Source: Candidatus Muproteobacteria bacterium (GTDB taxonomy: Bacteria > Pseudomonadota > Gammaproteobacteria > Acidiferrobacterales > SPGG2). Taken from it: a stretch of 40,612 nt of DNA. Where the stretch lies: positions 1 to 40,612 of the forward strand of contig QKEI01000059.1 of assembly GCA_003251795.1 (NCBI GenBank). The letters run 5' to 3'. A program made the position numbers and the translations under genes. The notes under the pieces are model-generated. The model had not been told where the DNA came from. It saw only the letters and a program-made list of their open reading frames with translations, and did not search any database. This document shows positions 1 through 40,612 of this stretch, in pieces; the stretch's first letter is position 1, and every line of letters starts with the position of its first letter.

Positions 1-1
1 G

Positions 2-370
2 TTCGATACGCGCACGCGCGTTTTGTTCAGCGCCGACTCCTTCGGCGCGTTGCTGGCCGAGCCGGTGGAGGACGCCGCCGACCTTTCGCCGACGGATCTG
101 CGCGATGGCCAAAGCATCTGGGCAACCATCGATGCGCCGTGGCTCCAGTTCGTCGACGAGCGCAAATTTACCGCCAACGTAAACAACGTTGGGCGCCTCG
201 AACCGTCAGTCGTCCTGAGCGCTCATCTGCCGCCCGCGCGGGACATGACCCAAACGCTTTGCGAGAACCTTATCGCCGCGCGCCAGGCTCCAGCCTTCGA
301 AGGTCCCGATCAGGCTGCGCTCGAACGCATGTTGGCAGCGGGGAGTGAGGCCAGCGTGCAGGTTGCGTAA
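2..370 (+). CDS. MBL-fold metallo-hydrolase, C-terminal fragment
   Basis: The reading frame is open from the window edge, so the 5' part of the gene lies outside. The visible 122 residues carry two signatures of the metallo-beta-lactamase fold in its flavodiiron/ODP-like branch: an Asp in a strand-turn context (VLFSADSFGALL), where the bridging metal ligand sits, and a late His in the motif SAHLPPA, which matches the final metal-ligand histidine. A segment containing DAPWLQFVD lies between them. Relatives often act as di-iron oxygen or nitric-oxide sensors or reductases, but the first metal-binding motif (HxHxD) is outside the window, so substrate and activity cannot be judged. It converges on the cyclase gene with 40 bp between stops. 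An internal TTG at 23 is not a credible start because homology-like sequence continues upstream of it. Confidence 0.7.
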   Translation, partial: FDTRTRVLFSADSFGALLAEPVEDAADLSPTDLRDGQSIWATIDAPWLQFVDERKFTANVNNVGRLEPSVVLSAHLPPARDMTQTLCENLIAARQAPAFEGPDQAALERMLAAGSEASVQVA

Positions 371-410
371 GATCCGGGAAGTCGGAGGGGCAGCAACGCG
401 GCAACGCAAA

Positions 411-3400
411 TCACCGGCCGCGGCTGCCGTCCCTCAACCGCTCAAGCTGCGTTTCTGCCTGCTGCAACCAGAACGGCATGTTCATGTCGCGGAACTGCTC
501 GACTGCCTGTTTCAGGTGAGTCGCCTGCCGGTGAAGCTTGCCCAAACCGAAATGGCATTGGGCCACAAGCGGGCGCATGCCCAGTTCATCAGCCAATGCG
601 AGCGCTTGACGGTAATGCTCCTCGGCGGCCGCGACGTCGGCCGGATCGCGGCCGGCGCTGATCTCGCCGAGAAGGTGGAGGATCCGCGCCTGGTCCCCGC
701 GAAAGCCGCACCTAATGGCGCGCTCGGCGGCACGTGCCGCGATCGCCAACGCTTCGTCTGTCTTTTCGGCCAGCAAATAGACGGTGCCCAGAGCGATTGC
801 CGCCGTTGGTGTATTGAAGATCCTGATTTCGGGTGCCCGGGTCTCGGCTTCCTCGACGACCGGCAGGGCCTCGGCGATGCGCCCGCCCAAGGTGTACGCC
901 AAGCCCAGCAGTCCGCCAGTCGTCGGTAGAAACAGGTGTAGATTCCAGCTCTTGCCGGTGTTGAACGCGCGTTCGAGCATGGGGATCGCTCGAACCAGGT
1001 CTCCGCGCACGAGCTGGACCTCACCGATGGCGAGGTAGGCGCCAGTCACGCTGTAGTGCTGGCCAGCGGCTTCGGCAATCGCGAGTGCCTGTTGCGCGGG
1101 TTCCATCGCCTCTGCGAACTCACCACGCTCGGCTAGGGACCGAGCAAGCCAGATGCGCGACAGCACGGACGGCAAGCCGGTGAGGCCGAGCCGTTCATGG
1201 GCGCGCCCACCTTCGAGAGCCGCTGCGTTCCACCGGCAGTGGTCGATCGCGTGCGGATAATCGCCAATCATGAAGTAGCCCTGCCCGAGAAAGAAGTTCG
1301 CCACGACCTCGAGCGCAAAATCGCCGCGTGCGGCAGCGATCGCGAGTGCGCGTTGATCCATTTCCTCGGCTCGACGTAATTCGCCCATGCGCCAGAGATA
1401 CTGGCTGAGATAAGCCGACGCCCACCCTAGTCGCACTTGATCCTGCAGCTCGGAGGCGAGCACCTCTGCCGCATGCAAGTGATCGAACACACGTTCGTGA
1501 TCACCAAGCGCCTGCAGCGCACTGCGCAGATCGAAACGCATATCGATACCTTGCTGGCGCGTCTCGCGATTCTCCGGCAAATGGCCGAGCGCGATCAGCG
1601 CCTGTTCGAGACTGGTGACGGCCTCAGGGTAGGCACTGCGTCCGGCGGCTTTGACCCCCGCTTGGCGCAGAAAGCCCACTGCCTTCTCCCATTGCTCGCC
1701 ATGAAAAGCATGGTGCGCCAGCCGGTCTACCTGCTCGGTCAAGCGATCAGCGTAGAGTCGCTGCATCGCTTCGGCGATGCGAGCGTGCAGCTGGCGGCGT
1801 TGCTCATTGAGCAACGTACCGTAGGCGACATCATGCGTGAGCCCGTGCTTGAACGTGTACTCGAGATCCGGAAAGATCGCCGTCTCATACAGGAACTCCA
1901 TGGCTTGCAAGTGTGCGAGCTCCTGGCGCAGCGACAATTCGTCTTGATCGCTCACAGCCTGCAGCAATGCAAATGGTACGTCCTTGCCGATTACTGCGGC
2001 GGTCGCGAGTAGGCGCTTCTCATCCGCCGCTAAGCGATCGATGCGGGCCGCCAGCATAGCCTGCACCGTAGATGGCACGCGAATGGCGTCGGTTGCCTTC
2101 GCCAAATGGTAGCTTCCGCGCTCACCCGCGAGCACCCCGGTCTCTAACAGGGTCTGCACGCTCTCCTCCAGGAAGAACGGGTTTCCCTCCGTGCGCTCGA
2201 TGAGAAGCCGCTTGAGCGGCTCGAGACTAGTATCACTTCCCAAGAGTGCATCCAGCAGCTCGTCCGCGTTCTCCGGTGGTAACGGATCGAGCCGAAGCTG
2301 CGTGTAGTAGGTCCTGTTGCCCCAGCGCTGCACATACTCGGGACGATAATTCGCGAGCAGCAACAGGCGGGTTGTCGGAATGCCTTCCACCAAGCTGTCG
2401 AGCAGCGCCTGGGTTTCACTGTCGATCCAATGCAGATCCTCGAACACCACCAGTAGCGGCTGCACCTGGCTCTCCCGCAACAGCAGGCGCTTAACCGTTT
2501 CAAGCGTTCTTTCTCGACGTTCGCGCGGATCGAGAGCCTGCCAGGCGGGATCATCGATCGGTACATCCAGCAACGCCAGCAAAGCCGGCAGCATCGGTTC
2601 CAGCGCCCGGTCCAGGATCATCAGCTTGCCGGTGAGCTTCTCGCGGATCTTCCGATGATCGTCCCGATCCTCGACCTGGAAATAGCCCTTAAGCAAATCG
2701 ATGACAGGCAGGTAAGGTGTCGCCTTGCCGTAGGCCACCGCGCTCGCATGCACCATGAGCCAGCCTTCGGTGCGATGCGAATGCATTACCTCCCACGCGA
2801 GACGTGACTTGCCAACACCCGCCTCACCAACGACGGCGATGACCTGGCCGTGCCCGGTGGCGGTACGCGCGAGCGCCTGGCGTATCTGCTCGATCTCAGT
2901 CTCGCGCCCGACGAAGCGCGTCAGACCACGGGCAGCGGCGGCCTTGAGGCGTGAGCGCACTGGACCTGCACCTATGAGTTCGTAAACATCCACAGGCGTC
3001 TGTAAACCTTTGACTGGCACCGGTCCCAGCGATTTGACCTCGATGTAGCCCTCCGCGAGACGTAACGTATCCGCGGTCAACAGCGTGCTGCCGGGATCGG
3101 CTAGTTGCTCCATGCGAGCGGCCAGATGCGTGGTCTGCCCTACCGCTGCGTAGTCCATGCGTAGATCGCTGCCGATCGCCCGTACCACCACTTCACCGGA
3201 ATTGAGGCCCACCCGAATCTGCGCCTTAACCCCGTACAGCCGCCGCACCTCTTCGGCATAGCGTCGGATAGCAGCCTGCATGTCGAGCGCGGCATAACAC
3301 GCCCGCAACGCATGATCTTCGTGTGCCAAAAGCGCCATAATGCCGTCGCCGCGAACCTCGTTCACGGTACCTTCGTAACGGTGCACCGCATCCATCATCC

Positions 3401-3776
3401 GCTCGACCACCGGATCGAGCAGGTTGTGTGCCTCCTCCGGATCGCGATCAGCGAGTAGCTCCATGGAGCCCTTGAGGTCAGCGAAGAGTATCGTGACCAG
3501 CTTGCGCTCACCCTCCATGGCTGCACGCGAGTAGAGTATCCTCTCGGCCAGGTGCTTGGGGGTATAGCGGTCTGGGGTTTCGGAATTGGAATTTGCTTGC
3601 GGCTGAGCGCCAGCATCAGCTACCGCAGCGATATGTTTGCCGCACTTCCTGCAGAACTTTGCGCTCGGCCGATTTGGCTCGCCGCAATTTGGGCACTTAG
3701 CCTCGATGCGAGATCCGCACTCGTCGCAAAAACTTGCGTCATCAGGATTCTGTGCATGGCACCGCGGACACTCCAT
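411..3776 (-). CDS. Zinc-ribbon / class III nucleotide cyclase-like / AAA ATPase / TPR protein
   Basis: This is a 1121-residue multidomain signalling protein. Residues 3-45 hold two treble-clef-like zinc ribbons with four CxxC pairs. Around residues 88-270 is a class III cyclase homology domain: the metal-binding Asp lies in FADLKGS near residue 99 and the second in RGDGIMALL. Around residue 318 a Walker A (GEAGVGKS) opens an AAA/NACHT-like ATPase with Walker B (VVFEDLHWID) near 447. The C-terminal 400 residues are tetratricopeptide repeats. The ATG at 3776 is chosen over an upstream TTG at 3803 because GAGGA lies seven bases before it. Two substrate-determining cyclase positions are atypical (Glu in place of Lys four residues before the second Asp, His in place of the conserved Asn), so cAMP production should not be assumed. 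It follows the M20 hydrolase gene by 62 bp on the same strand and is probably co-transcribed. Confidence 0.88.
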   Translation of the reverse strand: MECPRCHAQNPDDASFCDECGSRIEAKCPNCGEPNRPSAKFCRKCGKHIAAVADAGAQPQANSNSETPDRYTPKHLAERILYSRAAMEGERKLVTILFADLKGSMELLADRDPEEAHNLLDPVVERMMDAVHRYEGTVNEVRGDGIMALLAHEDHALRACYAALDMQAAIRRYAEEVRRLYGVKAQIRVGLNSGEVVVRAIGSDLRMDYAAVGQTTHLAARMEQLADPGSTLLTADTLRLAEGYIEVKSLGPVPVKGLQTPVDVYELIGAGPVRSRLKAAAARGLTRFVGRETEIEQIRQALARTATGHGQVIAVVGEAGVGKSRLAWEVMHSHRTEGWLMVHASAVAYGKATPYLPVIDLLKGYFQVEDRDDHRKIREKLTGKLMILDRALEPMLPALLALLDVPIDDPAWQALDPRERRERTLETVKRLLLRESQVQPLLVVFEDLHWIDSETQALLDSLVEGIPTTRLLLLANYRPEYVQRWGNRTYYTQLRLDPLPPENADELLDALLGSDTSLEPLKRLLIERTEGNPFFLEESVQTLLETGVLAGERGSYHLAKATDAIRVPSTVQAMLAARIDRLAADEKRLLATAAVIGKDVPFALLQAVSDQDELSLRQELAHLQAMEFLYETAIFPDLEYTFKHGLTHDVAYGTLLNEQRRQLHARIAEAMQRLYADRLTEQVDRLAHHAFHGEQWEKAVGFLRQAGVKAAGRSAYPEAVTSLEQALIALGHLPENRETRQQGIDMRFDLRSALQALGDHERVFDHLHAAEVLASELQDQVRLGWASAYLSQYLWRMGELRRAEEMDQRALAIAAARGDFALEVVANFFLGQGYFMIGDYPHAIDHCRWNAAALEGGRAHERLGLTGLPSVLSRIWLARSLAERGEFAEAMEPAQQALAIAEAAGQHYSVTGAYLAIGEVQLVRGDLVRAIPMLERAFNTGKSWNLHLFLPTTGGLLGLAYTLGGRIAEALPVVEEAETRAPEIRIFNTPTAAIALGTVYLLAEKTDEALAIAARAAERAIRCGFRGDQARILHLLGEISAGRDPADVAAAEEHYRQALALADELGMRPLVAQCHFGLGKLHRQATHLKQAVEQFRDMNMPFWLQQAETQLERLRDGSRGR

Positions 3777-3791
3777 AACCGATCCTCGGTT
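3777..3791 (-). promoter_or_regulatory. Hairpin holding the ribosome-binding site of the cyclase gene
   Basis: A perfect 6-bp inverted repeat (AACCGA, loop GGA, TCGGTT) directly abuts the ATG at 3776. The Shine-Dalgarno GAGGA spans the upstream arm and loop, so folding would limit ribosome access. The function is inferred from geometry only. Confidence 0.45.
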
Positions 3792-3816
3792 GAGGGGCGA
3801 CAACGCTGTCGCTAGG

Positions 3817-3831
3817 CTAGCCCTCGGCTAG
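3817..3831 (-). promoter_or_regulatory. Intercistronic stem-loop between the hydrolase and cyclase genes
   Basis: This is a 6-bp stem (CTAGCC/GGCTAG) with a 3-base loop, just after the stop of the M20 hydrolase gene. No U-tract follows, so it is not a classical terminator. It may protect or process the bicistronic transcript. Confidence 0.35.
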
Positions 3832-3838
3832 GGGACGG

Positions 3839-5128
3839 TCAACTCTGCACGGTACCGTCAGCCAGCAGCCGTAGCACAGTGTGCAAGAAGACGTTCGCGC
3901 CTTGCTCGAGATGGGCCCAATCGGTCCGCTCATCGCGACGATGAGAACGCCCGCCTGCGCTCGGCACGAAGATCATGCCGGCGGGGACTAAGCGCGCCAT
4001 GATTTGAGCGTCGTGCGCCGCTCCCGAAGGCATATCGTGGGTCGGTAACCCGAGCGTCGCGGCCACCTCGTGGATGGCGGCGCGCACATGTTCCGACATG
4101 ATCGCCGCGGTATCTCCCGACACATGCTCGTGACGCACCGTGAGCCTGTGTTTGCTGGCCACGTCCTCGGCAATAGCTCTCGTGCCGCCGACCATCTTTG
4201 CAACTGCCGCGTCCGAAACATCGCGAATATCCTGCAGCAGTTGCACTTGATACGGGACGATATTTGCAACCTGCGGTTTTAAATCGACCACGCCAAAGGT
4301 GAGGCGACCCTGTCCCTTGGTGCCTTCTTTCAGCACGAGTTCTCTCGCCCGGCACGCATATTCCGCGGCACCGGTAAAGGCGTCTTTGCGCAAATCCATA
4401 GGTGCCGTACCGGCATGATCGGGCTCGCCTTCGAAAGTGATTCGCGTGTGGCTGGTCGCAACGATCGCCTCGACGACACCGATCGGCACGCCAAGCTGCT
4501 CTAGTACTGGCCCCTGCTCGATGTGCAACTCGACGTAGGCGGAAATGTCGTCAGCCGGACGTCGCGCCTGAGTGGCCGCGCTTGGATCAAAACCGGCGGT
4601 GCGCATCGCCTCCGTCAGCCTATAGCCACTCGGATCCATCCCGTCTTCCACGCTCGCTTGCCTCAGCACGCCAGCCATAGCCTTCGACCCCATGCGCCCG
4701 AGGAAGCGTCCCTCCTCCTCGATGAAGGCCACGCACTCGAACGCGAAAGGCAGCTCGATGTGCGCTTCCTTGATGACGCGCGCCACTTCCAGCGCTGCTA
4801 GTACACCCAGCGCGCCGTCCAGCGGGCCACCATCGGGCACCGTATCGATATGCGACCCCGCCATCACACAGGCCCCCCCATCCGGCCCGATTCGACCGAT
4901 GGTGTTACCGGCAGCGTCGTCGCGCACAGCCATCCCAGCGTGTGCCATGCGAGTTTTCAGCCAGGCGCGCGCCTCTTCATAGGCAGGGGAAAATGCGTAA
5001 CGCGCAAGTGCACCCTCGGACGTGCGCCCGATACTTGCCAGTAATTCGATATCAGCGCGCAGACGGGCAGCGTTTACCCGCAACCCGTTGACACGCTGGG
5101 CCACCAATGTATTGGTTCGGTGCAACAC
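3839..5128 (-). CDS. M20-family Zn-dependent amidohydrolase (N-carbamoyl-amino-acid / allantoate hydrolase type)
   Basis: The protein has 429 residues, normal for the AllC/HyuC/AmaB branch of peptidase family M20. These enzymes hydrolyse N-carbamoyl or ureido groups from small substrates with two divalent metal ions. Visible signatures are the metal-binding GSHIDTVPDGG (His near 93, with the bridging Asp in PLDGALG), the catalytic and ligand acids in IEEEGRF (near 137), and the HIEQGPVLE motif. Further on, the dimerisation domain has DHAGTAPM and the C-terminal part has GAAHDAQ. The preferred substrate cannot be read from sequence: allantoate, N-carbamoyl-amino acids and beta-ureidopropionate are all possible. 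The start is GTG at 5128 or TTG at 5125; AGGGAGG lies just upstream and is better spaced for the TTG. A CRP-like palindrome sits about 100 bp upstream. Confidence 0.85.
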   Translation of the reverse strand: MLHRTNTLVAQRVNGLRVNAARLRADIELLASIGRTSEGALARYAFSPAYEEARAWLKTRMAHAGMAVRDDAAGNTIGRIGPDGGACVMAGSHIDTVPDGGPLDGALGVLAALEVARVIKEAHIELPFAFECVAFIEEEGRFLGRMGSKAMAGVLRQASVEDGMDPSGYRLTEAMRTAGFDPSAATQARRPADDISAYVELHIEQGPVLEQLGVPIGVVEAIVATSHTRITFEGEPDHAGTAPMDLRKDAFTGAAEYACRARELVLKEGTKGQGRLTFGVVDLKPQVANIVPYQVQLLQDIRDVSDAAVAKMVGGTRAIAEDVASKHRLTVRHEHVSGDTAAIMSEHVRAAIHEVAATLGLPTHDMPSGAAHDAQIMARLVPAGMIFVPSAGGRSHRRDERTDWAHLEQGANVFLHTVLRLLADGTVQS

Positions 5129-5227
5129 GGACCTCCCTCAAAATCTTGCCACATGATGGTTGCGACATATTCGCGCGTAACTGCCTTCCCATAACTCTAC
5201 TTCACCCGCTATGACTGGCTAATCGCA

Positions 5228-5247
5228 CTTGTGACATTTGTCACAAG
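5228..5247. promoter_or_regulatory. CRP/FNR-superfamily-like palindrome
   Basis: This is a perfect 8+8 bp inverted repeat with a 4-base centre, containing TGTGA-N6-TCACA, the half-site pattern of CRP/Vfr/Clp operators. It lies in the 258-bp gap upstream of the M20 hydrolase gene, about 100 bp before its start. The rest of the gap (5129-5227 and 5248-5386) shows no gene. The assignment to a CRP homologue is inferred; none is encoded in the window. Confidence 0.5.
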
Positions 5248-5386
5248 CAGAACAACAACCTTCACTCGGAATGGCGAAACGAGCCGCTGGTCGGGGGACG
5301 TACAAGCGGTCATTGCATCGTCGTGAAGGCGGCGGCACATGCTTTGGGGTAAAACTGCACGCTCACTCCGGATCGCTGGCCAACGC

Positions 5387-6793
5387 TTAGCGCGACTCGT
5401 CGCTGGGTTGCCGATCCGTCTTGCAGAGGTCCATCAAGGTACTGACCGATTGCAAGTGATCGAGCTGCCAAACGGCATGTTTTAACTCTTCGCGGGCGCG
5501 TGCCGACAGTAACGCCCCTGCCAGCGCATCGAATTTTTGCTCTAACTCCTCGTCACTCAGCGGATTGCGGAAATCGCCTTTCGGGTAATCAAGTAACTTG
5601 TCGTAGCGATCGCCATCTGTGGTGACGATCGCCACCGCCGCCCGCTGTAGGTCAGGAAAAACCCTTTCGATCTCATCATCCGCAACGACTTCGACCTTGC
5701 CGAGTTGCGCTCGGATCGAGGGGTTCTCGATCTTCTCCTGGGCGAACTGCGCTGGTGTCAGCTGGCGGTCGACGATTGCCGCGGCGATGCAGTAGGGTAA
5801 TGAGTGATCAGCGGTCTCCTTGGTTCGCGGATCGTATTTTGTGGGATCGGCAAGGATGTCGACTGCGCGCGCAAGCGTACGAACCTGCACCTTGGCGATA
5901 CGCTCGGGTGTCAAGTCGTGCGTTTTCACCAGCTCCAGCACGGCGGAAAGCGGCGTGTGTGTGAGCGCCTCGGTAGGAAACGCTTTCATGCCGCACTGCT
6001 CGATACGCCAGGACTCACCCAACCCGTCGGTAAGCACGGAGAGCCGCCATTGCGGCCCGAGTGCGTGCACCAATCCTTCCTTGCCGTCGATTACGCCCTC
6101 AGGACCCGTGTAACCGCGTTCAGCTAACAGCGCGGCCAGTACGCCGCTGTGCGCGGCCAGCGGATCGACCGTGTTCTTCATCATGCTCAGCTTGCCAGCA
6201 ACCACGCCACTCACGGTAGCCATATGGCTGCCGGATATACCGATGGCATGCTGCATGCGTTGCGCGTCGAGCCGCAGCGCTCGGCCGGCGGCGATCGGTG
6301 CCGCCAGCGCCGTCAGGGTCGCATGATGCCAACCGCGTTCGCGGATTCCCGGAAACGCGGCCTCGCTCAAACGCATGGCGAATTCGTAGCCGAGCACCAT
6401 AGCGACGATCAACTCTTTGCCGTCAACGTTGCGGCGCTCACAGCAGGCAATGGCCGCCGGAATGATATCCGACGGATGACTAGGATCCTGCTTCCAATAG
6501 ATATCGTTGAAGTCTAGGACGCGAATCATGAGCGCATTGGCGAGCGCGCCGGAGAGGGCATCGACCTTTTGTCCGGAGCCGATAACGGTAACGTCGCCGC
6601 TGCCGGCGACCTCACGCATCAGATCGAGATAGATCTGTACGTCGTGCTGGTCATAGCCGCCGAACGCGCAGCCGAGGGCGTCGAGCAAGAAGCGTTTTGC
6701 TTGATATACCGCACCCGGCGCCAGCTGCTCGAACTCGAGCCCCGCTGCCCAACGGGATATACTGGCGGTAATCGGTTCACTCGCATCCATCAT
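5387..6793 (-). CDS. MmgE/PrpD family protein
   Basis: The protein has 468 residues, typical for the MmgE/PrpD family (2-methylcitrate dehydratase, cis-aconitate decarboxylase and relatives). Family features visible are the early helical segment QAKRFLLDALGCAFGG, the conserved LDFNDIYW...HPSDIIPAAIA region around residues 95-115, and GWHHATLTALAAPIAAG, where active-site residues of the family lie. No prpB or prpC lies nearby, so a methylcitrate-cycle role is not supported. Members without that context often act on other tricarboxylates or are uncharacterised. Two adjacent ATG codons (6793 and 6790) could start it; only a weak GGGTAG precedes them. It lies upstream of the M20 gene on the same strand, but the 258-bp gap with a palindrome suggests separate transcription. 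Confidence 0.85.
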   Translation of the reverse strand: MMDASEPITASISRWAAGLEFEQLAPGAVYQAKRFLLDALGCAFGGYDQHDVQIYLDLMREVAGSGDVTVIGSGQKVDALSGALANALMIRVLDFNDIYWKQDPSHPSDIIPAAIACCERRNVDGKELIVAMVLGYEFAMRLSEAAFPGIRERGWHHATLTALAAPIAAGRALRLDAQRMQHAIGISGSHMATVSGVVAGKLSMMKNTVDPLAAHSGVLAALLAERGYTGPEGVIDGKEGLVHALGPQWRLSVLTDGLGESWRIEQCGMKAFPTEALTHTPLSAVLELVKTHDLTPERIAKVQVRTLARAVDILADPTKYDPRTKETADHSLPYCIAAAIVDRQLTPAQFAQEKIENPSIRAQLGKVEVVADDEIERVFPDLQRAAVAIVTTDGDRYDKLLDYPKGDFRNPLSDEELEQKFDALAGALLSARAREELKHAVWQLDHLQSVSTLMDLCKTDRQPSDESR

Positions 6794-6854
6794 TGCTACC
6801 CAAGCGCGGAAGACCCTAACGATAACAGCCGGCCCCAGCCGCGGTCACGCAACT

Positions 6855-7748
6855 ATGGCCTTCATCGCAAGGACACTGCTAATAACGCTCTGTTGCGCCC
6901 TATTCCCCGCGATTGCCGTAAGCGACAGCGGTGGAGCCGTTGGTGCCGCGGGGGTTTCGCAGGCGCGCAACCCCGACGATAAACAAAGCCACCCGAGCGA
7001 GGTCAGCGTGGTGCCCTGGCGCAGCGAGCGCTTCGGCCACTACCAGGCACTGCTGATCGGCATCGATGGTTACAGCCTACTGCCGCGGAAGGATCAGCTG
7101 ATTACCGCCACCAACGATGCCAAGGCAGTAGCGCAACTGTTGTTAGAAAAATACGGCTTCAATGTAAAAACGCTGAGCAACGCGACACGGGCGACCATCT
7201 TTAACGAGCTCCTGCAGTTGCGTGAGCAGCTGACCGCGAATGACCGGCTGCTACTCTACTACAGTGGCCGCTGCCACGTAGACGAGACGGGCAAACTGGG
7301 ATACTGGTGGGCTTCAGACGCGAACCCGGCGGATCGAGCGAGCTGGATCGCCACCGCCGAGGTTAGCGATCAATTGAAAGCGATGAAGGCAACGCAGATT
7401 CTGGTGGTGGCGGATTCGTGCTACACCGGTGTTATTCCTTACCGCGCGAGTGCGCGTAAACAAGGTGAGAGTCGCGACAGCTGGTTACAACGCCTGGCGC
7501 AGACACGCTCGCGCACCGTGCTTAGCTCAGGGACGCAACAACCTGTGCCGGATGCCGCCGGCGCTAACCACTCGCTGTTTGCGGATGCCCTGTTGAAAGC
7601 GCTGCGGGAGAATGATGCCGTCATCGACGCAGCTACGCTTTTCTTGACTGTCAAACCGGCGGTGCCGGCTGGCGTACCAGCCTACTCCGTGATCGGAGCG
7701 ACCAGCGATAAAGGTGGAGACTTCGTGTTCGTGCCGCGGATTCGCTGA
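6855..7748 (+). CDS. Exported caspase-fold (peptidase C14) protein with a substituted catalytic histidine
   Basis: The protein has 297 residues. Residues 1-23 form a plausible signal peptide ending near AIAVS. Residues 60-250 match the C14 caspase/metacaspase fold: YQALLIGIDGY, the NDAKAVAQLL helix, the YGFNVKTL strand, DRLLLYYSG, and the nucleophile motif VVADSCYTG with Cys189. In most relatives the catalytic histidine sits in YYAGHG. Here the codons read G-R-C-H, so Arg139 and Cys140 replace His-Gly and the next His is two residues on (His141). The protein is therefore either inactive, uses the displaced His141, or is a scaffold. No strong ribosome-binding site precedes the ATG. It is divergent from the MmgE/PrpD gene (61 bp) and converges on the acetyltransferase gene. 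Caspase fold: high confidence. Peptidase activity: doubtful. Confidence 0.83.
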   Translation: MAFIARTLLITLCCALFPAIAVSDSGGAVGAAGVSQARNPDDKQSHPSEVSVVPWRSERFGHYQALLIGIDGYSLLPRKDQLITATNDAKAVAQLLLEKYGFNVKTLSNATRATIFNELLQLREQLTANDRLLLYYSGRCHVDETGKLGYWWASDANPADRASWIATAEVSDQLKAMKATQILVVADSCYTGVIPYRASARKQGESRDSWLQRLAQTRSRTVLSSGTQQPVPDAAGANHSLFADALLKALRENDAVIDAATLFLTVKPAVPAGVPAYSVIGATSDKGGDFVFVPRIR

Positions 7749-7777
7749 AGCAGCGGAGCTTCGAACCTGAACTATAA

Positions 7778-8287
7778 CTATAGGATCTTCTCCATGATGA
7801 GCACGTCCACCCACCTGCCATCAAGCATACCCTGTTCTCGATAGGTGCCAACCTCCCTGAAGCCGCATCGTTGATACAGCGTCAACCCGGTGATGTTAGT
7901 CGGAAACATCGCCAGTACCAGCTTATGGTACCCAAGCTCGCGAGCTAGCAGCATGAGACGACCCAGCAATTGCCGTCCCACCCCCTGACCGCGGCGCGAG
8001 CGTTCGACATACACCGAAAAATCAGCAACGTGATCGTATGCTTGGCGAGCATTGAACGAGTTCAGACTGCCCCAACCGATAACACGATCGCGGCACTCGG
8101 CCACGATCACCGGATAGCGAGTGTTTCTCGACAGCAGCCATTCCCGCTGCTCCTGCGGCGTACGCAGCCGTGTCTCCAACGTGGCGATGCGGTCTTCAAT
8201 GCCCTGATTGTAGATGGCGCATATAGCGTCGGCATCGGCGGGCGTCGCAGGCCGCAGCGAAAGCTCGGGCAGGCGTGGGGAACTCAC
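7778..8287 (-). CDS. GNAT N-acetyltransferase, ArsN1 / phosphinothricin-acetyltransferase-like
   Basis: The frame is open further upstream, but the real start is taken as GTG at 8287. It has AGGG at suitable spacing, lies 16 bp after the CDGSH gene, and begins just before the conserved LSLRPATPADADAI strand. The resulting 169-residue protein spans one GNAT domain: N-terminal IYNQGIEDRIATLETR, the central ADFSVYVERSRRGQGVGRQLL with the acetyl-CoA pyrophosphate-binding R-G-x-G-V-G loop, and the C-terminal GFREVGTYREQGMLDGRWVD. The EDRIATLET and MLDGRW patterns resemble the ArsN1/PAT group, which acetylates arsinothricin, phosphinothricin or amino-acid analogues. No ars genes are nearby, so the natural substrate is unknown. 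It is likely the second gene of a transcript with the iron-sulfur protein. Confidence 0.82.
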   Translation of the reverse strand: MSSPRLPELSLRPATPADADAICAIYNQGIEDRIATLETRLRTPQEQREWLLSRNTRYPVIVAECRDRVIGWGSLNSFNARQAYDHVADFSVYVERSRRGQGVGRQLLGRLMLLARELGYHKLVLAMFPTNITGLTLYQRCGFREVGTYREQGMLDGRWVDVLIMEKIL

Positions 8288-8303
8288 GGTTTGGCCCTGA
8301 CGT

Positions 8304-8942
8304 CTAGTTCTTGTTGTCCCTGAACTTGATATACCAGTGCGTCCCGTCGCAGAACGGCTTGTTCTTGGAACCGCCGCAACGGCAAAGCGTGTAATGCTCG
8401 CGCGAAGCGCCTTGACCCCACCGCGTACCCTTAAGTTCGACGGCGCCAGTGACACGATACGGCCCGTTCTTGCTAACCAGGATCGCGGGTTCGCGCGCCT
8501 GATCGCGGTGCTCGACGTTATCGACCGTGTAGCTGAGCGCCCCTGACGGGCACTGCTTGATAGTATCGATAATGGCTTGCGCCTCGGCCGCGTCCGGATC
8601 GATCCAGGGCTCTCGCTTGCTGCGCCACACTTCGGGCAAGCCGTCGGTGCAAGCACCGGCATGCGCGCAAATGCCACGGTTGTCGTGGATTGTTATGCCC
8701 TTGCCGACATAGCTGTCACGCCGGTCTGGCGTGCGGTTCGACAGCCTCTCGTCGCTGAAACCATTCTTCTTGTGGGTGCCGTCACAGAAAGGTTTGTTGG
8801 CCGAGCCGCCGCAGCGGCAAAGCGCCATGGCCTCCTTTACCGGTAATTGGTTGCCTTTGGAATTGCTTAATGCCGCAAGGCCTTTGACGATGTAAGGGCC
8901 GTTTGCCGAGCACTCGATGGTAGGAAGCTTGTCGTTAGCCAT
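8304..8942 (-). CDS. CDGSH - 4Fe-4S (Fer4_19-type) - CDGSH iron-sulfur protein
   Basis: The 212 residues form three modules. Two CDGSH modules (about 41-57 and 186-203) each have the full ligand set C-x-C-x2-S-x3-P-x-C-D-G-T-H, which binds a [2Fe-2S] cluster through three Cys and one His. Between them, residues 88-140 carry C-x5-C and a later CPSGALSY, matching the divergent 4Fe-4S monocluster module often found beside CDGSH domains. The protein is thus a predicted soluble three-cluster electron-transfer or redox-sensing protein; partners are unknown. The ATG at 8942 has a short GAGG before it, and a TATAAT lies immediately upstream. The GNAT gene follows after 16 bp. Confidence 0.88.
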   Translation of the reverse strand: MANDKLPTIECSANGPYIVKGLAALSNSKGNQLPVKEAMALCRCGGSANKPFCDGTHKKNGFSDERLSNRTPDRRDSYVGKGITIHDNRGICAHAGACTDGLPEVWRSKREPWIDPDAAEAQAIIDTIKQCPSGALSYTVDNVEHRDQAREPAILVSKNGPYRVTGAVELKGTRWGQGASREHYTLCRCGGSKNKPFCDGTHWYIKFRDNKN

Positions 8943-8953
8943 TGCGCCTCGTC

Positions 8954-8982
8954 ATTATAGGTAAAGCCCGCGAGCTCATGAA
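8954..8982 (-). promoter_or_regulatory. Probable sigma-70 promoter of the CDGSH gene
   Basis: A consensus TATAAT (8954-8959 on the minus strand) has a weaker TTCATG -35 element 17 bp upstream. Predicted transcription would start only a few bases before the ATG at 8942, giving a very short leader. It lies in the 41-bp gap after the SDR gene, so the CDGSH-GNAT pair can be transcribed on its own. Confidence 0.4.
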
Positions 8983-8983
8983 G

Positions 8984-9766
8984 TCACGCGTTCGCATACA
9001 AGGTGTCGGATCCAAGCCAGAACTTGTGATGGCTTTCGTCGCGGATGTCCCATTGACGCGCGCTATAGGTTTCATCATCCGTATGCGTCAGTAACCATCG
9101 GTAGAATTGCCCGACTCTGTTGGGCTCGATCAGCTTTCCTTGCTCACGAAGCGCAGCGTACTCGGCGCTATCGGGAAAGACGTCCGCATCCGCCGCCAGG
9201 CTGTTCTGAATCATTATGGTATTGACCGGTCCCGGCACGGCGCTGGTCACCCGGATAGCGTACGGCGCGAGCTCCAGCTTGAGGCATTGGTGCAGCATGA
9301 ATGATGCCGCCATGGCCGTACAATAAGCGGCGGAGCCCTTACGCGGTTTGGTTGCCGACATCGAGCCGATAAAGAGCACACGTCCGCCATCGCACAACTT
9401 AGGGATCAGTGCTTGCGTGAGCAGCAGACGGGCGTCCACATTCGTCGTCATCACGCGTCTCCAGGATTCGGCCGTAATGTCCGTCAGCCGCTCGATCGGC
9501 AGAATGCCAGCAGCATGTACCAGGTACTTAACCCGGCTAGCGCCGCTCAGCTTGCCCAGAATGGCCGAGCGCCCTTTATCGCTAGTGACATCGGCGCTCG
9601 CGGTAACCACCTTGCCCGCTGCCAACACGGCTGTCTCTCCCAGCGCCTGCGATCGCCGACCGATTGCTAGCACGGTCAATGGTTCTTTGCTGAGCTCGAG
9701 GGCAACGGCACGACCGATGCCGGATCCAGCCCCGGTGACGACTGCACAATCACGATCTTCGGGCAT
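8984..9766 (-). CDS. Short-chain dehydrogenase/reductase-fold protein lacking the catalytic lysine
   Basis: This is a 260-residue classical SDR. The nucleotide-binding TGAGSGIG is at residues 11-18, SADVTSD is the adenine-contact region, HAAG replaces NNAG near 86, and NVDAR supplies the helix-4 Asn. The active-site Ser lies in GSMSA near 135 and the Tyr is Tyr148. The Lys of YxxxK is Met152 (an ATG codon where AAG is expected), while Ser and Tyr remain. Loss of this Lys normally cripples SDR catalysis because it positions the NAD(P) ribose and lowers the Tyr pKa. The gene overlaps the upstream PLP-enzyme gene by 17 bp, so the two are translationally coupled. It may be a regulatory or binding partner, or have altered chemistry. 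Confidence 0.85.
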   Translation of the reverse strand: MPEDRDCAVVTGAGSGIGRAVALELSKEPLTVLAIGRRSQALGETAVLAAGKVVTASADVTSDKGRSAILGKLSGASRVKYLVHAAGILPIERLTDITAESWRRVMTTNVDARLLLTQALIPKLCDGGRVLFIGSMSATKPRKGSAAYCTAMAASFMLHQCLKLELAPYAIRVTSAVPGPVNTIMIQNSLAADADVFPDSAEYAALREQGKLIEPNRVGQFYRWLLTHTDDETYSARQWDIRDESHHKFWLGSDTLYANA

Positions 9767-10919
9767 CGCTATGGGTCTCGTTGAGAATATCTGCTGCCTT
9801 GTCCATTTCCACGTCCGTCAAATAGAAGTGGGGGGCCAAGCGCACACGTCCCGCTGGCGCGGTGATGATGACGCCGCGCTCTGCGAGCAGTTCCACCAGC
9901 GCACCGTCATGCAGCACATCGACAGCAAGAATGCCCGAACGGTGCTCGCGTGGAAACAGCAACGGCAGATAACGGTCGCAGTCAAGACGCGCGAGCAGGC
10001 GATCCTGCAGCCGCAGCACCTCGGCGCGTATCGCCTCGATCGGGTAACGCAAGAACACTTCCTCGACTACCTTATCGATCGCGAGCAAATGTTCCCAGGG
10101 CAACGTGCTGTATTCGAAGCGCTGCGCACTATCGACCGGATCCCAGGTGTGATTGAGATAATCATACCTGTGCTTCATGAGGCCCGCGCCCGCCATCGTG
10201 TGATCGAGCTTGGCGCGCAATGCCGGGCTGGTATACATGAGACCCGCACCGCGCGGGCCCAGCAGCCACTTCCAGGCCGACGCCACAAACGCGGCTACCC
10301 CGTATTCTTCCGGATAGAGCGGCAGTACACCGAGACTTTGCGCCGCATCGATGATGAGATCGATATCTCGCTCGCGGCAAAACTCGCCAAGCGTTCCCAA
10401 ATCGGCAGCATAGCCGTTTGTGAACTGCACATGACTGAGCGCCACGACCCGGGTTCTGCTCGTCACCTTATCCTCGAGCTCCTGCATTGACCAACCACGC
10501 GGCAACTGCGCGCCCATTCCGTCGACCGCGTCGGTGTCGGATAGGAGCACCAGTTCAACGCCACGGCGCTGCTGCAATACCCAGGGATAGTGATTGGCGG
10601 GAAACTCCTTGACGTAGCTGATTATCTGGTCACCGGGTGCAAACGGATAGCCGTTCGCAATCAAGTTCATGCCTTCAGAAGTGTTGCTAACATATGCGAT
10701 GTTTTCCGCTGAGGTGCGCAGCCATTGCGCCACCTTCTCGCGAAAAGAACTCAGTGCTTCACCGTACTCGGCGAATAGACCTCGGCCAAGTTGACAATGG
10801 GTGTCGATAAAATGCTTCGCCGCTTCCGCTGCTGGCGCATACATTGGTCCGACCGCACAATGGCTCAGATAGAGGTATTTCCTCTTGACCGGAAACAGTG
10901 ATTCACTCTTGTCAAACAT
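9750..10919 (-). CDS. Class V aminotransferase-fold PLP-dependent enzyme
   Basis: The start is ATG at 10919, with GAGAGG ten bases upstream; a TTG at 10946 would extend it by nine residues. The 389-residue protein has the class V fold (cysteine desulfurase, isopenicillin-N epimerase and kynureninase relatives): N-terminal YLYLSHCAVGPM, cofactor-phosphate region VSNTSEGMN, the PLP-ring Asp/Gln in IIDAAQSLG, and the Schiff-base Lys in SAWKWLLGPRG near residue 214. A desulfurase-type active-site cysteine loop is not evident, so sulfur mobilisation is not supported. Amino-acid racemase, lyase or aminotransferase roles remain open. It overlaps the SDR gene by 17 bp, indicating a coupled pair acting on one pathway. 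Confidence 0.83.
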   Translation of the reverse strand: MFDKSESLFPVKRKYLYLSHCAVGPMYAPAAEAAKHFIDTHCQLGRGLFAEYGEALSSFREKVAQWLRTSAENIAYVSNTSEGMNLIANGYPFAPGDQIISYVKEFPANHYPWVLQQRRGVELVLLSDTDAVDGMGAQLPRGWSMQELEDKVTSRTRVVALSHVQFTNGYAADLGTLGEFCRERDIDLIIDAAQSLGVLPLYPEEYGVAAFVASAWKWLLGPRGAGLMYTSPALRAKLDHTMAGAGLMKHRYDYLNHTWDPVDSAQRFEYSTLPWEHLLAIDKVVEEVFLRYPIEAIRAEVLRLQDRLLARLDCDRYLPLLFPREHRSGILAVDVLHDGALVELLAERGVIITAPAGRVRLAPHFYLTDVEMDKAADILNETHSDARRS

Positions 10920-11074
10920 CGATTGTTGACCTCTCTTGCGGCGCAAGCGATTATCGTCTTAATGCGCCGCGGGCTGTATCGACGCAGGACGCACATGTTA
11001 TAAAGCAACGACTCACTATCATTATCGCATCAAGCGCTGCATTTGGCGGCATACGGGACGCGCGCGACGCACTT

Positions 11075-11644
11075 ATGGGGATCTCACCGAAAACGGTCGT
11101 CGAACCCGGCATGGGTACCCTCGAGGTGTTCGCGCTAGACACTTCGGAACAGACGTTGTACCGATTGCTGCGCGATGTGTTTGAGAACTACTGGCAGGTC
11201 ATCCAGTTTGGTCCGCTGATTCAGGGGGCGGCCTGGGAGATCCGCGCAGCCAATGCACCCGAGAAGGTGACGCTGTACGACGGTTACATCACGGTCGACT
11301 TCGGCACTTGGCATTTTCATCTCTGCATCGGCGCCACCACAGGCAGCCGCAGCCACCCTACCGCACCGGAGTTGGCAGCTCATCGTCGCACTGCGCGCGC
11401 CGAGCTCTACCGCCAGCTGCAAACCGATGGCACGCCTAACAGTTGGGGATTACGCCTGTACAACGGTCACGATGAACAGCAGCTGACCGTGTTTCTGCCA
11501 AACCCCTTTTTGTCAGACGAGCTCATGCCCTTGCCTGCACCAGATTGGTCTCGTTTGGCCCTTTGGGATACGCTGCGCAAACACTATCTCGGCCTCGACC
11601 CCGACCCGAGAGACCGCACGGGCACGCGTTTCGTGCACGGTTGA
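11075..11644 (+). CDS. Conserved protein of unknown function
   Basis: The longest frame begins at 10898, inside the divergent PLP gene. The ATG at 11075 is preferred because recognisable protein character starts just after it (189 residues); ATG 11111 is also possible, and neither has a clear ribosome-binding site. It appears soluble, with no signal peptide or membrane segment. Distinctive segments are YRLLRDVFENYWQVIQFGPLIQGAAWE, YDGYITVDFGTWHFHLCIG, AAHRRTARAELYR, SWGLRLYNGHDEQQLTVFLPNPFL and a C-terminal WDTLRKHYLGLDPDPRDR. The dense His/Trp/Arg content looks like a conserved family (I suspect a DUF7676-type protein), but I cannot assign it or a function. It converges on the Rap1a-like gene with 16 bp between them. 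Confidence 0.7.
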   Translation: MGISPKTVVEPGMGTLEVFALDTSEQTLYRLLRDVFENYWQVIQFGPLIQGAAWEIRAANAPEKVTLYDGYITVDFGTWHFHLCIGATTGSRSHPTAPELAAHRRTARAELYRQLQTDGTPNSWGLRLYNGHDEQQLTVFLPNPFLSDELMPLPAPDWSRLALWDTLRKHYLGLDPDPRDRTGTRFVHG

Positions 11645-11660
11645 TAGGCTACTTCCGGGA

Positions 11661-12059
11661 TCACTGCGGCTTCGAATTGCCACCAGACCGCTCGGGTGTT
11701 TTCATGCCCGGGCACGGCCATGCGTCGACCAGCGCTGACCACACTAAGCTTACGGCGGGTCCTCGGCGCTTGTCTTCGTGGTTACTGGAGTAGGTGGCGA
11801 CAGTGGTAATGAGCTTCTCGATCGTGAGGTCTTTCGGCGCACAAATACCTGAGGTCTGCAACACGCCGGTCAATGTTTCTGAGACACCGGAAAGGTAACC
11901 GACGCAGAAGCCTTGCTTGAACTTGTCTTTATCATCGCTACACACACCCGCCAACTCTTCACCCTGCAACGCAGAGGCAGTCGGTATGACCGCACAAGAT
12001 AGGGATGCCAGCAATACCCACTTGACAGTGTTATTGCAGATTCGACGGCGCTTACTCAT
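11661..12059 (-). CDS. Secreted Rap1a/Tai-family-like protein
   Basis: The 132-residue protein has an N-terminal signal peptide (hydrophobic WVLLASLSCAVIPTASA, cleavage near residue 31). The mature part fits the Rap1a/Tai immunity fold: an early Cys (AGVCSDD), the hallmark FCVGYLSGVSETL, a second Cys in ICAPKDLTIEKLITTVATY, and a terminal ALVDAWPCP with another Cys. The spacing and paired cysteines suggest periplasmic disulfides. Family members neutralise type VI peptidoglycan amidase effectors in Serratia, but many stand alone with no known toxin. No toxin or T6SS gene is visible here, so an immunity role is only a family-based suggestion. It follows the cupin gene by 17 bp and is probably co-transcribed with it. 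Confidence 0.72.
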   Translation of the reverse strand: MSKRRRICNNTVKWVLLASLSCAVIPTASALQGEELAGVCSDDKDKFKQGFCVGYLSGVSETLTGVLQTSGICAPKDLTIEKLITTVATYSSNHEDKRRGPAVSLVWSALVDAWPCPGMKTPERSGGNSKPQ

Positions 12060-12076
12060 AACGTTGCCTCATTCAA

Positions 12077-12439
12077 CTAATCGTCGCGGTGCACCGTATC
12101 CGGCGAGAATGCCGGCAGACACACCGCGACATATTCCGCCCCTTTGGGACCTGGGGTGCTGTACTGCACCCATTCGCCGCGAGCGACCACAACAGCCTGC
12201 CCGGCTTCGACATCGATCACGCCATCTTCAGTGCGTACACGCAAAGCGCCCTGGAGCACGACTGTATACTCATCGAATTCGGGTCTCTGGCCGGGTTCGA
12301 GCCAGCCGCTGGGGCTGCGCATGCGGGCGATGCTCACAACCTCCGTGCCGGAGTTGGCTAGGCCGACGAATTCCTCGATGATCTTCGGCTTATTACCGGC
12401 AGCTTTAATAAGCATGGATTTGACAATATGAGTCGGCAT
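12077..12439 (-). CDS. Small single-domain cupin protein
   Basis: The 120-residue protein folds as one cupin barrel. Motif 1 is represented by GQRPEFDEYTVVLQGALRV, where Glu (PEFDEY) is kept but the usual paired histidines are absent. Motif 2 is represented by VEAGQAVVVARGEWVQYSTPGP, in which the expected metal-ligand His appears replaced. The metal site is therefore reduced, which suggests a sugar- or small-molecule-binding or isomerase-like role rather than dioxygenase chemistry. The ATG has a strong GGAGGGA. It is the first gene before the Rap1a-like protein and divergent from rimO (102 bp). Confidence 0.78.
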   Translation of the reverse strand: MPTHIVKSMLIKAAGNKPKIIEEFVGLANSGTEVVSIARMRSPSGWLEPGQRPEFDEYTVVLQGALRVRTEDGVIDVEAGQAVVVARGEWVQYSTPGPKGAEYVAVCLPAFSPDTVHRDD

Positions 12440-12508
12440 AGTTCCCTCCAGCCTGCCGTGTTAGTAATGGGCCATGTTACAGGTTGTCCGTGTGCAGCCC
12501 CGCTGCCA

Positions 12509-12539
12509 CCGGACTTTACAATACCTTAGAATTGTCCGG
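12509..12539 (+). promoter_or_regulatory. Inverted repeat and possible -10 element directly before rimO
   Basis: A 6-bp inverted repeat (CCGGAC/GTCCGG) encloses a TACAAT that could be a -10 element, and ends two bases before the rimO ATG. No Shine-Dalgarno is seen, so rimO may be read from a short or leaderless transcript, or the repeat may be an operator. Confidence 0.3.
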
Positions 12540-12541
12540 CC

Positions 12542-13933
12542 ATGGGCATTACAACATATAACTTGCCAGATGCGCGACGCATCGGTTTTGTCAGTCTCGG
12601 CTGCGCCAAGGCGCTGGTCGACTCCGAGCGTATCCTGACGCAACTGCGCGTCGAAGGGTATGACATTGTGCCGAGCTACGAGGACGCGGACCTGATTGTC
12701 GTCAACACCTGCGGCTTTATCAACGAAGCGGTGGCGGAGTCGCTCGATACCATCGGTGAGGCACTCAAGCGTAACGGCAAGGTGATCGTCACCGGTTGTC
12801 TCGGCGTAAAGGCCGACAAGATCCTGGAAATGCATCCTCAAGTCCTCGCCGTCACCGGACCGGAGCAGTATGAGGACATTCTCGCGGCGGTACATGCTCA
12901 CCTGCCACCGAAACACGATCCTTTTGTCGATCTCGTGCCGCCGCAAGGAATCAAGCTCACGCCCAGACACTATGCGTACCTCAAGATCTCCGAAGGATGC
13001 AACCACCGTTGCAGCTTTTGCATTATTCCAACAATGCGCGGGCGTCTCGCGAGTCGGTCGGCGGGTGAAGTGTTGGCGGAAGCACAGCGATTAGTTAATG
13101 CGGGTGTCAAAGAGTTACTCGTCATTTCCCAGGACACAAGTGCCTATGGCATCGACCTGCCACGTCGCGCCGACACCTGGCGCGGCCGGGCATTGCACTC
13201 GCGTATTCAGCCTTTGGCGCAGGCGCTTGGCGAGCTCGGTGTGTGGGTACGACTACACTACGTCTACCCCTATCCGCACGTCGATAGGCTGATCCCGCTG
13301 ATGGCTGAAGGACGACTGCTACCCTATCTCGATGTGCCGTTCCAACATGCCAGTCCGCGCATATTAAAGCTGATGCGGCGTCCGGCGGCAGCCGCCGATA
13401 ACTTGCAGCGTATCCGGGCTTGGCGCGAGATGTGCCCACAGATAACGGTGCGCAGCACCTTCATCGTTGGCTTTCCCGGCGAGACCGAGGATGACTTTGA
13501 GCAGCTGCTCGAGTTCCTGGAGCAAGCTCGCATCGATCGCGCCGGCTGCTTTCGCTATTCTCCCGTTGAAGGCGCAGCGGCGAACGCCCTGCCTGATCAC
13601 ATTGGCGAAGAAGTCAAAGAAGAGCGCTACACACGCTTCATGCAGACACAGGCACGCATCAGCGCCGAGATCTTGCGCAATAAGATTAACACGCGAGTCA
13701 CGGTACTGGTCGATGAGGCGAGTGACAACGGCGCAATCGCACGCAGCAGTGCCGATGCGCCCGAGATCGACGGCAAGGTATACATCGAAAGCGCGAATGG
13801 GCTAAAGGCTGGCGACTTTGCGGACGTGGTAATAACGCGAACAGGCGAGCACGATCTCTGGGCACGGTTAGCCGGCAATACTGGCGACCTGCCCGATGCC
13901 TGCATCGACAATCGCGCGGGCACGTCGTCGTAG
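12542..13933 (+). CDS. rimO: Ribosomal protein S12 (Asp) methylthiotransferase RimO
   Basis: This 463-residue radical-SAM enzyme methylthiolates the conserved Asp of ribosomal protein S12. The N-terminal MTTase domain has the cluster cysteines in [18 protein letters not shown] and TGCLG. The radical-SAM CxxxCxxC (GCNHRCSFC) is at Cys153, Cys157 and Cys160. Downstream are RGRLASRS, the FQHAS motif typical of RimO (distinguishing it from MiaB), and [11 protein letters not shown]. The C-terminal TRAM domain covers about residues 375-445. Length and order are normal. The ATG at 12542 has no clear ribosome-binding site. Its last 66 bp overlap the 3' end of the opposing TPR gene. Confidence 0.96.
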
Positions 13934-14314
13934 CGGTTCCGCCTCGGTCTTCTTGCCTTGGGCGTGATACAGCCCGGCGAGATTGGTCAGCACGCTGGCC
14001 ACGTGTATGTGCTCTGGCGTCACGCTTTCGTAAATGCGTAAGGCGCGCAGCAGACAGATCTCGGCTTTGCCGTACTTTCCCTGCTTTTTGTATGCCAAGG
14101 CGAGATTGTTGAGTGTTGCCGCAGCTCGCGTGTTTCCCGTACCGAGCGCATCGATGTGCTTGAGCGCCGCCGAGAAATGCTTCTCGGCTTCAACATAGTC
14201 ACGGGCCTGGAACGCCTTCTCGCCAGCCGTCTTGTGGGAACGCCACCGACCCGTCGCCCCAGGCCCGCGAAGCCCTAGGGGACGCAGTAGTGCGCCTAGC
14301 TGAAACCACTGCAT
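13868..14314 (-). CDS. Small TPR protein
   Basis: ATG 14314 is chosen because AAGGAGG lies nine bases upstream (14324-14330). The longer frame from 14392 has no ribosome-binding site and a low-complexity start. The 148-residue protein contains about three tetratricopeptide repeats: [47 protein letters not shown] and [24 protein letters not shown]. These are the tandem units of Kinesin-light-chain-like TPRs that mediate protein-protein contacts. The N-terminus ([10 protein letters not shown]) is too short and weak for a confident signal peptide. The 3' end overlaps rimO by 66 bp on the opposite strand. The binding partner is unknown. Confidence 0.75.
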
Positions 14315-14459
14315 CTTGCGCGGCCTCCTTGCCACGGGCAGGGCGATGCGACTCGCCTCCGCAGTTGTAGCCGTCGTGGCTACCCCTCTCATTAATTAAT
14401 TAGACCCAAGGGGAGCAAAAAGCACGCCATCCGGGCAATATTGCGCTGCAACAGGGACG

Positions 14460-17360
14460 TCAGTTCTCGGCGATGCCGGCCTTACGCAGTCCCTCGAGAT
14501 AGTGCGCCATATCACCGGGGTCCGAAATCAGGTGGTATTTGCGCACAAACGCCAACGAAAAACCGGGCCGTTGCTGTAAGAGCTCCTCACACGCCCGCCG
14601 CGCCTGATCGCTACGCCCGAGATGCCCGAGCGCGGAGATCAGCACCGCGTGGCGCGACCATTGGAAATGCGGTTGCCTCAGGGCTCTGCGTGCCCAGTCG
14701 ATAGCTTGCTCGTAGTCGTGCATGAACAGGTATGCATCCGCCATACGCACCAAGAACGAGCCCATGTAGGGATCGCGCGGGCTCAAACGGATAGCGTGCT
14801 GCAGATACACGATCGCCTCTCTGGCCCTGCCGGTAAAGACAAGCGCGGCACCGATACCGTAATGCGCCCAGGCAAAGCTCGGATTAAGCTCAAGTGCGAT
14901 CTCGAGCTCGGGGATTGCGAGCTCGTGCTCGCGACGCAGGTAGTAGACTCTGCCAAGCGTGCAGTGGGCGGCGGCGTCACTGCTGTCGAGCTCGACCGCA
15001 CGGCGCGCCGCCGCAAGCGCCTTCGCCCGGTTTTCCTCCGGTGAATCGGCAAGCCCATAGACCAAGCCTATGTAGTACGCTTCGGCGGAGGCTGAAAAGG
15101 CTGGGCTCAGGTTGGGGTCAAGCTCGATGGCGCGGCCAAACAGTCGTTGCGCCTCGATCAGGCTTTCTCTCGTGTACTGGTACAGCTGCGCCAGTCCGCG
15201 CTGATAAAAATCCCAGGCATCGAGGTTGTTCGGATGTTTGCTGCGCGCGCGCTGACGCTCGGCACTGGCGAGCTCCGGCTCAATAGCACCGACAATGGTC
15301 TCGGTTAGCTCGTCCTGCAACGCAAAGATATCTCGCAGATCACGGTCGTAACGGTTGGCCCATACAGTAGTGCTGGTGGAACTGTCGAGAAGCTGGGCGG
15401 TGATGCGCACACGCGTCCCCGCTTTACGGACGCTACCCTGGAGCACATAGCGCACGCCGAGATCGTTCGCCACATCACGAATGTCCGGTGATTGATTCTT
15501 ATAAGTAAAGCTCGAGTTGCGGGCAATCACGACCAGCCAGCGGATGCTCGATAACGCCGTGATCAGATCTTCCGTGACCCCATCGGCGAAATAATCCTGC
15601 CCCACATCGTCACTAATGTTCCGAAACGGCAACACCGCCAATGTGGGTTTGCCGCTTTCGGAGCTATGTATCACCGGCTCGCGCAAGAAGCGCCTGACTT
15701 CGTCCAGGAACCGAGGCCAGGCAGGCTCGTGCTCTAGCAGCAGATGATTGCGGCCTTCGAGGGCAATAAATCGCGCTCCCGGAATCGACATGCCCAGCTC
15801 GCGACCCTGCTCAAAGGGCGCAATGGCATCATGACGCGCGTGCAGCACCAGAGTCGGCGCCTGCACCCGCGGCAACAGCGTACGTACGTCGATCTCCCCG
15901 AACGCGCGGCGAATTCTCGCTGCGTTCTCGGGTGAGGCAGTCATGCGCTGCAGATCGTTGAACCACTGTATCTGCTCCGCCGTGCCCTCTGGTATGAACA
16001 GCGAAGTGAACAACTGGCGAAACGCCGGATTCTCCTGTCCCCAACCCTGCCGCATCAAGGTTAGCAAGGCCTCGCCGCGCTCGATCTCGCTTTGTGATCC
16101 GCGCTTGCGCCAGCCGCGTGCATAACCGCCATATAGGATCAAGTGGGTCACCCGTTGCGGGTGACGCAGCGCGTAGGCGATTGATACGGCACAACCCTGC
16201 GAGATTCCCAAAAGCGCGAAACGATCGAGGCCCGCGGCATCGACCACGCTTTCAAGATCACGCACAAAGGCTTCGAAGGAAATGTCCGCCACATCCCAAT
16301 CCGAAAGACCGTTACCTCGCTGATCGTAGCGAACGAGCCGGTGGTCACGTGCAAGCTCATGCAACAGATGGCGCCACACCGGACTGCGCCAATCATGCTC
16401 GAGGTGGCTCAGCCAGTTAGCAGCCTTGACTAAGGGGGAGCCACTACCCGTCGTGGCATAAGCGATACGCACACCATCCGCTGCAGTGCAGAAGTGGATC
16501 TGCTGCTTTAGCGAAGAGTCCTCGTCTGCCCTGATGGGCTTTGATTGTCCGACGGCTAGTGCTGGCGTAGCAGTTGCGCCAGCGCGCTGCGCCGTGATTT
16601 CCCGGTAGAGCGCCTCGGTCTCAGGCGCAGGCGCCACGCCGAGCTCGCGCTGCAGGACGCGTACGCAGCTCTCGTACTGCTTTAACGCGGCCTCGCCGCG
16701 GCCCTGTCCAGCATAGAGGCGCATCAGCGTACGGTGCGCACTCTCTTGCAGTGGATCGAGAGCCAATAACCGTTGAGCCAGCACGATCGCACGCTCGGGT
16801 GCGTCGGCTGCGACCGGGTGCTGTAGTAGTCTCGTTAACGCCTGCACCGCGAGCTCATGCAAGCGCGCACGTTCTGTCATCAGCCACTCTTCAAACGGTT
16901 CTTCCCGCAGGCCAAAGCCCGCCAGGAAGTCGCCCTTGTAAAGCGCCGCGGCTTGCTCCAAGTTTTCAGGATCACCTGAGCCGACCAGCCGGGCAAATTC
17001 GAGCGCATCGATTTGTATGCGACCCGGCTCCAGGCTGATCGACTCGCCCTCCACCTTAAGGATATCGCCACCGACCGCGAGCAGCGCCTTGCGCAGCGCC
17101 GACAACGTCTGGCGCAAGCTGGCGCGTGCCTGTTCCTCAGCACTGCGGTCCCAGAGCAGGGCGGCGAGCTTACCGCGCGCCTGGGGCTCGCCGGCGGCCA
17201 TGGCCAGGTAGACCAAGAGCGCTTTGGCCTTGCGCGTGGGAAGGGTGAGAACCTGTTGCGTGCCGGATCTGACCTCGGCCCCACCGAGCACGGTGATCGT
17301 CAATTTGGTCGTAGAGGCCACCGGGTTTGGTTGATCGCGTCTGAAGCTCGGCGCCGGCAA
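14460..17360 (-). CDS. SARP-type regulator fused to alpha/beta-hydrolase, TolB-like and TPR domains
   Basis: One 966-residue frame joins four modules. Residues 20-110 are an OmpR/SARP-type winged helix (LTITVLGGAEV, then LPTRKAKALLVYLAMA). Residues 115-265 are a bacterial transcriptional activation domain of helical repeats ending at VAPAPETEALYREI. Residues 285-570 are a complete alpha/beta-hydrolase with nucleophile GISQG (Ser387), Asp in ARHDAIAP (about 511) and His in GRNHLLL (about 538). Residues 577-690 are a TolB-like domain (LAVLPFRNISDDVGQDYFADGVTE) as found in COG5616 proteins. TPRs follow to the end. No transmembrane segment is seen, so it should be cytoplasmic. The hydrolase may sense or cleave a ligand that gates DNA binding. 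The TTG start at 17360 lacks a ribosome-binding site, so the exact start is uncertain. Two 11-bp-spaced heptamers lie just upstream. Confidence 0.87.
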   Translation of the reverse strand: MPAPSFRRDQPNPVASTTKLTITVLGGAEVRSGTQQVLTLPTRKAKALLVYLAMAAGEPQARGKLAALLWDRSAEEQARASLRQTLSALRKALLAVGGDILKVEGESISLEPGRIQIDALEFARLVGSGDPENLEQAAALYKGDFLAGFGLREEPFEEWLMTERARLHELAVQALTRLLQHPVAADAPERAIVLAQRLLALDPLQESAHRTLMRLYAGQGRGEAALKQYESCVRVLQRELGVAPAPETEALYREITAQRAGATATPALAVGQSKPIRADEDSSLKQQIHFCTAADGVRIAYATTGSGSPLVKAANWLSHLEHDWRSPVWRHLLHELARDHRLVRYDQRGNGLSDWDVADISFEAFVRDLESVVDAAGLDRFALLGISQGCAVSIAYALRHPQRVTHLILYGGYARGWRKRGSQSEIERGEALLTLMRQGWGQENPAFRQLFTSLFIPEGTAEQIQWFNDLQRMTASPENAARIRRAFGEIDVRTLLPRVQAPTLVLHARHDAIAPFEQGRELGMSIPGARFIALEGRNHLLLEHEPAWPRFLDEVRRFLREPVIHSSESGKPTLAVLPFRNISDDVGQDYFADGVTEDLITALSSIRWLVVIARNSSFTYKNQSPDIRDVANDLGVRYVLQGSVRKAGTRVRITAQLLDSSTSTTVWANRYDRDLRDIFALQDELTETIVGAIEPELASAERQRARSKHPNNLDAWDFYQRGLAQLYQYTRESLIEAQRLFGRAIELDPNLSPAFSASAEAYYIGLVYGLADSPEENRAKALAAARRAVELDSSDAAAHCTLGRVYYLRREHELAIPELEIALELNPSFAWAHYGIGAALVFTGRAREAIVYLQHAIRLSPRDPYMGSFLVRMADAYLFMHDYEQAIDWARRALRQPHFQWSRHAVLISALGHLGRSDQARRACEELLQQRPGFSLAFVRKYHLISDPGDMAHYLEGLRKAGIAEN

Positions 17361-17375
17361 TACACAGGAGGCATA

Positions 17376-17393
17376 TTTTACGAATTTTTTACG
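17376..17393 (+). promoter_or_regulatory. Tandem heptamer TTTTACG-N4-TTTTACG, candidate SARP operator
   Basis: Two identical 7-mers lie exactly 11 bp apart, 16-33 bp upstream of the regulator start and 115 bp upstream of the divergent DUF1127 gene. SARP winged helices are known to bind direct heptamers at 11- or 22-bp spacing. On the minus strand the proximal copy overlaps a TAAAAT that could be the regulator's own -10. The rest of 17361-17507 holds no gene. Confidence 0.5.
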
Positions 17394-17507
17394 CCGACAG
17401 CAGGGATTTTGCGGCCTTCATAACGGACTTGTTATGCCATCCGAGGATACTGATCAACGATTGCAGAGCGATATGACAGGACCACAACTAACTCTGAGGA
17501 AGCAGAT

Positions 17508-17885
17508 ATGTTAACGGCAACCATTATGGCTGAAATCGCTGGGCGCCAACGCCCAATCGAGTACTCCCTGAACATCGAGCAATATCAGAAACTGGGGCGA
17601 CATGTGCAGGCGCTGCAGTGGCGTCGATCGCTTAGAGGCGCGGCAGCGGGTTTGCGTCGAGCCTTGTACATCGGCGCACATTATGCCTGGCGTGCGCTGC
17701 ACATCGGCTATAACGCCATCGCTCGGGAGCGAGAGCGCAGTGCCTACCGGCGGGCTCTGCAAGCACTCAATGCGGCGACGTTGAAAGATATCGGCCTGCA
17801 TCGCGGCGAGATCCCTTGGGCGCTGAACGGCTTATCCACGACCGCCAAGCTTTCGAGGCTATCGGCCTGGTCCGTACAGGATTGA
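17508..17885 (+). CDS. DUF1127-domain protein with a long N-terminal extension
   Basis: The 125-residue basic protein ends in a DUF1127/YjiS-like motif (about residues 80-105): RRALQALNAATLKDIGLHRGEI, the usual R..L..L....L.DIGL.R.EI pattern. Most DUF1127 proteins are 45-80 residues; here about 75 extra residues precede the motif, including an Arg/Ala-rich amphipathic stretch (GLRRALYIGAHYAWRALHIGYNAIARERER). In alphaproteobacteria DUF1127 proteins affect RNA and phosphate metabolism, but no function can be assigned here. ATG 17508 has GAGGAAG at good spacing. It is divergent from the SARP-hydrolase fusion and first in line with the hydrolase-BenE genes. Confidence 0.72.
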   Translation: MLTATIMAEIAGRQRPIEYSLNIEQYQKLGRHVQALQWRRSLRGAAAGLRRALYIGAHYAWRALHIGYNAIARERERSAYRRALQALNAATLKDIGLHRGEIPWALNGLSTTAKLSRLSAWSVQD

Positions 17886-18030
17886 GCGCAAGCGTGGCGT
17901 ATTGAAGCGACAGAAGGGCGGAAACAATTGAAACAAAAACGGCCAGCACCGGAAAAGAGATAGAAACCAAGCCAACCTAGCATAAAAGGTAACACAGTAC
18001 AGCGACGTCGACGTGACAGGAGAACGTAAG

Positions 18031-18906
18031 GTGCGCACGCTTCAAGCAAACACAATCGGCATGACCTTCGCTCATAGTGAAGCTGAGACGGTGGTGTTGT
18101 TGCACAGCTCCGCCAGCTCGGGCGCTCAGTGGCGCTCGCTCTGCGGTTTGTTGCAGAACGACTTCGAGGTGCTAGCGCCCGATCTCTATGGCTATGGCAC
18201 GAGCGTAGACTGGCCCGGACGTAGACCGTTCACGTTGGCGGATGAGGCCGACGCCGTCGGCAGATTGCTCGGGAACAACGACAAGCCTGTGCATATCGTC
18301 GGCCACTCCTACGGCGGTGCCGTCGCGCTCAAGCTCGCGCTCGCGCCTCACATTCGCCTACAAAGCCTCACACTGATCGAGCCTGTGGCGTTCTATCTCC
18401 TGCCGCACGACACGGAAGGGACCAAGCTTTACAACGAAGTTCGCCGCATCGGCGATCTCGTGCGCCAATGTGTCGCCTGTGGCGATTACTGGGGTGGCAT
18501 GGGGCGGTTCATCGACTACTGGAACGGTAACGGCACATGGGAAAGCTTATCAGAGGACAAACGTGCGGCATTGGCGGTGCGCACACCCAAGGTGGCGCTT
18601 GATTTCTATGCAACCACCGCCGAAGACACGCCGTTGTCAGCCTACTGTAACATCGCTGCCCCGGCGTTGATTCTTCGCGGCCAACGCACGCCCGCACCGA
18701 CGCAGCGCATTGCCGAGCTTCTCAGCCACGCTATCCCTGAGTCCCATCTGCAGACAGTGCCGGGTGCCGGGCACATGGCTCCGCTGACGCATGTAGAGTT
18801 CGTGAACGCCGCCATACAGCGGCACTTGCTTCAAAATGCCCGGCCGCGCGAGCAGCATTCCGGTTCCGATTTCTCCGAACTGGGTTATGCCGCGGTCGGC
18901 GTTTGA
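18031..18906 (+). CDS. Alpha/beta-fold hydrolase
   Basis: GTG 18031 is chosen because AGGAGA sits at the right distance; an in-frame GTG at 18013 has no such site. The 291-residue protein has a strand-turn VVLLHSSASSG (oxyanion region), DLYGYGTSVDW, the nucleophile elbow GHSYGG (Ser93), and a C-terminal GAGHMAPLTH (His248). The position where the triad acid usually follows strand 7 reads LRGQRTPAPT, with no Asp or Glu, so the acid is either supplied elsewhere or missing. Substrate is unknown; ester or lactone cleavage is the general family activity. It is followed by a 66-residue protein and a BenE-type transporter with short gaps, consistent with one operon. Confidence 0.8.
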   Translation: MRTLQANTIGMTFAHSEAETVVLLHSSASSGAQWRSLCGLLQNDFEVLAPDLYGYGTSVDWPGRRPFTLADEADAVGRLLGNNDKPVHIVGHSYGGAVALKLALAPHIRLQSLTLIEPVAFYLLPHDTEGTKLYNEVRRIGDLVRQCVACGDYWGGMGRFIDYWNGNGTWESLSEDKRAALAVRTPKVALDFYATTAEDTPLSAYCNIAAPALILRGQRTPAPTQRIAELLSHAIPESHLQTVPGAGHMAPLTHVEFVNAAIQRHLLQNARPREQHSGSDFSELGYAAVGV

Positions 18907-18922
18907 CAATAGGAGAGCTGCT

Positions 18923-19123
18923 ATGAGAATCGTCGTAAGCAAACGCGATGCCGGTTTCACCGAAGCGATAGCCTTGCTCGATTGGCAGTTGGATACAGAG
19001 TTCGTTGTCGGCGGGCGATCGGTGAGCGCCGACGTGACCGCGATAGCCGATGCCGAAGCGTGGGCGCGGCGCGCGGCTAGGGCCAATGGCTTCGGCGGAT
19101 CTGAAACAGCCGAGCTGCGATAA
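18923..19123 (+). CDS. Small conserved-looking protein of unknown function (66 residues)
   Basis: ATG 18923 has a strong AGGAGAG eight bases upstream. It lies 16 bp after the hydrolase stop and 5 bp before the transporter start, which argues for a real translated gene. The sequence (MRIVVSKRDAGFTEAIALLDWQLDTEFVVGG and on to an Ala/Arg-rich helix WARRAARANGFGG) has no signal peptide or membrane span and is probably an alpha/beta soluble protein. I do not recognise a family. Confidence 0.6.
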   Translation: MRIVVSKRDAGFTEAIALLDWQLDTEFVVGGRSVSADVTAIADAEAWARRAARANGFGGSETAELR

Positions 19124-19128
19124 GCGCC

Positions 19129-20358
19129 ATGCAAACAACCACTGCGCAAACGGCGATCGCGGGCGCGCGTTCCAAGATTTGGCGCGACTTCAATACTGCC
19201 GCGATATGGGCTGGCCTTACGGCATTCGTCTGGTACGCATTCGGGACCGTGCCACTACATATCGCCGTCTCGCAGCAGCTGCACCTGAGCGCTGCACAAA
19301 CCTCCAGTTGGATCTTCATTATCTGGTTTACCGGCGCGCTTTCTTCGGTGGCACTGTCCATTTACTATCGCCAGCCGTTACCGATCACCTGGACCATCCC
19401 CGGATTGATATATCTCGGTACCCTGACTGATCGATTCAGTTACGCGGAACTGGTCGGCGCCAATTTGATTGCGGGCGCGCTGATCGTGGTATTGGGTTTC
19501 CTCGGGGTCGGGGCGCACATCATGCGATGGTTGCCGCTACCGATCGTCATGGGCATGTTCGCCGGCAGCATACTCGGTTATGTCACGCGGCTGGTCAGTG
19601 CCACGGTTGAAGACATCATCGTGGCCGGTAGTGCGGTGGCCGCCTATTTGGTCGGACGCCTTATCGCCAACCCGCGCGTACCGCCGGTGGGGTTGGCCAT
19701 GGCCGCTGGAGGCGTCGCCGTTTACGTCGCCGAACGGTTTACGCCGGCATCCATCGCTTGGAGCTTGCCGATCGTTACTGTGCCCGAAATGAGTTTCTCG
19801 TTGCCGGCAGTTCTCGCCGTGAGTGTGCCGATGCTGGTGCTCGCCATGGGACTCGGTAACGTGCAGGGACTGGGATTTCTGCTGGCACAGGGATACCGTG
19901 TGCCGGTCAATCGCACGACCATTGCGCTCGGCGTGAATTCCATCATCAACGCCTTGTTCGGCGGACATCCGGCAATCGTTGCGCGCACAGGGGTGGCGAT
20001 ATTAGCCTCGCCTGAGGCTGGCCCGCTTGCCAGTCGTTACTGGGCCAATCTGATCGCTGCCGCTCTGACTCTCTTCCTTGCCGTCGCGGCTATGCCCGTT
20101 GCTTCATTACTGGGCATCTTGCCGAAGTCCTACATATTCGTGCTCGCCGGACTTGCCATCATTTCCTCGTTTCAGGACGCGGTCACAAAGGCATTCACTG
20201 AGCACCTGCGTTTTGGCGCCGTCGTGGCCTTTGCCGTAGCGGCCACGCCATTCGCCTTTGCCGGTATCACCTCGGCCTTCTGGGCGGTGGTCGCCGGGCT
20301 CGTCGCCTCGTTGCTGACAGAACGCGCCCAGATCCTACAGCACTGGCAGATTAAATGA
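19129..20358 (+). CDS. BenE-family (benzoate:H+ symporter-like) membrane transporter
   Basis: This 409-residue protein is almost wholly hydrophobic, with about 11-12 membrane segments. BenE-like features include the N-terminal VWYAFGTVPLHIAVSQQLHLS, the mid-protein PLPIVMGMFAGSIL, the conserved VPMLVLAMGLGNVQGLGFLLAQGY, and the INALFGGHPAIVARTGVAI re-entrant region typical of the NCS2/BenE fold. Such carriers move aromatic or purine-like anions with protons. No aromatic-degradation genes are seen, so the cargo is open; the neighbouring hydrolases may make or use it. It is the last gene of the DUF1127-hydrolase-66aa-transporter run and converges on the secreted protein at 20377. Confidence 0.85.
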   Translation: MQTTTAQTAIAGARSKIWRDFNTAAIWAGLTAFVWYAFGTVPLHIAVSQQLHLSAAQTSSWIFIIWFTGALSSVALSIYYRQPLPITWTIPGLIYLGTLTDRFSYAELVGANLIAGALIVVLGFLGVGAHIMRWLPLPIVMGMFAGSILGYVTRLVSATVEDIIVAGSAVAAYLVGRLIANPRVPPVGLAMAAGGVAVYVAERFTPASIAWSLPIVTVPEMSFSLPAVLAVSVPMLVLAMGLGNVQGLGFLLAQGYRVPVNRTTIALGVNSIINALFGGHPAIVARTGVAILASPEAGPLASRYWANLIAAALTLFLAVAAMPVASLLGILPKSYIFVLAGLAIISSFQDAVTKAFTEHLRFGAVVAFAVAATPFAFAGITSAFWAVVAGLVASLLTERAQILQHWQIK

Positions 20359-20376
20359 ACTCGGCTAAGACCGTAA

Positions 20377-20778
20377 CTACTGAGGCGGGTTAACGAGCAT
20401 GTAATTCACCTCGGTGCCTTGGTAGTACGGCCGGTAGTACAGGCCATTGCAGTTGTAAATCGTACCGTTGTCATCCTCGATCGAACAGTTATCGGGCAGG
20501 TACGGCAACACTGCAGCGGCCGTGTTGTAGGCAGCGCGCTGACCGGCCGCGTAGCCTACGGCGGCCGGATGCTCGACCTGCTGATACCGACCCACGGTAT
20601 CTATCGGCCGGTAGGGGCGCACATAAGCTCCGCGGCCGTAAGCACTTAAGCCGCGCGCCTGCGCGTCATTTATCCAACTGTCCATTGTTGTCACCGCCAT
20701 AGCGCCAACGACTACCGCTAAAGCCGACAAGAGCTTGAACGGCTGCATCAGTTGCGAACGAGAATCGGCGTATTTCAT
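20377..20778 (-). CDS. Secreted small protein with a YYRPYYQG motif
   Basis: The 133-residue protein has a hydrophobic N-terminal segment (about 13-31: FKLLSALAVVVGAMAVTT) that serves as signal peptide or anchor, then an Ala-Arg junction. The mature part is Tyr/Pro-rich. Its C-terminal half has paired Cys (DNCSIEDDNGTIYNCNGLYYRPYYQG) and ends in EVNYMLVNPP. This G-x-x-Y-Y-x-P-Y-Y-Q-G pattern recurs in small envelope proteins found beside DUF2092 genes, as here. ATG 20778 has GAGGAG seven bases upstream. The 14-bp gap to the upstream DUF2092 gene means co-transcription. Function is unknown, probably envelope-related. Confidence 0.75.
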   Translation of the reverse strand: MKYADSRSQLMQPFKLLSALAVVVGAMAVTTMDSWINDAQARGLSAYGRGAYVRPYRPIDTVGRYQQVEHPAAVGYAAGQRAAYNTAAAVLPYLPDNCSIEDDNGTIYNCNGLYYRPYYQGTEVNYMLVNPPQ

Positions 20779-20792
20779 GTGCAGGCTCCTCG

Positions 20793-21566
20793 CTACCGTT
20801 TTGGGGGTGTGTTTTGTTGGACAGGTAAGAAATCGATCTTTCGTGCGTTAGCGGGCGGCACGAATGTATAAAGATTATCAGACCACTTTGGCGACAAGTC
20901 CCACGACAACCACACCGTGTATTGCGGGGCAGCCGCCATCCATTTGAGCGTAATAACCAGTTTCCTCGGCAACGGCGTACGGCTGTCTTCGATCCAGACC
21001 TGCCAGTCCACCTCATCGGCTCTAAACGCCAGGTGATCGGTCTTAACGCCACGTACCTCACTCTTACCGACATAGAAACCGGATTCCACATTCTCGCTCA
21101 GAACTGCGTAACTGTTCGTATAAAGCAGGTCGGACAAGGGTAGCCTTATCCCGAAGTTATCGACAGCATGATGCAGGGCTGCGTCGATCGTCGCAGGGGC
21201 AGCCGTTTGTGCATACAAGTTACGGGTCGTGTCCAAAAGCGAAACCTTCTTGCCGTCGTAAATGAGTTGGAGATTGCGACGCTCGCCCTTGATATCGACG
21301 CGTAGCCGATCAGGCCGCTGCACCGAGACTATAACACCCTCTGCGTGCTGCAACTTCTGGCCGGTGGACAGCAAATGATCGCTGGTGCTATCAGCGTCGA
21401 TCTTGAATTGTTTCAGTGTGCCGAGGAAGTCGCTTGCTTTGCGCAACACTTGATCAGCTTTCGGCTCGACATCGGCGGGCTGCGCCGAAGTGGCGACGAA
21501 TGCCACCGATAGCACGCTCACTAGGTACGTTATTCGAAACAGCGGAAGTCGTCTCTTGATTTTCAT
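20793..21566 (-). CDS. DUF2092 periplasmic protein
   Basis: The 257-residue protein has a signal peptide (hydrophobic YLVSVLSVAFVATSAQPA, about 14-31). The mature part matches DUF2092, a beta-rich LolA/LolB-like fold: VLRKASDFLGTLKQFKIDADSTSDHLLSTGQKLQ, VSVQRPDRLRVDIKG, LIYDGKKVSLLDTTRNLYAQ, IRLPLSDLLY and, near the end, LYTFVPPANARKIDF. LolA-like folds bind lipoprotein acyl chains, but DUF2092 ligands are unknown. Its partner gene (YYRPYYQG protein) lies 14 bp downstream. The 21567-21684 gap upstream has no gene or clear promoter. Confidence 0.85.
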   Translation of the reverse strand: MKIKRRLPLFRITYLVSVLSVAFVATSAQPADVEPKADQVLRKASDFLGTLKQFKIDADSTSDHLLSTGQKLQHAEGVIVSVQRPDRLRVDIKGERRNLQLIYDGKKVSLLDTTRNLYAQTAAPATIDAALHHAVDNFGIRLPLSDLLYTNSYAVLSENVESGFYVGKSEVRGVKTDHLAFRADEVDWQVWIEDSRTPLPRKLVITLKWMAAAPQYTVWLSWDLSPKWSDNLYTFVPPANARKIDFLPVQQNTPPKR

Positions 21567-21684
21567 GGTTTCAATACGCTTGCGTCTGTCTTAAGTCCTC
21601 GAGACCAAGCATGGCAACACAAGAAAACCATCGCGTCAATTCGTGTCTAGTGCCGCCTGATGGGCTTCTAGTCTTGTAAACCAG

Positions 21685-22814
21685 TCAATCGAAAATGAGC
21701 ATGAAATAGGTAAAGAACAACAACAGGTGCACGGCACCTAGCAGCACGTTAGTCCTGCCGCTGCCAAAAGTGACGATGCTCACCATCAAGGTTGCGATCA
21801 ACATTACCGCCTCTTCAGGCTCCAGACCTAGGACAACAGGCTCGCCCGTGACCAGCCCGATTACAAGCACCGCCGGAATTGTCAAACTGATCGTCGCCAG
21901 AGCCGAGCCGAGGAAGATATTTACCGCACGTTGCAGCTGGTTAGCCAGCGCCGCATGTATCGCGCCCAGCCCCTCAGGGGACAGGACGAGCACAGCAACC
22001 ATAAAACCGCCGAGCGCAGGCGGCGCCCCTAATACAGTGATGCCGTGGTCAATGGGTAGGGCCAGCTTCTTGGAAAGCAACACCAACGGCACAGCAGCAA
22101 TATCCCGTGATAGGGCACTGAGCGCGGGAAAAGCTTGCCATCATGGTGCGCTCTCGGCAGCGCGTTTTTCGAAGATGAATCGACTGGGGGCTCGGTAAAA
22201 TGGCTGCGGTGACGCACAGTCTGAATCGACAGGAACACGGCGTAGATACCGACAGTCATCAGCACCAACGACAGTGCTTGCGCCTTCGAAAACGTCGGAC
22301 CGGCCGAGGCCTGGGTATAGTTAGGCAGTATCAACCCAACAATGGCCAAAGGCACAATTACCGCGAGAAAGGCATTCGCTCCCTGCAGGTTGTACTGCTG
22401 TTCCCGGTAACGCAGCGCCCCCACCAGCAAACTCACACCGATCATCCCATTTAGCACGATCATCAGCACTGAAAACATGGTGTCACGCGCCAGCGCGGGC
22501 TTATCCACACCGGTGATCATCACCGCCGCAATCATCATTATCTCGATGCTGATAACCGACAGAGTAAGGATCAGGGTGCCGTAGGGTTCGCCTAGCTGAA
22601 TCGCCAGACAGTCGGCGTGTCGCACCACGGCGAAGGCTGACCAGAGAATCGCTAGAAAGAGCCAAACGAACATCAGGAGCAACCAGGCCACGTTGGCGAA
22701 ACCCGTTAACCATTGGGCGCCAAATAACGCAAACAGTACCGCCGTTATGATACTGAACCACAGCGGCAGCTCCGCTCGAAGAAGAGACATGATTGCGGGT
22801 GTTCTAGCAGGCAT
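21685..22814 (-). pseudogene. chaA: Frameshifted calcium/cation:proton antiporter (ChaA family)
   Basis: Two frames together encode one Ca2+:H+ antiporter. The 5' part (22814 down to about 22095) reads well through the N-terminal helices, AVVRHADCLAIQLGEPYGTLILTLSVISIEI (the acidic alpha-repeat motif) and YNLQGANAFLAVIVPLAIVG. The 3' part (from about 22092 to 21685) continues in another frame with VPLVLLSKKLALPIDHGI, LGAPPALGGF, VLSPEGLGAIHAALANQLQRAVNI, the second repeat, and TFGSGRTNVLLGAVHLLL. Compared with my recollection of intact homologues, 10 bases appear missing at a CTG-rich spot. The frame 1 product would end at 22029 after a foreign tail. Unless this is a sequencing error, the transporter is broken. 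ATG 22790 is an alternative start. Confidence 0.85.
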
Positions 22815-22965
22815 ATGGCTTGTGTATGGGAGCTGCGCCGCAGAGCATAAACAGACTCGTGCAAATTGTCACATCTTCTGGGGTGACGCAGAAATCGCGA
22901 TACGGAGTTTATTTGCGCCGTGCTTTTCAGGATACTAGGATTCCTTTAGGGGACAGGAACAAGCT

Positions 22966-23355
22966 GTGGGCGATAGCAAGAAACCGGATCGTGACGCGCT
23001 AATGGCGCAGAAGGTCGATGAGCTGAAGATCCGCAACGTGCAGCGTCACATATTTTTGTGTGCCGACCAGACCGAACCCAAGTGCTCACCAAAGAAGCTC
23101 AGCCTCGAGTCGTGGGAGTACTTGAAACGGCGACTCAACGAGCTCGGCCTAGCACAAAGCGGTGCGGTGTATCGCACTAAGGCCAATTGCTTTCGCATCT
23201 GCCAACAGGGTCCAGTGGCCGTCGTTTATCCAGACGGTGTTTGGTATCGTGGCTGCACACCGCCGGTGCTGGAACGCATCATCCAGGAACACCTGATTGG
23301 CGGTCAGCCCGTTGCAGAATATGTCATCATCACCCACCCGTTACCGCCAAGCTGA
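22966..23355 (+). CDS. Thioredoxin-like [2Fe-2S] ferredoxin
   Basis: This 129-residue protein is of the thioredoxin-fold 2Fe-2S ferredoxin family (as in Aquifex Fd and NuoE-like domains). [14 protein letters not shown] gives the first cysteine pair, and the later pair comes from [24 protein letters not shown], with the characteristic [12 protein letters not shown] segment. Its C-terminal helix [18 protein letters not shown] is typical. It is a soluble electron carrier; partners are unknown. GTG 22966 is preceded by ACAGGAAC at good distance. The MFS gene follows after 27 bp in the same direction, so they are probably co-transcribed. Confidence 0.88.
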
Positions 23356-23382
23356 CACGATAGCAAGCGCTCAACCCCACGC

Positions 23383-24627
23383 ATGACGCCAGCGTCGCAG
23401 GGTGATCCTACCGAAGCGTCGGGCGCTCGTTGGGCGGCGACGCTGACTGTGCTGACGCTGGCACATGCGGTGGGAGCTATGACTTTTCCTGCCGTCGCCG
23501 CCATGGGTCTCTTCATCAGCCAGGATCTGACATTGAGCGCGACTCAGTTCGGCTTGTTAGTCTCAGCCTATTCTGCGACACAAAGCATTTTCGGTTTGCC
23601 AATTGGCGGCATTATCGATCGCATCGGCGTTCGCCGAGCGCTTATGCTGGCCATGCTGCTTGTCGCCATGGGCTCTGCGTTGATGAGCCTAGCCAATGCT
23701 TTTGCTGTCGCCGTAGCGGCGATGGCGCTAACCGGTTTTGGTTACGGCTTTGTCAATCCGGCCACCAGCAAAGGCGTGTTCGACTGGTTCGCGAGGCAGC
23801 GCCGGGGCACAGCAATGGGCATAAAGCAAAGCGGCGTTCCGCTCGGTGGCATTATTGGCGCCGGCATCGGTGCGCTAGCTGCGCTCATCGAATGGCACAG
23901 ACTGCTTTGGGTGATAGCCGGCTGTGCGTTACTGGCAGCGACAGCCTGCGCATCGCTGCCAAGCTGGCCGCGCGGGACAAAGCGCGCCGTGCGCTTCGGC
24001 ATGCTGGAGGATATACGCGCTGTGCTCGCAGACCGCAATCTCACCGTTTTTAATCTTGCTACTGGTATCTACCAGGCAGGGCAATTTAATTTCTTCGCTT
24101 ACATCACCTTATTCATGCGTGAGGCTCTGCAGGCGAGCCAGCCATTGGCGGCGGCCTGTCTCGGTATAGGTCAAGCGGCCAGTGCTGTCGGGCGGCTCAG
24201 CTGGGGCGTAGTCAGTGATTATCTATTTCGCGGTTGGCGCAAACCTGTGCTAATCATGATCGGCAGCATCGGTGCCCTTGCGCTCGTCGTTATGTCCGCG
24301 CTCGCGCCCGGTTGGGGGGTCTGGCTCGGGGTAGTGCTGGCGGTGATTATTGGCCTGACCGTGCCCGGCTATGTTGCCTTAGTACAGACCATCGTGGTGG
24401 AAGCGGCGGAGCCGCGCTTGGCGGCTACGGCTGTCGGCTATAACCGCATCTTCACCGCCGCGGGGGCAACACTGGGCCCACCGATCTTCGGCGTGATCGT
24501 CGACCTCACCCGCGGCTACGCGTTTGGTTGGCTGCTCACCGGCGCTTTTGTGCTTGCTGCCACTTTGCTGATCGCCTTGTTTTTCCGTGAGCGCACGGGC
24601 GTAGGTTATCCGAACGCCACCGATTGA
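23383..24627 (+). CDS. MFS transporter
   Basis: The 414-residue protein has 12 predicted membrane helices in two halves. The MFS loop 2-3 signature is present as GGIIDRIGVRRAL (about 69-81), the C-half counterpart near GVVSDYLFRGWRKPVL, and GYGFVNPATSKGVFDWF lies before helix 5. The substrate cannot be told; the helix 4-5 pattern (KQSGVPLGGIIGAG) resembles the organic-acid/cyanate-type MFS group. The only candidate start in range is ATG 23383, weakly preceded by a ribosome-binding site. It follows the ferredoxin gene closely. The 176-bp region after it (24628-24803) holds no gene I can support. Confidence 0.85.
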   Translation: MTPASQGDPTEASGARWAATLTVLTLAHAVGAMTFPAVAAMGLFISQDLTLSATQFGLLVSAYSATQSIFGLPIGGIIDRIGVRRALMLAMLLVAMGSALMSLANAFAVAVAAMALTGFGYGFVNPATSKGVFDWFARQRRGTAMGIKQSGVPLGGIIGAGIGALAALIEWHRLLWVIAGCALLAATACASLPSWPRGTKRAVRFGMLEDIRAVLADRNLTVFNLATGIYQAGQFNFFAYITLFMREALQASQPLAAACLGIGQAASAVGRLSWGVVSDYLFRGWRKPVLIMIGSIGALALVVMSALAPGWGVWLGVVLAVIIGLTVPGYVALVQTIVVEAAEPRLAATAVGYNRIFTAAGATLGPPIFGVIVDLTRGYAFGWLLTGAFVLAATLLIALFFRERTGVGYPNATD

Positions 24628-24803
24628 GCCGTGACGGGGCATACCTTGCGCCGCAACAATGGGCAGGTTTCGAAACTTTTTGCAGCCGTCCCCGTTGCAT
24701 GAACCTTGGCATTGCGTAAAACTGGTCGGTACCTGGCTCTGTAGTTAGCTCACCTGCAGAAGTTCAGTATCCAAACAAAGAGCATCACTAGGTGAGGAGT
24801 GTC

Positions 24804-25001
24804 ATGAGCAGCGAACCGCGCGTCTACCACGTTGAGGGCGACGGCTGGTATATCGAAACACCGATTATCCCCGAAGGTCCGTTCACCACCGAACAGGAAG
24901 CGATCGAGTATCGAGCGTTACTCGGGGCGGTCTCTGCCGCCGGCGTGGCCTGCGGTTGGCCCCCACAAAGGGACGAAACGAAGATCACGGAACCGGACTA
25001 A
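24804..25001 (+). CDS. Small hypothetical protein with a GPF-T-EA motif (65 residues)
   Basis: ATG 24804 has GGTGAGGAG at ideal spacing. The 65-residue acidic product reads YHVEGDGWYIETPIIPEGPFTTEQEAIEYRALL. The WY-x-x-T...GPF-x-T-x-x-E-A pattern resembles short DUF6316-like proteins that pair a beta hairpin with a helix. No signal peptide or metal site is seen. Function is unknown. The next 211 bp (25002-25212) contain no gene I can support. Confidence 0.6.
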   Translation: MSSEPRVYHVEGDGWYIETPIIPEGPFTTEQEAIEYRALLGAVSAAGVACGWPPQRDETKITEPD

Positions 25002-25212
25002 CCGTAGCAACAATCATCGCGAACACGCCGCCGCGCAGCGCCCACGGAGACGGGCCACCAGCTGCCTTTGCTCCACCTGCTGCCGTGCGCTGGGCAATGC
25101 CTATACCCGTAGCTCTCCGTCGGGTCTCGCGAAACTGATTCACACACAAATAGTCTAATGGCCAAGCGGCTTAGCCCCGCAAGGAGACTTCTTTCGATTC
25201 TCGCTTGATCTC

Positions 25213-25779
25213 GTGTCTGTCTTTAACACACCCCAATCGTTCGGCGAACCAGCGCGTCTGCTGCACTGGCTGACCTTCCTGCTGCTGCTCGGCTCCTTCG
25301 GCCTGGGTCTGACGATGGTGGAGCTACCGGTAAGCCCGCAAAAGCTCAAATTCTATTCCTGGCATAAATGGATCGGAGTCACGGTGTTTTTCCTGGTGAT
25401 CGTGCGCCTTGGCTGGCGCATGATGAATGTGCAGCCCGGGTACCCCGCGCGCATGCCGGCTTGGGAACGTCGTGCTGCCCACTTAATGCACTGGCTTATC
25501 TACGTATTGTTGCTCGCCATTCCCTTGAGCGGCTGGGTCATGAGCTCAGCCCTCGGATTTCCCACGGTCTATCTCGGCATTTGGCAGCTGCCTGACTTGG
25601 TCGCGAAGAACAAGCCGTTGGGAGAGGCACTAAAGACCGTGCACTACATACTTAATAAAACATTGCTGGTCGCTGTCGGCCTGCATGCGGTAGCGGCTCT
25701 CAAGCACCATTTTATCGATCGCGACCAGGTACTACGCAGCATGCTGCCGCTTGTGCGCGTTCGTTGGAGGACACCTTGA
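25213..25779 (+). CDS. Cytochrome b561 (CybB-type)
   Basis: This is a 188-residue integral membrane protein with four helices. Two haem b groups are expected from conserved histidines seen in ARLLHWLTF (helix 1), FYSWHKWIGV (helix 2 start), HLMHWLIYVLLL (helix 3) and VGLHAVAALKHHFIDRD (helix 4). Such proteins oxidise quinol or transfer electrons from superoxide or periplasmic donors. GTG 25213 is the only usable start, and the nearest ribosome-binding-like AAGGAG is too far upstream. Its TGA overlaps the TTG start of the next yceI-like gene, and a second YceI follows, the cytochrome b561-YceI arrangement known in proteobacteria (yceJ-yceI). Confidence 0.9.
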   Translation: MSVFNTPQSFGEPARLLHWLTFLLLLGSFGLGLTMVELPVSPQKLKFYSWHKWIGVTVFFLVIVRLGWRMMNVQPGYPARMPAWERRAAHLMHWLIYVLLLAIPLSGWVMSSALGFPTVYLGIWQLPDLVAKNKPLGEALKTVHYILNKTLLVAVGLHAVAALKHHFIDRDQVLRSMLPLVRVRWRTP

Positions 25780-26345
25780 TCCCACGCATGCTCCGGTGGT
25801 TGCTCGGTGTCGGCATGATATCGCTTGCCGTCGCGGCACAGGCCCAAGCGACCCAGTGGAAGGTAGACTATGCCAAGAGCGAGCTCACCTTCACCAGCAA
25901 GCAAATGAATGTGCCGGTCGACGGTACCTTCAAACATTTTCAAGTCGCTCTCGAGTTCGATCCGGAGCAGCCGGGAACGAGCCGTGCAAACATCGAGATC
26001 GATATGCACAGCATCGCCACCGGCGCCGACGATGCTGACGAAGAGGCTAAGACCAAAACCTGGCTCGACGTGACGACGTACCCGACGGCGAGTTTTGTCT
26101 CGACCTCGGTGAACCGCGTGGACGCAGATCACTATACCGCCATCGGCACCCTTACGATCAAGGGCACCGCTAAAACTGCGACACTGCCTTTCGCGATAAA
26201 ACGGTTGGCGGGTGGAACGCTGCAACTGGCTGGTCAGTACACCCTGAAACGCCTCGATTTCAACATTGGCGGTGGTGTATGGGGCGACACAGAAGTGGTC
26301 GCCGATGAAGTACAGCTGCGTTACCGCTTGTTGCTGCTGCCGTGA
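25776..26345 (+). CDS. YceI-family periplasmic lipid/isoprenoid-binding protein 1
   Basis: The start is taken as TTG 25776, inside the TTGA overlap with the b561 stop, with GGAGG five bases upstream; ATG 25788 is an alternative. The protein has about 189 residues: a signal peptide (LLGVGMISLAVAAQAQA) and a YceI lipocalin-like barrel with WKVDYAKSELTFTSKQMNVPVDGTFKHF, the conserved WLDVTTYPTASFVST, and GTLTIKGTAKTATLPF. YceI proteins bind polyisoprenoids such as ubiquinone, fitting delivery of quinone to the neighbouring b561. It is shorter in the C-terminal region than the second copy and lacks its cysteines. It belongs to the b561-YceI-YceI operon. Confidence 0.88.
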   Translation: MIPRMLRWLLGVGMISLAVAAQAQATQWKVDYAKSELTFTSKQMNVPVDGTFKHFQVALEFDPEQPGTSRANIEIDMHSIATGADDADEEAKTKTWLDVTTYPTASFVSTSVNRVDADHYTAIGTLTIKGTAKTATLPFAIKRLAGGTLQLAGQYTLKRLDFNIGGGVWGDTEVVADEVQLRYRLLLLP

Positions 26346-26409
26346 TCGGCGCAGTTCCAGTGCAACGCATTCAATGCTAATCGCACAAGACAGGCCAACA
26401 GGAGGATCA

Positions 26410-26973
26410 ATGAGACGTATCGTCGTTATGCTGGCGGCTATTACCCTGTTCGGGGAGGCTTACGCGGCCAGCTACACCATCGACCCAAACCATACGTACC
26501 CGAACTGGGAGGTGAGCCATCTCGGCATTTCCGTATTGCGCGGTAAATTCACCAAAACGACGGGGAAACTAACATGGGACCGCGAGGCGAAGACAGGGAG
26601 CGTTCAAATCGAGGTGGATTCGGCATCCGTAGAGTCCGGCCACGCAAAGTTTAACGACCACTTGCGCAGCGCAGATTTCTTCAACGTTGAGAAGTTTCCG
26701 AAGATCACTTTTCAATCCACATCCTTTAACTTCACTCAGGACACGCTAACAACTGTGCAGGGCGACCTCACACTGCTCGGTATCACCAAGCCGCTTACAC
26801 TGACGGTGAACAGCATGGGCTGCACGACCCATCCACGCCTAAAGATAGAGGTATGCGGTGCTGACCTCGTTGGCAACATCCGGCGTTCGGACTTCGGTAT
26901 GAAGTACGGCATCCCGCGTAACGGTGACGATGTCACGCTACGCATCCAAGTAGAGGCGCACAAGGACCGGTAA
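26410..26973 (+). CDS. YceI-family periplasmic protein 2
   Basis: ATG 26410 has AGGAGG four bases upstream. The 187-residue product has a signal peptide (MLAAITLFGEAYA) and a complete YceI barrel: YTIDPNHTYPNWEVSHLGISVLRGKF, ADFFNVEKFPKITFQS, GDLTLLGITKPLTLTVN, and the C-terminal DLVGNIRRSDFGMKYGIP that marks canonical YceI. Two cysteines (CTTHPRLKIEVC) could form a disulfide, absent in copy 1. It sits 64 bp after the first yceI gene; the pair likely divides labour in binding prenyl lipids. It converges on phoU with 23 bp between stops. Confidence 0.92.
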   Translation: MRRIVVMLAAITLFGEAYAASYTIDPNHTYPNWEVSHLGISVLRGKFTKTTGKLTWDREAKTGSVQIEVDSASVESGHAKFNDHLRSADFFNVEKFPKITFQSTSFNFTQDTLTTVQGDLTLLGITKPLTLTVNSMGCTTHPRLKIEVCGADLVGNIRRSDFGMKYGIPRNGDDVTLRIQVEAHKDR

Positions 26974-26996
26974 AGAGAAAACGCTCCGGCGACAGT

Positions 26997-27737
26997 TTAT
27001 TCTGGCTGCGACGGTTTGCGACCAACTCGCCTGCCGAGTACGTCCTCTTCGAGCTGCTCGATGGTGATGTGACGCACGTCGCGACCTTTGACGAGATAGA
27101 TGATGTACTCGCAGATGTTGCGTGCGTGATCGCCGATGCGCTCGAGCGAGCGGGCTGCCCAGATGACGTTGAGTGCGCGCGAGATGGTGCGCGGATCTTC
27201 CATCATGAAGGTGATCATCTGGCGGATGATACCGCCGTACTCCTGATCGGCGCGGAGGTCCTCCCGTACTACCTCGAGCGCCGCCTCGATATCCACGCGT
27301 GCGAATGCATCCAAGGCATTGTGCAGCATCTGGCGTATATGTCGCCCGAGCGCCTGGACCTCAGCATAGTTGTTCTTCGGGCGTTCCTCCTGCGCCAGGT
27401 GCACAGCCATGCGGGCAATGCGCTCCGCCTCATCGCCGATGCGCTCGAGATCGGTGATAGTCTTGATCACCGCCACGATCAGCCGTAGGTCTCCGGCGGC
27501 CGGCTGTCGGCGCGCGATGATCTGGTTACACTCCTCGTCGATCGTTACCTCCATCTCGTTGACTTTGGTATCGTTCATGATCACGCTCTCGCCAAGAGCT
27601 GTATCGGCATTGACCAGCGCATCGATCGCCTGGTCGATCTGTTGCTCTACAAGACCGCCCATGTGCAGCACGCGCGAGCGTATGTCTTCGAGCTCGGCGT
27701 TGTAGCGGCGTGAGATGTGCGTATGAATCGGCTCCAT
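26997..27737 (-). CDS. phoU: Phosphate-specific transport system accessory protein PhoU
   Basis: The 246-residue protein forms the PhoU double three-helix bundle. Both repeats show the metal-contacting E-x-x-x-D pattern: VIKTITDLERIGDEAERIARMA in repeat 1 and VIWAARSLERIGDHARNICEYIIY in repeat 2. PhoU links PstSCAB transport to the PhoR kinase and keeps the Pho regulon off in phosphate excess. It is the last gene of the pst operon, 14 bp after pstB. ATG 27737. Confidence 0.97.
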   Translation of the reverse strand: MEPIHTHISRRYNAELEDIRSRVLHMGGLVEQQIDQAIDALVNADTALGESVIMNDTKVNEMEVTIDEECNQIIARRQPAAGDLRLIVAVIKTITDLERIGDEAERIARMAVHLAQEERPKNNYAEVQALGRHIRQMLHNALDAFARVDIEAALEVVREDLRADQEYGGIIRQMITFMMEDPRTISRALNVIWAARSLERIGDHARNICEYIIYLVKGRDVRHITIEQLEEDVLGRRVGRKPSQPE

Positions 27738-27751
27738 TGCGCCTGCCCCGA

Positions 27752-28534
27752 TCAGCCGTAGCGACCGGTGATGTAATCCTCTGTTTGCTTGTTGCCAGGG
27801 TTGGTAAAAATCGTGTTCGTGTCACCAAACTCGACCAATTCGCCGAGATACATGAAGGCGGTGTAGTCCGAGACGCGTGCCGCCTGTTGCATGTTATGTG
27901 TGACAATGACAATAGTGTAGTTCTGTTTGAGCTCGTAGATCAGCTCCTCGATCTTGAGCGTTGAGATCGGATCGAGCGCTGAGGCCGGCTCGTCTAACAA
28001 CACCACCTCGGGTTTGACGGCAATAGCGCGCGCGATGCACAGCCGCTGCTGTTGGCCGCCGGAGAGTTTCATGCCGCTCTGGTTCAGCTTGTCCTTGACT
28101 TCGTCCCACAGCGCTGCCTGATGCAACGCCCATTCCACGCGCTCATCCATCGCCGAGCGCCGCAGCTTCTCATAGAGGCGCACGCCAAAGGAGATATTCT
28201 CGTAAATGGACATGGGAAACGGTGTAGGTTTCTGGAACACCATGCCGACTCGTGCGCGCAGGCGATATACGTCGGCACCGGGTGACAGGATATTATCGCC
28301 GTCAAGGAGAATCTCGCCGGTGGCGCGCTGATCTGGGTAGAGCTGATACATGCGATTGAAGGTGCGCAGCAACGTCGACTTGCCGCAACCCGACGGACCA
28401 ATAATCGCGGTCACCATGTTAGTAGCAATGTCAACGTTAATGTGCTTCAGCGCCAGCGATTGGCCATAGTAAAAATCGAGGTCACGCACCTGAATCTTGC
28501 TCGCGATGTTCACGCCGTTGGAGAGTTTCATCAT
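27752..28534 (-). CDS. pstB: Phosphate ABC transporter ATP-binding protein PstB
   Basis: This is a 260-residue ABC ATPase with Walker A (GPSGCGKST), Q-loop ([13 protein letters not shown]), signature ([16 protein letters not shown]), Walker B ([14 protein letters not shown]) and the H-loop ([11 protein letters not shown]). The [12 protein letters not shown] and GEILLDG patterns mark PstB specifically. The start is ATG 28534, whose first base overlaps the pstA TAA (TAATG), giving translational coupling; a second ATG follows directly. It energises Pi import through PstCA. Confidence 0.97.
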
Positions 28535-29412
28535 TAGGGTCCTTCCGTCCGGACCTTCGCCAACAGCATGCGGGCTACGATGCTTAGTGCAAGCACGCCG
28601 AGCGTGATGAGCAATGAACCGGCCCACGCCAGCGCATGCCACTCGGCATACGGGCTCATGGCAAACTGGAAGATTGTCACCGGCAGATTCGCCATCGGCT
28701 GAACTAGATTGGTACTCCAAAACTGATTGTTCAGTGCCGTGAAAAGGAGTGGCGCGGTTTCACCGGCGATGCGGGCGACCGCGAGCAGCACTCCCGTTAG
28801 TATACCGCTCAAGGCCGCGCGATAAGCGACCAGCGTAATCACCTTCCAGCGCGGTGCACCGAGCGCAAGTGCCGCCTCGCGCAACGTGTTCGGTACGAGG
28901 CGCAGCATCTCCTCTGTCGTACGAATCACCACCGGCAGGACGATGATCGCAAGCGCGAGCGCCCCGGCAAGCCCGGAGAAGTGTCCGACGCGAATCACTA
29001 CGATCTCATAAACGAACAAGCCGATAACGATGGAAGGGGCGCTCAGTAGGATGTCATTGATAAAGCGAATGAGTCCAGGGATCAACCCCTTGCGCCCGAA
29101 TTCCGCAAGGTAGGTTCCGGCCATAATGCCGACGGGCGTACCGATGAACGTCGCCAACGCCACCATGATAAGGCTGCCGACGATGGCGTTCGCGAGGCCC
29201 CCCTCGCTGCCGGGTGCCGGCGTTCCGTCGACGAAAAGGGTCAAGTCAAACGCCGACACGCCGTAGCTCAGCGTAACCCACAGGATCCAGATGAGCCAAA
29301 ACAGGCTGAAGAGCGTGGCTAGGGCCGAGCCGAAAAGATTGAACAGATTGAGCGAGCGACGCCTCAGGTAACGCCAATCGACACTCGACGTTATGCTATG
29401 TGCGTCCGCCAT
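28534..29412 (-). CDS. pstA: Phosphate ABC transporter permease PstA
   Basis: This 292-residue permease has six membrane helices and the EAA loop [17 protein letters not shown] that docks PstB. Residues such as [36 protein letters not shown] are typical of PstA. It overlaps pstC by 17 bp and pstB by one base, so the proteins are made in fixed ratio. ATG 29412. It works with PstC in the inner membrane to form the phosphate pore. Confidence 0.97.
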
Positions 29413-30385
29413 GGCCCTGCTCCAGCGACATCAGCAACAGCTTTGCCCCCGCCAACACAATCATAGTGATCATGAACAGTACCAGCCCCAGGGCCATAAG
29501 CGCCGAGGTGTGCATATCGGTGACTGCCTCGGTGAACTCATTTGCCAGCGCCGAGGCGATAGAATTGCCGGGCGCAAACAATGAAACGTCCAAGCGCTGT
29601 GCGTTACCGATGACAAATGTCACCGCCATGGTCTCACCCAAGGCGCGGCCGAGGCCCAAGAAGATGCCACCGACTGCGGCCACGCGCGTATAAGGCACGA
29701 CGACACGCCACACCACTTCCCAGGTCGTTGCTCCGACGGCATACGCTGACTCTTTCAGGAATCTCGGCGTTGCCAGGAACACATCGCGCATAATGGCAGC
29801 GACGAAAGGAATGATCATGATGCCCAGGATGATACCGGCCGGTAACATGCCGATGCCGAGCGGCGCACCCTGGAACAGAGCGCCTATGATGGCGATGTCG
29901 CCGAAGCGGCTTTGCAACCACGGCTCAACATAGTTCGCCATGATGGGAGCGAAGACGAACAGACCCCACATGCCGTAGATGATGCTCGGGATGGCGGCTA
30001 ACAGCTCAACGGCTGTACCGATGGGTCGGCGCAGCCAAGGAGGAGCGACCTCGGTGAGAAACAAAGCGATACCGAAACTGATCGGAACAGCAATAAGCAG
30101 CGCGATTAGCGAGGTGACGAGTGTCCCGTATATCGGAACCAGCGCACCGAATTGATCGGTGACTGGATTCCATGCCGACGAAACGAGGAAGCCCGGGCCA
30201 AAGGTTGAAAGCGCCTGCCAACCGCCTATGAAAAGCGAAACGATGATGCCGACGAGTAGTAGTAGCACGAAGCTCGCAAACGCGAGCGTGGCAGTTTGAA
30301 AGGAACGGTCCAACAGGCGCTGGCGCGCATAAGAGCTACCGAGCTCGGCCGCTGCGGCGGGTAGGTTGGCATCTGAGCTAGCCAT
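29396..30385 (-). CDS. pstC: Phosphate ABC transporter permease PstC
   Basis: The 329-residue permease has an N-terminal cytoplasmic extension, a first helix ([22 protein letters not shown]), five further helices, and the EAA loop [40 protein letters not shown] is a PstC hallmark. It lies after pstS with a 69-bp gap that contains a stem-loop, and overlaps pstA by 17 bp. ATG 30385 has only a weak ribosome-binding site. Confidence 0.96.
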
Positions 30386-30401
30386 TCTTTACAAGCATAG
30401 T

Positions 30402-30424
30402 GGGGCTCCCGTAAGGGAGACCCC
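30402..30424 (-). promoter_or_regulatory. Intercistronic stem-loop between pstS and pstC
   Basis: A GC-rich hairpin (GGGG-TCTCCC / GGGAG-CCCC with a one-base bulge and a 4-base loop) follows the pstS stop. No U-tract follows on the minus strand, so it probably stabilises the pstS 3' end or partly attenuates read-through, raising PstS above PstCAB. Confidence 0.55.
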
Positions 30425-30454
30425 GCAACGGCACAGGTTGAGGACAGGGCAATC

Positions 30455-31531
30455 TTACTTTCTGGCCGTGCTGACGGTCCAGATAGGATTGCCGCTAACG
30501 TCCGTAATCTCTTTCTTCCAGGTTTGCTCGACGAGCTTTACCACGCTCTCCGGCATCGGCACATAGTCGAGCTTCGACGCCATGTCGCCGCCGTGATGGT
30601 ATGCCCAATCGAAGAACTTCAGTACCTCCTGCGCAATCTCCGGTCGTTCCTGCTTCTTATAGACCAGAATAAAGGTGGCGCCGGTAATGGGCCAACTGTT
30701 GCTGCCGGGCTGATTGGTTAACATCACACGGAACCCCGGCGTTCCCGCCCAATCGGCGCCGGCGGCCGCGGCCTGAAAGGATTCGCTGTCTGGTTTCACG
30801 AAATTCCCGGCCTTATTTTGCAAGCGCGCATAGATCATTTTGTTCTGCAAGGCGTAGGCATACTCGACGTAGCCGATTGTGCCCTTCAAGCGTTGCACGT
30901 AATTGGCGACGCCCTCATTGCCTTTGCCTCCTACACCCGCTGGCCACGCCACGGACGTGCTGTTGCCGACCTTCTGCTTGAATTCAGCGCTCACTTGCGA
31001 CAGGTAATGCGTGAAGATGTAGGTGGTACCGGAACCGTCCGAGCGATGAACGACGTTTATCGGCTCCTTCGGTAGCTGCATCCCGGCATTGAGCTTGGCG
31101 ATAGCCGGATCGTCCCACATCTTGATCTTGCCGAGGAAGATGTCGGCTAGTACCGGCCCGCTGAGCTTCAGCGCGCCGCTGCTGATGCCCTTCACATTCA
31201 GTACCGGCACGACTCCGCCCATTACCATCGGGAACTGCATCAAACCGGCTTCGTTCAGCTCTTCGACCTTCAGCGGCTTGTCGGAAGCGCCGAAATCGAC
31301 CGTGCGCGCCTTGATCTGCTTGATGCCGCCACCCGAGCCGATCGACTGATAGTTCATGCCGATGCCGGTCTTCGCCTTGTAGGCTTCTGCCCACTTGCTG
31401 TAGATGGGATAAGGAAAGGTGGCACCAGCGCCGTTAATGATCTGAACGCCAGCGAATGCGCTCGCGGCCCCAAGAATCGCTGCTGTCCCGGCGATAAGTA
31501 ACCGCGTCAATGTTTTGGTGCTACAGAGCAT
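30455..31531 (-). CDS. pstS: Periplasmic phosphate-binding protein PstS
   Basis: The 358-residue protein starts at ATG 31531 (GGAG nine bases upstream); an in-frame TTG at 31546 is less likely. It has a signal peptide (RLLIAGTAAILGAASAFA). The mature part has the Pi-contacting INGAGATFPYPIYSKW, NYQSIGSGGGIKQI, DFGASDKP and HRSDGSGTTYIFTHYL motifs of PstS. It captures phosphate for PstCAB and heads the pst operon. Pho-box-like repeats lie 61-181 bp upstream. Confidence 0.97.
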   Translation of the reverse strand: MLCSTKTLTRLLIAGTAAILGAASAFAGVQIINGAGATFPYPIYSKWAEAYKAKTGIGMNYQSIGSGGGIKQIKARTVDFGASDKPLKVEELNEAGLMQFPMVMGGVVPVLNVKGISSGALKLSGPVLADIFLGKIKMWDDPAIAKLNAGMQLPKEPINVVHRSDGSGTTYIFTHYLSQVSAEFKQKVGNSTSVAWPAGVGGKGNEGVANYVQRLKGTIGYVEYAYALQNKMIYARLQNKAGNFVKPDSESFQAAAAGADWAGTPGFRVMLTNQPGSNSWPITGATFILVYKKQERPEIAQEVLKFFDWAYHHGGDMASKLDYVPMPESVVKLVEQTWKKEITDVSGNPIWTVSTARK

Positions 31532-31591
31532 ATCGCTAATCTCCAATGGGTTAAGTAAACGTAGGAATCAGCGTAATGATGGGCCATCGAT

Positions 31592-31631
31592 GTGACACTT
31601 TGATGAAAGACTGGTGTCGTTCTGATGACAC
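31592..31631 (-). promoter_or_regulatory. Pho-box array proximal to pstS
   Basis: On the minus strand, PhoB half-sites occur at 11-bp steps: GTGTCAC (31592-31598), CTTTCAT (31603-31609), a degenerate ACGACAC (31614-31620) and GTGTCAT (31625-31631). The spacing and orientation match PhoB boxes upstream of a pst promoter; the nearest edge is 61 bp from the pstS start. Confidence 0.65.
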
Positions 31632-31694
31632 ATGCTCAGCAAACACACACTTCCGCGCTACCCTTATCGATTCGTGAAATGATGGCTCGCAAAT

Positions 31695-31712
31695 ATGACA
31701 ATATGATGACAG
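31695..31712 (-). promoter_or_regulatory. Pho box, distal
   Basis: CTGTCAT-N4-TTGTCAT reads on the minus strand, nearly identical to the PhoB consensus with 11-bp spacing. It points toward pstS, 164 bp from its start, and lies 124 bp before phoB. It may serve a second pstS promoter or also control divergent phoB. The remaining parts of 31547-31835 show no gene. Confidence 0.7.
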
Positions 31713-31835
31713 TAGACAGGCGGGCGTTGTCGACCGATAACGCCCGCGCTGTTAGCATCCGGCTACTCGTTGCGTCGTATTGCGGTAAAATTTAGCTGCA
31801 ATGTTTCATTGCTCAAAACACGGGATACCCGTTTA

Positions 31836-32516
31836 ATGGTGAAGCGCGTCCTGATCGTCGATGACGAGGCGCCCATTCGGCAGATGATCGAGTTCGCCCT
31901 CAAACGCGTCGACTTCGAGTGTCTGCATGCAGCAGATGTTGCCGAGGCACGGCGTGCAATTGCCGAGCAGCGGCCGGATTTGATCTTGCTCGATTGGATG
32001 CTGCCCGGCACCAGCGGCGTCGAGTTCGCCTTTAGCCTCAAGAAGGACAGTGCCACTCGTGAAATCCCGATCATCATGATTACCGCCAAAGGGGAGGAAG
32101 ATCACAAAGTCCGAGGACTGGAGGCCGGCGCCGACGATTACATAACCAAACCTTTTTCACCGCGCGAGCTCATTGCCCGCATCAAAGCCGTGCTGCGGCG
32201 AATCATCCCAGATGCCGTGGAACCGATTGAGTTTAATGGATTACGCCTGGATGCGGCGAGCCACCGCGTCACGGCCGGTGGAAAGGAAGTCGACATGGGG
32301 CCGACCGAATTCCGGCTACTGCGTTTTCTCATGGCGCACCCGGACCGCGTGTATAACCGGTCGCAGCTGTTGGACAGGGTGTGGGGTGAACGCGCCTATA
32401 TTGAAGAGCGCACGGTTGACGTGCATGTGCGTCGCCTACGTAAGGCGCTCGCACCTCATGGTCACGACGGGCTCATACAGACGGTGCGCGGCGCCGGTTA
32501 CCGGTTCTCTCCCTAG
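31836..32516 (+). CDS. phoB: Phosphate regulon response regulator PhoB
   Basis: This is a 226-residue OmpR/PhoB-family response regulator. The receiver domain holds the acidic pocket (VDDE), phosphoacceptor Asp53 in [10 protein letters not shown], the switch Thr in MITAKGEE and Lys in TKPFSPRE. The C-terminal winged helix (about 130-226) ends in [14 protein letters not shown] and [11 protein letters not shown] 31836 has a weak ribosome-binding site and is preceded by a 5-bp hairpin ACGGG-ATA-CCCGT (31820-31832). It sits upstream of phoR by 8 bp and is divergent from pstS, whose upstream Pho boxes it should bind. Confidence 0.96.
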
Positions 32517-32524
32517 GTGCGACC

Positions 32525-33829
32525 TTGGCAAGTCCCTGGATCACTGAGCTGTGGCGAGTGGTAATACTTGCCGGTGCGGCCGTGCTCTTCGGGTTCGCCA
32601 CCGGGCGATTCTTTCTCATCGGCCTTCTCGCCGCGCTGATCTATCTGGGGTTGCATCTGTACCAGATCTATCGCCTGGAAAAATGGTTGCAAATCGGCAG
32701 TGAGCTGGAACCGCCGCATGCGTACGGCATCTGGGGCGAGTTGTATCACCACCTATACCGGCGAGAACGGCGTAATCAGGAGCGCGAACGCCGGCTGCGT
32801 GCCCTGCTCAATCGCTTCCAAGACTCCGCGGCCGCTTTGCCTGATGCTATCGTGGCCTTGAATAGCAAGGGCGAGATCGAATGGCTCAACAAGGCCGCTG
32901 CCAAGCTGCTCGGACTGCGTGCCCCACACGACATCGGCCAAAGCATTACCAACCTCGTGCGGCAACCGGCGTTCACAGCGCTGGCTCAGAATCGTGTCTC
33001 GGAGACGCCGCTACAGATCCCCTCACCGGTCGATGGCAGTGTCTACCTGCTGGTTCGCATTGTGCCTTACGGGAAAGACGAACGGCTGCTGATCGCTCGC
33101 GATGTCACGCAACTGCAGAAGCTCGAGCAGATTCGCCGCGATTTTGTCGCTAACGTGTCGCATGAACTACGCACGCCTCTTACTGTCGTCTCCGGTTACC
33201 TCGAGACCCTAGCAGATATCAAGGATCCGGATTGGGTCGATTCGGTAAATGCCATGCGCCAACAGACTGCTCGCATGCAGCACATCGTCGAGGACTTACT
33301 GCTGTTGGCACGGCTCGAGTCGGACAAAGAAAGCACACGCGACAAACAGCCGGTCGCTGTACCGGATTTGCTCGAAGACGTTCTGCGAGAAGCGCGCGAG
33401 CTCAGTAGAGGCCAGCATGTAATAGAATCTAACCTCGACCCGAACCTCTTGCTCGACGGCCATCGGAGCGAGCTGTACAGCGCGTTTTCCAATCTCGTTT
33501 TCAACGCCGTGCAGTACACGCCGGCTGGGGGCAGAATTACGGTGAAGTGGCACACGGATGAGAGTGGCGCGCATTTCGAGGTGGCGGACACAGGGCCCGG
33601 TATTGCTGCCCATCATGTCGACCGTCTCACCGAACGGTTTTACCGCGTCGACAGTGCACGCTCGCGCGAGCTCGGTGGGACAGGACTCGGGCTCGCCATT
33701 GTTAAGCATGTGCTAACGCGCCACGCGGCAACGCTTCGCATCGACAGCGAGCTCGGTAAAGGTAGCCGCTTTATCTGTGACTTTCCAGCGGACCGAACCC
33801 GGGCGAGATCTGGTGTAACAGCTGGCTAA
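32525..33829 (+). CDS. phoR: Phosphate regulon sensor histidine kinase PhoR
   Basis: The 434-residue membrane-anchored kinase has a short N-terminal hydrophobic hairpin (about 10-55), a PAS domain (DAIVALNSKGEIEWLNKAAAKLLG), the H-box FVANVSHELRTPLTVVSGY with phosphoacceptor His213, and a HATPase domain with N-box NLVFNAVQYTP, G1 ADTGPGIA and G2 GGTGLGLAIV. It phosphorylates PhoB when phosphate is low and is inhibited through PhoU and PstSCAB. TTG 32525 is the apparent start, eight bases after phoB. Confidence 0.95.
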   Translation: MASPWITELWRVVILAGAAVLFGFATGRFFLIGLLAALIYLGLHLYQIYRLEKWLQIGSELEPPHAYGIWGELYHHLYRRERRNQERERRLRALLNRFQDSAAALPDAIVALNSKGEIEWLNKAAAKLLGLRAPHDIGQSITNLVRQPAFTALAQNRVSETPLQIPSPVDGSVYLLVRIVPYGKDERLLIARDVTQLQKLEQIRRDFVANVSHELRTPLTVVSGYLETLADIKDPDWVDSVNAMRQQTARMQHIVEDLLLLARLESDKESTRDKQPVAVPDLLEDVLREARELSRGQHVIESNLDPNLLLDGHRSELYSAFSNLVFNAVQYTPAGGRITVKWHTDESGAHFEVADTGPGIAAHHVDRLTERFYRVDSARSRELGGTGLGLAIVKHVLTRHAATLRIDSELGKGSRFICDFPADRTRARSGVTAG

Positions 33830-33911
33830 AGCCCCCCCTACGGACGGTGGTTGGCGATCGCGGCCGATAGCTCACAGTCCTGGCCAAGCATCTGCAGTCG
33901 ACACGAAAAGG

Positions 33912-33941
33912 AAAGGCTTACATCTGATGATGTAAGCCTTT
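33912..33941 (-). terminator. Rho-independent terminator of the rpoD-ileX transcript
   Basis: A perfect 13-bp stem (AAAGGCTTACATC with its complement) and 4-base loop, followed on the minus strand by a T-rich TTTCCTTTTC run, lies 7 bp after the tRNA 3' end. It ends the macromolecular-synthesis/tRNA transcript and separates it from convergent phoR. 33830-33911 contains nothing else recognisable. Confidence 0.8.
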
Positions 33942-33948
33942 GGTTTCA

Positions 33949-34025
33949 TGGTGGGCCCGGCAGGACTTGAACCTGCGACCAACGGATTATGAGTCCGCCG
34001 CTCTAACCAACTGAGCTACAGGCCC
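33949..34025 (-). tRNA. ileX: tRNA-Ile2 (CAU anticodon, to be lysidinylated)
   Basis: This is a 77-nt cloverleaf on the minus strand with an acceptor stem (GGGCCTG pairing with CGGGCCC), the D-arm AGCTCAGTTGGTTAGAGC, the anticodon CAT at 33989-33991, the T-arm GGTTCAAGTCC and an encoded CCA. CAU could also mean Met, but the variable and T-arm sequence TTGGTCGC-GGTTCAAGTCC resembles E. coli ileX, and ileX lies close downstream of rpoD in E. coli as well. Reading AUA needs lysidine from TilS. Confidence 0.93.
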
Positions 34026-34078
34026 GGCGAGTCGTGCGCTTTCGGGATTCTACTACACGCCCGTGGGCCAGCCGTACT

Positions 34079-35911
<1,833 letters not shown>

Positions 35912-35990
35912 ATAGTGCTGTCCGTGGTGTGCAAATGCGAAATCTGGCGAACCGAGAAGTATATATAAATACTAGCGCCCGCCCAAGATT

Positions 35991-37766
35991 CTAGCCAGCA
36001 CCGAACCCCTGCCTTTCCGCGAGCAGCCGGGAAAGCTCGGCCTTTTCCGCAGCCCCTAGACCCTGCAGGCGCTCCTTGCGCAACAGCTCATCGGTGCGCT
36101 GCGCGTGTAGCGCCTTGCGTAGCTGCTCGAGGGTACCGCTCAATTCAGCCTCCAGATTAAGCTCGCGCTGCAGGGCCGGGTGCGGCCACTCGAGCAGTTT
36201 CTCGATGGCACCGCGATACTCGCTGTCACGAAAGCGCTCGATCAGCGCACCGGTCGTCAGCCCGGGTTGACTCTTCAGCAGATCGACCAGTAGCAGCAAC
36301 AAGGGTATACCGGGCATGTCGAGTGCAACCAGATCCGAGGTGTCGCCGACGCCCTGGGCCAGTCCGGGCTCATGCAATAGCAGCGCAATGGCGGTGCGTA
36401 CTAGCGAGGGCGGTTTGCGTAACTGTGCCTTGTCTGACCCCGGTGCGCTTCTGGATGCCCGTGGGCTTGTTTTCCCAACCACCAGGTCCGACAACCTATC
36501 AGCGCCGACGCCACTGAACTCGGCCAGACGCTGCACCATCATCTGCTGCAGTACCCCCTGCGGTAGCTTCGCCAACAAAGGCCGAGCAAGCTCTGCCAAG
36601 CGCGCACGGCCATCGAGCCGACGTACGTCCACCTGCTTCTGCAATTCTTCGAAGAGGAAATCCGGCAAGGATCGCGCCTGTGCCAGGCGTGTAGCCAGAC
36701 CCTCCCCACCTTCCTTGCGCACCAGCGAGTCCGGGTCTTCGCCTTCAGGAAGTAACAGGAAACTCACCTGCCGCCCGTCCTGCATCGTCGGCAACGCCGT
36801 TTCCAGGGCGCGCCACGCCGCTTCGCGCCCGGCACGGTCGCCATCGAAGCAAAAGATCACGTCCGGGCTTAGTCGAAACAGCGCGTGCAGATGCTCGCGC
36901 GTCGTGGCGGTGCCAAGGGTGGCCACGGCAAAGTCGAAACCGAACTGGGCAAGCGCAAGCACATCCATATAACCCTCCACCACCAGCGCCCGCTTCTCGC
37001 GGCGTATGGCCGTGCGGGCGAGATCCAGGCCGTAAACTTCCCGGCCCTTATGAAAGACGGGTGTCTCCGGAGAGTTGAGATATTTGGGTTCGCTATCATC
37101 GAGTACGCGGCCGCCGAAACCGACCACGCGTCCCCGCGTGTCCCGGATCGGGAACATCACACGGTTGCGAAAACGGTCGTAGTAGCCGCCGCTAGCCTTC
37201 CTGACGACAAGCCCGGCGCGCAGTAATACCGTGCGCCGAGTCTCGTCACTGGCGAGTGCCGACAGTAGATTATCCCAACCGTCCGGGGCGAAACCGATGC
37301 CGTAGCGCTTGGCGATCTCGCCACTGACGCCCCGACCCTTGAGGTAATCCACTGCCCGTTGTGCCGATGGGTGCTTGCGCAGCTGGCGCTGATAGAAACG
37401 GTCCGCCTCGGCCAACACGCTGAGCAGCTCGTTGCCAGCCTCTTGTGGCTCATCTTCAGCGCCCGCACCCTCGGGTAACACCAGACCGACACGCGCCGCC
37501 AACTCCTCGACTGCCTCGCGAAACTCCATATGATCGTGAGCCATGAGAAAGCCGATGGCGGAACCATGCGCACCGCAACCAAAACAGTGATAGAACTGCT
37601 TGTCCGAGCTTACGGTAAAGGAGGGTGTCTTCTCGTCGTGAAACGGACAACGTGCCTTGTAGTCCTTGCCCGCCTTGGTCAAAGGCACGCGCGCATCGAT
37701 GACGTCGACAATGTCGGCGCGCATGAGCAGCTCGTCTATGAAGCCTTTGGGAATCCTACCGGCCAC
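35991..37766 (-). CDS. dnaG: DNA primase DnaG
   Basis: This 591-residue primase has a CHC2 zinc finger (C40, H43, C61, C64) for template recognition and a central RNA-polymerase/TOPRIM region with VEGYMDVLALAQFG (catalytic Glu) and FCFDGDRAGREAAWRALE (DGD metal site). The C-terminal domain binds the DnaB helicase and is more variable. It makes Okazaki-fragment primers. It sits in the conserved rpsU-yqeY-dnaG-rpoD order, with a 59-bp gap after yqeY. Confidence 0.98.
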   Translation of the reverse strand: MAGRIPKGFIDELLMRADIVDVIDARVPLTKAGKDYKARCPFHDEKTPSFTVSSDKQFYHCFGCGAHGSAIGFLMAHDHMEFREAVEELAARVGLVLPEGAGAEDEPQEAGNELLSVLAEADRFYQRQLRKHPSAQRAVDYLKGRGVSGEIAKRYGIGFAPDGWDNLLSALASDETRRTVLLRAGLVVRKASGGYYDRFRNRVMFPIRDTRGRVVGFGGRVLDDSEPKYLNSPETPVFHKGREVYGLDLARTAIRREKRALVVEGYMDVLALAQFGFDFAVATLGTATTREHLHALFRLSPDVIFCFDGDRAGREAAWRALETALPTMQDGRQVSFLLLPEGEDPDSLVRKEGGEGLATRLAQARSLPDFLFEELQKQVDVRRLDGRARLAELARPLLAKLPQGVLQQMMVQRLAEFSGVGADRLSDLVVGKTSPRASRSAPGSDKAQLRKPPSLVRTAIALLLHEPGLAQGVGDTSDLVALDMPGIPLLLLLVDLLKSQPGLTTGALIERFRDSEYRGAIEKLLEWPHPALQRELNLEAELSGTLEQLRKALHAQRTDELLRKERLQGLGAAEKAELSRLLAERQGFGAG

Positions 37767-37825
37767 AGCGGCTATTCTATCAGGCGGCCGCTACACCCCT
37801 GCAGTGGCGCCTGGAGTCTGCCGGC

Positions 37826-38275
37826 TCAGCCGACTCCGAGCCTGGCCTTGACCTGGGCACCGAGCTTGCCCATGTCTGCGCGTCCCTGCGCCTTGGATTT
37901 GAGCACGGCCATCACTTTGCCCATGTCTTTCATGGATGAAGCGCCGGTTTCGGCGATCGCCTCGGTGATCAGCTTGGCGAGTTCGGCGTCGCTCAGTTGT
38001 TTAGGCAGATAAGACTGCCATACCGCAATATCGTCCTGTTCCCGCTTCGCTAGATCCTCGCGCCCAGCTTTGCGAAATTGCTCGAGCGCGTCCTGGCTCT
38101 GCTTAATGAGCTTTTGCACGGTGGCAGCCACGCCAATGTCATCGAGCGTGGTGCGCTCGTCAATCTCATGGCGTTGCATTGCCGCCTGCAGTAAGCGAAT
38201 AGCGCGCAGGCGATCCTGGTCGCGCGCGCGTAATGCCGCCTTCATATCCTGGGTGATGCGTTCCTTGAGGCTCAT
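37826..38275 (-). CDS. GatB/YqeY domain-containing protein
   Basis: The 149-residue protein is a YqeY-type member related to the C-terminal tRNA-binding domain of GatB: MSLKERITQDMKAALRARDQDRLRAIRLLQAAM at the start, an EQDDIAVWQSYLPKQLSD centre, and MGKVMAVLKSKAQGRADMGKLGAQVKARL at the end. Its role in bacteria without GatCAB partners is not settled; a tRNA-related function is a family inference. It is placed between rpsU and dnaG, as in many gammaproteobacteria. Confidence 0.93.
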   Translation of the reverse strand: MSLKERITQDMKAALRARDQDRLRAIRLLQAAMQRHEIDERTTLDDIGVAATVQKLIKQSQDALEQFRKAGREDLAKREQDDIAVWQSYLPKQLSDAELAKLITEAIAETGASSMKDMGKVMAVLKSKAQGRADMGKLGAQVKARLGVG

Positions 38276-38288
38276 GGTGCTAGGGGGT

Positions 38289-38303
38289 GGCGGTCGCGCC
38301 GCC
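38289..38303 (-). promoter_or_regulatory. GC-rich stem-loop between rpsU and yqeY
   Basis: The hairpin GGCGG-N5-CCGCC lies in the 38-bp spacer after the rpsU stop. It has no U-tract. Position and shape fit an internal attenuator or processing site that keeps rpsU expression above that of dnaG, as known for the E. coli operon. Confidence 0.4.
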
Positions 38304-38313
38304 GGCGTGCGGC

Positions 38314-38529
38314 TCAGAACTTGCGGGTGGTGCGCTGCGCAATACGGGCAAGCTTCTTCAGCTCACGCTTGCGCGCCGCCGCGGCCTTGCGCTTGCGCAC
38401 GGCTGTGGGCTTTTCGTAGAACTCGCGCCGACGCATCTCGGCAAAAATGCCCGCCTTCTCGCACGAGCGGCGGAACCGACGCAGTGCAATCTCGAACGGC
38501 TCGTTATCCTTTACCCGTATTGAAGGCAT
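38314..38529 (-). CDS. rpsU: 30S ribosomal protein S21
   Basis: The 71-residue protein begins at ATG 38529; the longer frame to 38775 is spurious. Its sequence ([38 protein letters not shown] and a Lys/Arg-rich C-terminus) is standard S21. It heads the macromolecular-synthesis operon and is divergent from tsaD, as in E. coli. Confidence 0.97.
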
Positions 38530-38610
38530 AGGGGTCGACTTATCCTCTCGGTCCACTTGACCCAGGTAATATAGCAGTGATTTCGGGGCATGCCCGGGAA
38601 AGCGCGCGAT

Positions 38611-38637
38611 TTTATAGGCTTGGCACGTTTTTGTACA
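38611..38637 (-). promoter_or_regulatory. Possible promoter of the rpsU-dnaG-rpoD operon
   Basis: On the minus strand TATAAA (38611-38616) follows TGTACA (38632-38637) at 15 bp. Another TATATT lies closer to rpsU. The call is weak because the spacer is short. Confidence 0.3.
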
Positions 38638-38681
38638 CCCGCCCCTTGAGACCGGCCCTGCCCCGACCCCAGAATACGGCC

Positions 38682-39698
38682 ATGCGGGTGTTGGGAATCG
38701 AGACCTCGTGTGATGACACGGGCGTTGCCGTGTATGACGCCGTGCGCGGCCTATTGGCGCATCGGCTTTATTCACAGACGCCGATTCATGCCCAATATGG
38801 CGGCATCGTACCCGAGCTTGCCTCGCGCGACCACGTACACAAACTACTTCCGCTAGTAAGGGCGGTGATGACCGAGGCGCAGAGCTCGGCCGCGGATATC
38901 AATGGCGTGGCGTATACCGCCGGTCCGGGCCTAGCCGGCGCGCTGTTGGTCGGCGCGGCCGTGGGCCGCGCCCTGGCCTACGCTTGGGGGGTCCCGGCTA
39001 TCGGGGTCCATCATATGGAGGGCCACTTGTTGTCACCCATGTTGGAATCGGAGCGACCGGCCTTTCCGTTCCTGGCGTTGTTGGTGTCAGGTGGTCACAC
39101 CTTGCTCGCCGACGTGCGCGGCGTGGGCGACTATGGCGTGCTCGGGGAGTCGCTCGATGATGCGGCAGGCGAGGCCTTCGACAAGACCGCGAAGCTGCTT
39201 GGCCTAGGCTATCCCGGGGGGCCAGCGATCGCCTCCGCTGCCACGGGCGGTCGACCTGGACGGTTCACGTTCCCGCGCCCGATGACCGAAAAGCCCGGGC
39301 TCGATTTCAGCTTCAGTGGGCTCAAGACCGCGGTGGTCAATGTCGTCGAGGGGCAGAAGCTAGGTCGACAGGTTGTTGCTGACATCGCCCACGCCTTTCA
39401 GGAGGCTGCCGTCGACACGTTGGTCATCAAGTGTCGGCGCGCGCTTGCCCAAAGCGGTCACCAGCGCTTGGTCGTCGCCGGCGGGGTCAGTGCCAACCGA
39501 TTGCTGCGGGAGCGTATGGCTGAGATGGCTCGCGCACACGGCACTGAGGTCTATTACCCGCGCCCCGAGTTCTGCACTGACAACGGAGCGATGATCGCCT
39601 ACACGGGCTATCTGCGCCTCGCTGCCGGGCAGCATGTGGACCTTGCCTTCGGCGCCCAGCCGCGATGGGAAATAGACACGCTACCGAGACTGAACTAG
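38682..39698 (+). CDS. tsaD: tRNA N6-threonylcarbamoyladenosine (t6A37) transferase TsaD
   Basis: ATG 38682 gives 338 residues, the usual length; an upstream ATG at 38577 is not supported. It is an ASKHA/Kae1 fold: [14 protein letters not shown] (ATP phosphate loop), HxxxH as [10 protein letters not shown] (metal), LVSGGHTLL and [38 protein letters not shown], and [14 protein letters not shown] (metal Asp). It transfers threonylcarbamoyl to A37 of ANN-reading tRNAs with TsaB and TsaE, including the tRNA-Ile2 in this window. It is divergent from rpsU. Confidence 0.97.
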
Positions 39699-39777
39699 GT
39701 CGTCCGCGCAGCGGCTGCGTTACAATATGTTGTGACAGGCCGATGTTCGAGCCGTCGGCGAACGCCGGTAAGAGTCT

Positions 39778-40359
39778 ATGAAATTCTGCAACAACTGCGG
39801 TGACCTCGTAGCACTGCGCATTCCGCCCGGCGATACTCATGTGCGCCACGTCTGCGATGCCTGCGGTACGATCCACTACCAGAATCCGAAGATCGTGGCG
39901 GGTTGCCTGCCAGTATGGGAAGACAAGGTACTGCTTTGCCGTCGCGCCATCGAGCCTCGTTACGGCCTGTGGACACTGCCCGCGGGCTTTATGGAAAAGG
40001 GCGAGACCACCTTGGAGGCGGCCATGCGCGAAACGTTGGAAGAGGCACGCGCCAAGGTCAAGATCGACGGTTTGTGCACGCTCTTCAACTTGCCACATAT
40101 CGATCAGGTGTACGTACTATACCGAGGTCGGCTGCTCGATCTCGATTATGCGCCCGGCGAGGAAACACTCGAGGCGCGATTGTTCAGCGAAGCCGAGATT
40201 CCGTGGCAGCAGATTGCTTTTCGTGTGATCCAGGAAACGCTCAAGCTCTATTTCGCTGATCGCGAGAGCGGCCGCTACCGCACCCACACCGGTGACATCG
40301 TACGTACACCGGAAAACGCCCAGGCGTATCGCGTGCACGTCGTCACCCAGGACCGATAA
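39778..40359 (+). CDS. NUDIX hydrolase with N-terminal zinc ribbon
   Basis: The 193-residue protein has a zinc ribbon with CNNCG and CDACG pairs (residues 4-30), then a NUDIX domain with box GFMEKGETTLEAAMRETLEEARA (about 64-86). In the consensus G-x5-E-x7-R-E-x2-E-E-x-G the last Gly is Arg, common in this subfamily. The catalytic Glu residues are present. It probably hydrolyses a nucleotide diphosphate such as NADH or ADP-ribose; substrate is unknown. A possible -10 TACAAT precedes ATG 39778. It lies after tsaD and converges on plsY. Confidence 0.9.
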   Translation: MKFCNNCGDLVALRIPPGDTHVRHVCDACGTIHYQNPKIVAGCLPVWEDKVLLCRRAIEPRYGLWTLPAGFMEKGETTLEAAMRETLEEARAKVKIDGLCTLFNLPHIDQVYVLYRGRLLDLDYAPGEETLEARLFSEAEIPWQQIAFRVIQETLKLYFADRESGRYRTHTGDIVRTPENAQAYRVHVVTQDR

Positions 40360-40370
40360 TAGTAGAGGGG

Positions 40371-40612
40371 CTAGGTCTGACCGATGCGACTTTCCTTACC
40401 GGCGAGCAGTTTCTCGATGTTGGAACGATGACGCCAAACAAGCAGCCCGCCCATGACAATACTGAGCACGACATAGGGCCACCGACCCAGAAGCAGCCAT
40501 ACATATAGGGGGCACATGGCAGACGCAATCAGCGCCGACAAGGAGGAGTAGCGAAACAGCGCCGCCACCACCAGCCACGTAAGAACCAGTGCCAGTGCCA
40601 CCCACGGGCTCA
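40371..40612 (-). CDS. plsY: Acyl-phosphate:glycerol-3-phosphate acyltransferase PlsY (C-terminal part)
   Basis: The frame runs off the window edge, so only the last 80 or so residues are seen. They show the C-terminal membrane helices and loops of PlsY: SPWVALALVLTWLVVAALFRYSSLSALIAS, a Val/Leu-rich segment, and the ending VWRHRSNIEKLLAGKESRIGQ, which is the conserved R-H-x-x-N-I-x-R/K-L-x-x-G-x-E signature. PlsY starts phospholipid synthesis. The tsaD-plsY neighbourhood is common in gammaproteobacteria. Confidence 0.9.
   Translation of the reverse strand, partial: SPWVALALVLTWLVVAALFRYSSLSALIASAMCPLYVWLLLGRWPYVVLSIVMGGLLVWRHRSNIEKLLAGKESRIGQT

Follow-up and report, generated by a model that had tools for sequence, protein, structure and literature searches.

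A SARP-type regulator that carries an alpha/beta-hydrolase of a regulator-fused subfamily

The window, by which we mean the whole 40,612-nucleotide stretch of DNA that was analysed, carries on its reverse strand a 966-codon open reading frame at positions 14460-17360 (stop codon 14460-14462) that is unbroken by stops and lies away from the edge of the contig; its TTG start is uncertain by ~20 residues. The sequence-only reading held that a single protein here joins a SARP unit, a hydrolase, a TolB-like domain and TPRs, and all four parts were confirmed as follows: The SARP unit occupies residues 19-262 (16575-17306). Within it Pfam finds the BTAD core at residues 132-255 (16596-16967; E 3e-25, 89.6 bits against a cut-off of 22.1) and scores the winged helix under its cut-off (20.4 versus 26.2 bits), but a local SARP profile recovers winged helix and BTAD together at 337 bits, and the secondary structure of the predicted model is consistent with the winged helix. 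The protein thus has the N-terminal winged helix plus BTAD of a SARP regulator. The alpha/beta-hydrolase domain, residues 284-561 (15678-16511), is identified by Pfam (an Abhydrolase_1 match from residue 327, E 3e-18), by a subfamily profile and by its predicted structure (pLDDT 93, pTM 0.92). The TolB-like domain, residues 571-732 (15165-15650), receives no Pfam call in this protein and is recognized through its homologues among cyclase-TolB-TPR and SARP-TolB-TPR proteins; it is up to 63% identical to its counterpart in proteins of the former type, one of which gives a weak TolB_N match in Pfam. The TPR region, residues 736-963 (14472-15155), is seen by Pfam (repeats at about residues 796-895), profile and model. 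The full-length model, at pTM 0.42, is usable for single domains, and domain contacts are not readable from it and were discarded.

The hydrolase is not degenerate. The earlier reading had named an intact Ser387-Asp-His triad, and S387 is correct (in GISQG, codon 16200-16202); its partners are D511 (15828-15830) and H539 (15744-15746). Among solved structures, the hydrolase model comes nearest to esterases, haloperoxidase-type enzymes and an enol-lactonase; the top 50 structural matches also include the plant proteins KAI2, DAD2 and D14.

Could the fusion be an artefact of assembly or binning? The genome is a draft in 306 contigs with 4.9% contamination, and the exact order SARP-hydrolase-TolB-TPR was found in no protein but this one among the genomes searched. 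On the other hand, the four parts share one continuous frame within a 40 kb contig, and 32 other proteins have the SARP-hydrolase order, some of which continue into an ATPase module at the C-terminus, so we consider an artefact extremely improbable. RimO is 66% identical to its Wenzhouxiangella match, 63% to that of Paraburkholderia and ~30-35% to alphaproteobacterial matches, which places the genome in the Gammaproteobacteria in the broad sense.

A small TPR protein is encoded 67 bp after the regulator on the same strand (13868-14392) and is possibly co-transcribed with it. On the divergent side lie, in order, a DUF1127 open reading frame (17508-17885), a free hydrolase gene (from 18013) and, after 222 bp, a BenE-type transporter gene (from 19129). 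The latter two had been described as the divergent neighbours of the regulator and as completing with it a sense-import-cleave circuit. The DUF1127 frame is in fact the nearest divergent gene. The free hydrolase is not a close paralogue: its identity to the members of a first, 18-row tree does not exceed 21%. Nothing closer than 28% to BenE was found in 56 related genomes, and in the relatives whose flanks were read no window neighbour recurs apart from one remote hydrolase. The circuit is not supported, as the neighbours are not conserved. The relatives examined share no theme in their flanking genes, which were set aside as a clue to the ligand. Two close SARP-hydrolase relatives, L027 and L029, have a type III polyketide synthase gene (L027:6709-7785 and L029:6745-7797) divergent from the regulator and an MFS transporter gene after it; this pair is a possible ligand clue for those two loci, and the synthase was rejected as a general partner, as elsewhere in other genomes synthase genes lie apart. 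Elsewhere in the window, a ChaA-like exchanger of 261 aa (22029-22814, reverse strand) matches the 366-position ChaA profile over its first part only and may be truncated.

Upstream of the regulator, at 17376-17393 on the reverse strand, lies the direct repeat CGTAAAA-AATT-CGTAAAA. Its 11-bp period is that known for SARP sites (PMC10972967). It is the sole such site in the genome at up to one mismatch, and 7 of 500 shuffled versions of the intergenic sequence score as well. Upstream of other SARP-hydrolase genes, the start codons of which were set mechanically, no excess of operator-like repeats was found, and an operator was not seen as a family-wide feature. We regard the repeat as a weak candidate for an autoregulatory site, not more.

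To what does this hydrolase belong? Subfamily members were collected from sampled genomes by searches with an alignment of the hydrolase domain alone, with start codons set mechanically. Of the genomes from the same class, 9 of 369 had matches (E <= 1e-40), as did 23 of 398 from the phylum and 42 of 397 from another order (E <= 1e-80). The collection comprises 95 distinct members from Pseudomonadota, Actinomycetota and Chloroflexota. Every one of the 95 is joined to a regulatory output: a SARP unit in 33 (32 plus L031, whose same-frame SARP unit precedes an in-frame stop), an OmpR-type winged helix in 29, a LuxR HTH in 20 and a class III cyclase in 13, with the outputs Pfam-checked in ~25 of them. 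No free hydrolase is among the 95, collected with a profile that was built from fused members and that a distant unfused branch could escape; by contrast, the window's own genome has 25 Abhydrolase_1 matches, and most of these sit in frames of ~260-375 aa, the size of a hydrolase. In the core subfamily the output is N-terminal of the hydrolase in the SARP, OmpR and cyclase forms, and it is C-terminal in nearly all LuxR forms. The subfamily is marked by a conserved W-x-x-H-L-E-x-D-W-x-S-P-x-W stretch after strand 3. Loss of the usual HG oxyanion motif was weighed, but we make no such claim: only the conserved W/H/D/W-rich stretch is visible after strand 3, and PcaD-type enzymes are not known to carry the motif either. 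The nucleophile is Ser in 90 members and Cys in 5 (the LuxR-fused L065, L105, L106, L114 and L169), the acid is Asp in 91 and Glu in 4, and His is present in 94 of the 94 that reach that position. By close relationship, intact triad and output domain the window protein belongs to this regulator-fused subfamily. No description of the transcription-factor-fused subfamily was found in the literature searched, which takes in a minority of subscription papers.

These counts bear on whether the domain is just an ordinary enzyme with a pathway metabolite as its substrate, so that the fusion would tie catabolism to control of that pathway and the hydrolase itself would gate nothing. The intact triad and the resemblance to PcaD-type enol-lactonases and esterases are what such an enzyme should have, but pathway neighbours are not conserved, and the same hydrolase is placed on four unrelated outputs, cyclases included, with no free member found; we judge this explanation unlikely. 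The proposal that the hydrolase has a sensory role, already made in the sequence-only reading, is by the same counts strongly suggested.

The fusion itself had been thought exceptional, and this is true only of the four-part combination, which is what is new here; its SARP-hydrolase and SARP-TolB-TPR pairs are both already widespread. SARP-hydrolase proteins are common in Alphaproteobacteria; they were found in Rhodospirillaceae, Acetobacteraceae and Vineibacter, on plasmids of the rhizobia Rhizobium and Sinorhizobium, and in many sampled genomes. Three such proteins, of ~1550 aa, continue into an AAA_16 ATPase and a long C-terminal part, in which two of the three give weak TPR matches. In another (L075:91-2391, forward strand) a receiver domain accompanies the SARP unit and hydrolase, and a phosphorelay input may there be combined with the hydrolase. 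On contigs C181 and C290 of the window's genome (L003 and L004) BTAD matches lie at identical coordinates, perhaps through assembly redundancy; on C181 a separate hydrolase gene directly follows the BTAD gene.

SARP-TolB-TPR proteins that lack the hydrolase are found in the window's own genome (L046) and on Rhizobium, Skermanella and Microvirga plasmids. They are consistent with a true input in the TolB-like/TPR tail, which would sense a protein partner as in HilA-like or cyclase-TolB-TPR proteins and leave the hydrolase as an accessory or a passenger of recombination; the resemblance of residues 568-927 to HilA/EilA points the same way. However, the tail is present in only one of the 95 subfamily members, the window protein, and the triad is kept throughout, and we find this account quite improbable. 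The same genome also holds at least nine TolB-TPR paralogues (contigs C137, C206 with three, C3, C280, C300, C61 and C221; L048-L053, L055), an expanded signalling family within one genome; the two that were Pfam-checked, L048 and L049, carry a class III cyclase domain.

The hydrolase of the window protein is closest (73% identity) to that of a 505-aa cyclase-hydrolase protein of the same genome, which is its sister with 96/87 support in a 62-row tree and also its nearest neighbour in a 95-row quick tree. The TolB-TPR part has its nearest matches in proteins of the cyclase-TolB-TPR type (62-63% in the TolB segment), and the SARP unit in large SARP-ATPase proteins of Burkholderiales (47-52%), so that the three parts have three separate closest relatives. 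The trees require at least 12 changes of output (62 rows, 7 labels) and at least 11 (95-row quick tree, 4 labels); outputs have been exchanged repeatedly around the hydrolase. A SAM methyltransferase gene (L045:3234-4127, forward strand) overlaps the end of this cyclase-hydrolase paralogue and may be translated together with it. On contig C198 of the same genome, one protein (L071:1105-2757, forward strand) has a more distant hydrolase flanked by two outputs, an OmpR-type winged helix and a class III cyclase.

We read the hydrolase as an input domain because outputs, of four unrelated kinds, are all that it is found attached to. The triad has been kept, which suggests that the active serine has a part to play, in binding or in chemistry. 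The window protein is, in our opinion, probably a one-component transcription regulator in which the hydrolase is the sensor and ligand binding or slow turnover gates the SARP unit. Such a regulator would probably be cytoplasmic. A small molecule, probably an ester, a lactone or an acyl compound, would be the ligand of its hydrolase domain and occupy the pocket that S387, D511 and H539 line. Through binding, through a covalent acyl-enzyme state or through slow turnover, this ligand would alter the conformation or pairing of the hydrolase, and the altered hydrolase would allow the SARP unit to attach to direct repeats and to recruit RNA polymerase. The TolB-like/TPR tail may serve in dimerisation or contact with a partner. 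The distribution of outputs supports a general, swappable sensory module and suggests that this type of hydrolase is a sensor so far undescribed as such. Plants are well known to have enzyme-fold receptors that may use up the signal chemically, but few examples come from bacteria. If the present reading is correct, ligands could be screened once and read out in several ways, since within one genome a DNA-binding unit and a cyclase carry closely related hydrolases, and a chemical signal common to many Alphaproteobacteria and their relatives could be revealed.

How does this protein compare with known systems? With the SARP regulators ActII-ORF4, AfsR and PimR (PMC10972967) it shares the N-terminal winged helix plus BTAD, the C-terminal TPRs of the large forms and, as a candidate, the 11-bp direct repeat upstream; where the large forms have a central NB-ARC/ATPase, it has the triad-bearing hydrolase and the TolB-like domain. 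The SARP-TolB-TPR regulators (L046 and those on plasmids) match its N- and C-terminal parts and lack the hydrolase. The SARP-hydrolase proteins (L027, L028, L029 and those of rhizobial plasmids) have the same order of SARP unit and hydrolase, with hydrolases in L027-L029 that are 61-67% identical to that of the window protein, but are without the TolB-TPR tail; L028 is a short member of 554 aa, at least three carry the AAA_16 ATPase instead, and one has the mid-protein receiver domain. HilA/EilA are homologous to tail residues 568-927 and have neither BTAD nor hydrolase; against their NCBIfam equivalog the window protein scores 62.9 bits versus 589, through the tail only, and so is not one of them. 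Hydrolase-cyclase fusions are known (PMC4886424), and LipJ/Rv1900c likewise fuses a hydrolase to a signalling output, in its case an adenylate cyclase; the window protein has no cyclase and scores 81.9 bits against the NCBIfam LipJ cut-off of 800, which places it outside that family.

In Bacillus, the RsbQ hydrolase and the RsbP PAS domain form a sensing module that is coupled to diverse outputs (PMC3183031). There the hydrolase is a protein of its own and works through the PAS domain, whereas the window protein has hydrolase and output in one chain, with no PAS domain, and is thus not such a module. The plant receptors D14 and KAI2 use the alpha/beta-hydrolase fold and its triad as a receptor, and their likeness to the window hydrolase is at the level of the fold only (TM about 0.76, 19-24% identity); they are free proteins that signal through partners, unlike the fused hydrolase here. 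We tentatively suggest, as a conjecture that we hold with less than even confidence, that the subfamily is a bacterial class of self-contained hydrolase receptors in which a single triad-bearing module, by binding its ligand or by slow covalent turnover, would directly switch four unrelated outputs in cis, an independent counterpart of plant D14/KAI2.
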